This document shows, in pieces, positions 1 to 64,000 of a stretch of 64,000 bases of DNA; within the stretch, counting starts at the first letter, position 1, and every line of letters starts with the position of its first letter. Made by a program: the position numbers and the translations under genes. The notes under the pieces were generated by a model. It made no database searches. It was not told where the DNA came from and saw only the letters and a list, made by a program, of their open reading frames with translations. Location of the stretch: positions 2,914,001 through 2,978,000 of the forward strand of contig NZ_VFQE01000001.1 of the NCBI RefSeq assembly GCF_006717095.1, in the 5' to 3' direction. Source of the DNA: Blastococcus colisei. GTDB taxonomy: Bacteria > Actinomycetota > Actinomycetes > Mycobacteriales > Geodermatophilaceae.

Positions 1-467
1 AGTGGAGGACGGCGCGACGAGGAAGACCCGGTCGAGGTCGTGCTCCTCGGCCGCGGCCAGCCAGTCGGCCGCCTCGTCGGGGATCAGGTCGGGGGTGATC
101 GCGCCTGCTCCCCCGGCCGCAGCCAGATCGGCGGCGAACCGCTCGACGCCGTAGCGCTCGATCGGGTTCCAGTAGCTCATCACCACGGGGACAGCGCCGG
201 CCTCGGCCACCGCCGCGACCGCCTGCAGCACGTCCCGCATGCCCACCCCGGCCCGGACGGCGGCGTCCACCGCCTCCTGGATGACCGGCCCGTCCATGCC
301 CGGGTCGCTGTAGGGGACGCCGATCTCGATCACGTCGGCACCGCCCTCGACCGCGGCCACCATCGCGGCGATCGAGTCCGAGACGGTCGGGTAGCCGACC
401 GGGAGGTAGGCGATCAGCGCGGCGCGCTCGTCGGCCCTGGCGGCGGCGATGCGGTTCCGCAGGGCGC

Positions 468-471
<4 letters not shown>
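1..471 (-). CDS. trpA: Tryptophan synthase alpha subunit (partial, cut by window edge)
   Basis: TrpA cleaves indole-3-glycerol phosphate to indole and glyceraldehyde-3-phosphate and passes indole to TrpB. Only the N-terminal ~157 codons lie in the window. The translation starts [19 protein letters not shown] and contains the active-site region with [20 protein letters not shown] (the first acid of VIEIG and the Asp of PYSDP are the catalytic region) and [12 protein letters not shown]. The GTG start overlaps the trpB stop by four bases (GTGA, 468-471), so the two subunits are translationally coupled, as expected for a 1:1 complex. The 3' end lies left of base 1. Confidence 0.96.
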
Positions 472-1820
<1,349 letters not shown>

Positions 1821-1978
1821 GACCAGAGTGTCCCGCGTCGCAGGCCCGCTGCGGCGCAGGGGGGTCGGCCCGCCCGCAGAACCCTGGTGGCAGATCCGGC
1901 GGTAGACACCGGCCACGGGCGCCGACGTCGAGGGGTCCAGCCGCGCGCCCGGACGTCTAGATGACCTATTCCAAGGGT

Positions 1979-2941
1979 TTAGTGGTCGTAGACGGTGAGG
2001 CAGCGGGCGACGGGGGCGCCGATGCGGTCGTTGTGCCAGATTGCGGCGGTCAGGGCCAGGACGCGTTGCAGGACTCGGACCCAGACTCCTCCGGGGGTGT
2101 GTCCGCCGTGTTGTTCGAGGTCGAGTTGGCCTTTAAGGGTGTCGTTGATCGACTCGATGACCTGGCGTAATGGCCTGAAGAAGCGCGTCCCCGGGCGTTC
2201 GGCTTCACCCTTGCGTGCCGGGCGCAGCAGGTTCAACCCCGCGTCGGCGAGGGTGCCTTCGAACTCGCGGCCGTAGTAGTTCTTGTCCGCAATCACGACC
2301 TGCTCGCGGCGGTCAGCGGTCAGGGCGGGGTCGGCGTCGAGGATGTCGAGGAGCACCGCGCGCTCGTCGGCCTTGGCGCCGGTGAGGGCGAAGCCGACCG
2401 GCAGCCCGTGCAGCGTGCACAGCAGGTGCAGCCGCAGGCCCCAGAACAACCGGGAGTGGCTGGCGCAGTAGCCGTACTCCGCCCAGCCGGCCAGATCCGA
2501 GCGGCGGACGGTCTCCCTGGAGCGGGCGCACTCGACTGGCGTGGAGTCAACGACCCACACGTCATCGGTGAACAGGCTGGTGTCGCGGGCGAGCGCGGTG
2601 ATCAGCCAGGCGATCGTGTCGGCCAGGCGTCGCAGCCGCTTGTTGTAGGCCGGCTGCAGGGGCAGATACGGGAACAGATGCCGCAGCTCCGCGTGGGCGT
2701 AGCGCAGCCAGCGGGCCTCACTCGGACGGCCGGCCAACGCCTGCATGACGGCCAGCGTGACCAGCTCCGCGTCGGTGATCTTCGGGGCGATTCCGACCCT
2801 CGGCCGGGCCGGAGCCCGCTCCGGAAAGGCCTTCAACAGGTCATCGGCGCGGACATAGAGTGCGGTTGCGAGGGTGTCCAGATCGGCGTCCACGAGGACC
2901 TCCGAGGTTCGACGTTGGGTTCCAACGCCGAGCGTGGGCAC
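1979..2941 (-). CDS. IS982-family transposase
   Basis: DDE transposase of 320 aa with no frameshift. The N-terminus has the family's usual opening ([17 protein letters not shown]), then [20 protein letters not shown] and [20 protein letters not shown]. The catalytic core includes [15 protein letters not shown] (first Asp), [14 protein letters not shown] (second Asp) and the final acidic residue near [18 protein letters not shown]. The gene nearly fills the IS, ending 18 bp inside one terminus. Function is recognised from these family motifs; activity is inferred. Confidence 0.93.
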
Positions 2942-2985
2942 CCTCGCCTCTCACCTGCTCAAGGCTCGCCGACCGATACCGCCGA

Positions 2986-3041
2986 CGTTCCCGCGGGAAC
3001 GCGGTCAAGGCTCTCAGCTTGACGACGTTCCCGCAGGAACG
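2986..3041. repeat. Two 16-bp palindromes in the IS982 promoter-side end
   Basis: CGTTCCCGCGGGAACG at 2986-3001 is a perfect palindrome; CGTTCCCGCAGGAACG at 3026-3041 matches it with one change, 40 bp away. Both lie between the transposase start (2941) and the right terminus, with similar flanks (tcaaggctc and tgatcgag). They could be transposase or host-factor binding sites controlling the transposase promoter. Role is inferred. Confidence 0.6.
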
Positions 3042-3141
3042 TGATCGAGAACGGCAACCCCTTGGAATAGGTCATCTAGCCGGGCCATGGCGCGGCTAGA
3101 CGTCCGCTCAGGCGGCTCGACGTGAAGAAGGTGCGCCGGGC

Positions 3142-3951
3142 TCAGCGGGTCGTGCGCGGGGTGGCCGGGTGCGAGCCGGCCGTGACCAGGTCGGCGACCG
3201 CCTGGCGGGCGTCACCGGCGGTGACCAGACCCTCCCCGACCAGGACGGCGTCGGCGCCGGCCGCCGCGTAACCGATCAGGTCGTGCGGGCCGCGGACACC
3301 GGACTCGGCCACCTTGACCACGCCCGACGGCAGGCCCGGGGCGATCTTCTCGAAGGTGGAACGGTCGACCTGCAGCGTGGTGAGGTCGCGCGCGTTGACG
3401 CCGATGACCGAGGCACCGGCGTCCATGGCGCGGTCGGCCTCGGCCTCGGTGTGCACCTCGACCAGGGCCGTCATCCCGAGGGACTCGATCCGCTCCCGCA
3501 GACCGACGAGCGCGTTCTGCTCGAGCGCCGCCACGATCAGCAGGACGACGTCGGCGCCGTGGGCCCGGGCCTCGTGCACCTGGTAGCTGCTGACGACGAA
3601 GTCCTTGCAGAGGATCGGCACCTCGACCACGGCGCGGACGGAGTCGAGATCGGCCTGCGACCCGCCGAAGCGCCGGCGCTCGGTGAGGACGCTGATCACC
3701 CTCGCCCCGCCGGCGGCGTACTGGAGGGCCAGCTGCGCCGGGTCGGGGATGTCGGCGAGCTCTCCCTTGGAGGGGCTGCGCCGCTTCACCTCGGCGATCA
3801 CGCCGACGCCGGGGGCGCGCAGCGCGGCCAGCGCATCGAGGGCGGGGCGGGCGTCCAGTGCGGCGGCCTTGACCTCCCCCAGAGGGGTCAGCGCCTCGCG
3901 GGCGGCGAGGTCCTCGCGTACGCCGGCGACGATCTCGTCGAGCACGTTCAC
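3142..3951 (-). CDS. trpC: Indole-3-glycerol-phosphate synthase
   Basis: TrpC closes the indole ring from CdRP. The start chosen is the GTG at 3951 ([19 protein letters not shown]), giving 269 aa, the normal actinobacterial length; the longer frame to 4026 lacks similarity. Landmarks: [13 protein letters not shown] (catalytic Lys), [20 protein letters not shown] (catalytic Lys), [15 protein letters not shown] (catalytic Glu), [15 protein letters not shown] and [12 protein letters not shown]. No good Shine-Dalgarno precedes this GTG; instead a 13-codon ORF with its own GGAGG ends in a GTGA overlap on the start. Confidence 0.95.
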
Positions 3952-3989
3952 GGCCGCGGGCCTGCCGATACCGCTGCGCGGCTGCTCAC
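3948..3989 (-). CDS. 13-codon coupling mini-ORF before trpC
   Basis: GTG at 3989 is preceded by GGAGGACCGC, an excellent ribosome site. The ORF reads [13 protein letters not shown] and stops with TGA that overlaps the trpC GTG (GTGA, 3948-3951). It has no Trp codons, so it is not a Trp-sensing attenuator peptide. The likely role is to load ribosomes that then re-initiate at trpC. Its sequence is unrelated to the other mini-ORFs in the window, but the layout is the same. Translation itself is inferred. Confidence 0.55.
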
Positions 3990-4111
3990 GCGGTCCTCCG
4001 GAAATCGCACCAGAACGTCCCCTCACCAGGCGGATGGGTGACAGCCACTGTAGAGGCGGTGACCGCCCGCCCCGGCCGGGGGGCCGGGTGCACCGGCCTC
4101 GGGCAGTTCCG

Positions 4112-4711
4112 CTATGCGGTGGGGTCCTCGCCCCGGTCGAGGGCCTTCCAGGCGGCCTGGGCGCGGTCCTCGTCGGTCTCGGGCCGGGCCGGTGCGGTGG
4201 CGGAGGTGTGTCCCGTGGCGGGGTCGGTGGCTCGCTCGTACCGCCGTCCCATGGCCGGCCAGGTGCGGCCCCGGAGCACGACGAGCACGCCGACCGCGAC
4301 GGCCAGGACGCCGGCCAGCACGGCGACCACCGGCCAGGCCGTGACGCCGCCGACGGTGACCTCCCCTACCCATCCGCCCACGTCGCCGGGCTCGACCCCC
4401 GTGACGAGAGCGCCCAGCCCGGACCGGGTGAGTACTCCGCCGGCCGCCGCCACCAGCACGCCGAGCACCAGGCGAGCCCAGCCGCGGACGGCGAGCACCG
4501 CGACCGCGGCCGCGAGCAGCACCAGTCCGGACGCGGGGACCAGCGGCGCGGCATCGGCGCCGGAGAGCGTGCCCTCGATCGGCGGCAGCGGGGCCGGGCG
4601 CTCGACCGTGTACCCGACCCACGCCCCGCCCCCGGCGATCAGGGCGAGGGCGCCCGCCAGCACCGCCCCGCCGACGACGGCGCCGAGCTCGCGCCGTGCC
4701 GTCGCGGTCAT
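4112..4711 (-). CDS. Trp-operon-associated membrane protein (Trp_oprn_chp type)
   Basis: A 199-aa membrane protein placed between trpE and trpC, where actinobacteria usually have a Trp-associated transmembrane protein of unknown role. There are four hydrophobic segments (about residues 12-32, 53-72, 75-98 and 122-145) and a hydrophilic C-terminal tail rich in Glu and Asp. The ATG start overlaps the trpE stop (ATGA, 4708-4711), so it is coupled to trpE. The family link rests mainly on position and layout. No catalytic motif is visible. Confidence 0.8.
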
Positions 4712-6204
4712 CTCAGCTCCCGCAGTCCTTCGGCCGTCGCGATCGCCGACAGCACGGCACGGGCCTTGTGTCGGGTCTCGGCCTCCTCGGTGGCCGCGTC
4801 GCTGTCGGCGACGATGCCCGCACCGGCCTGCACGTAGGCGCGCCCCTGGTGCAGGACGGCGGTGCGGATGGCGATCGCCATGTCCATGTCGCCGCTGGCG
4901 TCGACGTAGCCGACGGTGCCGGCGTAGAGCGCCCGGCGGGTGGGCTCCAGCGACTCGATGATCTCCATGGCCCGCGGCTTGGGCGCCCCCGAGACGGTGC
5001 CGGCCGGGAACGTGGCGTCGAAGACGTCGAGGGCATCGTGCTCCGGCGCCACCGTGCCGGTCACCGTGGACACCAGGTGCATGACGTGGCTGTAGTGCTC
5101 GACCCGCATGAAGTCGGGCACCTCGACGGTGCCCGGGACGCACACCCGGCCCAGGTCGTTGCGCGCGAGGTCGACCAGCATCACGTGCTCGGCACGCTCC
5201 TTGGGATCGGCCAGCAGCCCCTCGGCCAGCCGGACGTCCTCCTCCGGCGTCGCGCCGCGGGGCCGGGTGCCGGCCGGCGGGTGGACGACGGCCGCGTCCC
5301 CCGTGACGGTGACCAGTGCCTCCGGCGAGGACCCGACGACGTCGAACGGGCTCTCCCGCCCGGCGAAGCGCAGCAGGTACATGTACGGCGAGGGGTTGGT
5401 CGCCCGCAGCACCCGGTAGAGGTCGAGCGCCTCGACGTCGGTGGTCAGCTCGAACCGCTGGGCGAGGACCACCTGGAACGCGTCGCCCGCGCGGATGTGC
5501 TCCCGGATCCGCTCGACGCCGTCCTCGTACGCGCCGGGCGCCAGGTTGCTGGTCACCGCCGGCGGGTCGGCGCGTTCGAGCACCGCCACCCCGGGCGGCA
5601 CCGCCTCGGTCAGGTCCGCGGCCATGGCATCGAGCCGCGCGACGGCGTCGTCGTAGCCGCCCCCGGCGCGCAGGGCGTTCGCGATGAGCAGGATGGAGCC
5701 GTCGGTGTGGTCGAGCACGGCGAGGTCGGTCACCAGCATCATCGCCAGCTCGGGCATCCCGAGGTCGTCGGTGCTGGTCCGGGGCAGGCGCTCGAGCCGG
5801 CGGACGACGTCGTACCCGAGGTAGCCGACCAGACCGCCGGTCAGCGGCGGCAGCCCGTCGACGCGCGGCGACCGCAGCCGCCGGGCCAGCGTGCGGACGG
5901 CGGCGAGCGGGTCCTCCGGCAGGTCGTCGGTGAGCCCGGGCAGGTCGTCGCCCAGCCACTGCGTGACGCCGTCCCGCTCGGTGAGGACGCCGGCGCTGCG
6001 CACCCCCACGAAGCTGTAGCGCGCCCAGCGCTTGCCCTGCTCGGCGGACTCCAGCAGCACCGTGCCCGGCCGGTTGCCCGCCAGCTTGCGGTAGACACCG
6101 ACGGCGGTCTCGCTGTCGGCGAGCAGCTTCCGGGTCACCGGTACGACCGCCTGCTCCAGCGTCGCGAACTCCTCGGCCGACGGGCTGGTGACGCCGAATC
6201 TCAC
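4708..6204 (-). CDS. trpE: Anthranilate synthase component I
   Basis: TrpE makes anthranilate from chorismate with glutamine-derived ammonia. It is 498 aa. The N-terminal feedback region has the tryptophan-binding LLES motif (residues 50-53). The chorismate-binding domain shows [54 protein letters not shown] and [18 protein letters not shown] start overlaps the hisI stop (GTGA, 6201-6204). The partner amidotransferase TrpG is not in the window. Confidence 0.96.
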
Positions 6205-6575
6205 GACGGCTCTCCCTCGACCGCCGGGAGCGACCGGAAGAAGCAGCTGCGCTCGCCGGTGTGACAGGCGGCGCCCTCCTGGTCCACCAGCACGAGCAGC
6301 GCGTCGCCGTCGCAGTCCACGCGGACCTCACGCACCCACTGGCGGTTGCCGGAGGTCTCGCCCTTGACCCAGTACTCCCCGCGGCTGCGCGACCAGTAGG
6401 TGGCGCGTCCCGTGGTCAGGGTCCGGCGGAGCGCCTCCTCGTCCATCCACGCGAGCATCAGGACCTCGAGGCTGTCGTGCTGCTGGACGACGGCGGCCAC
6501 CAGGCCGGCCGGATCGCGGCGCAGCAGCGCGGCGACCTGGGGATCGAGGGCGGGTTCGGCGGACGGGACGGACAT
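6201..6575 (-). CDS. hisI: Phosphoribosyl-AMP cyclohydrolase
   Basis: HisI opens the purine ring of PR-AMP in histidine synthesis. It is 124 aa, monofunctional (no HisE domain). Landmarks: [35 protein letters not shown], the metal/substrate segment [14 protein letters not shown], and the zinc-binding [11 protein letters not shown]. It is coupled to trpE by a GTGA overlap, so this one His gene is expressed with the trp genes, as in several actinobacteria. Confidence 0.96.
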
Positions 6576-6618
6576 GCCACCCAGTCTGCCGTGCGCCGTG
6601 CCCGCCGCTGCCCGGTGG

Positions 6619-7296
6619 TCAGGCGGGCGCGGCGCGGCCGAACCAGTGCCGGCCGGGGCCGATCAGCAGCATGCCGAGTCCGACCAGCGGGCCGACGGCG
6701 AAGAACAGCGAGAACGCCGCGATCGTGCCCTCGGTGCCCAGACCACCGATCAACGAGTCCAGGCGCGCGGCCCAGTAGACCGCCAGGACGATCTGGGCGG
6801 CCAGCGCACCGGCGAGCAGCAGGCCGGCGGCCCGTCGGCGGCTGTTGAGCGCCCACACCCCCGATCCGATGAGCAGCACCACCGACAGCAGCTGGACGAC
6901 CGCGAGCGTGACCCCTTCGTTCGCCAGCGCGTTCAGTGCGGTCGGCGAGTAGGGGGCGCCGGCCTCGGCGACGGCGACGTCGGCGATCGAGGCGAAGAAC
7001 CACAGGTAGAGCGAGGCGATCAGCACCACGACGGCCTGCGCGAACGCCAGCACGGCAGCGGTGATGACCTGCCCGGGCCGCTGCGGGCGGCGCGGCGGCA
7101 GCGGATAGCCGTACGGAGCCGGCGGCCCCCAGGGCGGGACGGCTGCGTACGGCGGCGGGTACCCGTAGGCCGGCGGCGCGGCGTAGGGCGCGACCGTGGG
7201 CGGCGGGCCCGCGTACGGCGCACCCGGCTCGGTCGGCGTGGCCGGATCGGCCCACGGGCTCCCGCCGGCCGGCCCCCAGTTTCCCGGTCCGCTCAC
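6619..7296 (-). CDS. Proline-rich membrane protein, function unknown
   Basis: A 225-aa protein. Residues 1-75 are rich in Pro, Gly, Ala and Tyr (repeated [10 protein letters not shown]-like blocks) and probably disordered in the cytoplasm. Four hydrophobic segments follow (about 78-105, 128-150, 160-178 and 188-210). No enzymatic motif is visible. It is coupled to the upstream FAD dehydrogenase by a GTGA overlap (7293-7296) and ends 43 bp before hisI, so it is probably in the same transcript. I do not recognise a named family. Confidence 0.75.
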
Positions 7297-8966
7297 AGTG
7301 CGGCCGCCGCGGCGCGCCCGGCGGTTCGCCCGGAGAAGAGGCAGCCGCCGAGGAAGGTTCCCTCCAGCGACCGGTAGCCGTGCATTCCCCCTCCGCCGAA
7401 GCCGGCGATCTCACCCGCCGCGTACAGCCCGGGGAAGACCTCGCCGCCCGGCCGGAGCACCCGGCCCGACAGGTCGGTCTCGAGCCCGCCGAGCGTCTTG
7501 CGGGTGATGATGTTGAGCCGCACGGCGATCAGCGGGCCGGCCTCGGGGTCGAGGATGCGGTGCGGCTGCGCGACCCGGATCAGCTTGTCGCCGAGGTAGT
7601 TGCGCGCCGCGCGCATCGCGTTGATCTGCATGTCCTTGCCGAACTCGTGGGCGATCTCGCGGTCACGGGCGACGATCTCCCGCTCGATCTGCGCCAGGTC
7701 CAGCTCCGGCGTCCCGCCGGTGATCCGGTTCATGCCGGCGACCAGCTCGGGCAGGGTGTCGGCCACGACGAAGTCCTCGCCCTTGTCCAGGAACGCCCGG
7801 ACGGGGGCGGCCATGCCGGCCCTGACCCGGGTCGCCAGCAGACGGACGTCCTTGCCGGTGAGGTCGGGGTTCTGCTCGGAGCCCGAGAGCCCGAACTCTT
7901 TCTCGACGATCTTGTGCGTCGCGATGAACCAGGTGTGCTCGTAGCCGGTCGTGCCGATGTGGGCGAGGGTCCCGAGGGTGTCGAATCCCGGGAACAGCGG
8001 CACCGGGAGCCGCTTCCCGGTGGCGTCGAACCACAGCGACGACGGCCCCGGCAGGATCCGGATGCCGTGGTCGGCCCAGACCGGCGAGTGGTTGGCGATG
8101 CCCTCCGTGTAGTGCCACATGCGGTCGCTGTTGACGACGCTCGCGCCGGCGTCCTCGGTGGCCTGCAGCATCCGGCCGTCGACGTGGGCCGGAACGCCCG
8201 AGAGCATCCGCTGCGGGGCCGGACCGAGCCGGGCCGGCCAGTTCCGGCGCACCAGCTCGTGGTTGGCGCCGATGCCGCCCGCCGTCACGACGACGACCTG
8301 GGCGCCGATCTCGAAGTCACCGGTCTCGGTGCGGGAGCTCGCCTCGCCGCGGGCGACGGAGCTGGGCTCCAGGACGGCACCACGGACGCCGCTGACCGCA
8401 CCACCGGTGACCACGAGCTCGGACACGCGGTGCCGGAAGCGCAGCTCCACCCGGCCGGCCGCGACCGCGGCGCGTACCCGGCGGGCGAAGGGCTCGACGA
8501 TGGCGGGGCCGGTGCCCCAGACGATGTGGAACCGCGGCACGGAGTTGCCGTGCCCGGTGGCGGTGTACCCGCCGCGCTCGGCCCAGCCGACCACCGGGAA
8601 GAAGCCGATGCCCTGCTCCTTGAGCCAGGACCGCTTCTCCCCCGCGGCGAACTGTAGGTAGGCCTCGGCCCACTGCCGCGGCCAGTGGTCGGACTCCCGG
8701 TCGAACCCCGCGGTGCCGAACCAGTCCTGCCGGGCGAGCTCGAGGGAGTCGTGCACCCGCAGCCGGCGCTGCTCGGGCGAGTCGATGAGGAACAGCCCGC
8801 CGAAGCTCCACCAGGCCTGCCCGCCGAGGGACGCCTCGGGCTCCTGCTCCAGGAGGATCACCCGCTTGCCGGCATCGGCCAGCTCCGCGGTGGCCACCAG
8901 GCCGGCGAGGCCCGCTCCCACGACGACTGCGTCTGCTTCCGTCCGGCCCGTCTCGTTGCTGGTCAC
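7293..8966 (-). CDS. FAD-binding dehydrogenase (flavocytochrome c / KstD-like)
   Basis: A 557-aa flavoprotein oxidoreductase. The N-terminus has the dinucleotide-binding DAVVVGAGLAGLVATAELA and then LLEQEPEASLGGQAWWSFGG. The C-terminal FAD site is FPGLYAAGEIAGFGGGGMHG followed by SLEGTFLGGCLFSGRTAG. The whole resembles the bacterial FAD-binding dehydrogenase group related to fumarate reductase and ketosteroid dehydrogenases; the substrate is not known. The GTG at 8966 is chosen because the conserved fold starts at once and the codon overlaps the last mini-ORF stop (GTGA). Three tandem mini-ORFs lie directly upstream and supply its GAGGAGG ribosome site. Confidence 0.88.
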   Translation of the reverse strand: MTSNETGRTEADAVVVGAGLAGLVATAELADAGKRVILLEQEPEASLGGQAWWSFGGLFLIDSPEQRRLRVHDSLELARQDWFGTAGFDRESDHWPRQWAEAYLQFAAGEKRSWLKEQGIGFFPVVGWAERGGYTATGHGNSVPRFHIVWGTGPAIVEPFARRVRAAVAAGRVELRFRHRVSELVVTGGAVSGVRGAVLEPSSVARGEASSRTETGDFEIGAQVVVVTAGGIGANHELVRRNWPARLGPAPQRMLSGVPAHVDGRMLQATEDAGASVVNSDRMWHYTEGIANHSPVWADHGIRILPGPSSLWFDATGKRLPVPLFPGFDTLGTLAHIGTTGYEHTWFIATHKIVEKEFGLSGSEQNPDLTGKDVRLLATRVRAGMAAPVRAFLDKGEDFVVADTLPELVAGMNRITGGTPELDLAQIEREIVARDREIAHEFGKDMQINAMRAARNYLGDKLIRVAQPHRILDPEAGPLIAVRLNIITRKTLGGLETDLSGRVLRPGGEVFPGLYAAGEIAGFGGGGMHGYRSLEGTFLGGCLFSGRTAGRAAAAAL

Positions 8967-9043
8967 GTGTCCTCCTCGCTGGCGCTCGTCGGCCACGTGC
9001 CAACGGTGCTCTGTTCCCTGCGTGACCTCGCACGCTCGGTCAC
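8963..9043 (-). CDS. Mini-ORF 3 of tandem coupling array (26 aa)
   Basis: Identical in peptide to unit 1. Its TGA overlaps the GTG start of the FAD dehydrogenase (GTGA, 8963-8966). Its codons for Glu-Glu-Asp-Thr are the GAGGAGGACAC ribosome site of the dehydrogenase. Confidence 0.5.
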   Translation of the reverse strand: MTERARSRREQSTVGTWPTSASEEDT

Positions 9044-9120
9044 GTGTCCTCCTCGCTGGCGCTCGTCGGCCACGTGCCAACGGTGCTCTGTTCCCTGCGT
9101 AACCTCGCACGCTCGGTCAC
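9040..9120 (-). CDS. Mini-ORF 2 of tandem coupling array (26 aa)
   Basis: Same peptide as its neighbours apart from one Ser-to-Leu change (VTERARLRRE), which makes a TTA codon, rare in this GC-rich DNA. GTGA overlaps at both ends. GAGGAGGACAC of unit 1 is its ribosome site. Confidence 0.5.
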   Translation of the reverse strand: MTERARLRREQSTVGTWPTSASEEDT

Positions 9121-9197
9121 GTGTCCTCCTCGCTGGCGCTCGTCGGCCACGTGCCAACGGTGCTCTGTTCCCTGCGTGACCTCGCACGCTCGGTCAC
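9117..9197 (-). CDS. Mini-ORF 1 of tandem coupling array (26 aa)
   Basis: GTG at 9197 to TGA at 9117. The peptide begins VTERARSRRE, has QSTVGTWPTS, and ends ASEEDT. The stop overlaps the next GTG (GTGA). It is the unit farthest from the dehydrogenase, and no clear ribosome site precedes it. Confidence 0.5.
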   Translation of the reverse strand: MTERARSRREQSTVGTWPTSASEEDT

Positions 9198-9432
9198 GTG
9201 AGCGACGCTAGCGCCAACCGGCCGGCGTGCGCTGTCGCCCCGGGGAACGACGCGGGGTGGGAGGCGCCCGGACCGGCCGGCGCCGATGGTGCGCACGGCG
9301 GTGAGTTCGGCGATCGAGCGATCTCCTGTCGTCAGGAGCCGGTCCGCGCGCCTCGCCCGACAGCTGATGAGTGGACCTCAGCAGCCCAGATGCGGTCGTC
9401 GAACGGGTCGCGCAGGTCCACTGGTCGCCTGG
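9198..9432. other. Non-coding relic stretch left of tnpB element 1
   Basis: No convincing gene. Bases 9331-9356 repeat 10931-10956 (26 bp, two mismatches) in the same orientation, one copy on each side of the tnpB element; the right copy is the 3' end of the membrane-protein gene at 10932. A minus-strand fragment, VDLRDPFDDRIWAAEV, ends at that shared stop and faintly recalls a PIN-domain C-terminal piece, but it is too short to assign. The leftmost part may hold the promoter for the dehydrogenase operon; no clear -35/-10 pair was seen. Confidence 0.4.
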
Positions 9433-10923
9433 CCCCCCTCACGATTTGGGTGAGATGCCGGAGCACCGTCACGTCGTCGTGAGCGCCCCTGTCCGGGGCG
9501 TCCAGTGCTTACGCCGCGCCGGGGCGTGGCTGGCTGGTTCTTGCTTCACCGGGCAGCACCGCCGCGACCTGGCTGGCCGTGGCTGACACCCACCCTCCAC
9601 AGGCATGCCGACGTGTGCCGGCTGACGGGCCGCCCGGGTGGCGGTCCCCGGCCTGGGTCACGCACGGGCAGGACCCGAGCGTGTGCTCGCCCCAGGCGGC
9701 GAGGTTGGCGGCGGCGTTGACGTCCCGGTCGGCGACATGGCCGCAGGAGTCATCTGCACACCGGTAGCTGCGCTCGGCGAGGGTGAGCTTGGGTCTCACT
9801 CCTCCGCACGCCGAGCACGTCTTCGAGCTCGCTAACCAGCGGTCCGCGACGATCAGGCGCCCACCGTGGCGGGCCGTCTTGTAGGCCAACTGCCGGGCCA
9901 ACTCTCCCCAGCCCTGGTCACCGATCGCGGCCGCGAGTGACCGGTTGGCCATCAGGTTCTTCGTCGCCAGATCCTCGACCACCACGTCGCCATGCTCGCG
10001 GGCAAGCTCGGCGGTGAACCGGTGCAACGCGTTCGCGCGGACGGCGGCAGCGCGGGCGTGTGCGCGACCGAGCCGGGCGACGGCCTTGCGCCGGTTCGCC
10101 GAGCCCCTCTGCGCCCGGGGGACGGCGCGCTGCAGGTGCTGAACGTGGCGCAGCCGGTCGCGGAGCGCCCGGACGCCGGCAACTCGACGATGACCTGGCC
10201 GTTCGCGTCGGCGACGACAGCTGCGGTCTTCACACCACGGTCCACGCCGACGACCGGCCCACCAGGGGCGGTGTGCTGCTCGACCGACGCCCGCGCCTCG
10301 CGGGTGAAGTTCACTGTCGCGTACCAGTGACCGTCGGAGTGCCTGGTGATGGTGATGTGCTGCAGGGTCGCGTGGCCGCGGCGCAGCAGCCGCCGGAGCT
10401 TCGCCTGCTGCGGGCACGCCGCCGCGATCCGCACGCACCCGTACTTCGCGATCCGCACCCGGCCGTGCTCGAGCGCGAGCCCGTCGCGGACGGTGAATCG
10501 GGCGCGGGCGCGGTGCCTGGCCTTGAATCGCGGGAACCGGCGCCTTCCGGTCAGGAACGCCTGGTGGGCGGTTGCGGCGTCCCGGAGCGCGTACCGGAAC
10601 GTCCACGTCGAGTGCTCCCCGGCCCACGGCGCGACGTCGGGCTTTTCCGCCGTCCAGAGCTTCGCGAGAGTGAAGAACGTCAGGGGCCGGACCCGGTCGG
10701 GCTTGTCGATCCCGTAGGTCGCCTCAGCGGCCCACTGGTCGGCGTTCGCCTTGATCTTCGCGACCGCCCAGTTCCACGCGAACCGGCGAGCGCCGGCGGC
10801 ACGCAGCAGCATCCCGGCGTGGACGTCGGTGGCGTCCAGCCGTACTCGCACCGCTCCGTGGCCCACACCCCGGATAGTGCCGGGTGGGTCGGACAGTTCA
10901 TCTCACCCAAATCGTGAGGGGGG
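9433..10923 (-). mobile_element. TnpB element 1 with terminal inverted repeats and 8-bp target duplication
   Basis: A 1491-bp element. Bases 9433-9457 (begins CCCCCCTCACGATTTGGGTG, then AGATG) are the exact complement of 10899-10923, a perfect 25-bp inverted repeat. TCGCCTGG flanks it at 9425-9432 and 10924-10931. It holds one broken tnpB-like gene and no DDE or TnpA transposase. A 6-bp-stem hairpin (9484-9500) just after the tnpB stop is shared with element 2. Confidence 0.88.
9509..10866 (-). pseudogene. tnpB-like gene, frameshifted
   Basis: Homologue of the intact gene at 15824. The first part (MGHGAVRVRLDATDVHAG to NGQVIVELPAS) is in one frame, the rest (RALRDRLRHVQHLQRAV to the TAA at 9509) in another. 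Comparison with the intact copy puts a one-base deletion near 10172-10174. The RuvC-like acids (GVDRGVKTAAVV, VVVEDLATKNLM, DRDVNAAANLA) and the zinc-binding Cys pairs all survive, so the break looks recent. Without the frameshift it would be about 450 aa. Confidence 0.9.
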
Positions 10924-10931
10924 TCGCCTGG

Positions 10932-11348
10932 TCAGGAGCCGGTCCGTGCGCTTCGCCGTGCGGCCACCCAGGAACGGACTCGGGGCAGGACGGCGAGCAC
11001 CGTCGTGAGCAGCGGGACGAGGACCGTCAGCACGCCGAACGCGCCGCCGCCCCAGCCACCCATCAGGTATCCGGTGAGCACCAGGGCGGCCATGGCGCCG
11101 GCGCAGAGTGCGAGGACCAGCCACGACCGACCGGCGAGGAGCAGGACCACTCCGACGAGGAGCCCGGCCAGGATGACGAGGGGCACGAGGATCAGCAGCC
11201 ACTCGTTCCCGGCGAACTCCCCACCGGAGAAGGCGAGCGCGATGAGCGCGAACACGGCGGGGACCCCTGCGCTGAGGACGCCGAGGACGGCGGCGGCGAT
11301 GGCCGGGACGGGTGGAATGCGGCGGTCGGGCGCGGGCGCAGGGTGCAC
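10932..11348 (-). CDS. Small multi-pass membrane protein, function unknown
   Basis: A 138-aa protein with four hydrophobic segments (starting IPPVPAIAAAVLGVLSAGVP, then LLILVPLVILAGLLVG, LVLALCAGAMAALVLTG and GVLTVLVPLLTTVLAVL) and a short basic tail. The GTG at 11348 is preferred over an ATG at 11408, because the latter would overlap the ABC transporter gene by 43 bp. Element 1 is inserted immediately after its stop codon. No family recognised. Confidence 0.65.
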   Translation of the reverse strand: MHPAPAPDRRIPPVPAIAAAVLGVLSAGVPAVFALIALAFSGGEFAGNEWLLILVPLVILAGLLVGVVLLLAGRSWLVLALCAGAMAALVLTGYLMGGWGGGAFGVLTVLVPLLTTVLAVLPRVRSWVAARRSARTGS

Positions 11349-11365
11349 GTGCGCAGCGTAGGGCG

Positions 11366-13201
11366 TCAGGCCGCCGGAGCCGGGCTCCCGGACGACGAAC
11401 GGCGCCACGAGGCGTGCAACCGGGCGTAGGGGCCCTCGGCGTCGACGAGGTCGGCGTGCGTCCCCCGCTGCACCACGTGCCCGGCGTCGACGACGAGCAC
11501 CTCGTCGGCGCGCTCCGCGGTGGACAGCCGGTGGGCGATGGTCAGCGTCGTACGCCCGTCGGTGAGCCGGTCCAACGCCCGGGTCAGCCGCTGCTCGGTG
11601 GCCGGGTCGACGGCGCTGGTCGCCTCGTCGAGCACCAGCAGGTCGGGGTCGGCCACGTAGGCGCGGGCGACGGCCACGAGCTGCCGTTCCCCCGACGACA
11701 GCGACTCCCCGCGCTGGCCCACCGGGGTGCGCACGCCGTCGGGGAGACCGGCCACCCAGGCGTCGAGCCCGAGGTCCTCGAACGCCGCCACCACCTCGTC
11801 GTCGGTCATCCCCGGGCGCCCGTAGCGGACGTTGTCAGCGACGGTGGCGTCGAACAGGAAGCCGTCCTGCGGCACCATCACCACCCGCGCGCGCAGGGAC
11901 GAGAAGGCCACCTCGTCCAGCGGCACCCAGTCCCCGTCGTCCGACCCGAGCAGCACCCGCCCGTCGACCGGGTCCATCAGCCGGGTGACCAGCTTCGCGA
12001 ACGTGGTCTTGCCCGAACCGGTCTCCCCCACGATCGCCACCCGCCGGCGCGGATCGATGGTGAGCGAGACGTCCCCCAGCGCCAGGCGGGCACCAGGCAC
12101 GTAGCGGAACGAGACGGAGTCGAAGCGCACTCCCAGCGGGCCTGCCGGCAGTTCGTGCACCCGGCCCGGGTCGGCGATGGCGGGGTCGCGAACGTCCGGC
12201 TCGGTGTCGATGACGTCGAGCACGCGGCGGAACCCGGCGACGGCGTTCTGCGCCTCGTTGAGCACCTCGCTCGCGGTCTGGACGGGGGCGACGAACAGGG
12301 TGACCAGGAAGAGGAAGGCCACGAGCGTTCCCGCGGTGATGTCCCCGGCCAGCCCGAGCAGCACGCCGACGACGACCACCGCGGCATTGGCCAGCGCAGC
12401 GACGAACTCGCCGCTGACGAAGACCGCTGCGGTCACCTTCTGCGCGTCGACCTGCGCGCGGTACTGCCGGTCGATCGCGGTGTCGATGCGGGCCGCCGTC
12501 CGGGCGCCGATCCCGTAGGCGCGCACGGTCGGGGCGCCGACGACGGACTCCGCCACGGCCCCGAGGACGTCACCGACCCGTTCCCGGACGACGCCGTAGG
12601 CGGTCGCCAGGCGCTGGGCGAACCACCGGACCGCGATCGCCAGCGGGACGAAGCAGACGAGCACCAGCAGGGTCAGCTGCCAGGAGTAGACGGCCATGAC
12701 GGCGGTGGCCACCACCAGCTGCCCGACGCTGATCAGGCCCAGCACCCCACCCCATTGCATGAAGGTGGAGAGCTGGTCGACGTCGCTGGTGACGCGGGAG
12801 ACCAGGGAGCCGCGGCGCTCGCCCTGCTGGTGCAGGACGGAGAGATCGTGCACGTGCCGGAAGGCGCGCACCCGCAGGTTGGCCAGCGCGGTCTCCGTCG
12901 TCCGGAAGAGGCGGACGTTCATCCGGTAGACCGCGACGGCGGTGATCAGCACGACGACCGCGCAGAGCAGCACCAGCTGCGTGATGAGCCCCATGTCGGG
13001 GTCGCCGTCGGCCAGGCCGCGGTCGATGACCTGCTGGACGGCGATCGGGACGACCACCCGGCCGGCGGTGGCCAGCAGGGCGAGCGCGAAGGTCGCCGGC
13101 AGCCCGCGACGGAACTCGGGCATCATCCGCAGGCCGCGACGCAGGGTGGCGAACGCACCCTCGCGCCGTCGGTCGGCGGGCAGGAGCGGGGCGTCGCTCA
13201 C
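11366..13201 (-). CDS. ABC transporter, fused membrane and ATPase domains (subunit 2)
   Basis: A 611-aa type IV exporter half. Six membrane segments span about residues 35-310. The nucleotide-binding domain has Walker A VGETGSGKTTFAK, Q-loop VPQDGFLF, signature SLSSGERQLVAVARA, Walker B LLVLDEATSAVD and the switch His in TIAHRLSTAE. The signature is LSSGE rather than LSGGQ, typical of one half of a heterodimer. It is coupled to its partner by a GTGA overlap (13198-13201). Substrate unknown; drugs or lipids are usual for this class. Confidence 0.9.
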   Translation of the reverse strand: MSDAPLLPADRRREGAFATLRRGLRMMPEFRRGLPATFALALLATAGRVVVPIAVQQVIDRGLADGDPDMGLITQLVLLCAVVVLITAVAVYRMNVRLFRTTETALANLRVRAFRHVHDLSVLHQQGERRGSLVSRVTSDVDQLSTFMQWGGVLGLISVGQLVVATAVMAVYSWQLTLLVLVCFVPLAIAVRWFAQRLATAYGVVRERVGDVLGAVAESVVGAPTVRAYGIGARTAARIDTAIDRQYRAQVDAQKVTAAVFVSGEFVAALANAAVVVVGVLLGLAGDITAGTLVAFLFLVTLFVAPVQTASEVLNEAQNAVAGFRRVLDVIDTEPDVRDPAIADPGRVHELPAGPLGVRFDSVSFRYVPGARLALGDVSLTIDPRRRVAIVGETGSGKTTFAKLVTRLMDPVDGRVLLGSDDGDWVPLDEVAFSSLRARVVMVPQDGFLFDATVADNVRYGRPGMTDDEVVAAFEDLGLDAWVAGLPDGVRTPVGQRGESLSSGERQLVAVARAYVADPDLLVLDEATSAVDPATEQRLTRALDRLTDGRTTLTIAHRLSTAERADEVLVVDAGHVVQRGTHADLVDAEGPYARLHASWRRSSSGSPAPAA

Positions 13202-14973
13202 GCGACCGCCTCCGCCTGGGAGTACGCACGGACCAGCGCCGCGTACCCGGGGACCTCGTCGAGGAGCTGCTCGTGGGTGCCGCGCGCGAGCACCCGGCCC
13301 TGCTCGAGCCAGACCACCTCGTCGGCGAGGGCGATCGTCGCCTGCCGGTAGGCGATGACCACGACGGTCGCGGGCTCGTCGCTGTCGCGGAGCGCGTCGA
13401 GGATGCGGGCCTCGACCGACGGGTCGACGGCGCTCGTCGCGTCGTCCAGGACCAGCAGCCGCGGCCGCCGGACGACGGCCCGCGCGAGTGCCAGCCGCTG
13501 GCGCTGACCGCCCGACAGCGTCGCCCCGCGCTCGCCGACCCGGGTGTCGAGGCCGTCGGTGAGCGCGGCGACGAACTCGTCGGCGGCGGCCACGCGCAGG
13601 GCTGACCGGACGTCGTCGTCGGAGAACGGCTCGCCGAGGGTGACGTTGCCGCGCACCGTGTCGTCGAAGAGGAACGTGCCCTGGGCGACGAAGGCCGCCT
13701 GACCGCTGACCTCGCCCTCCCGGAGCCGGCGCACGTCCACGCCGTCCAGCAGGACCCTGCCGTCGGCCGGATCGACCAGCCGGACCAGGAGCCCGGCCAG
13801 CGTCGACTTCCCGGAGCCGGTGGGGCCGACGACGGCGACCGTCGTCCCGGCCCGGACGTCGAAGGTGACCCCGCGCAGGGTCGGCGCGGAGGCGTCGGCG
13901 AAGGCGAAATCCACCCCGGCCACCCCGACGGCGGCTCCGCCCGTCGCCACGGCGGAGGCCTCGGACCCGTAGGGCGTCTCCCCCGTCGCCTCGAGCACCG
14001 GGGTGACCCGGTCGAAGCCGGCCAGCGCCCGGGGCAGGTCGGCCAGCACCCAGCCGATCGCACGGATGGGCAACGCCAGCAGGGTGAACAGGTAGGCGAT
14101 GGAGACCAGCTCGCCGGCGTCGGTGCTGCCGTCGGCCACCCGGCCGGCGCCGATCAGCAGGACGGCGAGGGTGCCCAGGCTGGGCAGCGCCTCCATCATC
14201 GGGTCGAACAGGCCGCGCACGCGGCCGACGGCGACCAGCCCGTCGCGCAGCTCGTCGGCCCGGGCCGCGAAGCGCTCGGTCTCCGCCGACTCACGGCCGA
14301 GGGTCTTGACCACCAGCGCAGCGTCGAAGCTCTCGTGGGCGATCTCGCTGACCTCGGCGCGCAACTGCTGGGCGCGCTGCATGCGCGGGCTCATCACCTG
14401 CGAGTAGACGACGTTGACCGCGAAGACCAGCGGGAAGACGACCAGCCCGACCAGGGCCAGGAGCGGGTCGGTGAGCACCAGGACCACCGAGGTGATGGCG
14501 ATCATCACCAGCGCGCCGACGGCGAAGGGCAGCGGCGCGACGAAGTACCAGGCGGCCTCGACATCGGAGTTGGCGTTGGACAGCAGCTGCCCGGTGGGAT
14601 GCCGCGCGTGCCAGGACAGCGGCAGCCGCAGGTACTGGCGGGTGACCCGGCGGCGGTAGTCGGCCTGCAGCCGGAAGCTCATGATCCCGGCGAAGAGCCG
14701 GCGGCCGAGGATGCCGACGATCTTCAGCAGGGCCACGCCCACGATCGCGGCCGACGCGAGGGCGAGCGCGGCGGCCGTGGTGGCCCCCTCGTCGAAGGAC
14801 GGCAGGAGCACGCGGTCGGTGATCTCGCCGATCACCCACGCGCTGGCCACCGTCATCGCGCCGTAGAGGCTGCTGGCGAGGACGGCGAAGGTGAACATGC
14901 CCGGCTGCTCGACGATCCCCCGCCCCACGTGACGGAGCCCGCGCCGCACGACGGCGTCTCGGCGGCGGGCCAC
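13198..14973 (-). CDS. ABC transporter, fused membrane and ATPase domains (subunit 1)
   Basis: A 591-aa half-transporter. The GTG at 14973 (MARRRDAVVRRGLRHVG) has GAGGAG four bases upstream. Six membrane helices, then Walker A VGPTGSGKSTLAG, signature [16 protein letters not shown], Walker B LLVLDDATSAVDPS, where the usual catalytic Glu is Asp, and VIAYRQATI in place of the His switch. These changes mark it as the degenerate-site half of a heterodimeric exporter, with the partner at 11366 supplying the consensus Glu and His. Confidence 0.9.
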   Translation of the reverse strand: MARRRDAVVRRGLRHVGRGIVEQPGMFTFAVLASSLYGAMTVASAWVIGEITDRVLLPSFDEGATTAAALALASAAIVGVALLKIVGILGRRLFAGIMSFRLQADYRRRVTRQYLRLPLSWHARHPTGQLLSNANSDVEAAWYFVAPLPFAVGALVMIAITSVVLVLTDPLLALVGLVVFPLVFAVNVVYSQVMSPRMQRAQQLRAEVSEIAHESFDAALVVKTLGRESAETERFAARADELRDGLVAVGRVRGLFDPMMEALPSLGTLAVLLIGAGRVADGSTDAGELVSIAYLFTLLALPIRAIGWVLADLPRALAGFDRVTPVLEATGETPYGSEASAVATGGAAVGVAGVDFAFADASAPTLRGVTFDVRAGTTVAVVGPTGSGKSTLAGLLVRLVDPADGRVLLDGVDVRRLREGEVSGQAAFVAQGTFLFDDTVRGNVTLGEPFSDDDVRSALRVAAADEFVAALTDGLDTRVGERGATLSGGQRQRLALARAVVRRPRLLVLDDATSAVDPSVEARILDALRDSDEPATVVVIAYRQATIALADEVVWLEQGRVLARGTHEQLLDEVPGYAALVRAYSQAEAVA

Positions 14974-15099
14974 TGGACTCCTCTGGGCGGGACGGTGGGG
15001 GGAACGAGCGTCGGACGTGCTCGGCGATCCTACGTGGTCCTGAGCTCGGCTAACCGTCGTCGGGAGGCCGTGCCAGGGGCATCTCGGTAACCTCCGCCG

Positions 15100-15711
15100 G
15101 TGCCCGCCTCTTCCCGTTCCTTCGCCGAGACCGAGCGCGCCGAACTCGCCGACCTGCTGGCCGAGCTGGGGCCGGACGCACCGACCTGCTGCGCCGGATG
15201 GACGACGGGCCACCTCGCCGCCCACCTCGTGGTCCGCGACCGCCGTCCCGACGCGCTGCCCGGCTACGGCGTCGAGCAGCTCGGCGTCGCCCGCCCGCTC
15301 ACGTCGTGGGCGCACCGGCTGGAGGACCGGCTGCGGAGCTCCACGCCCTACGCGGAGGTGGTCGATCGGGTCCGGTCGGGGCCCGCCCCATGGTTGCCCA
15401 TGGCCTGGCCGCCTGTCGCGCGGCTGCTCAACACGAGCGAGTACGCGATCCACCACGAGGACGTCCGCCGTGCCCAGCCCCGCTGGGAGCCGCGCGTCCT
15501 GCCCCGTGCCGCCCAGGACCAGGTGTGGTCGGCCGTCGAGCTGTTCGCGCGCCGGGCCGCCGGGCGCCGCGGTCTGGTCCTGCGGCGCAGCGACGATCCC
15601 GGGGTCGAGAAGCGCTACGGCGCGGGCGGGCGCACGGTCGAGGGCACGCCGCTGGAGCTGCTGCTCTGGGCGTCGGGCCGCCGCGACGTCGCCCGCGTGA
15701 CCGTGTCCTGA
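15100..15711 (+). CDS. TIGR03085-type metal-binding protein (DinB / maleylpyruvate isomerase fold)
   Basis: A 203-aa protein, divergent from the ABC pair across a 126-bp gap. The GTG start gives MPASSRSFAETERAELADLL. It contains WTTGHLAAHLVVRDRRPD and TSEYAIHHEDVRRAQP, whose His residues fit the metal triad of the DinB_2/maleylpyruvate-isomerase N-terminal superfamily and resemble the actinobacterial TIGR03085 group. Possible thiol-dependent transferase; substrate unknown. Confidence 0.75.
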   Translation: MPASSRSFAETERAELADLLAELGPDAPTCCAGWTTGHLAAHLVVRDRRPDALPGYGVEQLGVARPLTSWAHRLEDRLRSSTPYAEVVDRVRSGPAPWLPMAWPPVARLLNTSEYAIHHEDVRRAQPRWEPRVLPRAAQDQVWSAVELFARRAAGRRGLVLRRSDDPGVEKRYGAGGRTVEGTPLELLLWASGRRDVARVTVS

Positions 15712-15823
15712 CACGCGCGGCGCCGCCTCTTGCCGCCCCCCACTGACAGCCGCTCCTCCCTTACGGTGAGGGTGAGATGGAGGCTGCCTAATCTTGTCGG
15801 TGGTCACCGGCACGATGCCGGTT

Positions 15824-17176
15824 GTGAGCCACGGCGCGGTGCGGGTGCGGCTGGACGTGACCGACGTCCAGGCCGGGATGCTGCTGCGCGCCGCGGGGGC
15901 CCGCCGGTTCGCATGGAACTGGGCGGTCGCGAAGATCAAGGCGAACGCCGACCAGTGGACGGCGGAGGCGACCTACGGCCTGGAGCGTGCCGACCGGGTC
16001 CGGCCGTTGTCATTCTTCACGCTCGCCAAGATGTGGACGACGGAGAAGCCCGACGTCGCACCCTGGGCAGGCGAGCACTCCACGTGGACGTTCCGGTACG
16101 CGCTGCGCGACGCCGCCAACGCGCACGCGGCGTTCCTCGCCGGGGAGCGGCGGTTCCCGCGGTTCAAGTCCCGGCGCCGGGACCGGTCGCGGTTCACCGT
16201 CCGCGACGGTCTCGCCCTCAAGGCCGGCTGGGTGCGGCTGGCGAAGTACGGCTGGGTGCGCATCAGCTCGGCGTGTCCGCAGCAGGCGAAGCTGCGCCGA
16301 CTGCTCCGTCGCGGGAACGCGGTGCTGCAGCACATCACCGTCACGAAGCACTCCGACGGCCGGTGGTACGCCACCGTCAACTTCACGCGTGAGGCGCGCA
16401 CCCCAGCCGCGCAGCGCACCGCGCCGGCCGGGCCGGTGGTCGGCGTCGACCGTGGAGTGAAGACCGCTGCAGTGGTCGCTGATGCGAACGGCCAGATGGT
16501 GGCCGAGTTGCCCGCCAGCCGGGCGCTCCGGGACCGGCTGCGCCACGTCAGACACCTGCAGCGCTCGGTATCCCGGGCACAGAAGGGCTCGGCGAACCGC
16601 CACAAGGCCGTGGCCCGCCTCGGCCGGGCGCACGCCCGCGCCGCCGCGGTCCGCGCGGATGCGCTGCATGCCTTCACCGCACGGCTGGCACGCGAGCATG
16701 CTGTCGTGGTGGTCGAGACCCTGGCGACGAAGAACCTGATGGCCAACCGGGCGCTGGCGGCCGCGATCGGCGACCAGGGCTGGGCCGAGCTCGCCCGGCA
16801 GCTGCAGTACAAGACGGCCCGTCACGGCGGGCAGCTAATCGTCGCGGACCGCTGGTTCGCCTCCTCCAAGACGTGCTCGTCATGTGGTGCGGTGAAACTC
16901 AAGCTCACCCTCGCCGAGCGCAGCTACCGCTGCGATGCGTGCGGCCTGATCTGCGATCGGGACACCAACGCCGCGGCCAACCTCGCCGCCTGGGGCGAGC
17001 ACACGCTGGGCACCTGCCCGTGCGTGATCCAGGCCGGGGACCGCCACCCGGGCGGCCCGTCAGCCGGCGCGAGCCGGCATGCCTGTGGAGGGTGGGTGTC
17101 AGGACCAGCCGTCTCGGCTGGTCCGGTGCTGCCCGGTGAAGCAGGAACCAGCCGGCCACGCGTCAGCGTGGCGTAA
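15824..17176 (+). CDS. tnpB: TnpB-like RNA-guided nuclease (IS200/IS605 OrfB family)
   Basis: A 450-aa protein. The GTG at 15824 (MSHGAVRVRLDVTDVQAG) is chosen by match with element 1; an ATG lies nine bases upstream. N-terminal helix-turn-helix region with GARRFAWNWAVAKIKAN. The RuvC-like nuclease acids are in VGVDRGVKTAAVVAD, VVVETLATKNLM and CDRDTNAAANLA; the zinc ribbon is CSSCGAVK followed by YRCDACGL. All key residues are present, so it is probably active. TnpB proteins cut DNA using an RNA made from the element's right end. No TnpA is present here. Confidence 0.9.
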   Translation: MSHGAVRVRLDVTDVQAGMLLRAAGARRFAWNWAVAKIKANADQWTAEATYGLERADRVRPLSFFTLAKMWTTEKPDVAPWAGEHSTWTFRYALRDAANAHAAFLAGERRFPRFKSRRRDRSRFTVRDGLALKAGWVRLAKYGWVRISSACPQQAKLRRLLRRGNAVLQHITVTKHSDGRWYATVNFTREARTPAAQRTAPAGPVVGVDRGVKTAAVVADANGQMVAELPASRALRDRLRHVRHLQRSVSRAQKGSANRHKAVARLGRAHARAAAVRADALHAFTARLAREHAVVVVETLATKNLMANRALAAAIGDQGWAELARQLQYKTARHGGQLIVADRWFASSKTCSSCGAVKLKLTLAERSYRCDACGLICDRDTNAAANLAAWGEHTLGTCPCVIQAGDRHPGGPSAGASRHACGGWVSGPAVSAGPVLPGEAGTSRPRVSVA

Positions 17177-17184
17177 GCACTGGA

Positions 17185-17201
17185 CGCCCCGGACAGGGGC
17201 G
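17185..17201 (+). ncRNA. Candidate hairpin of a TnpB guide RNA (element 2)
   Basis: CGCCCC-GGACA-GGGGCG lies eight bases after the tnpB stop. The block from the TAA through this hairpin (about 30 bp) is identical in the two elements although the DNA just beyond differs. Guide RNAs of TnpB elements come from this position in known families; here that role is inferred. The element 1 counterpart is at 9484-9500. Confidence 0.45.
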
Positions 17202-17300
17202 CTTACGGAAGAAAGCGGATGGCACCGCCATCTCACTCTCACCGTAAGGGGGGCAGCCGCTTCACTGCCGCGACGTGGCGCGTCGAGGGGAGCAGGCCTC

Positions 17301-17702
17301 ATGGGTGACCGGACGATGCTCGCTGCAGGAACCTTCTTCGCGGCGGCGACCGCTTGTACGACAGCCGTCTCCCTGCGGCAGCCGCAGCTTCCCGACGAGC
17401 CGTTCGGGATCCGGTTCCCCGGCCGGGTGCCCGTCCACCTGGCGCTCGGACTCGGGTCCGGGGTGGCGGCACCCTGGCCCATGCCGGTCATCGCGCTGGC
17501 CGCCGCGATGCGGGCGGGGTCCGGCGCCTCGTGGCCCGAGCGGACGAGCGCCGTCCTCGGTGCGGTCGTGCTCGTGGGAACGATCGCCGAACCCGCGTCG
17601 TGGGGACTGCGGCCCAGGTCGTCCGCGGCTCGGGCGACGGTCGCCCTGAACCTGCTGTCCGGCGCCGCGCTCTTCCTCGCAGGGACCCGGGCGCGGCGCT
17701 AG
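17301..17702 (+). CDS. Small integral membrane protein, function unknown
   Basis: A 133-aa protein preceded by GAGGGGAGC. About four hydrophobic stretches: TMLAAGTFFAAATACTTAVS, LALGLGSGVAAP, MPVIALAAAM and AVLGAVVLVGTIAEP. The short loops carry Arg-rich patches, and the C-terminus is TRARR. No recognisable motif. It is convergent with hisF, 19 bp between stops. Element 2 is inserted just upstream and may have displaced its promoter. Confidence 0.65.
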   Translation: MGDRTMLAAGTFFAAATACTTAVSLRQPQLPDEPFGIRFPGRVPVHLALGLGSGVAAPWPMPVIALAAAMRAGSGASWPERTSAVLGAVVLVGTIAEPASWGLRPRSSAARATVALNLLSGAALFLAGTRARR

Positions 17703-17721
17703 CCCGGGCAGGTCGCCCCGG

Positions 17722-18516
17722 TCAGCGCAGCGGGGTGTCGGCCTCGTGGCGGACCGGGACACCGGCCCCGGCGAGAGCGTCCTTGACCTCACCGACGCGC
17801 AGGACGCCGAAGTGGAAGACGCTGGCCGCCAGGACGGCGTCGGCGCCGGCCGCGACCGCGGGCGGGAAGTGCTCGGCGGCGCCGGCTCCCCCGCTGGCGA
17901 CCAGCGGCACCCTGACCTCGCGGCGCACCTGACGGATCAGGTCGGTGTCGAAGCCCGCGCGGGTGCCGTCGGCGTCCATGGAGTTGAGCAGGATCTCCCC
18001 GGCCCCGAGCTCCGCGGCCCGGATGCACCACTCGACAGCGTCCTGACCGGTCCCCCGGCGCCCGCCGTGCGTGGTGATCTCGAAGCCCGAATCCGTCGCC
18101 GCGCCGTCCTGGCAGCGCCGGGCGTCCAGGGACAGCACCAGCACCTGGTTGCCGAACCGGTCGGCGATCTCGGCGATGAGGTCGGGGCGGGCGACCGCGG
18201 CGGTGTTCACCGCCACCTTGTCCGCGCCCGCCCGCAGCAGCCGGTTCACGTCCTCGGCGCTGCGCACCCCGCCCCCGACGGTCAGCGGGATGAAGACGCT
18301 CTCCGCCGTCCGGCTGACCACGTCGTAGGTGGTCGCCCGGTCACCAGAGCTCGCGGTGATGTCGAGGAAGGTGAGCTCGTCGGCGCCCTCGGCGTCGTAC
18401 ACCCGGGCCATCTCGACCGGGTCGCCGGCGTCGCGCAGGTCGACGAAGTTGACGCCCTTGACCACGCGCCCGGCGTCGACGTCCAGGCACGGGATCACCC
18501 GAACGGCCAGACTCAC
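17722..18516 (-). CDS. hisF: Imidazole glycerol phosphate synthase, cyclase subunit
   Basis: HisF joins ammonia from HisH to PRFAR and closes the imidazole ring. It is 264 aa, a (beta/alpha)8 barrel. Landmarks: [19 protein letters not shown] (catalytic Asp), [26 protein letters not shown] (second catalytic Asp), [17 protein letters not shown] and [17 protein letters not shown] start overlaps the TGA of a 36-codon mini-ORF (GTGA, 18513-18516), whose GAGGAGG is the ribosome site. Confidence 0.96.
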
Positions 18517-18623
18517 GACGCCTCCTCGCTGTCCCCCGCAAGCGGGAGGTGCCCCCAGCGCGGCGACGCCGTTCGTCTCCGACGAGCCCTGCCCCTGGAC
18601 GAGCTCGCACGCTCGCTCGTCAT
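18513..18623 (-). CDS. 36-codon coupling mini-ORF between the RidA-like gene and hisF
   Basis: ATG at 18623 overlaps the RidA-like gene's stop (ATGA, 18620-18623); TGA at 18513 overlaps the hisF GTG (GTGA). The peptide starts [11 protein letters not shown], has a basic middle ([14 protein letters not shown]) and ends DSEEAS. It resembles the tandem mini-ORFs at 8963-9197 at both ends. The middle carries extra DNA with a small palindrome (CCCGCTTGCGGG on the minus strand), as if inserted. Translation is inferred. Confidence 0.5.
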
Positions 18624-19012
18624 GCCGGCACCCCGCGGACGGCGTCGGCCTCGATCTCCACCAGCATCGCCGGGTCGATCAGCGCGGCGACCTGCACCAT
18701 CGTCGTCGCCGGCCGGATGTCACCGAACACCTCCCCGTGGGCGCGGCCGACCTCCTCCCAGCGGGCGATGTCGGTGACGAACATCCGGGTGCGGACGACG
18801 TCGTTGAGCGTGAAGCCGGCCCGCTCGAGGGACTGCTCGATCGCCGCGAGGCACTGTCTCGTCTGGGCGCCGGCGTCACCCGGGTGGACCACCTGCCCGT
18901 CGACGGTCGCCGTCGTCCCGCTCACCCAGGCGGCCTCACCGCGGACGACGACCCGGCTGTAGCCGACGATCCCTTCCCAGGGCGCCCCTGAGCCGAGGCG
19001 AACGACGCTCAT
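18620..19012 (-). CDS. RidA/YjgF-like enamine deaminase family protein
   Basis: A 130-aa protein. ATG at 19012 overlaps the hisA stop (ATGA). Typical family features: [20 protein letters not shown] near the N-terminus, [20 protein letters not shown], the Arg-containing [18 protein letters not shown], and the C-terminal [17 protein letters not shown]. RidA proteins hydrolyse reactive enamines and imines. It sits between hisA and hisF, where other actinobacteria (Mycobacterium) have impA. A link to His or Trp intermediates is inferred only. Confidence 0.85.
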
Positions 19013-19740
19013 GCACCCTCCCCGGTCACTCGCAGCGCCTCGGGCAGGGTGAACGCTCCGGCGTACAGCGCCTTGCCGACGATGGCTCCCTCGACGCCGA
19101 CGGCGGTCAGCCCGGCCAGCGCCCGGATGTCGTCCAGCGAGCTCACGCCACCCGAGGCGATCACCGGCTTCGGGGTGGCGGCGCAGACCTCGCGGAGCAG
19201 GTCGAGGTTCGGGCCGCGGAGCGTGCCGTCCTTGGTGATGTCGGTGACCACGTAGCGAGCGCAGCCCTCGGCGTCCAGGCGGGCGAGGGTCTCGTAGAGC
19301 TCCCCGCCCTCCTTCGTCCAGCCGCGGGCGGCCAGCCGGGTGCCTCGGACGTCCAGGCCGACGGCGATCCGGTCGCCGTGATCGGCGATCGCGCGGGCGC
19401 ACCACTCCGGGGACTCCAGGGCGGCGGTGCCCAGGTTCACCCGGCGGCAGCCGGTCGCCAGCGCGGCGGCGAGCGACTCGTCGTCCCGGATGCCACCGGA
19501 GAGCTCCACGTCGACGTCGAGCTCGCCGACCACGCGCGCCAGCAGCTCGCGATTGGAGCCGCGGCCGAAGGCGGCGTCGAGGTCGACCAGGTGCACCCAC
19601 TCGGCGCCGTCGCGCTGCCACTGCATCGCGGCGTCGAGCGGATCGCCGTAGGAGGTCTCGCTGCCCGCCTCCCCCTGCACGAGACGGACGGCCTGACCGT
19701 CGGCGACGTCGACGGCGGGGAGCAGCTGCAGCTTCGGCAC
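19009..19740 (-). CDS. priA: Phosphoribosyl isomerase A (HisA, probably bifunctional PriA)
   Basis: A 243-aa barrel enzyme that isomerises ProFAR; in actinobacteria lacking trpF the same enzyme (PriA) also isomerises phosphoribosyl anthranilate. Landmarks: [20 protein letters not shown] (catalytic Asp), [56 protein letters not shown] (second catalytic Asp) and [11 protein letters not shown]. No separate trpF lies in the trp group here, which supports the double role. GTG start; the stop overlaps the RidA-like start. Confidence 0.93.
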
Positions 19741-19822
19741 GGCGACCAGACTAGGGAGGGCGACGCGGGACTCAGCGCATCGGCCCGGACGGTCACCGGC
19801 GGGCGAGCTTCGTGATCTCTGA

Positions 19823-20083
19823 TCAGCTCTCGTAGTGGTACCGGCAGGCCGCGATACGGATCTCGTCGGCCACGTACTTGTAGATCAGGCGGTGTTCATC
19901 GGTGATGCGGCGCGACCAGTAGCCGTGGAACCCGTGCTTCAACGGCTCAGGCTTGCCGATCCCGGCATTGCCGTTGCGCTCCACATCCTTGATCAGCGCG
20001 TTGATCCGCCTGACGACCCGCCTGTCCTGGGCTTGCCACCAGACGTAGTCGGCCCAGGCGGCCTCATCCCAGACCAGCTTCAC
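19823..20083 (-). CDS. yoeB: Txe/YoeB-family mRNA interferase toxin
   Basis: An 86-aa RelE-fold toxin that cleaves mRNA on the ribosome. GTG at 20083 ([16 protein letters not shown]) overlaps the antitoxin stop (GTGA, 20080-20083). Family signs: [39 protein letters not shown] and the C-terminal CRYHYES with the usual His-Tyr pair. Length is normal. It is inserted between hisA and unrelated genes, so it is probably a late arrival. Confidence 0.92.
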
Positions 20084-20331
20084 TCGTCGAGGCCGCGCTC
20101 GGTGCCTTCGCCTTTCTCCAGCCGCTCGATGGACGAGAGCAGCCGCCGGGCATTCGCCGGACTCCTCAGCAGGTAGGCGGTCTCCTTGAGTGACTCGTAG
20201 TCTTCCAACGCGACCATGACGACGGGATCGCGTCCCGACCGGGTGATGATCACTTCCTCGCGGTCGTCGATGACCGCGTTGAGCGTTTCCGCGTACTTGG
20301 CGCGGGACTCCGAGTACGTCATGGTTCGCAT
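20080..20331 (-). CDS. yefM: YefM/Phd-family antitoxin
   Basis: An 83-aa antitoxin; it neutralises YoeB and represses its own promoter. The start MRTMTYSESRAKYAETLN is at 20331, eight bases after AGGAGG. The N-terminal half is the DNA-binding Phd/YefM fold (DDREEVIITRSGRDPVVMVA, EDYESLKETAYLL); the acidic C-terminus ([12 protein letters not shown]) is the toxin-binding tail. Translated just ahead of the toxin. Confidence 0.92.
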   Translation of the reverse strand: MRTMTYSESRAKYAETLNAVIDDREEVIITRSGRDPVVMVALEDYESLKETAYLLRSPANARRLLSSIERLEKGEGTERGLDE

Positions 20332-20349
20332 GCCACACCCCTCCTGAAT

Positions 20350-20369
20350 ACGTACGAGAAATTGTACGT
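20350..20369 (-). promoter_or_regulatory. Probable operator of the yefM-yoeB operon
   Basis: ACGTAC-GAGAAATT-GTACGT is an inverted repeat with perfect 6-bp arms, 19 bp upstream of the antitoxin ATG and overlapping an AT-rich stretch. YefM-type operators are short inverted repeats in exactly this place. Assignment is by position and symmetry. Confidence 0.65.
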
Positions 20370-20430
20370 CGGTTGCAACCATCCGGCAACCGCCCGCTAC
20401 CCGTTCATCTGTGCTGGCAGGGTGGTGGGC

Positions 20431-21042
20431 GTGGAGTTCGCCGAGGTCGTCCGCCGCCGTCGCATGGTGCGCGACTACGACCCCGACCGCCCGGTGCCGC
20501 CCGAGGTCCGGGAGCGGCTGCTCGAACACGCGATCCGGGCGCCCTCGGCCGGGTTCAGCCAGGGCTGGGCATTCCTGGTCCTGGAGACGGCAGAGGACCG
20601 CGACCGCTTCTGGACGGCGACCAGCCCTGCCCCCGAGGACCCGCCCTCCCCCGACGGCTGGCTGATCCGCATGCGCCGGGCGCCGCTGCTGGTGATCCCG
20701 CTGTCGCACAAGGCCGCCTACCTGGACCGCTACGCCGAGCCGGACAAGGGCTGGACCGACCGCGACGGGGCGCGCTGGCCGGTGCCCTACTGGGACGTCG
20801 ACACCGGCATGGCCGCGCTGCTCATGCTGCTCACCGCCGTCGACGAGGGACTGGGCGCCTGCTTCTTCGGGGTCCCACCGGAGCGCGTCGACGCCTTCCG
20901 CGCGACCTTCGGCGTCCCCGAGGCATATCGGCCGGTGGGCTGCGTGTCGGTCGGCTACCCCGGGGACGGCGACCGCCGCTCCCCGTCGCTGCGCCGCGGT
21001 CGGCGCCCCGTCGAGGAGGTCGTGCATCGTGGCAGCTGGTGA
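20431..21042 (+). CDS. Nitroreductase-family protein
   Basis: A 203-aa FMN-binding reductase. The GTG at 20431 gives MEFAEVVRRRRMVRDYD, the usual opening with the RRR and R-Y FMN-phosphate contacts. Then IRAPSAGFSQGWAFLVLE, GMAALLMLLTAVDEGLGACF and the C-terminal GCVSVGYPGDGD. Substrate unknown. It overlaps the next gene (SDR, 21029) by 14 bp, so the two reductases are probably co-translated. Confidence 0.85.
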   Translation: MEFAEVVRRRRMVRDYDPDRPVPPEVRERLLEHAIRAPSAGFSQGWAFLVLETAEDRDRFWTATSPAPEDPPSPDGWLIRMRRAPLLVIPLSHKAAYLDRYAEPDKGWTDRDGARWPVPYWDVDTGMAALLMLLTAVDEGLGACFFGVPPERVDAFRATFGVPEAYRPVGCVSVGYPGDGDRRSPSLRRGRRPVEEVVHRGSW

Positions 21043-21790
21043 GGGACGGGCGGTGCTGGTCACCGGGGGGTCCCGTGGCATCGGCCGGGCGATCGCCCGG
21101 GCGTTCGCCGAGCGGGGCGACCGGGTGGCGGTCCACTGGGGCGCCTCCCGGGAGCGCGCCGAGCGCGTGCTGGCGGAGCTGCCGGGCGAGGGTCATGTGC
21201 TGGTGCAGGGGGACATGACCGACGCCGAGGCGGTCGGGACGATGGTCGACCGCGCGGCCGAGGAGCTCGGCCGGCTCGACGTCCTGGTCAACAACGCCGG
21301 CGTCTTCACCGCCCACCCGCCGCTGGAGACCTCCTATGCCGACTGGCAGGCCGCCTGGTCGCAGACGCTCGCGGTGAACCTCGTCGGAGCGGCCAACGCC
21401 ACCTTCCGTGCCGTCCCGCACCTGATCGCGGCCGGCGGCGGCGCGGTGGTCAACGTCTCCAGCCGCGGCGCTTTCCGGGGCGAGCCGAACACACCCGCCT
21501 ACGGCGCGTCCAAGGCCGGCCTCAACGCCTTCGCCCAGTCGATGGCGCTGGTACTGGCGCCGCACGGCATCTCGGTCACCTGCGTCGCCCCGGGCTTCGT
21601 GCAGACCGAGATGGCCCGCGAGGTGCTCGACGGTCCGGGCGGGGACGCCGTCCGCGCCCAGTCGCCGTTCAGCCGGGTCGCCCGGGCCGACGAGGTGGCG
21701 GCGGCGGTGCTCTGGCTCGCCTCACCGGAGGCGCGGTTCTCCAGCGGCACGATCGTCGACGTCAACGGGGCCTCCTACCTGCGCAGCTGA
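21029..21790 (+). CDS. Short-chain dehydrogenase/reductase
   Basis: A 253-aa Rossmann enzyme. The NAD(P) loop is TGGSRGIGRAIARAF; LDVLVNNAGVF is the NNAG motif; the active site is VVNVSSRGAFRGEPNTPAYG followed by ASKAG (catalytic Ser, YxxxK); then CVAPGFVQTEMA and the end SSGTIVDVNGASYLRS. Substrate unknown. Convergent with the M28 peptidase; only six bases separate the stops, and no terminator hairpin fits there. Confidence 0.88.
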   Translation: MAAGEGRAVLVTGGSRGIGRAIARAFAERGDRVAVHWGASRERAERVLAELPGEGHVLVQGDMTDAEAVGTMVDRAAEELGRLDVLVNNAGVFTAHPPLETSYADWQAAWSQTLAVNLVGAANATFRAVPHLIAAGGGAVVNVSSRGAFRGEPNTPAYGASKAGLNAFAQSMALVLAPHGISVTCVAPGFVQTEMAREVLDGPGGDAVRAQSPFSRVARADEVAAAVLWLASPEARFSSGTIVDVNGASYLRS

Positions 21791-21796
21791 GCGGCC

Positions 21797-24127
21797 TCAG
21801 CCCAGCCCGGTCGTCGCGGCCACGTGGACGACGTCGGAGCTGTGCGAGCCGGCCGCGTCGACACCCTCGGGCCGGGGCTCGCGACCGGGCAGCCCGTCCA
21901 GCCCGTCGCTGACGTCGACGACCCGCAGCTCCACCGCGCCGTCGCCCTCCACGCTGAACGACGCCTGCAAGCCGTCCTCGGGCGGGGCGTGGAAGACGAT
22001 CCACGCCCGGTTCCCCCCGAGCTCCTCGACCGGCACGGCGCGACCCCCGATACGGGCGGCGACCACCGTGCCGCCGTCCACGCGCAGGTCCAGGACGAGC
22101 ATCCGGACGCCCGCGCGCTGCGGGGTGACGCGGACCGACAGCTCCCGGCGGTCACCGACGACGGAATCGGTGACGGTCTCGACGTTCGCGGCCGGGAGGT
22201 CGGCCGGCTCGGCCCGACCGGACCACACCGGCCCGCCGAGGTACGGGTAGTCGGCGGGCAGCTCGTCCCGGCTGCCGACGAACTCCACGGTGTACGCCCC
22301 CGGGGACTGCTCCGTGCTCACCCACGACGCCTGCCCGGTGTCGCGGTCGAGCACGTAGGCCAGCCGGCTGGGCACCGGGTGGGCCGCGTCGAACCGGTCC
22401 ACCGACAGCCCGACTCCCGTGCAGGCGACGGCCACGACGAGCGCCGCGGCCGGCACCGCGGTCACCGCCCACGGCCGGTGGTCCTCCTCGGCCGGGAACA
22501 GCAGCTCGAGGGCCGGCAGGAGGGCGATCAGCAGCAGCGTGGCGACCGCCGAGGGCGCGGCCGCCGTGCTGAGCCCGAGGGCCGGGAAGAACAGCGCGAC
22601 GGTCGGCGCGAGCACCACGACGGCCACCGCGCCCGCGAGCAGCGCCGTTCCCAGCCGGAGCAGCCGCGAGGCGGTGACGGCCACCAGCAGTCCGGCCAGC
22701 GCTCCGGCGAGGGCCGGCCAGACCGCCAGGTACGAGCCCCCGGGGGCGGCGGCGGCGAGCACGACGCCCAGCACCGCGAGCCAGACCAGGCCGCCGACGG
22801 CGAGCGGAACGGCGCCCACCCGCCGGCGCAGCACCGCGTACCAGCAGAGCACCACCCCGGCCAGCAGCGCGACGGTCGCCAGCCGGTACCAGCCCGGCCG
22901 CCACGGGTCCAGCAGCTGCCCGTATCCGGGACGCACCGCCACCAGCAGCAGCCACAGCCCCTGGGCGGCCAGCGGCGCGAGGACCAGCGGAAGGGCGGCC
23001 AGCGCCGTGGCTCCCGCCGTCCGACGGAGCGAGCTGATCCTCCGCCGGTGCACGACGAGGACCAGCAGGCCGGTGGCGACCAGGGCCCCGGCCGCCAGGG
23101 GCCAGACCAGCGTCCCCGGGTAGCGGACCAGCTCCCCCAGCACCGGGAAGTAGGTCGCGTCGTCCGCGCCCGGGCTGGCCAGGACGGCGAGGTCCCGGTC
23201 GCCCAGTTCACGGGCGGTGGCCAGGGCGTTGTCCCCGAGTGCCTGCAGCGTCCCCCGGTCCAGTCGCTCCGGCACGTCCTGCGGGCTGTGGTAGGCGGCC
23301 GCGCCGTCGATGAAGGCGGTGTTGAGACCGGTGAAGTCGCCGTCGGCCATGAACACGCTGAAGTCGGTGAAGTTCGGCAGCGCCCGGTAGACCTCGACGG
23401 CGAGGCTGCTCGCGACAGGGTGCGGAGCGGCCGTGGCGTAGGCCTCGGCGAGGCGGGCGTTGCCGCCCGATGTCTCGAACATGATCGGCGGGCCGCTGGT
23501 GCCCCGGGCCTCCAGGTTGAGGACGACTCCACCGGCGGAGGCGAGCGGGTGCGCGGCGGCGAACGCCTCCGCGCCGCACGAGCAGGCCTCTTCCGCGTCG
23601 GTGAGCACGACGACGACGTCGTTGCGCAGCCGAGGTCCTGCGGTCAGCGCGCGCACCGACTCCAGGACGGCGGCCACGCCGGCCGCGTCGTCAGCCGCGC
23701 CCGGGCCGGTCTCGACGGAGTCGTGGTGGGCGGTGAGGAAGAGCCGGCCGGTGGGCTCCGTGCCGGGCAGCACCGCGACGACGTTGCGCACCCGCGCCAT
23801 CCGGGTCTCGCCGGCGGCCGTGCGCACCGCGCCGACGGCGTTCTGCACCCGGGTGTCCAGGCCGAGACCGCTGAGGATGTCGACCAGGTCGTCCACGACC
23901 CGGTCGGACTCCGCGCTCCCGGTCACGCGCACCTCGGCCGCGATCGCCTCGACGTGGCCGAACGCGCGGGCGGCACTGAACTCCGTCGCCGGCGCGTCGG
24001 CGGGGGCGGGAGCCGGGGGGCGCAGGCTCACGACGCTCCAGCCGGCCAGGACGAGCAGGAGCGCGACGACGATCAGCCCGGCGACACGGCTCGGCCGTAG
24101 GGCGCTCCGTGACCGGGTCGCTGGCAC
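21797..24127 (-). CDS. M28-family zinc aminopeptidase with multi-pass membrane C-terminus
   Basis: A 776-aa membrane peptidase. A signal anchor lies at about residues 14-34. The M28 domain follows, with zinc ligands in FLTAHHDSVETGPGAADDAAG (His, Asp), VLTDAEEACSCGAEAF (catalytic and metal Glu) and AAYHSPQDVP (final His). From about residue 330 there are roughly eight hydrophobic helices, then a C-terminal soluble domain rich in beta-strand patterns. The layout recalls ER-type M28 metallopeptidases. It lies downstream of hisH on the same strand; no role in His synthesis is implied. Confidence 0.87.
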   Translation of the reverse strand: MPATRSRSALRPSRVAGLIVVALLLVLAGWSVVSLRPPAPAPADAPATEFSAARAFGHVEAIAAEVRVTGSAESDRVVDDLVDILSGLGLDTRVQNAVGAVRTAAGETRMARVRNVVAVLPGTEPTGRLFLTAHHDSVETGPGAADDAAGVAAVLESVRALTAGPRLRNDVVVVLTDAEEACSCGAEAFAAAHPLASAGGVVLNLEARGTSGPPIMFETSGGNARLAEAYATAAPHPVASSLAVEVYRALPNFTDFSVFMADGDFTGLNTAFIDGAAAYHSPQDVPERLDRGTLQALGDNALATARELGDRDLAVLASPGADDATYFPVLGELVRYPGTLVWPLAAGALVATGLLVLVVHRRRISSLRRTAGATALAALPLVLAPLAAQGLWLLLVAVRPGYGQLLDPWRPGWYRLATVALLAGVVLCWYAVLRRRVGAVPLAVGGLVWLAVLGVVLAAAAPGGSYLAVWPALAGALAGLLVAVTASRLLRLGTALLAGAVAVVVLAPTVALFFPALGLSTAAAPSAVATLLLIALLPALELLFPAEEDHRPWAVTAVPAAALVVAVACTGVGLSVDRFDAAHPVPSRLAYVLDRDTGQASWVSTEQSPGAYTVEFVGSRDELPADYPYLGGPVWSGRAEPADLPAANVETVTDSVVGDRRELSVRVTPQRAGVRMLVLDLRVDGGTVVAARIGGRAVPVEELGGNRAWIVFHAPPEDGLQASFSVEGDGAVELRVVDVSDGLDGLPGREPRPEGVDAAGSHSSDVVHVAATTGLG

Positions 24128-24167
24128 GGCGTCACCCTAGGTGTGCGCCGGGCCGATCCTCTGCAGG

Positions 24168-24815
24168 TCAGTCGAGTGTCTGGAGCCAGTTCGTGAGGAG
24201 CTGGGCGCCGGCGTCGCCGCTCTTCTCCGGGTGGAACTGCGTCGCGGAGAGGGGGCCGTTCTCGACGCCCGCGACGAACCGGTCGCCGTGCTCGGCCCAG
24301 GTGACGCGGGGCTTGGCCAGCGGGGTGGGCGGTCCGTCGGCGGCCAGCGGGAAGTCGCGCACCCCGTAGGAGTGCACGAAGTAGAAGCGCTGGTCGGCCA
24401 GTCCGTCGAACAGCACGGAGCCCTCGGGCGCGTCCACGGTGTTCCAGCCCATGTGCGGGAGTACCGGCGCCTCGAGGTGCTCGACGACGCCCGGCCACTC
24501 TCCGCAGCCCTCGGTGTCCTGCCCGTGCTCGACGCCGCGGTCGAAGAGGATCTGCATGCCCACGCAGATGCCGAGGACCGGCCGGCCACCGGCCAGGCGG
24601 CGGCCGATCATTCGGGGACCGTCCACGGCGCGCAGCCCCTCCATGCAGGCGGCGAACGCACCGACGCCGGGGACGACGAGGCCGTCGGCGTCGAGGACCG
24701 CCTGCGGGTCGGCGGTCACCGTCACGTCGGCACCGACGCGGGCCAGCGCCCGCTCGGCCGACCGGAGGTTGCCCGACCCGTAGTCGAGGATCGCCACCTT
24801 CTTCACCGCTGCCAC
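24168..24815 (-). CDS. hisH: Imidazole glycerol phosphate synthase, glutamine amidotransferase subunit
   Basis: HisH releases ammonia from glutamine and channels it to HisF. It is about 215 aa. Landmarks: [34 protein letters not shown], the nucleophile Cys in [27 protein letters not shown] and FHPEKSG (His and Glu of the triad). A GTG at 24815 is taken; another at 24806 is equally possible. hisH is separated from hisF by about 5.6 kb of unrelated genes, unlike the compact arrangement in most actinobacteria. Confidence 0.95.
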
Positions 24816-24877
24816 GCTACCGATCAGCGGCGGCGGAGCCCCAGGCATTCCCGCCGGGACGCACGAGGCCGCGGTGT

Positions 24878-24925
24878 GAGGGAGGACGGAGCGACTCCCT
24901 CCCCCACCTGGGTGAGGGAAGGTGG
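24878..24925. promoter_or_regulatory. Stacked inverted repeats in the hisH / GGDEF divergent region
   Basis: GAGGGAG (24878) pairs with CTCCCTC (24895-24901) around 10 bases, and CCACCT (24904) pairs with AGGTGG (24920-24925). They sit in the 151-bp region between divergent hisH and the GGDEF gene and may be operators or mRNA hairpins in the 5' leaders. No factor is identified. Confidence 0.4.
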
Positions 24926-24966
24926 ACTCACTCAAGTCTCCGGCGTGCCCGCTCGATGACAGGGGC

Positions 24967-26061
24967 ATGCGCGCACTCGCCCAGGACGAGGAACGGGTGG
25001 CCTTCTGGCGCCGTCACACGGTGAGTGGCGTGGTCCTGTGCGTGGTCCTCCCCGCGATCGTCGCGCTGCGCACCTGGGTCGCTCCCGCGCCTCCGAACGG
25101 CACCGTGGTCCTGCTCCTGTGCGCGGCGATAGCCGTTCCGGCTCCGCTGCTGCTGCTGGCCCCGGTCGAGCGGCTGGTCCGCCATCCGCGAGGACGGCTG
25201 TTCTTCGATGCCTGGGAGGCAGTCGGCATCGCACTGGTGCTCCTGTTCTGTCTGCTCGACGGGGGCGTGCGGAGCCCCTACACCCTGTTCCTCTTCGTCC
25301 TCCTGGCCCATGCGGCCCTGGCCTATCCCCCGGTGGGCGTGGCACTGGCCGGATCGTTCGTCGTCACCGGCTACCTGGCCGTAGGGCTGGTGGCCGGCGG
25401 CATCCCGGCACACGACCTGACCCTGGTCACACTCGCCCTGATGGTGACCACCGCGGTCTGCGCCTTCGCGTCGGCCAACCACGTCCGGGTCTACGAGCGC
25501 ACGGCGGCCTACGCGCGGGAGATCGCCGCGCTGGCCGAGCGGGACGGGCTCACGGGCACCCTGAACCACCGCGCGTTCCACGAGCGGATGCAGCTGGAGG
25601 CCCGACGGGCAACCTCCGACCACCCGGTCAGTCTGCTCATCGTCGACGTCGACGAGTTCAAGACCGTCAACGACACCTACGGCCATCCCGCCGGGGACGG
25701 CGTCCTCGTTCTCGTGGGGGGCGTCCTGACCGGTCTGACCCGTCCGGGCGACTCGGCCGGTCGCCTGGGTGGCGACGAGTTCGCCCTGCTGCTGCCGGGT
25801 ACCGGGTCGCAGCAGGCCGCCGCCGTGGCCGAACGACTGCGCGAACAGGTCCGCACCGCTGCCTCCGCCTACGGCGCGACGGTCAGCGTCGGCCTGGCCG
25901 CGGTCACCTCTCCCGATGCCACCGCGTTGCACGCGGCAGCCGACGCCGCCACCTATCGCGCCAAGCGCAGCGGCCGGAACCGCGTCGTCAGCGCGACGGA
26001 ACCCACGGTGGACGAACCCGCCGACCTCGCCCCGGTCCGCACTGCGCTCAGCGGTTCGTGA
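24967..26061 (+). CDS. Membrane-bound diguanylate cyclase (GGDEF)
   Basis: A 364-aa protein likely to make c-di-GMP. ATG at 24967 follows AGGGGC. Five or six membrane segments in residues 20-175, then a GGDEF domain: [38 protein letters not shown], the active-site [13 protein letters not shown], and VSVGLAAV with the closing AKRSGRNRV. The active site is complete. No RxxD inhibitory site stands out. No EAL domain. Sensor input is probably the membrane part. Confidence 0.92.
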
Positions 26062-26091
26062 CGCCGGAGCCCGTCCGGCCGGGAGGCTTCC

Positions 26092-26268
26092 TCAGACCAG
26101 GCGGAGGATGCCCGCCGCGCTGGCGAGCAGGGCGGCGAGCAGGAGGACGACGGCCAGGGCCACCTGCGGGCCACCCCGGTCGGGGCTGTCCTCGTCGGTG
26201 CGCCAGACGCTCCAGGCGCCGCCGAGGAGGAACCCGCCGAGGAGCAGCAGGACGAGACCGGAGGTCAC
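26092..26268 (-). CDS. 58-aa two-helix membrane protein downstream of hisB
   Basis: Short GTG-started ORF three bases after the hisB stop. Two hydrophobic helices (LVLLLLGGFLLGGAWSVW and QVALAVVLLLAALLASAAGI) flank a charged loop RTDEDSPDRGG. It was found by reading the gap between hisB and the GGDEF gene. Small membrane proteins often follow hisB in actinobacteria; function unknown. Confidence 0.65.
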   Translation of the reverse strand: MTSGLVLLLLGGFLLGGAWSVWRTDEDSPDRGGPQVALAVVLLLAALLASAAGILRLV

Positions 26269-26271
26269 CGG

Positions 26272-26868
26272 TTACAGCGCACCCTTGGTCGAGGGCACGT
26301 CGGTGACGCGGGGGTCGATCGCGACCGCCTGGCGCAGCGCGCGGGCCAGCGCCTTGAACTGCCCCTCGACGATGTGGTGGGCGTCCCGGCCGGCGTAGAG
26401 CACGCGCACGTGCAGGCTGATCCGGGCGTTGAACGCGAAGGACTCCAGCACGTGCTTGGTCAGGCTGGTCGGGTAGTCCGGCCCGATCATCGGCGTCATG
26501 TTCTCGGGCTCGGCGTGCACGAAGTACGGGCGGCCGGACAGGTCGACGGCGGCCTGGGCGAGCACCTCGTCCATCGGGATGGTGGCGTCGCCGTAGCGGG
26601 TGATGCCCCGCTTGTCGCCCAGCGCCTGCGCGAACGCCTGGCCGAGCGCGATGGCGACGTCCTCGACCGTGTGGTGGGCGTCGATGTGCAGATCGCCCTC
26701 GGCCCGCACGGTGAGGTCGATGCCGCTGTGCTTGCTCAGCGCGGTGAGCATGTGGTCGTAGAAACCCACGCCGGTGCTGATCGAGCTGGTGCCGGTGCCG
26801 TCGAGGTCCAGTTCGACGACCAGCTTGGTCTCGTTGGTCTCGCGCTCGACGCGTGCTGTGCGACTCAT
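26272..26868 (-). CDS. hisB: Imidazoleglycerol-phosphate dehydratase
   Basis: A 198-aa manganese enzyme. Landmarks: [37 protein letters not shown], the metal-binding [34 protein letters not shown] and [20 protein letters not shown]. Monofunctional (no phosphatase domain). ATG start overlaps the stop of a 27-codon mini-ORF (ATGA, 26865-26868), whose end carries GAGGGAGG. Confidence 0.96.
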
Positions 26869-26948
26869 GCGGTCGATCCTCCCTCATCGGCGCGCATCGC
26901 TGCCGCCAGCTCACCCAGGGTGGTGGCCGGAGGCAGGTGTGCGGCCAT
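26865..26948 (-). CDS. 27-codon coupling mini-ORF between hisC and hisB
   Basis: ATG at 26948 shares its A with the hisC stop (TGATG); the TGA overlaps the hisB ATG (ATGA). The peptide starts [18 protein letters not shown] and ends [17 protein letters not shown] in the codons for Glu-Gly-Gly is the hisB ribosome site. The sequence differs from the E-R-A-R-S type mini-ORFs but the length and locking are alike. Confidence 0.55.
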
Positions 26949-28054
26949 CAGGTCCGGCCACCGTGCTCGGCGACAACAGCCGCCAAGGCCGTGAGGAAAG
27001 CGTCGGTCTCCGTGGCGGTGCCGGCGGTGACGCGGAGCCAGCCGGGCAGGCCGACGTCGCGGACCAGGACGCCGCGGTCCAGCAGCGCCCGCCAGGCCGC
27101 CGGCGCGTCGGCGAAGTGCCCGAACAGCACGAAGTTGGCGTCGCTGGGCACGCTGGTGAGCCCCAAGGCGGGCAGCGCCTCGACGATCCGGTCGCGCTGG
27201 GCCTTCACCTCGTCGACGGTCGCCAGCAGCGCGTCGGTGTGCGCCAGGGCCATCCGGGCGGCGGCCTGGGTGAGCGAGCTCAGGTGGTAGGGCAGCCGCA
27301 CCAGCTGGAGCGCGTCGACGACCGCGGCATCGGCGGCCAGGTAACCCAGCCGCAGGCCCGCCATGCCGAACGCCTTGCTCATGGTGCGGCTGACGATCAG
27401 CCGGGGCCGGCCGGGCAGCAGGGTCAGCGCTGATCGCGTCCCGGCCCGCGCGAACTCCGTGTAGGCCTCGTCGACGACCAGCACGCCGGCGGTCGCCGAG
27501 TACAGCTGCTCGATCGTCTCCAGGGCGACGGCGGTGCCGGTCGGGTTGTTCGGGCTGGTCACGAAGACGACGTCCGGGCGCACCTCGCGGACCTGCGCAG
27601 CGGCCGCGGCGGCGTCGATCGTGAAGTCGCCGCGGCGGTGCCCGTCGACCCAGGCCGTGCCGGTGCCGGCGGAGATGATCGGGTGCATCGAGTAGGACGG
27701 CGTGAACCCCAGCGCCGTCCGGCCCCCGCCGCCGAACGCCTGCAGGATCTGCTGCAGCACCTCGTTGGAGCCGTTCGCGGCCCAGACCTGCTGCGGGGTC
27801 ACCGCCTCCCCGCTGGTGCGGGAGAGGTAGCCGGCCAGGTCGGTGCGCAGGGCGACGGCGTCCCGGTCGGGATAGCGGTTGAGCTCCAGGGCCGCGTGCC
27901 CGAGGGCGGCGCCGAGGTCGGCGAGCAGCTCGGCGGGCAGCGGGTGCGGGTTCTCGTTGGTGTTGAGCCGGTAGGCGGCCGGAACCTGCGGGGCACCGTA
28001 GGGCGAGCGGCCCCGCAGCTCCGGCCGCAGCGGGAGCTCGTCCGGGCCGGTCAT
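26948..28054 (-). CDS. hisC: Histidinol-phosphate aminotransferase
   Basis: A 368-aa PLP aminotransferase. Landmarks: [61 protein letters not shown], and the PLP lysine in [19 protein letters not shown], plus the C-terminal [19 protein letters not shown] at 28054 overlaps a mini-ORF stop (ATGA). Confidence 0.96.
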
Positions 28055-28131
28055 GCACCGTCCTCGATGGCGCTCGTCAGGCGCATGCCCAGGGGTGCTG
28101 TGCCACTGCGTGACCTCGCGAGCTCGGTCAC
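28051..28131 (-). CDS. 26-codon coupling mini-ORF between hisD and hisC
   Basis: GTG at 28131 overlaps the hisD stop (GTGA, 28128-28131); TGA at 28051 overlaps the hisC ATG (ATGA). The peptide starts [10 protein letters not shown] and ends TSAIEDGA. It has the same length (26 aa) as the tandem mini-ORFs at 8963-9197 and matches them at about half of all positions, best at the two ends (GTGACCGAGC...GCGAGGTCACGCAG and ACGAGCGCC at DNA level). GAGGACGGTGC precedes the hisC start. Confidence 0.55.
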
Positions 28132-29432
28132 GAGGTCTGCCGGATCCTGACCGCGGCCGCGTGGGCCGGCAGGTCCTCGGCGCCGGCGAGTGCGTCGATG
28201 TGCCCGGCCACCCCGGCCAGGGCCGCCTCGTCGTACTCGACGACGTGGATGCCGCGCAGGAAGGACTGCACCGACAGGCCGCTGGAGAAGCGCGCGCAGC
28301 CGCCGGTCGGCAGCACGTGGTTGGACCCGGCGCAGTAGTCGCCCAGGGAGACCGGGGACCACGCCCCGACGAAGACCGCGCCGGCGTTGCGGACGCGCGC
28401 CGCCACCGCGCGCGCGTCCCGGGTCTGGATCTCCAGGTGCTCGGCGGCGTAGGCGTCGACGACGCGCAGACCGGCGTCGAGGTCGTCGACCAGGACGATG
28501 CCCGACTGGCTGCCGTCCAGCGCCGTGGTGATCCGGTCGGAGTGCTTGGTGGCGGCGACCTGGCCGGGCACCAGCTCGAGGACGGCCTCGGCGAGCTCCT
28601 CGCTCGGGGTGACCAGCACGGCGCCGGCGAGCGGGTCGTGCTCGGCCTGGCTGATCAGGTCCGCGGCCACGTGGGCGGGGTCGGCGGTGTCGTCGGCGAG
28701 GATCGCCACCTCGGTGGGACCGGCCTCGGAGTCGATGCCGATGAGCCCGCGCAGCAGCCGCTTGGCCGCCGTCACATAGACGTTGCCGGGGCCGGTGACC
28801 ATGTCGACCGGCTCGCAGGAGCCGGCGCCGTAGCCGAAGACGGCCACGGCCTGGGCGCCGCCGACGGCGTACACCTCGGTGATGCCGAGCAGGGCGCAGG
28901 CGGCGAGGACGCCGGGGTCGGGCAGCCCGCCGTGGTCGCGCTGCGGCGGTGAGGCGACGGCGATCGACTCCACGCCGGCGATCTGCGCCGGGACGACGTT
29001 CATCACGACGCTGGACAGCAGCGGGGCCAGCCCGCCCGGCACGTAGAGGCCGACACGCCGCACCGGAACCCACCGCTCGGTGACCGTTCCACCCGGGACG
29101 ACCTCGGTGGTCACGTCGGTGCGCCGCTGGTCGGCGTGCACCTTCCGGACCCGGGCGATCGCCTCCTCCAGCGCCGCCCGCAGGGTCGGGTCGGCCTCGG
29201 CGAGCGCCCGGTCGAGCGCGGCCCGCGGGACGGCGAAGTCCTCGGCGTCCACGCCGTCGAGCCGGGCGGTGATCTCGCGGACCGCCTGCGCGCCCCGGAT
29301 GCGCACGTCCTCGCAGAGCGGCCGGACCGTCGCCATCACGGAGTCGATGTCGGTGCCGGCACGCGGCAGCAGGCCGGCGAGGTCACGTCGTCCCGGCAGC
29401 GCGGATCCGCGCAGGTCGATGCGGGCGAGCAC
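28128..29432 (-). CDS. hisD: Histidinol dehydrogenase
   Basis: A 434-aa zinc enzyme doing the last two oxidations to histidine. GTG start with GGAGG six bases upstream. Landmarks: [49 protein letters not shown], the catalytic [14 protein letters not shown] (Glu-His) and [20 protein letters not shown] followed by [10 protein letters not shown]. First gene of the hisD-hisC-hisB run, so the promoter should lie in 29433-29512, shared with the divergent Lon-domain gene. Confidence 0.96.
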
Positions 29433-29512
29433 GGGCCACCTCCAGCTGTGGAACGGGATTCCAGCGTAGCCAGCGGCGGCACGGGCATCCGCGCCGCCCG
29501 TACGGTGGGCCG

Positions 29513-30343
29513 ATGGGTGATTTCATCCCGCTGTTCCCGCTCGGGACGCCGCTGTTCCCCGGGATCGTGCTGCCGCTGCAGATCTTCGAGCCCCGGTACC
29601 GACGGCTCATGCGTGACCTGCTCACCCACCCCGAGGCCGGTGACCGGCGCTTCTTCGGTGTCGTCGCCATCCGTCAGGGCTGGGAGGTCGAGCGGGTCGC
29701 GCCGGCCGAGGCGCTGTACGACATCGGCTGCACCGCCCGGGTCCAGGCCGTCCGGCCGCAGGCCGACGGCGGTTTCCGGATCGTCACCGTCGGCGGGGAG
29801 CGCTTCCGCCTGCTGGACGTCGTGGTCGCCGACGATCCGCCCTACCTGCAGGCCGAGGTGGAGTGGCTGGGCGAGGAGGAGGCCGCCGAGGAGGCCGCGG
29901 GCGACACCGACGGGCTGCTGATCCCCGGTGCCGCCGAGGGCGCCCCGCCGTGCGACGACGGACTGGACGAGGTCGTCACCTCCGTGGCCCGCGGCTCCCT
30001 GGACGTGCTCACCCGGGGAGTCCGGGACCTGTTCACCCGCTACGTGGCCGAGGTGTCCGATCTCGGCAGCGGCGGCGGGGGCGGCGGCGGGCCGACGCTG
30101 GATGCGGAGACCGCCGTGCTGCTGGATGCGGTCAGCGACGATCCCGCCGCGCTGTCCTACCTGGTCGCCTCCGCGGCGCTGCTGACCACCGAGGACCGGC
30201 AGGCCCTGCTCGCGGAGTCGGCCACCCGGCGGCGCCTGGCATCGGAGTCCCGCATGCTGCGCCGCGAGCTGACGCTGCTGCAGGAGCTGGGTGCGGTGCC
30301 CGTGCCGCTCCAGCAGTTCGCCAGCCCGATGACGGTCAACTGA
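29513..30343 (+). CDS. Lon substrate-binding (LAN) domain protein
   Basis: A 276-aa protein with only the N-terminal domain of Lon, no ATPase or protease. Opening [20 protein letters not shown], then [14 protein letters not shown] and [12 protein letters not shown] are typical. It has an acidic insert (about 124-155), a glycine run at about 185 and a helical C-terminal region. These stand-alone proteins are common in actinobacteria and of unknown function. Divergent from hisD. Confidence 0.88.
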
Positions 30344-30532
30344 GACACGACCATCCCGTGGAGACGTGGACCCGCGGTACTACTCGATCTAGGCCCGCAG
30401 ACAGCGGTGCATCGGGCGTCAGCTCGAGCACGGAGGCCTCCTCGCCTACCACCGGGTGACCGGGCAGGGTCGCCGTAGGCGAAGCCGCGACGTCGCTCCT
30501 GCATAGCCGCCGTCGCCCTCGGCCCGGACCGC
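30344..30532. other. Gap between convergent Lon-domain and PucR genes
   Basis: No gene, repeat or strong terminator recognised in these 189 bases. One weak frame continuing from the PucR gene side shows no family motif. Confidence 0.5.
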
Positions 30533-31849
30533 TCACCGGCCGACCGGATCGGCCAGTACGGAGGCCTCCAGGAAGTGGCAGACGTTGAGCGCGACGGCGA
30601 GGTCCACCCGGTTCGAGCGAACCCCTCCACCGCACTGCTCGAGCGCTTTCGCGACGCGGTAGCGCACCGTGTTGCGGTGCAGGTTCATGAGGACCGCGGT
30701 GTCGGTGTAGCTCTCGCCGGTCAGGTAGAAGACACGCAGCGTCTCGCGCAGCGCGTGCATGTTCTCGTTGTTCACCGCGAGGCCACCGAGGACCTCCATC
30801 ACCCATGCACTCGTGGATTCCAGATCGTTGGCCAGCAGCGACGTGATCGCGACCCCGTCGTCACCGAAGCTGATGGCAGCTGCGGTCTCCCCGGACGTGA
30901 CGGCGACCCGCCGCGCAGCCTGGGCCTGCTCGTGCGTTCGACGGAATCCGGCGACCCCGGCGCCGGACAGTCCCAGGGACGCCCGGCACGTCCGGGCCTG
31001 GCCCACGATTCGCCGGATCTCCTCCAGGTTCATCCCTGTCGGCTTGGCGACGAAGGGCAACCACACCCAGGCGGTGGTGCGGTCCACGGCCGTGGTCAAC
31101 GGGGGGCCGGACGTTCCCACCGCGGCCGCCACCTTGGAGACGACCTGCGTCAGGATGCGCAATTCGTCCGGTGCCGGGTCGCCGTCGACCGACCAGATGA
31201 TCATGCCGACGTGGTGAGCATCGAGCCGGTACCGCGTCTCCTTCTCGAAGTCCCGGGGCGCGACGCTGCGCCTGCCCAGGACGTCATGGATGAGGGTGGC
31301 GCGCACGTTGCCCTGGGTGCTGATCCAGCGCTCCCGCTCCTTCTCGTACACCTCGAAGACGTACTGCGAGATCCAGTCGATGTAGCGCCCCACCACCGAG
31401 GACATGTGCTGCAGGACGGCGAACTTCTCCTCCGCCGAGCAGTCCAGCGACTGGACGTCGGGGAAGATCTGCTCGATGAAGTCGTCCTTGCCGACGTTGT
31501 AGGCGCGCACGAGCGAGTTGGCCGGGATGTCCCGCTGTGCCAGCCGCAGCGCGTACTCGACCGCCGCGGTCGTCGGCTGCAGCCGCTCGATCGGGATGTC
31601 GTTGATGAGGATGTGCGTGATCGTCTTGGTGTTGGCGTCGACGCTGGCCCGCAGCAACTCGATGAAGGCCCGGTCGACGTCCAGTGACTTGATCTCACGG
31701 GCGATCAGGTCGCTCATGTCGCGTGCGATCTGCGGCTGCCGGCGGTCCAGCCGCAGCGCGGCCTCGGCCACGAGGGCCTGCAGGCTCTGGGGCGGAGGGC
31801 CCACCCCCTCCCCCGCGCCGAACTGATCCTCCCGCGTCTGCACGCTCAC
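30533..31849 (-). CDS. PucR/CdaR-type transcriptional regulator
   Basis: A 438-aa regulator. GTG at 31849 (MSVQTREDQFGAGEG) overlaps the oxidoreductase stop (GTGA). The N-terminal helical half has ARDMSDLIAREIKSLDVDRA; a GGDEF-like CdaR middle lies at about 210-330; the C-terminal PucR helix-turn-helix is at about 380-410 (MNLHRNTVRYRVAKALEQ). Members of this family usually control the genes next to them in response to the pathway's substrate. As last gene of the operon it would control its own transcription; this is inferred. Confidence 0.88.
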   Translation of the reverse strand: MSVQTREDQFGAGEGVGPPPQSLQALVAEAALRLDRRQPQIARDMSDLIAREIKSLDVDRAFIELLRASVDANTKTITHILINDIPIERLQPTTAAVEYALRLAQRDIPANSLVRAYNVGKDDFIEQIFPDVQSLDCSAEEKFAVLQHMSSVVGRYIDWISQYVFEVYEKERERWISTQGNVRATLIHDVLGRRSVAPRDFEKETRYRLDAHHVGMIIWSVDGDPAPDELRILTQVVSKVAAAVGTSGPPLTTAVDRTTAWVWLPFVAKPTGMNLEEIRRIVGQARTCRASLGLSGAGVAGFRRTHEQAQAARRVAVTSGETAAAISFGDDGVAITSLLANDLESTSAWVMEVLGGLAVNNENMHALRETLRVFYLTGESYTDTAVLMNLHRNTVRYRVAKALEQCGGGVRSNRVDLAVALNVCHFLEASVLADPVGR

Positions 31850-33261
31850 CTCGCCAGTCGGCCGAGAGCGGATCGGGCAGCGTTGTAACCACACATCCCG
31901 TGGGCACCGGCACCGGGCGGGGTGGCCGCCGAGCACAGGTACACGCCCTCGACGCCGAGTGCGTAGGGATCCAGCGCGATGCGCGGCCGGAACACCAGTT
32001 GCAACGGGTCGTTGGCGCCGGTGACGACGTCCCCGCCGACGTAGTTCCTGTTGTGCGCCTCCAGGCCGGCCGTCGAGGTGACGTGCCGGGCCAGCACCCG
32101 GTCACCGAAACCGGGAGCAAACCGTTCGATCTGCGCCTCGATCGCCGCGGTCGCGTCACCGGTGTATCCGGCCGGCACGTGTGCGTAGGTGTAGAGGGGA
32201 TGGACGTCGTCCCGCGACCGGGTCGGATCCGCGACGTACTGCTGCCCGACGAGCACGAACGGCCGTTCCGGCATGCGCCCCCGGACGACGTCCTTCTCGG
32301 TGGCGGCGATCTCCTCGAAGGTGCCACCCACGTGCACGGTGCCGGCCCGCCGTGAGTCCTCGTGAGTCCAGGGGACGCCGCCCTGCACGGCGAACTCCAC
32401 CTTGAACGAGCCCGGCCCATGGCGGTAGCGCGTCAGCGCCCGTGCGATCCGCCGCGGCATCCGGTCCCCGACGATGCGGGCCGCCGCCGCGGGGGCGACG
32501 TCGAGCATCACGATGTCCGGGTCGCCGAGCTCGTCGAGGGAGCCGACCGTCACGCCTGTCTCCACCTTGGCACCGTGCTCGGCGAGCAGGGCGGAGACCA
32601 CCCGGCCGATGGCCGCCGACCCGCCCTCGGCCACGGGCCAGCCGTACCGGTGCGCCGCCGTGCCCAGCGCCACGCCGATCGCCGAGGACGCCGGGGAGCC
32701 GAACGGCCGGAACGCATGGGCCGCGACGCCGGCGAACAGCGCCCGCGCCTCCGTCCCCGACCACCGGCGTGCCAGCACCGCCGCCGGCAGCAGGGAGTAG
32801 GCCCCGAAGCCGGCGAGCTTCACCGGATGCCGCGGCACGTGCAGCATCGGCCGCAGGAAGTCCTCGGCGATGTCGTCGAAGCGCCGCGTGAGCGGGCCGA
32901 ACAGGCTGCGCCAGCGTCGTCCGTCCGGTCCCAGGCGCGCGGCGGTCTCATCCACCGAGCGCCAGACGGCTGCACCACCGCCGCCGTCCAGGGGGTGGGA
33001 CCACTCGATGTCCGACCACCGCCAGGTCAGCCCGTGCGCTTCCAGGTCGAACGCCCGGGAGAACGGAGTGTCCACGGCCAGCGGGTGGAAACCGGAGCAC
33101 TCGTCGTGGATCAGCCCGGGCAGGGTCAGGGCGCTGCTCCGGGTTCCTCCCCCGATGGTGTCGGCGGCCTCCACGACCGTCACCTGGACACCCGAGGCGG
33201 CAAGAGTGAGGGCGGCAGCGAGCCCGTTGGGCCCGCTGCCGACCACGACGGCGTCGGTCAT
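31846..33261 (-). CDS. CrtI/phytoene-desaturase-like FAD oxidoreductase
   Basis: A 471-aa flavoprotein. The FAD motif is at the start (DAVVVGSGPNGLAAALTLA, VEAADTIGGGTRS), with HDECSGFHPLAV after it and the closing FAD motif GVEGVYLCSAATPPGAGAHG. The family takes hydrogens from isoprenoids, lipids or similar hydrophobic substrates. Its ATG overlaps the DUF3556 stop (ATGA) and its stop overlaps the regulator (GTGA), so all three are tightly coupled. Substrate unknown. Confidence 0.87.
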   Translation of the reverse strand: MTDAVVVGSGPNGLAAALTLAASGVQVTVVEAADTIGGGTRSSALTLPGLIHDECSGFHPLAVDTPFSRAFDLEAHGLTWRWSDIEWSHPLDGGGGAAVWRSVDETAARLGPDGRRWRSLFGPLTRRFDDIAEDFLRPMLHVPRHPVKLAGFGAYSLLPAAVLARRWSGTEARALFAGVAAHAFRPFGSPASSAIGVALGTAAHRYGWPVAEGGSAAIGRVVSALLAEHGAKVETGVTVGSLDELGDPDIVMLDVAPAAAARIVGDRMPRRIARALTRYRHGPGSFKVEFAVQGGVPWTHEDSRRAGTVHVGGTFEEIAATEKDVVRGRMPERPFVLVGQQYVADPTRSRDDVHPLYTYAHVPAGYTGDATAAIEAQIERFAPGFGDRVLARHVTSTAGLEAHNRNYVGGDVVTGANDPLQLVFRPRIALDPYALGVEGVYLCSAATPPGAGAHGMCGYNAARSALGRLAR

Positions 33262-35066
33262 GCACTCACACTGGCACGGACCACCGGGTGGGGGTGCTCC
33301 CCGGCCGGCGTGTAACCGGGACTGCGCCACGTGACGGTGTGCGGGATGGGCCCGTTGGGCAGCCAAGGCTGCTCCGCCACCGCGTCGGCCACCTTCCAGT
33401 AGCCCCGTTCCACGACACCGAGTGCCGCGTCGATGACCTTGTACTCCTGCGTCGACCGGTGGATGGGCTGCGACTCGACCCACACGACGATGCACTCGCC
33501 GGGCTCGAACGCGCAGCGCTTCTGCACGGCCGTGATCGTCTGCTCGTTGTGCAGGTGCGCGTCACCGAACTGCCAGCCGACCAGCGTGGTGCAGACGAAC
33601 TCGCCCTCACGGATGCGGTAGTTCTCCAGCCGGTCGAGGTGGCGCATCATCAGCGACATCAGGCCGCGCCCCTGGCTGTGCATGGTCCGCCAGGCCATCG
33701 CCTTCTGCATGAAGATCTCCGCGATCTCCTTGCCGAAGGCCCCGGCGAGCTGGTCGACCTGGTTGGCGTTGTACTTCACCAGGTGCTTGTTGAGCTTGTC
33801 CTCCGCCTCGTCACCCCGGAAGGCCCAGGTGGCCGACGCCCAGTTTCCCGCGTACTGCCGCATCGACGGCAGGAACGAGACCAGGTCGGGCCGCAGGTTG
33901 CCCAGGATCGGGAAGGCGACGAAGACGGCGAGGATGGCGGCGAGCAGCCACGGCGAGCTGATGTCGCCGACGCCGTAGCCCTCGGAGGCGGGGAAGCCGC
34001 CGAAGAGCCAGACGGGGGCGAACATGAAGAAGACGTTCCACTCGAGCGGCACCGCGAGCGGGAAGGTCGAGGTGATGAAGATGTGGAAGACGATCATGCC
34101 CACGATCGCCAGCCAGGTGATCGTCGAGTTGGTCGAGAACAGCAGCACCAGCGGGAGCACGAGCTCGACGACGGTGCCACCGATGTGGGCGAAGGCCCAC
34201 GCCACCTTCGACGGCCGCAGGTCGTTCGGGTAGTCCCGGTAGAGCGCCCGCTTGAACTTCAGCGACGTCAGCCAGGGGGTGTTGCTCATCATCGGCGGGA
34301 CGACGTTGGTGAAGTGGTGGCCGAACTTCGAGATGCCGGCGCCCATCCAGATCGTGACCAGGGCGATCTTGGCGGCGAGGACCATGTCGACGTGGTTGCT
34401 CAGGATGCCGAAGAAGAAGAGCGCGGCGACGTACTGCTCGGAGCGCGCCGCCAGGAAGACGACCCGATCACGCAGACCCATGACGATGATCAGCGCCACG
34501 TAGGTCAGCAGCCCCCACTGCGGCAGCAGCCCCGCGTCGCTCCCCGGCAGGGCCGACGACTCGAATCCCGGGGTGAGCAGCAGGAAGGCCAGCGTGGCCA
34601 GGATGCTGCAGTAGAGGACGACGTCGAAGGTGGTGCGGTGGTCGCCCTTGGTGAACGGCACCTTGCCCGGCCACGGAGGCAGCCGCAGCGTGTTGCGCCG
34701 CGTCCAGTACAGGAAGCCGCCGATGAACGGCTTGAACTTGAACGCCAGTGGACCGGACGACGAGGCCCACCCGGTGATCTCGAAGAGCACCGTCCAGATG
34801 ATCAGCTTCTGGTAGACGATCAGCTCGCCCCACCAGGCAGCGAAGTCGCCGATGCCTCCGAGGCCGGGCGTCGTGAGGGCGACCACGGCGACGCCGCCGA
34901 CGACGTAGAAGACCAGCTTGTAGAGGTAGAGCATGTGGTTGGTCTTCGGGCCGCCGAAGCCGTACTCGCACCAGTGGGTGGCGAGCATCCGCATCCGTTC
35001 CATGAACGGCATCGACTCGAACTGGGCCGGGTCCACCGGCGGCATGTCTGCGGTCTTGAAACCCAT
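33258..35066 (-). CDS. DUF3556 multi-pass membrane protein
   Basis: A 602-aa protein resembling the actinobacterial DUF3556 group. Opening MGFKTADMPPVDPAQFESMP and FMERMRMLATHWCEYGFGGP. About eight membrane helices in residues 45-400, with His-rich loops (ISKFGHHFTNVVPPMM, FEIT, HIFITSTFP), then a soluble C-terminal domain (RDTYRIREGEF-like stretch, CTTLVGWQFGDAHLHNEQ). His pairs within the membrane region suggest a lipid-modifying enzyme, which is inference. Placed between an acyl-CoA ligase and an oxidoreductase. Confidence 0.82.
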   Translation of the reverse strand: MGFKTADMPPVDPAQFESMPFMERMRMLATHWCEYGFGGPKTNHMLYLYKLVFYVVGGVAVVALTTPGLGGIGDFAAWWGELIVYQKLIIWTVLFEITGWASSSGPLAFKFKPFIGGFLYWTRRNTLRLPPWPGKVPFTKGDHRTTFDVVLYCSILATLAFLLLTPGFESSALPGSDAGLLPQWGLLTYVALIIVMGLRDRVVFLAARSEQYVAALFFFGILSNHVDMVLAAKIALVTIWMGAGISKFGHHFTNVVPPMMSNTPWLTSLKFKRALYRDYPNDLRPSKVAWAFAHIGGTVVELVLPLVLLFSTNSTITWLAIVGMIVFHIFITSTFPLAVPLEWNVFFMFAPVWLFGGFPASEGYGVGDISSPWLLAAILAVFVAFPILGNLRPDLVSFLPSMRQYAGNWASATWAFRGDEAEDKLNKHLVKYNANQVDQLAGAFGKEIAEIFMQKAMAWRTMHSQGRGLMSLMMRHLDRLENYRIREGEFVCTTLVGWQFGDAHLHNEQTITAVQKRCAFEPGECIVVWVESQPIHRSTQEYKVIDAALGVVERGYWKVADAVAEQPWLPNGPIPHTVTWRSPGYTPAGEHPHPVVRASVSA

Positions 35067-35142
35067 GGTGTCTCCTCGTGCGGGCAGGGGCGTCCGGCAC
35101 GAGGGGTGCTCGTGCAGTGGACGGGGCGGAGTGGAGGTGCGG

Positions 35143-36609
35143 TCAGGCCGTCTGCGGTTGCAGCGAACGACGGAGTGCCGGCTTGTCGATCTTGCCGACG
35201 GGGTTCTTCGGTAGCGCGCTGACGACGTCCACGGTCTCGGGGACCTTCACCCTCGTGAGGTGACGCCGGCAGTGATCGAGGAGGTCGTCCTCGGTGAGCG
35301 CGGAGCCGGGGTAGAGGCTGACGTAGGCGATCGGGGCCTCGCCGAGGACCGCGTCCGGTCGCCCGACGACGGCGGCTTCCAGCACCTCGGGCAGGCCGTG
35401 GAGCACCGCCTCGATCTCCTTCGGATAGATGTTCTCGCCGCCGCGGATGATCATGTCCTTCACCCGGTCGACGAGGGTGAGGTATCCGTCCTCGTCGAGG
35501 CGACCGACGTCCCCGGTGTGCAGCCACCCGCCGACGACGGTGGCCGCGGTCGCCTCCGGCAGGTTCAGGTAGCCCCGCATGACCGTGGGTCCGGAGATCA
35601 CGACCTCGCCCGGCTCTCCCGTCGGCGCGAGGGACCCGTCCTCGGCCCGGATGGCGATGCGCTGCCCCGGCAGGGCGGGCCCCACCGTGCCGAGCTTGCG
35701 GATGCCGTCGACGGGGTTGCATGCCGACGCGCAGGTGCCCTCGGTCAGGCCGTAGCCCTCCACCATCGTGAACCCGAACCGCTGCTCGCAGCGGTCGAGC
35801 AGCTCGGCCGACACCGGGGCGGCGCCGCAGACCACGAATCGCAGCGACGAGGTGTCGGGTCGGACGTCGTCGGGCAGCGAGGCCAGCAGCGCGTAGATCG
35901 TCGGCACCGCGGAGAAGTACGTCGGACGCAACCGCTCGATCTGGTCGAAGAACCGGCTGGCGGAGAAGCTGCCGACGATGCTCAGCTGTCCACCCGACCG
36001 GAAGCTCGCCAGCGCACTGACCATGATCGCGTTGACGTGGAACAGGGGCAGTACCAGCAGGCAGTGGTCCTGCTCGGTCAGGGAGAAGTGGTCCGCCATG
36101 ATGCTCGACATCGCCTCGGCGTTGCCGTGGTCGAGCATCACGCCCTTGGGCCGTCCGGTGGACCCGCTGGTGTAGATCAGCAGCGCCAGGTCGTCAGGCC
36201 GCAGGGCGACCGGCCGGAGCGGTGCGCCTCCGGCGGCGACCCGCATGTCCCGCACATGGACTGCCGGCCGTCCACCGGTGGGCGCCTCCGGCCCCAGGTT
36301 CACCACGACGAGGGCCCCGGAGTCCGCGATCTGGTGCTCGGCCTCGCTCCGGGTGAACACAGGGTTGACCGGGGTGGCCGCGCCGCCGAGCCGCCACGCG
36401 GCGAACAGCGCTACGAGCAGCTCGACCCGGTTGGGGAGCATGACGGCGAGCACGTCGCCACGACCGAACCCAAGGTCAGCCAGCTGGCCGGCGAACGCCG
36501 CGATCCGGGCATCGAACTCGGCGTAGTTCAGCTCCACGCTGTCGTCCCGGACGCATGGCTTGCCCGCAGAGGAACGGAGCCGCTCCCAGGGCAGGTAACC
36601 GAAGCTCAT
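35143..36609 (-). CDS. Acyl-CoA synthetase (AMP-forming ligase)
   Basis: A 488-aa adenylate-forming enzyme. ATG at 36609 after GAAGGAG. ATP loop LLIYTSGSTGRPKGVML; substrate region LPLFHVNAIMVSAL; A5 motif MVEGYGLTEGT; GWLHTGDVGRLDEDGYL; hinge VDRVKDMIIRGGENIYPKE; and the catalytic Lys in PKNPVGKIDKPALR. Activates a carboxylic acid to its CoA ester; chain length cannot be told from sequence. First gene of the four-gene operon, with a 76-bp gap to the next gene. Confidence 0.92.
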   Translation of the reverse strand: MSFGYLPWERLRSSAGKPCVRDDSVELNYAEFDARIAAFAGQLADLGFGRGDVLAVMLPNRVELLVALFAAWRLGGAATPVNPVFTRSEAEHQIADSGALVVVNLGPEAPTGGRPAVHVRDMRVAAGGAPLRPVALRPDDLALLIYTSGSTGRPKGVMLDHGNAEAMSSIMADHFSLTEQDHCLLVLPLFHVNAIMVSALASFRSGGQLSIVGSFSASRFFDQIERLRPTYFSAVPTIYALLASLPDDVRPDTSSLRFVVCGAAPVSAELLDRCEQRFGFTMVEGYGLTEGTCASACNPVDGIRKLGTVGPALPGQRIAIRAEDGSLAPTGEPGEVVISGPTVMRGYLNLPEATAATVVGGWLHTGDVGRLDEDGYLTLVDRVKDMIIRGGENIYPKEIEAVLHGLPEVLEAAVVGRPDAVLGEAPIAYVSLYPGSALTEDDLLDHCRRHLTRVKVPETVDVVSALPKNPVGKIDKPALRRSLQPQTA

Positions 36610-36711
36610 GCGCCGCCGACTCCTTCGGTGCTCGTGCACTGTGACCCGCACCACCGGGCCCTGTGATGCACGACACTAGGGAGGCGGGTGCGGTCGGCCC
36701 ACGTCCGTCAG

Positions 36712-36726
36712 ACACCAACTTGGTGT
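36712..36726. promoter_or_regulatory. 15-bp perfect palindrome upstream of the acyl-CoA ligase operon
   Basis: ACACCAA-C-TTGGTGT is perfectly symmetric and lies about 100 bp upstream of the ligase ATG, in the 208-bp gap 36610-36817. Good candidate operator for the PucR-type regulator of this operon; no partner site was found. Rest of the gap shows nothing else clear. Confidence 0.5.
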
Positions 36727-36817
36727 GCGGACTTGTGCGCCGTGCACATCTGAGCCGGTGACCGGTCGCTCCACACCGGTACCGACGTACCGGCGACCCG
36801 AGCGTCCGGCGGTCGGG

Positions 36818-37558
36818 TCAGGTGGAGGGGGATGCCGGCGGAGGGGCGTCGACCAACGGTCGTTCGTCCGGAAGAAGTGCTCCGCCGCCGGCCGAAGCCG
36901 CCCGTCCGCCGGCGTCGGACTCGGTCCGGCCGAGGCCGTCGTCGAGCGCGTAGAGGACGGCGGCGACGTAGGCCAGGAGCGCGGTGAACGGGGTCAGCGC
37001 CAGCGCCGGCAGCGATCCCAGGGTGAGGGAGGTGGTCACACGGGCGCCGATGTCGGTGAGCTCCGCCTCGGAGGGGCCTCCCCCGAGGAGCTCGCCGGTC
37101 TGCCAGGCGACGACCCCCGTGAGGCAGGCACCCACCGCCAGCGCGAGCACCGTGGCCACGCCGCGACGCCGGCGGAGGAGCCAGGCCGCGCTCCCGGCGA
37201 GCAGGCCGACGCCGGCCAGGATCAACGCGAGGACGGCGTCGTCGGCGGCCAGGAGCTCCGGTGAGGGGTTTCCGATCGGCACCGGACCGGCCTCGGTGAC
37301 GCGGAAGTCGGCCCGCGGGGCGAGCCACCACCACAGCAGGCCGGTGGGAATTCCGGCCAGCGCCAGCGCCAGCACGATCCCGGCCGAGCTGCGCGAGTCG
37401 GCCCGCACCTCCGCCCGGCCCCGCCAGTAGGCCGACGCCACGGAACGTGTCGTGCCACGGCCCTCGGGGGCCGCGGGTCCCAAGGCGCCGTTCGGAAGGC
37501 CGTGGGCTGCCACCGCGTCGGTGGTGGGTGCGGGGTAGGTCACCGCTCCAGTGAACAA
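36818..37558 (-). CDS. DUF2567-like membrane protein
   Basis: A 246-aa protein with a long soluble N-terminus (about 55 residues), four hydrophobic segments (IVLALALAGIPTGLLWWWLA; AVLALILAGVGLLAGSAAWL; VATVLALAVGACLTGVVAW; ALALTPFTALLAYVAAVLYA) and an acidic Pro-rich tail. The segment IPTGLLWWWLAPRADFRV recalls the actinobacterial DUF2567 group. Lies 85 bp after dnaE on the same strand. Function unknown. Confidence 0.65.
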   Translation of the reverse strand: MFTGAVTYPAPTTDAVAAHGLPNGALGPAAPEGRGTTRSVASAYWRGRAEVRADSRSSAGIVLALALAGIPTGLLWWWLAPRADFRVTEAGPVPIGNPSPELLAADDAVLALILAGVGLLAGSAAWLLRRRRGVATVLALAVGACLTGVVAWQTGELLGGGPSEAELTDIGARVTTSLTLGSLPALALTPFTALLAYVAAVLYALDDGLGRTESDAGGRAASAGGGALLPDERPLVDAPPPASPST

Positions 37559-37643
37559 CGGCTTCCTGGCAGCTGCCGGATCGCGGTCCGACGACCGGGA
37601 CGGTTCCGCCGGCGGGCCCGGTTCCGTGGTCAGCGGACCCCCG

Positions 37644-40600
37644 TCACAGCAGCGCCACGCTGGTCGGGCCCAGCAGTGCCTTGATGTCGCCCATGAGCGC
37701 CGTGCTCGGGCGCACCCGCAGCCCCTGGTCGAGGCGGAGCACCGTCTCCCGGCTGCCGTTGACGAGCTTGAGCTGCACCTCGGTGGTGCCGGGATGGCTG
37801 CCGAGCACCTCGCGCAGCCGCTCCACGACCGGCGGCGTGCAGCGCGCCGCCGCCATCGACACCAGCACCGGTCCGCGCGGCCCCTCGGTGAGCTCGGGAA
37901 TGGTCACCTCGGAGCCGAACAGCGACGGCTGGTCGTCGCGCCGGCTGATCCGCCCCTTGACCACGATGATCTGGTCGCGGACGACCTTCTCCGAGACCTC
38001 GGCCCACGTCTTGGGGAAGAACAGCACCTCGATGCCGGACTCGAGGTCCTCGAGCGTGGCGATCGCCCACGGCGCGCCCTGCTTGTTCGTCCGCGGGGAG
38101 ACGGAGGTGAGGATGCCGGCGATGGTCACGTTCGCGCCGTCCTCGACGCCGCCGGCGTTGATCTCGGCGATGGGGGTGTCGGCGTTCGCCGCGAGCACGT
38201 GCTCCACGCCGTGCAGGGGGTGGTCGGAGACGTAGAGGCCCAGCATGTCGCGCTCGTAGACCAGGCGCTCGGCCTTCGACCAGTCGGCCGTGGGGATGAC
38301 GATGTCCAGCGCCCCGCTGAACGGATCGTCCTCCCCCGCGCCGGCGCCGAAGCTGCCGAACAGGTCGAACTGGCCCTCCGCCTCCTTGCGCTTGAGCGCC
38401 ATGGCCGAGTCGACGGCCTGGACGTGAACCGCGGCGATGCCCTGCCGCGAGTGGCCCAGCGAGTCGAATGCGCCGGCCTTGGCCAGGGACTCGATCACCT
38501 TCTTGTTGCAGGCCACCGTGTCGATCTTGCGCATGAAGTCGGCGAAGTCCTTGAAGGCGCCCTTCTCCTCGCGGGCCCGGACGATCGAGTCGACGACGTT
38601 GTGCCCGACGTTGCGCACGGAAGCCATGCCGAAGCGGATGTCGGTGCCGACGGCGGTGAAGTCCCAGGACGACTCGTTGACGTCGGGCGGGAGGACCTTG
38701 ATGCCCATCCGGCGGCACTCGGCCAGATAGATCGGCCGGCGATCCTTGTCGTCGCCCACGCTGGTGAGCAGGCCGGCCATGTACTCGGCCGGGTAGTTCG
38801 CCTTGAGGTAGGCCGTCCAGTACGAGATCAGCCCGTAGGCCGCGGAGTGCGCCTTGTTGAACGCGTAGTCGGCGAAGGGGACGAGGATGTCCCACAGCGT
38901 CTTGATGGCAGCGGCGGAGAACCCGTTGGCCTTCATTCCGGCCTCGAAGCCGACGAACTCCGCGTCCAGGACCGACTTCTTCTTCTTGCCCATCGCACGG
39001 CGCAGCAGGTCGGCCTTGCCGAGCGAGTACCCGGCGACCTTCTGCGCGATCGCCATGACCTGCTCCTGGTAGACGATCAGGCCGTAGGTCTGGCCGAGGA
39101 TCTCCTCGAGCGGCTCGGCGAGCTCCGGGTGGATCGGGGTGATCTCCTGCTGGCCGTTCTTGCGCAGCGCGTAGTTGGTGTGCGAGTTCGCGCCCATCGG
39201 GCCGGGGCGGTAGAGCGCGCCCACGGCCGAGATGTCCTCGAAGTTGTCCGGCCGCATCAGCCGCAGCAGCGAACGCATCGGGCCACCGTCGAACTGGAAG
39301 ACGCCGAGCGTGTCCCCCCGGCCCAGCAGCTGGTAGGTGGCCTTGTCGGTGAGGTCCTTGCTGAGCTCGTCGAGGTCGATGGCCTCCTTGCCGTTGATGA
39401 CGATGTTGCGCAGCGCGTCGTCGATGACCGTGAGGTTGCGCAGCCCCAGGAAGTCCATCTTGAGCAGCCCGAGCGTCTCGCAGGTCGGGTAGTCGAACTG
39501 CGTGATGACCGCGCCGTCGGCCTCGCGGCGCATGATCGGGATGCTGTCGATCAGTGGGTGCCGGCCGATGATGACGCCGGCGGCGTGCACGCCCCACTGC
39601 CGCTTCAGGCCCTCGAGCTTGCGGGCCTGGTCGACGACCTCGGCCGCGCCCGGATCGGCCTCGTACCGGGCCCGGAACTCCGAGGCCTCCTTGTAGCGCG
39701 GGTGGGCCGGGTCGAAGATGCCCGACAGCGGGATGTCCTTGCCCATCACGCCCGGGGGCATGAGCTTGGTCAGCTCGTCACCGACCGAGTAGGGGCGGTC
39801 GAGCACCCGGGCGGCGTCCTTGATCGCGGCCTTGGCCTTGATCGTGCCGTAGGTGACGATCTGGCTGACCCGCTCCTCGCCGTACTTCTCCGACACGTAG
39901 CGGATGACCTCGCCGCGGCGGCGGTCGTCGAAGTCGATGTCGACGTCGGGCATGGAGACGCGCTCGGGGTTGAGGAACCGCTCGAAGATCAGGCCGTGGG
40001 ACAGCGGGTCAAGGTCGGTGATGCCCATCGCGTAGGCAGCCAGCGACCCGGCGGCCGAGCCACGGCCCGGACCCACCCGGATGCCGTTGTCCTTGGCCCA
40101 GTTGATGAAGTCGGCGACCACGAGGAAGTACCCCGGGAAGCCCATCTGGCAGATGATCGCGGTCTCGTAGTCGGCCTGCTTGCGCACGTGGTCGGGGATG
40201 CCGCTCGGCCACCGCTTGTGCAGCCCGCGCTCGACCTCCTTGACGAACCAGGAGGTCTCGTCCTCCCCCGGCGGCAAGGGGAAGCGCGGCATCAGGTCGG
40301 CGCCCTCGGTGAACGTCACCTCGCACTGCTCGGCGACCAGCAGCGTGTTGTCGCAGGCGACCTGGAGGTCGCCGGGGAAGAGCGCGCGCATCTCGGCGGC
40401 GCTCTTGAGGTAGTAGCCGTCGCCGTTGAAGCGGAAGCGGTTGGTCTCGTTGAGGCGCGACCCCGTCTGGATGCACAGCAGGGCGTCGTGGGCGGCGGCG
40501 TCCTCCTTGTGCGTGTAGTGCAGGTCGTTGGTGGCCAGTAGCGGGATGCCGAGGTCCTTCGCGATCGCCAGCAGCGCGGGCCGGGTCTTCTTCTCGATGG

Positions 40601-41204
40601 ACAGGCCGTGGTCCATGAGCTCGGCGTAGAAGTTCTCCCGCCCGAAGATGTCCTGGAAGTCGGCCGCCGCCTGCCGCGCGCGGTCCTCCTTGCCGGCGCG
40701 CAGCCACATGTTCACCTCACCCGACGGGCAGCCGGTGGTGGCGATCAGGCCCTTGCCGTAGCGCTCCAGCAGGTCGCGGTCGAAGCGCGGCTTGCGGTAC
40801 TGGCCCTCGAGGCTGGCCAGCGAGGAGATGCGGAACAGGTTGTGCATCCCCTCCGTCGTCCGGGCCAGCAGGGTCATGTGCGTGTACGCGGCCTTGCCGC
40901 GGTTGGACCCGCCGTCGCCCTCCTCGTCGATGAGGTTGTCGCCGAAGTCGAACGGCGCGCGGTCGAAGCGCGACCCGGGCGTGTAGTAGCCCTCCATGCC
41001 GATGATCGGCTTCACCCCGGCGCCTGTCGCCTGCTTGTAGAAGTCGTAGGCGCCGAAGACGTTGCCGTGGTCGGTCATGGCCAGGGCGGGCATGCCCTGG
41101 GCGGCTGCGGCGGCGGTGACCTCGGGCAGCTTGGCCGCGCCGTCCAGCATCGAGTACTCGGTATGTACATGCAGGTGCGCGAACGAGTCGGACGTGCTGC
41201 TCAC
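37644..41204 (-). CDS. dnaE: DNA polymerase III alpha subunit
   Basis: A 1186-aa replicative polymerase. The PHP domain at the N-terminus keeps its metal His residues (FAHLHVHTEYSMLDGAAKL, LAMTDHGNVFGAYDF), so it can be a proofreading exonuclease as in mycobacterial DnaE1. The polymerase active site has GPGRGSAAGSLAAYAMGI and PDVDIDFDDRRRGEVIRYV at about residue 418, and DFLGLRNLTVIDDAL. The C-terminal third has the OB-fold (ILTSVSPRTNKQGAPWAIAT). Single intact frame, normal length for the DnaE1 type. Confidence 0.97.
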   Translation of the reverse strand: MSSTSDSFAHLHVHTEYSMLDGAAKLPEVTAAAAAQGMPALAMTDHGNVFGAYDFYKQATGAGVKPIIGMEGYYTPGSRFDRAPFDFGDNLIDEEGDGGSNRGKAAYTHMTLLARTTEGMHNLFRISSLASLEGQYRKPRFDRDLLERYGKGLIATTGCPSGEVNMWLRAGKEDRARQAAADFQDIFGRENFYAELMDHGLSIEKKTRPALLAIAKDLGIPLLATNDLHYTHKEDAAAHDALLCIQTGSRLNETNRFRFNGDGYYLKSAAEMRALFPGDLQVACDNTLLVAEQCEVTFTEGADLMPRFPLPPGEDETSWFVKEVERGLHKRWPSGIPDHVRKQADYETAIICQMGFPGYFLVVADFINWAKDNGIRVGPGRGSAAGSLAAYAMGITDLDPLSHGLIFERFLNPERVSMPDVDIDFDDRRRGEVIRYVSEKYGEERVSQIVTYGTIKAKAAIKDAARVLDRPYSVGDELTKLMPPGVMGKDIPLSGIFDPAHPRYKEASEFRARYEADPGAAEVVDQARKLEGLKRQWGVHAAGVIIGRHPLIDSIPIMRREADGAVITQFDYPTCETLGLLKMDFLGLRNLTVIDDALRNIVINGKEAIDLDELSKDLTDKATYQLLGRGDTLGVFQFDGGPMRSLLRLMRPDNFEDISAVGALYRPGPMGANSHTNYALRKNGQQEITPIHPELAEPLEEILGQTYGLIVYQEQVMAIAQKVAGYSLGKADLLRRAMGKKKKSVLDAEFVGFEAGMKANGFSAAAIKTLWDILVPFADYAFNKAHSAAYGLISYWTAYLKANYPAEYMAGLLTSVGDDKDRRPIYLAECRRMGIKVLPPDVNESSWDFTAVGTDIRFGMASVRNVGHNVVDSIVRAREEKGAFKDFADFMRKIDTVACNKKVIESLAKAGAFDSLGHSRQGIAAVHVQAVDSAMALKRKEAEGQFDLFGSFGAGAGEDDPFSGALDIVIPTADWSKAERLVYERDMLGLYVSDHPLHGVEHVLAANADTPIAEINAGGVEDGANVTIAGILTSVSPRTNKQGAPWAIATLEDLESGIEVLFFPKTWAEVSEKVVRDQIIVVKGRISRRDDQPSLFGSEVTIPELTEGPRGPVLVSMAAARCTPPVVERLREVLGSHPGTTEVQLKLVNGSRETVLRLDQGLRVRPSTALMGDIKALLGPTSVALL

Positions 41205-41410
41205 GGTGCGGCGCTACTCCTCAGTGGTCGTGCGTGCCCGCCGGGGAGGTGCTCCGGCAGGCGACCGGTGGGGAGACCGGTGGTTGCGGGTGCCTGCGTT
41301 CGGTGGTGCGGGGGCCGGTACGTCGATCCTCGCACTCCCGGAGGTCTACTCCGAGGGTCTGACAGGACGTGTCTCCTCACAGGCGGACCGATCCGTCACA
41401 CCCGCCCCGG
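41205..41410. other. Upstream region of dnaE
   Basis: 206 bp between dnaE and the decayed GNAT gene. Presumably the dnaE promoter and 5' leader. Only a weak direct repeat (ACCGGTGGGGAGACCGGTGG) stands out. No good -10/-35 pair recognised. Confidence 0.35.
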
Positions 41411-41692
41411 CTACCGCAGCGGCAGCGGCAGCGGCAGCGGCAGCGGCAGCGGCAGCGGCAGCGGCAGCGGCATGGTGACGTGGACGATGCCCGCCTCCTC
41501 GTAGTCACCGCCCCGTCGCGTCGCCGCCGAGCGCGTGCACCGCGATCGAGCCGGCGGCGTGCTCCTCGATCTCCGGCGGCACGCTCCGCTGTCGACGAAG
41601 ACCCGGGTGCGCAGAGCGGCGGCGTCCGGCCCGTCGGCCGGTGTCATCACGACCGCGGTCATGGCCGGCCCCGCCCCACGGCCCTCGCTCAC
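41411..41692 (-). pseudogene. GNAT acetyltransferase remnant (frameshift and internal deletion)
   Basis: The start is intact: GTG at 41692 overlaps the CPBP stop (GTGA), and MTAVVMTPADGPDAAALRTR then VFVD matches the ElaA/GNAT opening. After that the family's V-P-P-E-I-E-E-H-A-A-G-S-I-A-V-H-A-L stretch is found in another frame, so a small indel occurred near 41590. That is followed at once by the family C-terminus YEEAGIVHVTMPLPL; the acetyl-CoA-binding middle (about 90 residues) is missing. The 3' end runs into nine Pro-Leu repeats. Not functional as an acetyltransferase. Confidence 0.7.
41417..41470 (-). repeat. Hexanucleotide microsatellite (CCGCTG)x9
   Basis: Nine perfect tandem copies of CAGCGG (plus strand) give Pro-Leu repeats at the end of the GNAT remnant. 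The original family C-terminus ends in MPLPL-like, so the array probably arose by expansion of that natural short repeat. It is prone to slippage and would vary between strains. Confidence 0.93.
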
Positions 41693-42486
41693 GCCGTCCT
41701 CCCGGCGGGCAGCACCCGCGCCGGCACGAGGAGGAAGCGCAGGTCGATGAGGGCGTGCAGGAGGACGGGCAGCAGCAGCGAGCCGGTCTGCAGGTACACC
41801 GCGGCCATGACCCCGCCCAGGACTCCGGTGGTGACGACGCCGACCCTGCCCTGGTAGGCGTGGGCGAGGCCGAACGCCACGCCCGCGACGACGACCAGGA
41901 CCCCCGTCGGCAGCCCGCCGGCCAGGGCGGCGACCACCGCGAGGAAGAACCCCCGGTACAACCACTCCTCGCAGACCCCGGCGGTCACGCCGACCAGGGT
42001 GAACAGCCGTCGCTCACCGGCCGTGCGCGGCAGGAGCGCGAGCGTGGCGGCACCGGGGGGCTCGGCATGCCGCCCCTGGGCGGGCGGGGAGTGACCCCGA
42101 CGGCGCACCGGCTCCGCCGCCTCGAGCAGCGCCCCGCCGCGCAGTGCCCGGGTCGAGACGGCGACGAAGAGGAGCACGAGCACGATGACCAGGCCGGTCA
42201 GCGGGCCGGGCCACTGCTGCGGCCAGCGGAGCCCGACCTGGCCGGCGTCCACGCCCGGGGCCGAGAGGAAGACCACCAGCGCGAGCAGCGCCAGGCCCCA
42301 CTCCAGCACGAGCAGGCGGCCGTAGAAGGAGCGGCGGGCGCCGGGATCGGTGCGCAGCCGACCCTCGAACCGGCGGTGCAGGACGTGCCCCACCATCGGT
42401 TCGCCCACCACCAGGTAGCCCGCGACCACGACCGCCGCGAACGCTGCGGGCCCGAAGTCGGCGAGGGAGCCCGGCAGGTCGCTCAC
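41689..42486 (-). CDS. CPBP-family intramembrane metalloprotease
   Basis: A 265-aa Abi/CAAX-type protease. Motifs: VCEEWLYRGFFLAVVAALAG (Glu-Glu...Arg), FGLAHAYQGRVGVV (His) and LPVLLHALIDLRFLLVP (His...Asp). About seven membrane helices. GTG start seven bases after rluD. Possible roles are prenyl-protein or signal peptide processing or bacteriocin immunity; none can be chosen here. Confidence 0.9.
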   Translation of the reverse strand: MSDLPGSLADFGPAAFAAVVVAGYLVVGEPMVGHVLHRRFEGRLRTDPGARRSFYGRLLVLEWGLALLALVVFLSAPGVDAGQVGLRWPQQWPGPLTGLVIVLVLLFVAVSTRALRGGALLEAAEPVRRRGHSPPAQGRHAEPPGAATLALLPRTAGERRLFTLVGVTAGVCEEWLYRGFFLAVVAALAGGLPTGVLVVVAGVAFGLAHAYQGRVGVVTTGVLGGVMAAVYLQTGSLLLPVLLHALIDLRFLLVPARVLPAGRTA

Positions 42487-42493
42487 GCCGGAC

Positions 42494-43414
42494 TCAGGTC
42501 TCCGCGCGCAGGAGGGCCAGCGCGCCGGCGAGGTCGTCGGGGTACTCGCTGGTGAACTCCACCCAGCGGCCGTCGGCGGGGTGCGGGAGGCCGAGCCGGA
42601 CGGCGTGCAGCCACTGCCGCGCCACGCCGAGGCGGGCCGCGAGGGTCGGGTCGGCGCCGTAGGTCGTGTCGCCCACGCAGGGATGGCGCAGCGCGGAGAA
42701 GTGCACCCGGATCTGGTGGGTGCGCCCGGTCTCCAGCCGGATGTCGACCAGGCTCGCTGCCGGGAACGCCTCCATCACCTCGTAGTGGGTGACCGAGGGG
42801 CGGCCTCCCTGGACCACCGCGAACCGCCAGTCGTGCCGGGGGTGGCGGTCGATGGGCGCGTCGATCGTCCCCCGCGACGGATCGGGGTGGCCCTGCACGA
42901 GGGCGTGGTAGCCCTTCTCGACGGTGCGCTCCTTGAACGCCGCCTTGAGCGCGGTGTAGGCGCGCTCGCTCTTCGCGACCACCATCACGCCGGTCGTCGC
43001 CGCGTCCAGCCGGTGCACGACGCCCTGCCGCTCCGCCGCGCCCGACGTGGAGATCCGGTAGCCGGCCGCGGCCAGGCCGCCGATGACCGTGGGACCGTCC
43101 CAGCCCGGGCTCGGGTGCGCAGCCACGCCCACGGGCTTGTCGACCACGACCATGTCGTCGTCGTCGTGCAGGATCGTCATCCCGACGACCGGCCGGGGCG
43201 CCGCGGGCTCCCCCGGCGGCGGAGGCAGCTCGACCTCCAGCCAGCTGCCACCGGTGAGCCGGTCGCCCTTGCCCCGTACGCGCCCGTCGACGACCACGTT
43301 CCCGGCGTCGGCGACGTCGGCCGCCACGGACCGGGAGAGGCCGAAGAGCCGGGACAGCGCCTGGTCGACCCGCTGGCCCTCCAGCCCGTCGGGCACCGGG
43401 AGCGCACGGTGCAT
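42494..43414 (-). CDS. rluD: RluD-type pseudouridine synthase
   Basis: About 306 aa. ATG at 43414 ([20 protein letters not shown]) is taken; in-frame starts at 43432 and 43441 are possible. S4 domain at residues 10-75, then the catalytic [20 protein letters not shown] (catalytic Asp), [13 protein letters not shown] and [18 protein letters not shown]. Modifies 23S rRNA uridines (family knowledge). Follows lspA, as in most actinobacteria. Confidence 0.94.
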
Positions 43415-43478
43415 GCCGGGAGAGGAGATCACGGATCCCATTGTGACGTGCGCAGCCCGGCGAACCTCTGAAGGTGGC

Positions 43479-44051
43479 TCAGGCGACGTCGGGGGCCGCC
43501 GCCTCGTCCTTCCCCCGCGAACCGTCGAACTCGATGCCGCGCAACGCGAGGACGACCCCGAGGATCCCGCCGCAGACGATCGCGGAGTCGGCGACGTTGA
43601 ACACCGGCCAGACGCTCCCGTCGGGCGCGAACACCGAGAGGAAGTCGACCACTCCGCCGCGCAGGAAGCCCGGGTCCCGGAAGATGCGGTCGACCAGGTT
43701 GCCCAGGGCGCCACCGAGGACCAACCCGAGCGTCACGGCCCACGCGGTGGAGAACAGCCGCCGCGCCGTCCGCACGATCACGACGGCGACGGCCACGGCG
43801 ACGAGGGAGAACACGACGGTGAAGCCCTCGGCGAAGGAGAAGGCCGCCCCGGTGTTGCGCAGGTTGGTCAGGTACAGCGCTCCCCCGAGCACCCGGATGT
43901 CCTCACCCGGCTCGATCGTCGCCACGACGATCAGCTTGGTGATCAGGTCGGCCGCCAGGATCCCTGCGGCGAGGGCGAGCAGCAGCCGCGTCCGCGGCCG
44001 GCGCCCAGGGGTGGACTCCGGGCCGTCCGCCGGATCGGGCTGCTCGCTCAC
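43479..44051 (-). CDS. lspA: Lipoprotein signal peptidase (signal peptidase II)
   Basis: A 190-aa aspartic membrane peptidase that cuts prolipoproteins before the lipidated Cys. Four membrane helices. Motifs: [25 protein letters not shown], the catalytic Asp in [20 protein letters not shown] and the second Asp in [14 protein letters not shown]. The lipoproteins at 48975 and 58699 are likely clients. The 40-bp gap to the glucosidase gene carries no clear signal. Confidence 0.96.
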
Positions 44052-44091
44052 CCCGACGACGATAGCCGCGCGGTGTGCCGGGGCGACCGCG

Positions 44092-45744
44092 TCACCGGCC
44101 CGGGGAGTCGTCGAGTGCCAGCCAGACGGCCGCGTCTGCGGGCAGGCCCTCGGTGCACGGGGCGCTGGACAGGACGACCCGACCCGGTCCGGTCAGGGCC
44201 AGCGGCTCGGCAGAGAGGTTCACGACGCAGCGGAACGACGTGCCCCGGTCGAAGGCGAGGACGTCGGGCTCCGTGCTCCGCCAGGTCATGCCCGTTCCCC
44301 CCAGGCCGCGCCGCAGGCGCAGCGCCGTGCGGTACAGGGCGAGCATCGACCCCGGGTCCGAGCGCTGGGCGGCCACGGTAGACGCCGCCCAGTCCGCCGG
44401 CTGCGGCAGCCAGGGCTCGGCGTCGTCCGCCGTGAAACCGAACGGCGGCCGGTCGCCCTCCCAGGGCAACGGCACCCGACAGCCGTCCCGACCGCGGACG
44501 GTGTGGCCGGAGCGCTCCCAGGTCGGGTCCTGGAGCGCGGACTCCGGCAGGTCCTCGACCTCCGGCAGACCGAGTTCCTCCCCCTGGTAGACGTAGGCGG
44601 AGCCCGGCAGCGCGAGGGAGAGCAGGGCGGCCGCCCGGGCGCGGCGGCGCCCCAGGGTGAGGTCGCTGGACGACGCGGGAAGGGGCGCGCCCCCGAAAGC
44701 CGCTCCCGTGTACGCGCGCCCGAAGCGGGTGACGTGCCGGGTCTCGTCATGGCTGGACAGCACCCAGGTCGCCGGCGCACCGACGGGTTCCAGCGCGGCC
44801 AGGGTGCCGTCGATCACCTGCCGCAGGGCACCGGCCTCCCAGGGCGCCGTCAAGTAGTCGAAGTTGAAACTGGTGTGCATCTCGTCCGGGCGCACGTAGC
44901 GGCTCAGCCGCTCCGGACCGTTCACCACGGCCTCGGTCACGAAGAACCGGCCGCCCGGATAGGAGTCCCCGATGCGCCGCCAGCGCCGGAGGATGTCGTG
45001 CACCTCGTCGACGTCCCAGTGCGGGTTGCCCACCCAGCTACGTGACTCGAACGCCGCCCCGGGCCCGTGCCCGGCGTCGGGAAGCCCGGCCACCTTGGCC
45101 ATGGCGGGAGCCGCATCCACCCGGATCCCGTCGACCCCGCGGTCGAACCAGAACCGGAGGATGTCGTCGAAGTCCTCCCGCACGCCCGGATGCTCCCAGT
45201 CGAGGTCGGGCTGCTGCGGGGCGAACAGGTGCAGGTACCACTGCCCCGGGCGCCCGTCCGGCTCGCGGACCCGCGTCCAGGCCGGCCCCCCGAAGGCGCT
45301 GATCCAGTCGTTGGGTGGTTCGCCGCCGCCGGCCCGTCCGTCGCGGAAGAAGTACCGCGCGCGTTCAGGCGAGCCCGGTCCGGCTGCGAGCGCGGCGATG
45401 AACCACGGGTGCTGCTCCGAGGTGTGGTTGGCGACCAGGTCGATGATCAGCCGCAGTCCGAGCGCGTGCGCCTCACCGAGCAGGGCATCGGCGTCCGCGA
45501 GGGAGCCGAAGCGCGGGTCGATGTCGCAGTAGTCGGCGACGTCGTAGCCGCCGTCGGCCATCGGTGACGGATACCAGGGCGTCACCCAGACGGCGTCGAC
45601 GCCCAGGTCGGCCAGGTACGGCAGCCGTCGCCGGAGGCCGCCCAGATCCCCGGTCCCGTCCCCGTCGGAGTCGGCGAAGCTCCGGAGGTACACCTCGTAG
45701 ACGACGGCCTCCCGCCACCACGCGTCCGATCCCATCGATGCCAT
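44092..45744 (-). CDS. GH13 alpha-glucosidase / amylase-family hydrolase
   Basis: A 550-aa cytoplasmic enzyme (no signal peptide). GH13 conserved regions: LIIDLVANHTSEQHPWF, nucleophile Asp in GVDGIRVDAAPAM (about residue 210), acid/base Glu in RFFVTEAVVNG (about 270) and the third Asp in WVLSSHDETRHVTR (about 331). Most like alpha-glucosidase/oligo-glucosidase groups that act on imported maltose, trehalose-like or other alpha-glucosides. Last gene of the sugar ABC operon; a dispersed 74-bp repeat lies upstream. Confidence 0.9.
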   Translation of the reverse strand: MASMGSDAWWREAVVYEVYLRSFADSDGDGTGDLGGLRRRLPYLADLGVDAVWVTPWYPSPMADGGYDVADYCDIDPRFGSLADADALLGEAHALGLRLIIDLVANHTSEQHPWFIAALAAGPGSPERARYFFRDGRAGGGEPPNDWISAFGGPAWTRVREPDGRPGQWYLHLFAPQQPDLDWEHPGVREDFDDILRFWFDRGVDGIRVDAAPAMAKVAGLPDAGHGPGAAFESRSWVGNPHWDVDEVHDILRRWRRIGDSYPGGRFFVTEAVVNGPERLSRYVRPDEMHTSFNFDYLTAPWEAGALRQVIDGTLAALEPVGAPATWVLSSHDETRHVTRFGRAYTGAAFGGAPLPASSSDLTLGRRRARAAALLSLALPGSAYVYQGEELGLPEVEDLPESALQDPTWERSGHTVRGRDGCRVPLPWEGDRPPFGFTADDAEPWLPQPADWAASTVAAQRSDPGSMLALYRTALRLRRGLGGTGMTWRSTEPDVLAFDRGTSFRCVVNLSAEPLALTGPGRVVLSSAPCTEGLPADAAVWLALDDSPGR

Positions 45745-45754
45745 CCCCGAGCCT

Positions 45755-45828
45755 GGTGACGTGCTGGATCGGCCGCCCCTTGCGGATCCCGCGCAGTGCC
45801 TGGAGGCGTGGGGGAAGGGCGGTACTCC
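45755..45828 (-). repeat. Dispersed intergenic repeat, copy 1
   Basis: On the minus strand it begins GGAGTACCGCCCTTCCCCCA, keeps GCGCGGGA in the middle, and ends GGGCGGCCGATCCAGCACGT followed by CACC. It matches 51791-51866 closely at both ends and less in the middle. Both copies fill the gap right after one gene's stop and before the next start on the same strand. Confidence 0.7.
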
Positions 45829-45833
45829 ATGTG

Positions 45834-47110
<1,277 letters not shown>

Positions 47111-47111
<1 letters not shown>

Positions 47112-47170
47112 CAGTGCTCGTCCCCTCGGTGGGATGTGGTTCGGGAGTTCGGGATCGGGGGTCGGTTCAT
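47111..47170 (-). CDS. 19-codon coupling mini-ORF before the ABC ATPase
   Basis: ATG at 47170, five bases after the permease stop; TGA at 47111 makes TGATG with the ATPase start. The peptide starts MNRPPIPNSRTTSHR and ends GDEH. GAGGGGACG near its end is the ATPase ribosome site. Unrelated in sequence to the other mini-ORFs. Confidence 0.45.
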
Positions 47171-47175
47171 GCCGG

Positions 47176-48009
47176 TCAGCCCTTGACCGCGCCGTTGGTC
47201 AGGCCGGCGACGATGCGACGCTGGAAGAGCAGGACCAGGACGACGACCGGGATCGTGACGATCACCGCGGCCGCCGCGATCGCCCCGGTCGGGTCCTCGA
47301 ACTGTGAGGCGCCGCTGAAGAGGCCCAGCGCCGCGGGCACCGGTCGCGCCGCTTCGGTGGAGGTCAGCACGATGCCGTAGACGAAGTCGTTCCAGGCGAT
47401 GAAGAACGCGATGATCGCCGTGGTGAACACACCCGGGGCGGCGAGCGGGACGATCACCCTGCGGAACGCCTGCCAGGTCGTGGCGCCGTCGACCTGGGCG
47501 GCCTGCTCCATCTCCCACGGGATCTCGCGGAAGAACGCCGACATGGTCCAGATGGAGATGGGAAGGGTCAGCGACAGGTACGGGAGGATGAGCCCCGGCC
47601 AGGTGTCGTACAGCCCGATCTGGCGCCAGACGTTGAACAGCGGCGTCACGATCGAGATGACCGGGAAGATCGCCACCGCGAGCGCCGTCGACAGGATCAG
47701 CCGCTTGCCGGGGAAGTCCAGCCGGGCGATGGCGTACGCGGCGAACATCGCGAGCAGACACGAGATCGCCGTGGCGATCAGGCAGATCCCGAACGAGTTC
47801 CGCAGCGCCGGCAGGAACAGTTCACTGGCGTTCCCGGTGAGGATCGTGGAGTAGTTGTCCCACGACACATTCGTGGGCGCGAACTGGCCGTTGGCGATGT
47901 CCGACGGCGCCTTGAGCGAGATCGAGATGATCCAGGCGATCGGGAACAGCGCGTAGAGGACGATGATCGCGCCGCCGACCCACCACATGACCTTCTTCCG
48001 AGTGGACAT
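47176..48009 (-). CDS. Carbohydrate ABC transporter permease (MalG type)
   Basis: A 277-aa inner-membrane permease, six helices. The EAA loop that contacts the ATPase is EMEQAAQVDGATTWQAFRRV followed by IVPLAAPG. The C-terminus RRIVAGLTNGAVKG is typical. Starts four bases after the partner permease's stop. Confidence 0.94.
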   Translation of the reverse strand: MSTRKKVMWWVGGAIIVLYALFPIAWIISISLKAPSDIANGQFAPTNVSWDNYSTILTGNASELFLPALRNSFGICLIATAISCLLAMFAAYAIARLDFPGKRLILSTALAVAIFPVISIVTPLFNVWRQIGLYDTWPGLILPYLSLTLPISIWTMSAFFREIPWEMEQAAQVDGATTWQAFRRVIVPLAAPGVFTTAIIAFFIAWNDFVYGIVLTSTEAARPVPAALGLFSGASQFEDPTGAIAAAAVIVTIPVVVLVLLFQRRIVAGLTNGAVKG

Positions 48010-48012
48010 CGG

Positions 48013-48978
48013 TCACTCCCCCCGCGCCGAAGACAGGTCGACCTTGAACGCCTTGATGAAGCTGAACGCGATCAGCACCACGGCGATGAACAGCAGGACG
48101 GAGACTGCCGATCCCAGCCCGATCTCCAATCGGGCGATGGTTTGTCGGTAGGCAAGGAACGACACCGATTCCGTGCCGTTCGCGCCGCCGGTCATGATGA
48201 AGATGCTGTCGAACACCCGGAAAGCGTCGAGCGTGCGGAACAGCAGGGCGACCATGATCGCCGCCTTCATGTTCGGGATCGTGACCCGCCACAAGCGCTG
48301 CCACCAGGTGGCGCCGTCTACCTGCGCGGCCTCCTGCAGCACCTCGGGCACCTGGGCCAGGCCGGCCAGGAGCAGCAGCGAGATGAACGGTGTCGTCTTC
48401 CAGATCTCGGCCAGGCAGATGACCAGGATCGAGGTCCCCCAGTCACCGAACCAGTCGGTGTCGGCCGACACCCCGGGTATCCAGGTGAACCAGGAGTTGA
48501 CGAACCCGGTGTTGATGTCGAACGCGAACTGCCAGGCGAAGGCCGACACCACCGTGATGACCGCGTACGGGATGAGGATTGCCGCCCGCACGACGGGCCG
48601 GATGGAGCTGAGCGCCTTGGCCATCACCATGGCGAGGCCGAAGCCCAGCACGAGCTCCACCGCCACCGTCACCACGGTGATGAGGACGGTGACCCAGATG
48701 GCCTGCCACCAGAGGCCGTCGCTCAGGATCACCCAGTAGTTCGTCAGCCCGATGAACTCCCGGTTCGCGGGGTCGGTCAGCCGGTAGGAGAACAGCGACT
48801 CGTAGACCGCCTGCAGGATGGGGTATGCGGTCACCGCCAGCATCACGAAGAACGCAGGACCGGCCAGCATCCAGCCGAGTTTCCGTTCGCTGCGGGACCT
48901 GTCGCTGATCCCGGCCTTCTTCTTGGGCGCCGACTTCGGCTGGGTCTTCTCACCGGGTGGGAGCGTCGTCGTACTCAC
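48013..48978 (-). CDS. Carbohydrate ABC transporter permease (MalF type)
   Basis: A 321-aa permease. GTG at 48978 (MSTTTLPPGEKTQPKSAPKK) overlaps the binding-protein stop (GTGA). Lys-rich cytoplasmic N-terminus, then six helices from KLGWMLAGPAFFVMLAVTAY. EAA loop VLQEAAQVDGATWWQRLWRV followed by TIPNMK. Confidence 0.94.
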   Translation of the reverse strand: MSTTTLPPGEKTQPKSAPKKKAGISDRSRSERKLGWMLAGPAFFVMLAVTAYPILQAVYESLFSYRLTDPANREFIGLTNYWVILSDGLWWQAIWVTVLITVVTVAVELVLGFGLAMVMAKALSSIRPVVRAAILIPYAVITVVSAFAWQFAFDINTGFVNSWFTWIPGVSADTDWFGDWGTSILVICLAEIWKTTPFISLLLLAGLAQVPEVLQEAAQVDGATWWQRLWRVTIPNMKAAIMVALLFRTLDAFRVFDSIFIMTGGANGTESVSFLAYRQTIARLEIGLGSAVSVLLFIAVVLIAFSFIKAFKVDLSSARGE

Positions 48979-50330
48979 AGCAGTTCCTCCCCTCGCAGGA
49001 CGGCGAGGATGAGCTCGCTCGCCTCTTCGCCCGTCTCTCCTGGTTCCACCGACGACGCGGGGTGGTAGACGCGCTGCAGCGCTCCGGACACCTCGCTGTA
49101 GTAGACGGTCTGCGGCCGTGGCGCCGCCATCTCCAGCGACTCCCGGATGAGGGGGGCCTGGGGGAACACCTCCAGCACCTCGGGATCGTCGTAGACCGAG
49201 GCCTTGCTGGCGGGGTTGCCGTTGCTGATGAAGTAGTAGGCCTGGTTCTCCTCGGAGACGATGCACTCCGCCGCCTCGAAGGCGGCGTCGACGTTCTCGC
49301 TGAAAGCCCCGATGCCGAGGTTGATCCCGCCGTAGGGCGGCGCGCTCGGCTCGCCCTCGACGGTCCGGGGGTAGAGCGCCCAGCCGTAGTCCTCGGGCAC
49401 GCTCGCGTCCAGCGTGCCGGCCTCGACCGCACCGAGGGCCCGCCCCCAGACGAACGGCCAGTTCACCATGAACGCGGCGTCGCCGTCCTCGAAGTCGGTG
49501 ACGTTCGCGTCCTCACCGGCGGTGGAGAACGCCGGCCCTCCGACGGTGCTGACGTTCTGCATCACCTCGGCGGCCTCGACAGCGGCGTCCGAGGTGAGCC
49601 CGAGCTCGATGTCTCCCGGATCCTCCGCGGTCTCCTCGATGATCGAGCCGCCGGCGGACTCGATGAGGGCGTTGACCCAGACGGTCAGGGCTTCGGCCCG
49701 GATGCCCTGCGCCGCGATCTGGGTGTCCTGGGCCTCGGCCGCCTCGACCAGCTGTTGCCAGGTGACCGGCTCCTCCATGTCGAGTCCGGCCGCCTCGGCG
49801 ACCGATTGCTTGTACCAGAGCAGTTGCGTGTTGGCCCAGAACGGGATGGCGACGATCTCGTCGTTCCACGTCGAGCCGTCGATGGCGCTCTGCACGACGT
49901 CCTCGGTCACCCGCTCGGCGACGTCCTCCGGGACCGGCGCCAGGAAGCCCGCCTCGGCGAACTCGGGGATGTAGGGCGGGTCGAGGCTGATGAGGTCGAT
50001 CGAGGAGTCCTCGGCGGCGAGCCGCCGGATCAGCTGCTCACGCTGCTGGGAGGACTCGCGCGGCAGTTGCGCGGTCTCGATGCGGTACGCCCCACCGGCC
50101 TCCTCGGTGCACCGGCTGGCGATCTCGGCCTGACCACCGGCATCCGGATTGATGTACCAGGTGAGCGTTTGCGCGCCGCCGTCGTCGCTGCCGCAGGCAG
50201 CCAGGGTTCCGGCGGCCATCAGCGCGGCGGCCGCACCCGCGACCCCTCGTCGCCGGGGCAGCCTCCCTCGGGCGCCCCGCGGAACGGCCGATCTCTCTCT
50301 GGGTCGTCCCTGGCCAGCAGCTTTCGGCAT
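48975..50330 (-). CDS. Sugar-binding lipoprotein (LpqY/MalE-like)
   Basis: A 451-aa extracellular solute-binding protein. Arg-rich N-terminus, hydrophobic stretch GVAGAAAALMAAGTLAACGS with a lipobox LAAC, so it is lipidated after LspA cleavage. The fold-1 pattern follows (TLTWYINPDAGGQ; IDLISLDPPYIPEFAEAGFL; VAIPFWANTQLLWYKQS). With the GH13 enzyme this suggests alpha-glucosides, perhaps trehalose; the sugar is inferred. First gene of the operon. Confidence 0.92.
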   Translation of the reverse strand: MPKAAGQGRPRERSAVPRGARGRLPRRRGVAGAAAALMAAGTLAACGSDDGGAQTLTWYINPDAGGQAEIASRCTEEAGGAYRIETAQLPRESSQQREQLIRRLAAEDSSIDLISLDPPYIPEFAEAGFLAPVPEDVAERVTEDVVQSAIDGSTWNDEIVAIPFWANTQLLWYKQSVAEAAGLDMEEPVTWQQLVEAAEAQDTQIAAQGIRAEALTVWVNALIESAGGSIIEETAEDPGDIELGLTSDAAVEAAEVMQNVSTVGGPAFSTAGEDANVTDFEDGDAAFMVNWPFVWGRALGAVEAGTLDASVPEDYGWALYPRTVEGEPSAPPYGGINLGIGAFSENVDAAFEAAECIVSEENQAYYFISNGNPASKASVYDDPEVLEVFPQAPLIRESLEMAAPRPQTVYYSEVSGALQRVYHPASSVEPGETGEEASELILAVLRGEELL

Positions 50331-50468
50331 TCGTCATCGCCTCCGTTGGCGCGACAGCGACAGGTGGTCACCGCGGTCTTCGGAGCGTGGTGCAGGTCAC
50401 ATGGAGTGTCAATTCGAACCGTTGCGGTGCGGCGATCGTGACCGTCTCGTCATGCGGAACGGCGGACC
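50331..50468 (-). promoter_or_regulatory. Promoter region of the sugar ABC operon 1
   Basis: 138 bp upstream of the binding protein. On the minus strand a TTGACA (50407-50412 on plus as tgtcaa) is a possible -35, but the -10 at 17 bp is weak. Next to it is CAACGGTTCGAATTGAC, which shares CGAACCG (other strand) with the second system's promoter and may be a repressor site. No LacI-type regulator gene is in the window. Confidence 0.4.
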
Positions 50469-51707
50469 TCACGCGTCGGGCCGCAGCTCGGCCCGCACCG
50501 ACGGCGTGGTGATCTCCTTGGGGGTCTGCGGCAGCACGTGGGCGACGTAGGACTTGGTCGCCTCCGCGGTTCCGACGTCGCGCCGGGCCTTCTCCGACAG
50601 GAACCACCGGTGCTCGAGCACCTCGTGGAAGACCTCGGCGGGTGCCAGCCGGCCGGCGAGCTCGCGCGGGATCGCGGCCACCACCGGCTGGTACACCTCG
50701 GCCAGCCAGCGGTGGGCGGCGAACGACTCCGACACCGGGTGCCCCACCTTCTGCTCCAGATGGGCGCGGAAGGCCACGATGTCGTTGAGGAGCCGGCGGG
50801 CCTGGCGCTCCTGCACCTCCAGGCCGGTGAGCCGCAGCAGTTCCCGGCGGTGCTGACCGGGCTCGGCGACCCGCGTCTCCACGCGCAGCTTCGCGCCCTC
50901 CGGCGAGGTGATCAGCTCGACCTCGCCCACGTCGAACCCCAGGTCGTTGAGCCGCCGCAGCCGCTCGGTGATCCGCCACTGCTGCTCGTCGACCCCGAAC
51001 ACCTGCTCGGCGGTCACCTCCTCCCACAGCGCCTCGTAGCGCGGGGGCAGCCCGGCGGCCACGTCGACGGGGTCGATGCTCTCGGGAAGCAGCCCGCCGT
51101 ACTGCAGGTCGAGCAGCTCCGCTCCCACCCGCTCCCGGGCGAGGTCCACGTCGTAGGCGCGCTGCCCAGGCGACAGCGACGGGTGGCGCTCGACGGTCTC
51201 GGCGTCCACCAGGTAGGCCGCGAGCGCCCCGGCGTCGGGCCGGAACAGGGTGTTGGACAGCGAGCAGTCACCCCAGAAGATCCCGGCCAGGTGGAGCCGG
51301 ACGAGCAGCTCCACCATCGTGTCGAGGAGCTGCTCGGCCGAGTGCTCGGCCCGGGGGCTGGAGAACAGCCAGCGGTAGGACATCGAGTACTCGAGGTAGC
51401 GGGTGACCAGGATGGCCTCCTGGTCCTCCGACCGGTCGACGCAGATCCCCAGGACGGAGACCGTCGGCAGCCCCTCCTCCTCGAACCGGGTCAGCAGGGC
51501 GTACTCGTGGCGGGCGAGGCGCTCGTTGATCTCCTTCAGCGCGAAGACGCGTCCCCCGGTGGCGACGAAACGGACGACGTGCCGCGAGATGCCCCGCTGC
51601 GGCACCTCCAGCAGCCGGCTCGGGTCCCACTCGGCCAGCGGCCGGTCCCAGGGCAGGCTCAGCAGTCCCGTCGCCTCGGCAGCGGGTGGCCGGAACAGGA
51701 ACCGCAT
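50469..51707 (-). CDS. DUF4032 kinase-like protein
   Basis: About 412 aa from an ATG at 51707 (MRFLFRPPAAEATGLLSLPW) with GGGAG upstream; an in-frame GTG at 51746 gives 425 aa. Features of a lipopolysaccharide-kinase-like fold: GGRVFALKEINERLARHEY (Lys) and LHLAGIFWGDCSLSNTLFRP (W-G-D-C...N in place of the usual H-x-D...N), followed by LVDAETVERH (D-A-E for D-F-G). C-terminal half is DUF4032. Substrate unknown. Confidence 0.83.
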   Translation of the reverse strand: MRFLFRPPAAEATGLLSLPWDRPLAEWDPSRLLEVPQRGISRHVVRFVATGGRVFALKEINERLARHEYALLTRFEEEGLPTVSVLGICVDRSEDQEAILVTRYLEYSMSYRWLFSSPRAEHSAEQLLDTMVELLVRLHLAGIFWGDCSLSNTLFRPDAGALAAYLVDAETVERHPSLSPGQRAYDVDLARERVGAELLDLQYGGLLPESIDPVDVAAGLPPRYEALWEEVTAEQVFGVDEQQWRITERLRRLNDLGFDVGEVELITSPEGAKLRVETRVAEPGQHRRELLRLTGLEVQERQARRLLNDIVAFRAHLEQKVGHPVSESFAAHRWLAEVYQPVVAAIPRELAGRLAPAEVFHEVLEHRWFLSEKARRDVGTAEATKSYVAHVLPQTPKEITTPSVRAELRPDA

Positions 51708-51790
51708 GTCCGCGCTCCCACCCGTGAACGGTGCTGTCGAGCTCACGATGCCACGGCAGCGGCCCTCCTGCAGGGACCCGCCGCGAGCCA

Positions 51791-51866
51791 GGTGACGTAC
51801 TGGAGCGGCCGCCCTCCAGGGTCCCGCGCCGGGCGTGCGAGACGTCGGGGGAAGGGTGGTCCTTCT
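51791..51866 (-). repeat. Dispersed intergenic repeat, copy 2
   Basis: Minus strand starts GAAGGACCACCCTTCCCCCG, has GGCGCGGGACCC in the middle and ends GGGCGGCCGCTCCAGTACGT followed by CACC. Counterpart of 45755-45828. It abuts the antiporter stop directly. Confidence 0.7.
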
Positions 51867-53378
51867 TCAGTCCAGGTCGGTGGCCCGCCCGTCCTCGCCC
51901 CGCCAGCTGGCCAGTCGCCCGGCGCGGCTGACGGCCCGCAGCCGCCGCTCCGCCTCCGGCCTCGAGCGTCTGGCCGACACCAGCAGCGCCTGGTCGCCCC
52001 GCATCAGCCTGGTCGTGTCGTCGGGGACGAACGCGCGGCCCTCGCGCACGATCAGCACCACCGCGGCGTCCTCGGGCAGCCGCAGCTCGGGGAGGTACAC
52101 GCCGTGCAGCCGGGAGCCGGGTGGCACGGTCAGCTGCATCAGGTCGGCATCGAGCTGCTCGAGCGGCGCCGACTCGACGTCGACGTCGCGGGGGGTGACC
52201 GGCGCGGCGATCCGGAGTCGCCGGGCGACCCATGGCAGCGACCACCCCTGCACCAGGGTGAAGACGACGACCAGGACGAACACGGTGTCGAAGATGTTCT
52301 CCGCGCCGGGAACCCCCGCGGTGAGGGGGAAGGTCGCCAGGACGATGGGGACGGCGCCCCGCAGCCCCGCCCAGGACACGAAGGCCTGCTGGGCCCCGGG
52401 CCAGCGGAAGAAGGCCAGGCTCACCACGACCGAGATCGGCCGGGCGACCAGCAGCAGCGCCCCGCCGACCACCAGGGCGGGCCCGAGGGCGTCGAGCAGC
52501 CGGGACGGCGATGCCAGGAGGCCCAGGAGCACGAAGAGGCCGATCTGGGCCAGTGACGCCATGCCCTCCGCGAAGCCGATGCTGGCCGAGCGGTGCGGGA
52601 GGGCGGCGTTGCCGAGCACCACGCCGGCCAGGTAGACCGCCACGATGCCCGACGTGGCCGCCAGGGTGGCGACGGAGAAGGCGAGCACGCACAGCGCGAG
52701 CATGGCCAGCGGGTAGAAGCCGGCCAGGGGCAGAGCCACCCGCCGCAGGAGCTCCGCGCCGGCCAGGCCGATCGCGATGCCGAACACCGCTCCCCCGACC
52801 AGCTGTCCGACGACCTGCAGGACGACCAGCCACCAGGCCGCGGCATCGGAGTCGGTCAGGTAGGCGGCCAGCGTGGTGACGAGCAGGATCGCCGGGGCGT
52901 CGTTGAGCCCGCTCTCGGCCTCGATCGCGGCGGCGAGCCTGCGCGGCAGGGGTAGCCGGCGCAGCGCCGCGAACACCGCGGCCGCGTCGGTGGACCCGAT
53001 CACGGCGGCCAGCAGCAGGGCGAAGCCCCAGGTGGCGCCGAGCAGCCAGACGGTGATCGCCGCGGTGATGCCGACGCTCACGGCCACCCCGACGGTGGCC
53101 AGCGTCAGGCCCGGCCCGATGGCCCGGCGCACGTCGGACCACCGGGTGGTCAGACCGCCCTCCGCGAGGATGATCACCAGTGCCGCAACGCCGAGGTTCT
53201 GGGTCAGCTCGGCGTCCTCGAACTGCACCCCGAGCCCCGCCTCGCCGATCGCCAGGCCGATGCCGAGGTAGATCAGCAGGCTGGGCAGACCCAGCCGGTC
53301 GGCCAGTCGCAGGGCGACCGCGGCCACGAGCACGACGACGCCGCCGATCGCCAGGGCGACGGTGACCGTGGTGTTCAC
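51867..53378 (-). CDS. K+/H+ antiporter (CPA1, NhaP2/CvrA type)
   Basis: A 503-aa antiporter. GTG at 53378 (MNTTVTVALAIGGVVVLVAA). About twelve membrane helices; signature GSTDAAAVFAALRRLPLPRR and the ESGLNDAPAILLVTTLAAYL segment with the ion-binding Asp. The C-terminal ~130 residues are a cytoplasmic TrkA_C domain (GSRLHGVYLPELRLPEDAAV), a usual ligand-gating module. Divergent from ileS. Confidence 0.9.
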   Translation of the reverse strand: MNTTVTVALAIGGVVVLVAAVALRLADRLGLPSLLIYLGIGLAIGEAGLGVQFEDAELTQNLGVAALVIILAEGGLTTRWSDVRRAIGPGLTLATVGVAVSVGITAAITVWLLGATWGFALLLAAVIGSTDAAAVFAALRRLPLPRRLAAAIEAESGLNDAPAILLVTTLAAYLTDSDAAAWWLVVLQVVGQLVGGAVFGIAIGLAGAELLRRVALPLAGFYPLAMLALCVLAFSVATLAATSGIVAVYLAGVVLGNAALPHRSASIGFAEGMASLAQIGLFVLLGLLASPSRLLDALGPALVVGGALLLVARPISVVVSLAFFRWPGAQQAFVSWAGLRGAVPIVLATFPLTAGVPGAENIFDTVFVLVVVFTLVQGWSLPWVARRLRIAAPVTPRDVDVESAPLEQLDADLMQLTVPPGSRLHGVYLPELRLPEDAAVVLIVREGRAFVPDDTTRLMRGDQALLVSARRSRPEAERRLRAVSRAGRLASWRGEDGRATDLD

Positions 53379-53485
53379 CGGGCGCCGTCCATGGGGGCAG
53401 TCTCCCGTACGCCCGCACCACCGCCGCCGCCGCAGATCCAGGATGCGCCCCGCAACCCGTTTGGCGGGTCGGGGAGAATGGGGGC
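53379..53485. promoter_or_regulatory. Divergent region antiporter / ileS
   Basis: 107 bp serving both genes. No T-box (no specifier stem, no GGTGGNACC-like core) although many actinobacterial ileS genes have one. The first ~35 bp before ileS contain GGCGGGTCGGGGAGAATGGG, including the ribosome site GGGGAG. Confidence 0.5.
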
Positions 53486-56400
53486 GTGAGTTCTCCCTCC
53501 CCCGCCGGTCCGTTCGCCGCGCTGCCCCCACAGGTCGACCTGCCGGCCATGGAGCAGCAGATCCTGCGGCGCTGGGAGGACGGCAAGGTCTTCGCCCGCT
53601 CCCTGGATGCGTCGGCCGGCCGGCCGCAGTGGAACTTCTACGAGGGCCCGCCGACGGCCAACGGCAGGCCGGGCACCCACCACATCGAGGCGCGCGCGTT
53701 CAAGGACGTCTTCCCGCGGTTCAAGACCATGCAGGGCTGGCACGTGCCCCGCCGGGCCGGCTGGGACTGCCACGGCCTGCCGGTGGAGATCGCGGTCGAG
53801 CAGGAGCTCGGCTTCGCCGGCAAGCCCGACATCGAGCGCTACGGCATCGCCGAGTTCAACGCGCGCTGCCGCGAGTCGGTCGAGCGGCACGTCGACTCGT
53901 TCTCCGAGCTCACCCGCCGCATGGGCTACTGGGTCGACATGTCCACGGCCTACTGGACGATGGACCCGGCCTACATCGAGAGCGTCTGGTGGTCGCTCAA
54001 GCAGATCTTCCAGAAGGGCCTGCTGGTCGAGGACCACCGCGTCGCGCCGTACTGCCCGCGCTGCGGAACCGGGCTGTCCGACCACGAGGTCGCCCAGGGC
54101 TACGAGACGCTCACCGACCCCTCGGTCTACGTCCGCCTGCCGGTCACCAGCGGGGAATGGGCCGGCAAGGCCGACCTGCTGATCTGGACGACGACGCCGT
54201 GGACCCTGCCGTCCAACACCGCCGTCGCGGTGCACCCCGACGTCACCTACGTCGTCGTACGCACGGACGCCGGCACCTTCGTGGTCGCCGAGCCGCTGGT
54301 GACCGCCGTCCTCGGCGACGACGCCGAGGGCCATGGCATCGAAGTACTTGCACGGACCACCGGCCGCGACTGGGAGCGGGTGAGCTACCAGCGGCCGTTC
54401 GAGCTGGTCGAGTTCCCGACCGACGTGCCGACCCACTACGTGGTGCTGGCCGACTACGTGACGACCGAGGACGGCACCGGGCTGGTCCACCAGTCCCCCG
54501 CGTTCGGCGCCGAGGACCTCGCGGTGTGCCGTGGCTACGGCCTGCCCGTGGTCAACCCGATCGACCCGACCGGGCACTTCCTGCCCGAGGTCCCGCTGGT
54601 CGGCGGCCACTTCTTCAAGGCCGCGGACGCCGCGCTGGTGGAGGACCTGCAGAACCGCGGCGTCCTCTTCCGGGAGCTGCGCTACGAGCACAGCTACCCG
54701 CACTGCTGGCGGTGCCACACGCCGCTCATGTACTACGCCCAGCCGTCCTGGTACATCCGGACCAGCCAGATCAAGGACCAGCTGCTCGCCGAGAACGAGC
54801 AGACGAACTGGTACCCCGACAGCATCAAGACCGGCCGCTACGGCGACTGGCTGAACAACAACGTCGACTGGGCGCTGTCCCGCGACCGGTACTGGGGCAC
54901 GCCGCTGCCGATCTGGCGCAACGACGCCGACCCGAGCCGCCTGGTCGCCGTCGGCTCGCTGGCCGAGCTGTCGGAGCTGACCGGACGCGACCTGTCCGAC
55001 CTGGACCCGCACCGGCCGTTCATCGACGACGTGACGTTCACCCTGCCCGGCGAGGAGGGCACCTTCCGGCGGGTCCGCCAGGTCATCGACGCCTGGTACG
55101 ACTCGGGCTCGATGCCGTTCGCGCAGTGGGGCGCCCCGCACCGGAACGAGGCGGAGTTCGAGGCGTCCTACCCGGCGCAGTTCATCGCCGAGGCCATCGA
55201 CCAGACCCGCGGCTGGTTCTACACCCTGATGGCCATCGGCACGCTGGTGTTCGAGAAGAGCTCCTACGAGAACGTGCTGGTGCTGGGCCACATCCTCGCC
55301 GAGGACGGCCGCAAGATGAGCAAGCACCTGGGCAACATCCTCGAGCCGATCCCGCTGATGGACCGGCACGGCGCCGACGCCGTCCGCTGGTTCATGCTGG
55401 CCGGCGGCTCGCCGTGGTCGGCCCGCCGCGTCGGGCACGAGACGCTGTCCGAGGTCGTCCGCAAGGTGCTGCTCACCTACTGGAACACCGCCAGCTTCTT
55501 CACCCTCTACGCCGAGGCCAACGGCTGGGACCCCACCACCTCGCCGGCGCCGGCGCGGGCGGAGCGGCCGCTGCTGGACCGGTGGGCGCTGGCCGAGCTG
55601 GCCGCCGTCACCGACGGGGTCACCGCGGCGCTGGAGGACTTCGACACCCAGGGCGCCGGCCGGCTCATCGCGGAGTTCGTCGACGACCTCTCCAACTGGT
55701 ACGTGCGGCGTTCCCGGCGACGCTTCTGGGACGGCGACCCCGCCGCGCTCGCCACGCTGCACGAGGTGCTCGACGGCCTGACCCGGCTCATGGCGCCGTT
55801 CACGCCGTTCGTCACCGAGGAGGTCTGGACCCGTGCGGTCCTCCCGGGCCTTCGGGACGACGCCCCGGACTCCGTGCACCTGGCCTCCTGGCCGGCTGTC
55901 GACGAGGACGCCCGTGACGACGCGCTGGTGGCGCAGGTCGACCTCGTGCGTCGCCTCGTGGAGCTGGGCCGGTCGGCCCGCACGTCCGCCAAGGTGCGCA
56001 CCCGTCAGCCCCTGGGCCGCGCCGTCGTCGCCGCTCCCGGCTGGGCGTCGCTGCCGCGCGACCTGGTGGCCGAAGTGGCCGACGAGCTCAACGTCCTCGA
56101 CGTCGCCGAGCTGTCGGTCGCCGAGGGCGACCTGGTCGACGTGAGCCTGAAGGTCGACTTCCGGGCCGTCGGCCGTCGCCTGGGCAAGCAGGTCCAGGCG
56201 GTGGCGAAGGCCGTGGCCGCCGCCGATGCCGTCCAACTCACCGCCGCCTACCGCGCCGGCACGGCCACCGTCGAGGTGGACGGGGCACAGGTGGGCCTGG
56301 AGGACGGCGACCTGATCGTCACCGAGACGCCGCGCGAGGGCTGGACGGTGGCCAGCGGGAGCGGCCTGACCGTCGCGCTGGACCTCGCGCTCACGCCGGA

Positions 56401-56656
56401 GCTGGAGCGGGCCGGTCTGGTTCGCGAGGTGGTCCGCCTGATCCAGGAGGCACGCAAGACCAGCGGCCTGGAGGTCAGCGACCGGATCGAGCTGTGGTGG
56501 GCCGGGAACGGCGCGGTGGCCGAGGCGCTCACCGAGCACGCCGAGCAGGTTGCCGGTGAGGTGCTGGCCACCACAGTGCACGCCGGCACCGCGGGGCAGG
56601 GAGCCGGCTTCGAGGGGCCCGAGGGGCTGCGATTCTGGGTGGCCCGCGCCGCATAG
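53486..56656 (+). CDS. ileS: Isoleucyl-tRNA synthetase
   Basis: A 1056-aa class I synthetase. GTG start with GGGGAG upstream. HIGH-type motif in PPTANGRPGTHHIEARAF (about residue 63), CP1 editing domain with LIWTTTPWTLPSNTAVAV and VHQSPAFGAEDL, and KMSKS-type GRKMSKHLGN (about 609). Anticodon-binding region with LIAEFVDDLSNWYVRRSRRR. Length and motifs match the eukaryote-like type (no C-terminal zinc finger), often mupirocin-resistant in known cases. Confidence 0.96.
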   Translation: MSSPSPAGPFAALPPQVDLPAMEQQILRRWEDGKVFARSLDASAGRPQWNFYEGPPTANGRPGTHHIEARAFKDVFPRFKTMQGWHVPRRAGWDCHGLPVEIAVEQELGFAGKPDIERYGIAEFNARCRESVERHVDSFSELTRRMGYWVDMSTAYWTMDPAYIESVWWSLKQIFQKGLLVEDHRVAPYCPRCGTGLSDHEVAQGYETLTDPSVYVRLPVTSGEWAGKADLLIWTTTPWTLPSNTAVAVHPDVTYVVVRTDAGTFVVAEPLVTAVLGDDAEGHGIEVLARTTGRDWERVSYQRPFELVEFPTDVPTHYVVLADYVTTEDGTGLVHQSPAFGAEDLAVCRGYGLPVVNPIDPTGHFLPEVPLVGGHFFKAADAALVEDLQNRGVLFRELRYEHSYPHCWRCHTPLMYYAQPSWYIRTSQIKDQLLAENEQTNWYPDSIKTGRYGDWLNNNVDWALSRDRYWGTPLPIWRNDADPSRLVAVGSLAELSELTGRDLSDLDPHRPFIDDVTFTLPGEEGTFRRVRQVIDAWYDSGSMPFAQWGAPHRNEAEFEASYPAQFIAEAIDQTRGWFYTLMAIGTLVFEKSSYENVLVLGHILAEDGRKMSKHLGNILEPIPLMDRHGADAVRWFMLAGGSPWSARRVGHETLSEVVRKVLLTYWNTASFFTLYAEANGWDPTTSPAPARAERPLLDRWALAELAAVTDGVTAALEDFDTQGAGRLIAEFVDDLSNWYVRRSRRRFWDGDPAALATLHEVLDGLTRLMAPFTPFVTEEVWTRAVLPGLRDDAPDSVHLASWPAVDEDARDDALVAQVDLVRRLVELGRSARTSAKVRTRQPLGRAVVAAPGWASLPRDLVAEVADELNVLDVAELSVAEGDLVDVSLKVDFRAVGRRLGKQVQAVAKAVAAADAVQLTAAYRAGTATVEVDGAQVGLEDGDLIVTETPREGWTVASGSGLTVALDLALTPELERAGLVREVVRLIQEARKTSGLEVSDRIELWWAGNGAVAEALTEHAEQVAGEVLATTVHAGTAGQGAGFEGPEGLRFWVARAA

Positions 56657-56678
56657 GCCCCGGCCCGGCTCGGTCCGG

Positions 56679-57245
56679 CTACCTCCGGTCGCGGGCGCGC
56701 TGGGCCAGCGTGCGGTCCGGGGCGCAGACGGCGCAGGGGGTGAAGCCGTCGGCGCGCGCCTCGTCGAGCGGCAGCGGGATGGCGGTGCGACCACCCAGGT
56801 ACGCGCACCCGGTGAGGTGGTACCGGGGGTGCTCGTCGACGACCAGCACCTCGTCGGTGAGGTCGACCACCAGCAGCAGGTCGGTGACCTCCACCTCCTC
56901 CACCGGCGGGTCGCCGAGGTCCTCCGGAGGAGCCGGGGTGGTGCGCTCCGCGGAGGTTCCGCCGGCCGGGGCGTCGGCCACCTCCTCCTGGCTCGCGCTG
57001 CCCGCGGCAGCGGGGGCCACCGCCGTCACCGGGTCGGTCGATGCGCGGACCGTGGGCGCGCCCTCCGATGCTGTCGCGGCCCCGGCGGACCCGGTGCGCA
57101 GCCGGCGCCACACGACGACGAGCAGCACCGCGGCCACCAGGCACGCCCCGACGCAGGCCCAGTAGTAGGCGGTCAGCCCGGTGAGGATGCCTCCGACGAA
57201 CAGCCCGAGGCCCAGGAGGACGAGGAGTGCGGCCGCCGCGATCAC
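56679..57245 (-). CDS. Two-helix membrane protein with Cys/His C-terminal motif
   Basis: About 188 aa from a GTG at 57245. Two hydrophobic helices (VIAAAALLVLLGLGLFVGG; YYWACVGACLVAAVLLVVVW), a disordered Ala/Pro/Glu linker, then a C-terminal block with YHLTGCAYLGGRTAIPLPLD and GFTPCAVCAPD. Spacing H-x4-C...C-x2-C suggests a small metal site. Similar tails occur in actinobacterial proteins of unknown function. Convergent with ileS. Confidence 0.65.
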   Translation of the reverse strand: MIAAAALLVLLGLGLFVGGILTGLTAYYWACVGACLVAAVLLVVVWRRLRTGSAGAATASEGAPTVRASTDPVTAVAPAAAGSASQEEVADAPAGGTSAERTTPAPPEDLGDPPVEEVEVTDLLLVVDLTDEVLVVDEHPRYHLTGCAYLGGRTAIPLPLDEARADGFTPCAVCAPDRTLAQRARDRR

Positions 57246-57297
57246 GGGCGATCCCCAGGCTCCGGGGCCCCGCGGCGGCCGGCGGCGGGCACGGCCC

Positions 57298-58410
<1,113 letters not shown>

Positions 58411-58503
58411 GGGTCCCTTCCTGCGCCGGTGGACGATCGGCCCACTCTGGCACGCGGGGGTGCCCGCAACCAGGGTCCGGCGGTGGCCGGACACCTCCCG
58501 GGC

Positions 58504-58567
58504 GACAACCGTGATCCAGCCGTGACCTGCCCGTTCACGAAGGGATGACGCCTTCATAACGGTTGTC
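58504..58567. promoter_or_regulatory. Inverted repeat in the divergent promoter of sugar system 2
   Basis: GACAACCGT (58504-58512) and ACGGTTGTC (58559-58567) are perfect 9-bp inverted partners 46 bp apart, in the 288-bp region between the ATPase (-) and the binding protein (+). CGAACCGAACCGTGACC follows the second. This fits a looped repressor site that controls both directions. Confidence 0.55.
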
Positions 58568-58698
58568 GAACCGAACCGTGACCCCCGCCTTCCCGACGTT
58601 ATGGTCCGCGGGCAGGCACCCCGGCCGGCCCGGCCGGGGGCGCCCGTGTGGAGCCACGCAGTGCGGCGAGGCAGCCGCGGACGTCTGAGAGGGAACAC

Positions 58699-60078
58699 AT
58701 GAACATGCGCGCGAGAGGCCGGCGCTCGTCGGTCCTGGCCGGCGGCCTGGGTGTGGCACTGCTGCTCACCAGCTGTGGCGCCGACGAAGTGGACGGCGGC
58801 AGCGCCGGCGGCGGCTCCGCCGAGGCCTCCGAGTTCGAGCTCGACTGCGCGCCCTACGAGGAGTTCGGTGACCTCGAGGGCGAGACGGTCACCGTCTACA
58901 CCTCGATCACCGACCCTGAGGACCAGCCGCACATCGACTCGTACGTGCCCTTCGAGGAGTGCACCGGCGTCGACGTGCAGTACGAGGGCTCCCGCGAGTT
59001 CGAGGCGCAACTGGTCGTGCGCGTCCAGAGCGGCAACGCCCCCGACATCGCCTTCATCCCGCAGCCCGGTCTGCTGGCGACTCTCGTCGACACCGGCGCG
59101 GTGGTCCCCGCTCCCGAGCAGGCCGCGGCGAACGTCGACGAGTACTGGGACGAGAGCTGGAAGGCCTACGGCACGGTCGACGACACCTTCTACGCCGCTC
59201 CCCTGGGCGCCAACGCCAAGTCATTCGTCTGGTACTCCCCGTCGATGTTCGAGGAGGCCGGCTACGAGATCCCGCAGACGTGGGACGAGATGATCGAGCT
59301 GTCGGACCAGATCGCCGAGAGCGGCGCCAAGCCGTGGTGCGCCGGCATCGCCTCCGGTGACGCCACCGGCTGGCCGGCCACCGACTGGCTCGAGGACGTC
59401 GTCCTGCGGACGGCCGGTCCCGAGGTCTACGACCAGTGGGTCAACCACGAGATCCCCTTCGACGACCCGCAGATCGTCGAGGCCCTCGACACCGTCGGCG
59501 GCATCCTGAAGAACCCCGACTACGTCAACGGCGGCCTCGGCGAGGTGCAGTCCATCGCCACCACCGAGTTCGGCGACGCCGGTCTGCCCATCCTCGACGG
59601 CAGCTGCTGGATGCACCGGCAGGCATCCTTCTACCAGGCCAACTGGCCGGAGGGCACCGAGGTCGCCGAGGACGGTGACGTCTTCGCGTTCCCGCTCCCG
59701 CCGATGGAGGGCGACGCCGCTCCGGTCCTCGGCGGCGGCGAGTTCACCGCGGCCTTCAACGACGACCCGGCGACCCAGGCGTTCCAGACCTACCTGTCCT
59801 CTCCGGAGTGGGCCAACATCAAGGCCCAGGTCTCCGGCCCGGGCTGGGTCAGCGCGAACACCGGTCTGGACGTCGAGAACCTCACCTCCCCCATCGACCA
59901 GCTCGCCGCCGAGCTGTTCCAGGACCCGGAGGCGGAGTTCCGCTTCGACGGCTCGGACCTGATGCCCGGTGAGGTCGGTGCCGGTGCGCTCTGGACGGGA
60001 CTGACCGACTGGATCGCCACGGACAAGCCGACCGAGGAGGTCCTCACCGCGGTCGAGAACGCCTGGCCGGCGTCCTGA
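58699..60078 (+). CDS. Sugar-binding lipoprotein, second system
   Basis: A 459-aa extracellular solute-binding protein. ATG at 58699 after GAGAGGGA. Short basic N-terminus, hydrophobic [15 protein letters not shown] with a lipobox ending in the Cys at about residue 26, then a Gly/Ser linker. Binding fold: [56 protein letters not shown]. Acidic throughout. Looks like an alpha-glucoside-type binding protein (AglE-like); sugar not known. Confidence 0.9.
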
Positions 60079-60083
60079 TCGAC

Positions 60084-60116
60084 GCGGGCCCGTCAGCGGA
60101 CAGCTGACGGGCCCGC
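60084..60116 (+). terminator. Hairpin after the binding-protein gene (attenuator)
   Basis: GCGGGCCCGTCAG-CGGACAG-CTGACGGGCCCGC is a perfect 13-bp stem, six bases past the stop. No U-tract. In sugar operons such a hairpin between the binding protein and the permeases lowers read-through or protects the upstream mRNA, giving an excess of binding protein. Confidence 0.75.
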
Positions 60117-60216
60117 CCCGTCCCATCGTGGTCGGCCGGGGTATGGCGGCGGCGCGGCACGGGCAGCGCCGCCGCGATCCCCCGGCAGGCCCGTTTCCGA
60201 GGAGAGGTCGTCAGCG

Positions 60217-61206
60217 GTGCAGTGGTTCCTCGACGCGACCACCACGGGGCACAAGCTCGCCCTGATGGTGGTCGCCATCCTGCTGTTCGCCGCCGTGATG
60301 GGAGCCATCCTGTTCATGGTGGACCGGCCGAAACGGGTGCCGACCTGGGTTGTCGCCGCCGGCTTCCTCGGTCCCACGGTCCTGCTGCTCCTGATCGGCC
60401 TGGTGTACCCCGCCCTGGAGACCGTCCGCGGTTCGTTCTACGACCGCGACGGCTCGAACTTCGTCGGGTTCGACAACTACGTCACGGTCTTCACGACCGA
60501 CAACTTCCAGACCGTCCTGCGCAACACCGTCCTGTGGGTCGTGCTGGTGCCGCTGGTCACCACCGCGCTCGGCCTGGTGTACGCCTACCTGGTCGACCGC
60601 ACCCGGTTCGAGTCGCTGGCCAAGGCCCTCGTCTTCCTGCCGATGGCCATCTCCATGGTCGGCGCCGGCGTCATCTGGAAGTTCGTCTACGAGTTCCGCC
60701 CCGACCAGCCCGGGGTGAACCAGATCGGCCTGCTCAACAAGCTGCTGACGATGGTCGGGATGGAGCCGCAGCAGTTCCTCCTGAACGCACCGTCGAACAC
60801 GGTGTACCTGATCGTCGTCATGATCTGGATCCAGGCCGGCTTCGCGATGACCGTGCTGTCGGCCGCGATCAAGGCGATCCCCGACGACATCGTCGAGGCC
60901 GCCCGGCTCGACGGGGTGAGCGGCGTGCAGATGTTCCGCTACGTCACGGTGCCCAGCATCCGGCCCGCGCTGGTGGTCGTCCTCACCACGGTCGCGATCG
61001 TCACGCTCAAGGTCTTCGACGTGGTCCGGACCATGACCGGCGGGCAGTTCAACACCAGCGTCGTGGCCAACGAGTTCTACACGCAGTCGTTCCGACAGTT
61101 CAACTTCGGCCTCGGCGCGGCCCTCGCGGTGCTGCTGTTCGTGCTGGTGATCCCGATCGTCGCCTACAACGTCCGCCAGCTGCGCCTGAGCGAGGAGATC
61201 CGATGA
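60217..61206 (+). CDS. Carbohydrate ABC transporter permease (MalF type), second system
   Basis: A 329-aa permease. GTG start after GAGGAGAGG. Extra N-terminal helix (LALMVVAILLFAAVMGAILF), then six helices. EAA loop DDIVEAARLDGVSGVQMFRY followed by VTVPSIRP. Stop overlaps the next start (ATGA). Confidence 0.93.
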   Translation: MQWFLDATTTGHKLALMVVAILLFAAVMGAILFMVDRPKRVPTWVVAAGFLGPTVLLLLIGLVYPALETVRGSFYDRDGSNFVGFDNYVTVFTTDNFQTVLRNTVLWVVLVPLVTTALGLVYAYLVDRTRFESLAKALVFLPMAISMVGAGVIWKFVYEFRPDQPGVNQIGLLNKLLTMVGMEPQQFLLNAPSNTVYLIVVMIWIQAGFAMTVLSAAIKAIPDDIVEAARLDGVSGVQMFRYVTVPSIRPALVVVLTTVAIVTLKVFDVVRTMTGGQFNTSVVANEFYTQSFRQFNFGLGAALAVLLFVLVIPIVAYNVRQLRLSEEIR

Positions 61207-62126
61207 CCACGACGACCCCCGTCATGGCCCCGGTTCCTCCTACGGATCGGAAGGTCTCCCGCACCGAGCGCCGAGCGGCGAAGGCGAAGAACAAGCTCAG
61301 TTCCCCCGCTGCCTCGGTCATCGCGATCGTCATCGCCGTCCTCTGGACGGTGCCCACTCTCGGCCTGCTGATCACCTCGTTCCGGCCGGAGCTCGACATC
61401 CGCCGTACGGGCTGGTGGACCGCGTTCACCGATCCGCAGTTCACCCTCGACAACTACAACGAGGTGCTCTACGGCGGGCAGACCAACTTCGCCTCGCTCT
61501 TCGTCAACTCGCTGGTCATCACGCTGCCCGCGGTGGTCATCCCGATCACCCTGGCGCTGCTGGCGGCCTACGCCTTCGCCTGGATCCCGTTCCGCGGCCG
61601 CAGCATCCTGTTCGTCGCGGTCTTCGCGCTGCAGGTCGTGCCGATCCAGGTGACGCTCATCCCGTTGCTGACGCTCTACGTCGACACCGGGCTGGCAGGC
61701 TCCTTCTGGACCATCTGGTTGTCGCACTCGATCTTCGCGCTGCCGCTGGCGGTCTTCCTGCTGCACAACTTCATGAAGGAGATCCCGGCCTCGCTGGTGG
61801 AGGCGGCCCGCATGGACGGCGCGGGCCACGTGAAGATCTTCTTCCAGGTGCTGCTGCCGCTGCTCACCCCGGCGATCGCCGCCTTCGGCGTCTTCCAGTT
61901 CCTCTGGGTGTGGAACGACCTGCTCGTCGCGCTCACCTTCGCCGGTGGCGCCCCGGACGTCGTCCCCCTGACGGTGCGGGTGGCCGAGCTCGCCGGTACC
62001 CGGGGCTCGGACTGGTACCTGCTCGCGGCGGGCGCCTTCGTCTCCATGGTGCTGCCCCTGCTGGTCTTCCTCGCCCTGCAGCGGTACTTCGTCCGCGGGC
62101 TCCTGGCCGGCAGCGTCAAGGGCTGA
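61203..62126 (+). CDS. Carbohydrate ABC transporter permease (MalG type), second system
   Basis: A 307-aa permease with a basic N-terminus (RTERRAAKAKNKLSSPAAS) and six helices. EAA loop SLVEAARMDGAGHVKIFFQV followed by LLPLLTP. The C-terminus YFVRGLLAGSVKG matches the paralogue at 47176. Confidence 0.94.
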   Translation: MTTTTPVMAPVPPTDRKVSRTERRAAKAKNKLSSPAASVIAIVIAVLWTVPTLGLLITSFRPELDIRRTGWWTAFTDPQFTLDNYNEVLYGGQTNFASLFVNSLVITLPAVVIPITLALLAAYAFAWIPFRGRSILFVAVFALQVVPIQVTLIPLLTLYVDTGLAGSFWTIWLSHSIFALPLAVFLLHNFMKEIPASLVEAARMDGAGHVKIFFQVLLPLLTPAIAAFGVFQFLWVWNDLLVALTFAGGAPDVVPLTVRVAELAGTRGSDWYLLAAGAFVSMVLPLLVFLALQRYFVRGLLAGSVKG

Positions 62127-62137
62127 CGGAGTACGAC

Positions 62138-62173
62138 GAAGGGGCCCTGGACCATACGGTCCAGGGCCCCTTC
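62138..62173. terminator. Bidirectional intrinsic terminator
   Basis: GAAGGGGCCCTGGACC-ATAC-GGTCCAGGGCCCCTTC is a perfect 16-bp stem with a 4-base loop, between the convergent permease (+) and wag31 (-) genes. The stem begins with GAA and ends with TTC, giving short A/T tracts in either direction. Confidence 0.92.
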
Positions 62174-62187
62174 GCGTGGGTACTTCG

Positions 62188-62907
62188 TCAGGCGGGTGCG
62201 TGCTGGTTCTGCCGGTTGGCCCCCGCGGGCTCGGCCGAGCCGCGGCTGTCGAGGTCGCGCAGGTGCGACTCGAGGTAGGACCGCAACCGCGTGCGGTACT
62301 CGCGCTCGAAGGTCCGCAGCTCCTCGATCTTGCGCTCCAGGCTGCTGCGCTTCTCCTCCAGACCGCTCATCGCCTCGACGTGCCGGCGCTCGGCGTCCTG
62401 CTCGAGGCTGGCGGCCTTCGAGCGGGACTCCCGCTCCATCGTCTCGGCCCGGGTGCGCGCCTCGGTCACCATGGACTCGGCGCGGTGCTTGGCCTCGGCG
62501 ACCATCTGCTCGCTCTTGGCGCGGGCGTCGGACATCAGCCGCTCGCTGTTGGTCTTGGCACCGGTGAGCATCTGCTCGGCCTGCGCCTTGGCCTCGTTGA
62601 CGTAGCGGTCCGCCGTCTCGGTGGCCAGGGCGAGCATGCGGGAGGCGCGGGCGCTGTCGTCCTCGCGGGGCTGCTGCACCGGCGGAGGCGGAGCGGCCAC
62701 CGGGGCCGGGGCCGGCGCAGGCGCCTCGTCCATGCGGCCGCCGCGACCCACACCGGCCCGCAGCTCGTTGTTCTCCTCGATGAGCCGGGCGAGCTCGGCT
62801 TCCACGACGTCGAGGAATGCGTCGACCTCGTCCTCGTCGTAGCCCCGCTTGCCGATGGGCGGCTTCTTGAAGACGACGTTGTGCACGTCGGCAGGCGTGA
62901 GTGGCAT
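62188..62907 (-). CDS. wag31: DivIVA-domain polar growth protein Wag31
   Basis: A 239-aa cell-pole scaffold that directs tip growth. ATG at 62907 after GAGGTG ([20 protein letters not shown]). N-terminal DivIVA membrane-binding segment ([20 protein letters not shown]), Pro/Ala-rich linker (about 60-80), then a long coiled coil (about 90-225) of Glu, Arg and Ala-rich heptads. Position next to yggT and sepF is the standard division-cluster order. Confidence 0.95.
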
Positions 62908-62979
62908 CGGGGTCACCTCGGGTCGGACGGCGGGAACAGGGACGTTCTCGGACGGGCGGCGGCTCTGGTCCCGATGGGC

Positions 62980-63273
62980 TCAGGCATAGGCGAGCGACTG
63001 CGTGATGCTCCGGAGGATCAGCACGGCGATCAACAGCACCATAAACCCGAGGTCCAGTCGGATGGACCCCAGGTTCAGTGGTGGGATGACCTTCCGGACC
63101 GCCTTCAGCGGAGGGTCGGTCGTGGTGTAGACGACCTCGAGGCCTGCGGCGACGAGGCCGGTGGGGCGCCAGCTACGGGCCAGCACCATCACCCAGTCGA
63201 CGACGAACCGCGCGAAGAGCAGGACGAGGAAGACGAGCAGCACCGACGAGACGATCTGCCAGAAGAGAGCCAC
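62980..63273 (-). CDS. YggT-family membrane protein
   Basis: A 97-aa protein, two helices (FWQIVSSVLLVFLVLLFARF and LGFMVLLIAVLILRSITQSL), with the family's DPPLKAVRKVIPPLNLGSIR between. Conserved in the division cluster, role unclear; linked in some bacteria to osmotic response. Confidence 0.92.
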   Translation of the reverse strand: MALFWQIVSSVLLVFLVLLFARFVVDWVMVLARSWRPTGLVAAGLEVVYTTTDPPLKAVRKVIPPLNLGSIRLDLGFMVLLIAVLILRSITQSLAYA

Positions 63274-63356
63274 GGTCCTCGTTCGTTCGGGGCACCTCGC
63301 GTGCCGTGTCCACAGTCGCGCGAGCTCCGGGAGCGCGCCTCACCTACCGCCTGGCC

Positions 63357-64000
63357 TCAGGACTGGTTGAAGAAGCCGCCTTCGCGGATCCGGGCCTTGT
63401 CCTCGGCCGTCACGTCGACGTTCTGCGGACTGAGCAGGAACACCTTGGCCGTGACGCGCTCGATACTACCGCGCAGTCCGAAGGACAGTCCCGCGGCGAA
63501 GTCGACGAGCCGCTTGGCGTCGGAGTCGTCCATCTCCGTCAGGTTCATGATGACCGGCATCCCGTCCCGGAACCGCTCGCCGATGATCCGCGCCTCGTTG
63601 TAGGTGCGCGGATGCAGCGTGGTGATCCGGTAGGGCTGCGGCGTCGGCGCGGGGGCCGGCTCGGCGACGACGGCGACCGGCTCACGGACGGCGAGCTTGG
63701 CCGCGGTGGCACCCACCGGGCCGCTGCCCATGGCGGCGCCGCCGCCACCGCCCATGGCCGAGCCACCGCCCATCGCGGAACCGCCCATGGCGCCGATCCG
63801 GGCCGGGCCCGCACCGGCGCCCGCCGGGGCGAGACCGATCGGGCGCCCGGCGCGCTCGCGGCGGACGGGGAGGGGCTCGGGCTCGCGGGTCGCGGGGAGC
63901 TCGTCCTCGAGGTCCTCGTCGACGTATCCGCGACCCGCGTACTCGTCGTCGTAGTGGTCGTCGTACCGGTCGTCGGCGTAGCGACCGCCGTAGCGACGGT
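63357..64000 (-). CDS. sepF: Cell division protein SepF (partial at window edge)
   Basis: The last ~213 codons of SepF, which tethers FtsZ to the membrane. The upstream end (N-terminal amphipathic helix) lies beyond base 64000. Visible: a Tyr/Asp-rich linker ([14 protein letters not shown]), a Gly/Met/Ser-rich repeat ([20 protein letters not shown]), then the SepF core ([70 protein letters not shown]). The linker is longer and more Met/Gly-rich than usual. Confidence 0.93.

What the first reader, a model, noticed from the sequence alone, without database searches (positions are those of the whole stretch)
9433..10923. TnpB element with terminal inverted repeats and target duplication
Perfect 25-bp inverted repeats and 8-bp direct repeats (TCGCCTGG) are hallmarks of DDE-type cut-and-paste transposition. 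IS200/IS605 elements, where TnpB belongs, have neither. The element has no transposase of its own. It may be a passenger moved in trans by a DDE transposase that recognises these ends, a new vehicle for TnpB.
Basis: partly seen in the sequence, partly recalled or inferred. Interest (0 to 1): 0.85.

Follow-up and report, generated by a model that had tools for sequence, protein, structure and literature searches.

The report
TnpB nuclease carried by DDE transposon
A bacterial RNA-guided DNA cutter (TnpB), so far reported only in two other kinds of mobile element, here appears to ride in a cut-and-paste-type transposon whose end sequence also seems to form part of the cutter's guide RNA.

Summary
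In detail: perfect 25-bp inverted repeats and the 8-bp duplication TCGCCTGG. A second, intact copy lies at 15755-17253 with its own duplication. All 11 loci of this tnpB subfamily found in 108 genomes of the family carry such an end. The same ends, 8-bp duplications and target motif CTSA-N8-TSAG occur on an element encoding a transposase-like protein (Blastococcus xanthinilyticus) and on miniature elements. That protein has D, D, E and CxxH motifs; relatives match IS1249/IS256 profiles below cut-off. No match to it was found in the window genome, so tnpB was probably moved in trans. In 10 tnpB copies the 3' repeat arm pairs with tnpB-side DNA (9 perfectly, one with a mismatch); none of 30 other ends tested pairs perfectly. 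The repeat thus probably doubles as guide-RNA scaffold, with the guide starting in the target duplication. [quoted passage not shown] Transposition, the RNA and cleavage are inferred, not shown.

The parts
9425..9432 (.). Left copy of 8-bp target-site duplication TCGCCTGG (copy 1)
9433..9457 (+). Terminal inverted repeat of copy 1 at the tnpB 3' side; on the minus strand it is the 3' end of the predicted omega-RNA scaffold
9433..9560 (-). Predicted omega-RNA 3' region of copy 1 (core motif, hairpins, terminal stem closed by the repeat arm)
   Evidence: alignments A4/A5
9509..10627 (-). tnpB copy 1, downstream open frame: RuvC/zinc-finger half (Cas12f1-like_TNB, OrfB_IS605)
9952..10866 (-). tnpB copy 1, upstream open frame: N-terminal half (HTH_OrfB_IS605); frame broken relative to the other half
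10899..10923 (-). Terminal inverted repeat of copy 1 at the tnpB 5' side
10924..10931 (.). Right copy of TCGCCTGG, followed by TCAG (= CTGA on the tnpB strand)
15747..15754 (.). Left copy of 8-bp target-site duplication CAGCCGCT (copy 2), preceded by CTGA
15755..15779 (+). Terminal inverted repeat, tnpB 5' side, copy 2 (CCTCCCTTACGGTGAGGGTGAGATG)
15815..17176 (+). tnpB copy 2, intact, 453 aa; matches TnpB proteins of known structure
17130..17253 (+). Predicted omega-RNA 3' region of copy 2, ending at the repeat
17229..17253 (-). Terminal inverted repeat, tnpB 3' side, copy 2 (CCCCCCTTACGGTGAGAGTGAGATG)
17254..17261 (.). Right copy of CAGCCGCT; would be the first 8 nt of the guide if the scaffold ends at the repeat

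Best explanation
The element is a non-autonomous transposon whose only recognised gene is tnpB. It is mobilised in trans by a Mutator-like (IS256/IS1249-related) DDE transposase that recognises the 25-bp ends, prefers CTSA-N8-TSAG targets and duplicates the central 8 bp. A TnpB from an older source, IS607 or IS200/605-like, was captured by this transposon family and its guide RNA was refitted: the terminal repeat at the tnpB 3' end is one strand of the terminal stem of the omega-RNA scaffold, and its G-run may pair upstream. The scaffold therefore ends at the transposon boundary and each insertion writes a new guide that begins with the target duplication. The nuclease would cut alleles lacking the element and so help keep or spread it. 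Shown by sequence: ends, duplications, shared target motif, shared ends with a transposase-like element, stem covariation, purifying selection on tnpB. Inferred: transposition in trans, omega-RNA processing, guide start, cleavage.
For: Ends and duplications: 10 of 21 element places have an exact 8-bp duplication, a different one at each. All 11 tnpB loci have an end, 8 of 11 both. Same kind of ends plus duplication on a transposase element and on a relic of it, L066. Target motif CTSA-N8-TSAG: 65 of 72 positions at 9 insertions against a random mean of 24.7, 0 of 20000 placements as high. Stem: a perfect 7-bp partner in 9 of 10 tnpB 3' ends (one mismatch in the tenth), 0 of 8 tnpB 5' ends, 0 of 22 ends of 11 other elements. 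Covariation score 0.099 against 0.064 shuffled, 0 of 500. Transposase relative L068: IS1249 E 3.4e-6, IS256 E 1.6e-4, both below cut-off; best PDB match of the profile is 6xg8, Mutator family transposase, E 0.049. tnpB dN/dS 0.25-0.29 in three pairs. Of 29 nearest outside relatives 6 have an upstream IS607-type recombinase motif; 26 of 29 have no flanking repeat pair at the score of 15 that all 8 two-ended tnpB copies reach. Element-free orthologue of site 2.
Against: No match to the transposase in the window genome, and no autonomous element with the exact TCACGATTT end variant of copy 1 among 112 genomes. The copy in the finding has a broken tnpB. C4 copy L003 and G052:C8 have both ends but no duplication. 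Half of the exact duplications need the boundary moved by 1-3 bases in all. The covariation rests on ten related sequences and three pairs; the shuffle control does not remove relatedness; further pair types do not exceed shuffles (259 of 500), and one slid control (-3) has as many or more double changes (4 pairs, 5 cells, against 3 and 5), though only 47% of its cells pair. Single folds of other ends give up to 15 arm-internal pairs (L038 both ends, L066 11 and 13, one tnpB 5' end 14). Three of 29 outside relatives have repeat arms scoring 15-16, as low as the weakest tnpB copies (15 and 16), but without a flanking duplication by eye. The tree groups the subfamily (support 0.867, long branch) with relatives that lack the recombinase motif, so the source lineage is open. 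The transposase matches IS256/IS1249 only below curated cut-offs; its fold could not be predicted.
Confidence: 0.82

Rival explanations
1. The tnpB elements descend from a once autonomous element that held both tnpA and tnpB and lost tnpA; they were a two-gene transposon rather than a captured passenger.
For: tnpA- and tnpB-bearing elements share ends and target motif. G052 and G034 each hold a transposase relative and tnpB copies or a fragment.
Against: No element with both genes was seen: the transposase gave no tblastn match in the tnpB-bearing loci tested, and tnpB gave none in L032 or in L059, L060, L061, L065 and L066. At least one other single-gene cassette with nearly intact duplication (cupin, L038) has the same ends, which fits repeated passenger capture.
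Confidence: 0.1
2. An ordinary IS200/IS605- or IS607-type tnpB element inserted inside a pre-existing DDE miniature element and is carried passively, with no adaptation of the guide RNA to the repeat.
For: The protein's best NCBIfam model is IS607_TnpB (287.8 bits, below its cut-off of 350), and some outside relatives sit beside an IS607-type recombinase.
Against: The internal stem strand changes together with the repeat: CTCACGA with TCGTGAG in w1 and C4, CTTACGG or CTTGCGG with CCGTAAG in the others, one mismatch in G009. I did not recognise an inner IS boundary between the tnpB stop and the repeat, but made no separate search for one.
Confidence: 0.08
3. The repeats and duplication are coincidental, or the hairpin of an IS200/IS605-type right end mistaken for a terminal repeat.
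For: A hairpin does lie at the 3' end, as recalled for IS200/IS605 right ends.
Against: Ten exact 8-bp duplications and a shared palindromic target motif, and the same ends on elements without tnpB. In one search none of 8 tnpB 5' ends has the perfect 7-bp partner.
Confidence: 0.01

Closest known systems
Fanzor1 / Fanzor2* in eukaryotic DNA transposons (PMC10711439, passages read)
   Same: RNA-guided TnpB-like nuclease inside a cut-and-paste transposon with terminal inverted repeats and target duplications, including a non-autonomous element (SfAV) that encodes only the Fanzor; the paper predicts that the terminal repeats form part of the guide-RNA scaffold.
   Different: Bacterial TnpB, a bacterial Mutator-like transposase, a variable 8-bp duplication that cannot be fixed scaffold sequence (in the paper the duplication is predicted to be part of the scaffold), and here no RNA or activity data.
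IS607-family elements with TnpB
   Same: Best NCBIfam model of the protein, below cut-off; six of 29 outside relatives have an IS607-type recombinase motif upstream; a similar core RNA motif in part of the relatives.
   Different: No serine recombinase match in the two tnpB frames that fill most of copy 1; terminal inverted repeats and 8-bp duplications instead.
Prokaryotic Mutator-like transposons, p-MULT / IS256 family with the IS1249 model (PMC3942029, passages read)
   Same: Inverted repeats within 18-39 bp starting with C, 8-bp duplication, D...D...C(2)H...E motifs, 108-117 residues from D2 to E.
   Different: Scores far below curated family cut-offs; the C(2)H motif lies 21-29 residues after D2, against 11-19 in the paper; L059 has D in place of E; an RNA-guided nuclease as cargo; a palindromic CTSA-N8-TSAG target.
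Mobile insertion cassettes (ends of an IS around passenger genes without transposase; concept recalled, papers seen only in the search listing)
   Same: Ends of an IS around one non-transposase gene (tnpB, cupin; GNAT without duplication).
   Different: Here one passenger is a nuclease whose guide RNA seems to use the transposon end.

Membership tests
IS200/IS605 | HUH (Y1) transposase, or mobilisation by one at hairpin ends | tested here: not met
   None matched in the two tnpB frames that fill most of copy 1; the ends are shared with a DDE-like element
IS200/IS605 | No terminal inverted repeats, no target duplication (recalled) | tested here: not met
   25-bp repeats and 8-bp duplications
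IS607 | Serine recombinase TnpA | tested here: not met
   None matched in copy 1; motif present upstream of 6 of 29 outside relatives of the protein
IS607 | TnpB of the IS607 kind | tested here: inconclusive
   Best NCBIfam model is IS607_TnpB but 287.8 bits is under its cut-off of 350; the tree does not group the subfamily with the recombinase-bearing relatives
RNA-guided nuclease TnpB | TnpB family match with RuvC D/E/D residues and zinc finger | tested here: met
   guided_TnpB 222.4 bits, cut-off 100; matches TnpB structures, with D, E and D aligned to the best chain
RNA-guided nuclease TnpB | Guide RNA made from the 3' end, cleavage next to a TAM | not testable with these tools
   Only predicted structure and covariation
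Mutator-like (p-MULT) transposons | Inverted repeats of 18-39 bp with terminal C (PMC3942029) | tested here: met
   25 bp, first base C at most ends; some ends begin A, G or T
Mutator-like (p-MULT) transposons | Direct repeats of 8 or 9 bp (PMC3942029) | tested here: met
   10 exact 8-bp duplications among 21 places
Mutator-like (p-MULT) transposons | DDE triad with 99-138 residues from D2 to E and C/D(2)H 11-19 residues after D2 | tested here: inconclusive
   D2 to E 108-117 in four proteins; C(2)H present in four but 21-29 residues after D2; L059 has D in place of E
IS256 family (NCBIfam IS256 / IS1249) | Curated score cut-off | tested here: not met
   L068: IS1249 26.5 bits of 300, IS256 20.8 of 150; P0001: neither listed at E <= 1
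Mutator-like (p-MULT) transposons | RNase H fold | not testable with these tools

The most novel reading that the evidence does not exclude
A bacterial counterpart of Fanzor transposons in which the two machines are matched: the transposase's target motif (CTSA on the tnpB 5' side) doubles as the TAM, so that every insertion in the right orientation has an empty allele that its own newly written guide, starting with the 8-bp duplication, can cut. In 6 of 6 tnpB insertions with a full or 7-of-8 duplication the tnpB 5' side is a perfect CTSA, against 1 of 6 perfect on the other side; five asymmetric cases all in one direction have a chance of (1/2)^5, about 0.03. The same vehicle also moves other single genes, a general trans-mobilised cassette system.
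Probability: 0.35. Interest if true: 0.9.

Novelty: new variant of a known kind. Interest (0 to 1): 0.82.

Why it matters
[quoted passage not shown] This is a bacterial case on the other side of that line, with several copies, an apparent partner transposase and a visible solution to the boundary problem: the transposon end is written into the guide-RNA scaffold. It makes the question testable in ordinary laboratory bacteria, and suggests that TnpB genes without a TnpA should be checked for DDE ends.

Tried and rejected
Rejected: chance repeats; IS200/IS605 or IS607 as the present vehicle. Led nowhere: Rfam on 9000-17800, no match; transposase in plasmids, no match, and in viral contigs (33 candidate stretches, none confirmed); an own-genome match L004 of 59 bp at 78% was looked at but not followed; orthologues of site 1 too diverged beside the site to read one copy of the 8-mer; L068 has inverted repeats but no duplication that I could see; L112 pairs two ends 4 kb apart without duplication. 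In the class-wide search for ends 9 of 394 genomes matched, 7 of them outside the family; most of those matches have 3 mismatches. Of the seven I fetched two in longer form (L182, an exact end; L183) and saw one end only in each; the other five were not examined.

Rows left out of counts and faults found on checking: the 21 places merge two pairings of L065 and leave out one cross-pairing in L038; L034 reaches 7 of 8 only with both boundaries moved by two, and I do not count it. One search counts 9 of the 10 exact-duplication elements; L059, the distant transposase with different ends, was left out and scores 3 of 8. Three 7-of-8 elements are printed there but not counted; L036, also 7 of 8, was not shown. 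The motif was written down from six tnpB copies and L037 and then applied to all, so the count is partly on the data that suggested it; L032, L066 and L108, not among those, score 22 of 24. Searches use 8 two-ended tnpB copies and 11 other elements (one search adds two one-ended tnpB 3' ends); L065 and L112 were left out. The RNA alignment has 10 of 12 tnpB-bearing loci; the fragments in G097 and G034 lack the 3' part. Locus L150 is cut by a contig end, so read its downstream side wrongly; redid it (no repeat arms in the 552 bases held, core motif present with 2 mismatches). L157 has 719 N and is only partly testable. In the tree the L150 row is a 72-residue piece and the root is the midpoint, so I use it only as a caution.

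Full report
Observation. The arm matches nowhere else in the window at up to 3 mismatches and 0 times on average in 100 shuffles. Between the arms is tnpB on the minus strand in two overlapping frames, that is, broken. A second copy on the plus strand, 15755-17253 (1499 bp), has ends that differ slightly from each other, its own duplication CAGCCGCT, and an intact 453-codon tnpB. A third copy lies on contig C4 of the same genome, with both ends, a broken tnpB and no duplication.

The ends define a transposon family. A pattern for the ends was found in 13 of 112 genomes of the family and a second version in 21 of 108. In one search I count 42 places for the pattern against 1 match for the reversed control. 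In the class 9 of 394 genomes matched, 7 outside the family, most at the limit of 3 mismatches, one exact. I scored ends in the fetched loci with a position matrix and paired them. Of 21 element places, 10 have an exact 8-bp duplication, allowing each boundary to move by up to two bases: two window copies, L029, L032, L033, L037, L059, L066, L074, L108; five of these need no move. Four more have 7 of 8 (L036, L038, L079, L111). The elements hold different things: tnpB; a 464-aa protein (L032); a relic of that protein (L066); 320-350 bp with no recognised gene (L037, L108, L111); a cupin gene (L038) and a GNAT gene (L041, no duplication).

The likely mobiliser. The 2071-bp element of B. xanthinilyticus (L032/L042) encodes P0001 and has the duplication GCGCCCGC. 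P0001 matches no Pfam or NCBIfam family meaningfully and no solved structure (best E 1.4). Its first 400 residues hit 9 of 107 genomes of the family at E <= 0.001, several of them distant or partial, and not the window genome. The two-row profile hit 3 of 394 genomes of the class at E <= 1e-10. Its relatives L059, L068 and L069 lie between inverted repeats of their own; L059 has an exact 8-bp duplication, L069 one by eye, L068 none that I saw. Aligned, the four share D154, D220, C245 and H248, with E328 in three and D in L059; D2 to E is 108-117 residues and D2 to C 21-29. L068 hits IS1249 (E 3.4e-6) and IS256 (E 1.6e-4) below the curated cut-offs and Pfam Transposase_mut weakly (E 0.0068). 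The profile's best PDB match is Mutator family transposase 6xg8 at E 0.049. PMC3942029 (passages read) gives for prokaryotic Mutator-like elements repeats of 18-39 bp with a terminal C, direct repeats of 8 or 9 bp, 99-138 residues from D2 to E and a C/D(2)H motif 11-19 residues after D2. All fit in kind, except that the last motif lies further away here. I call it Mutator-like, not a member of IS256.

Shared target motif. At nine insertions with an exact duplication (five tnpB, two transposase, two miniature elements) the flanks read CTSA-N8-TSAG: 65 of 72 positions, 12 of 18 sides perfect, against a mean of 24.7 in 20000 random placements, none as high. The tenth, L059, with different ends, does not fit (3 of 8). 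Shared ends, duplication length and target preference on elements with and without transposase are the main argument for movement in trans.

The tnpB subfamily and the vehicle go together. In 108 family genomes the window's TnpB hits E <= 1e-25 in 6 genomes, in 16 rows that I count as 11 loci. All 11 carry an end beside tnpB and 8 carry both. Of these 8, five have the exact duplication, one has 7 of 8, and two (C4 copy, G052:C8) have none. In the class search (31 of 394 genomes at E <= 1e-50) the matches outside the window genome are 37-45% identical. Of 29 such loci, 6 have an IS607-type recombinase motif upstream; 26 have no flanking repeat arms reaching a score of 15 and 3 have arms of 15-16 without a flanking duplication by eye, while the same routine finds arms of 15-25 at 8 of 8 two-ended tnpB copies. 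The three intact copies are under purifying selection, dN/dS 0.26, 0.29 and 0.25. So a TnpB seems to have changed vehicle. From which is open: its best NCBIfam model is IS607_TnpB (below cut-off), but the tree groups it, at support 0.867 and on a long branch, with relatives in which I found no recombinase.

The repeat is part of the guide RNA. The 3' ends of ten tnpB copies share a core motif GTGAAGCAGGAACC, also present in 15 of 29 outside relatives at up to 2 mismatches (14, L150) and absent from 161 kb of control sequence. They share an invariant 6-bp hairpin and then a stem whose second strand is the repeat arm. The strands change together: CTCACGA with TCGTGAG in copy 1 and the C4 copy, CTTACGG or CTTGCGG with CCGTAAG in seven others, and one mismatch in G009. 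A perfect 7-bp partner is present in 9 of 10 tnpB 3' ends, 0 of 8 tnpB 5' ends and 0 of 22 ends of 11 other elements; allowing one unpaired base the counts are 10, 1 and 3. Over the whole structure 96.0% of cells pair and the covariation score is 0.099 against 0.064 shuffled (0 of 500). Pairs with change on both sides number 3 against 0.9 (17 of 500 as high), further pair types do not exceed the shuffles (259 of 500), and sliding by -3 gives 4 such pairs with 47% of cells paired. RNAalifold also pairs the terminal G-run with an upstream GCCC; those pairs do not vary and so prove nothing. In PMC10711439 (passages read) ISXfa1 has a pseudoknot involving position -3 of its guide RNA, and the repeats of Fanzor transposons are predicted to be part of the scaffold. 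The present case would be the bacterial parallel.

Mechanism and its steps. Shown by sequence: ends, duplications, target motif, the associated transposase-like gene, the covarying stem, selection on tnpB, and an element-free orthologue of site 2 whose alignment to the joined flanks runs without a gap across the junction, with a short but better-than-shuffled left flank (33 of 60 letters; 0 of 5000). Inferred: the transposase acts in trans; the RNA ends at the repeat; the guide starts with the duplication; TnpB cuts element-free alleles and so favours retention, as proposed for other TnpBs (recalled). An open lead is that the tnpB 5' side, where a TAM would lie, is always a perfect CTSA: 6 of 6, with the other side perfect in 1 of 6. 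An orientation bias of the transposase would explain it too.

Novelty. Eight answered searches of the open-access library listed no report that I recognised of a prokaryotic TnpB in a DDE transposon; listings were capped. I read passages of PMC10711439, PMC9956272 and PMC3942029, and no whole text. [quoted passage not shown] Subscription papers and most preprints were not searchable, so the claim is limited to that library.

Noticed in passing
8961-9200: Tandem array of 3.1 copies of a 77-bp unit, 98% matching, just left of copy 1.
   Followed up: no
9331-9357 and 10931-10957: 27-bp direct repeat (25 of 27) on both sides of copy 1: the end of the gene right of the element recurs about 70 bp left of the duplication, a possible local duplication.
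   Followed up: partly
L038 3534-4319; L041 3571-4358; L034 3439-5958; L182 from 4033; L183 from 3989: Cassettes with the same kind of ends and other genes: cupin (7-of-8 duplication, motif perfect on both sides) and GNAT by Pfam (no duplication), a pair of apparent LuxR-type regulators in L034 read by eye; L182 and L183, outside the family and with one end only, appear by eye to carry a VOC/PhnB-like and a GNAT gene.
   Followed up: partly
L059 2726-4491: The distant transposase element sits in the middle of a palindromic repeat (GGCGTTTTGTGCACAAAGCGCCATGG...), so this lineage may target such repeats.
   Followed up: no
L062 2489-4402; L063 2487-3823: Distant relatives of the transposase; L062 has extra copies of the N-terminal zinc-ribbon-like segment, and no strong family-type ends were found by either, possibly domesticated.
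   Followed up: no
L038 376-425: Two diverged ends of different type abut outer end to outer end, as if two elements had inserted side by side.
   Followed up: no
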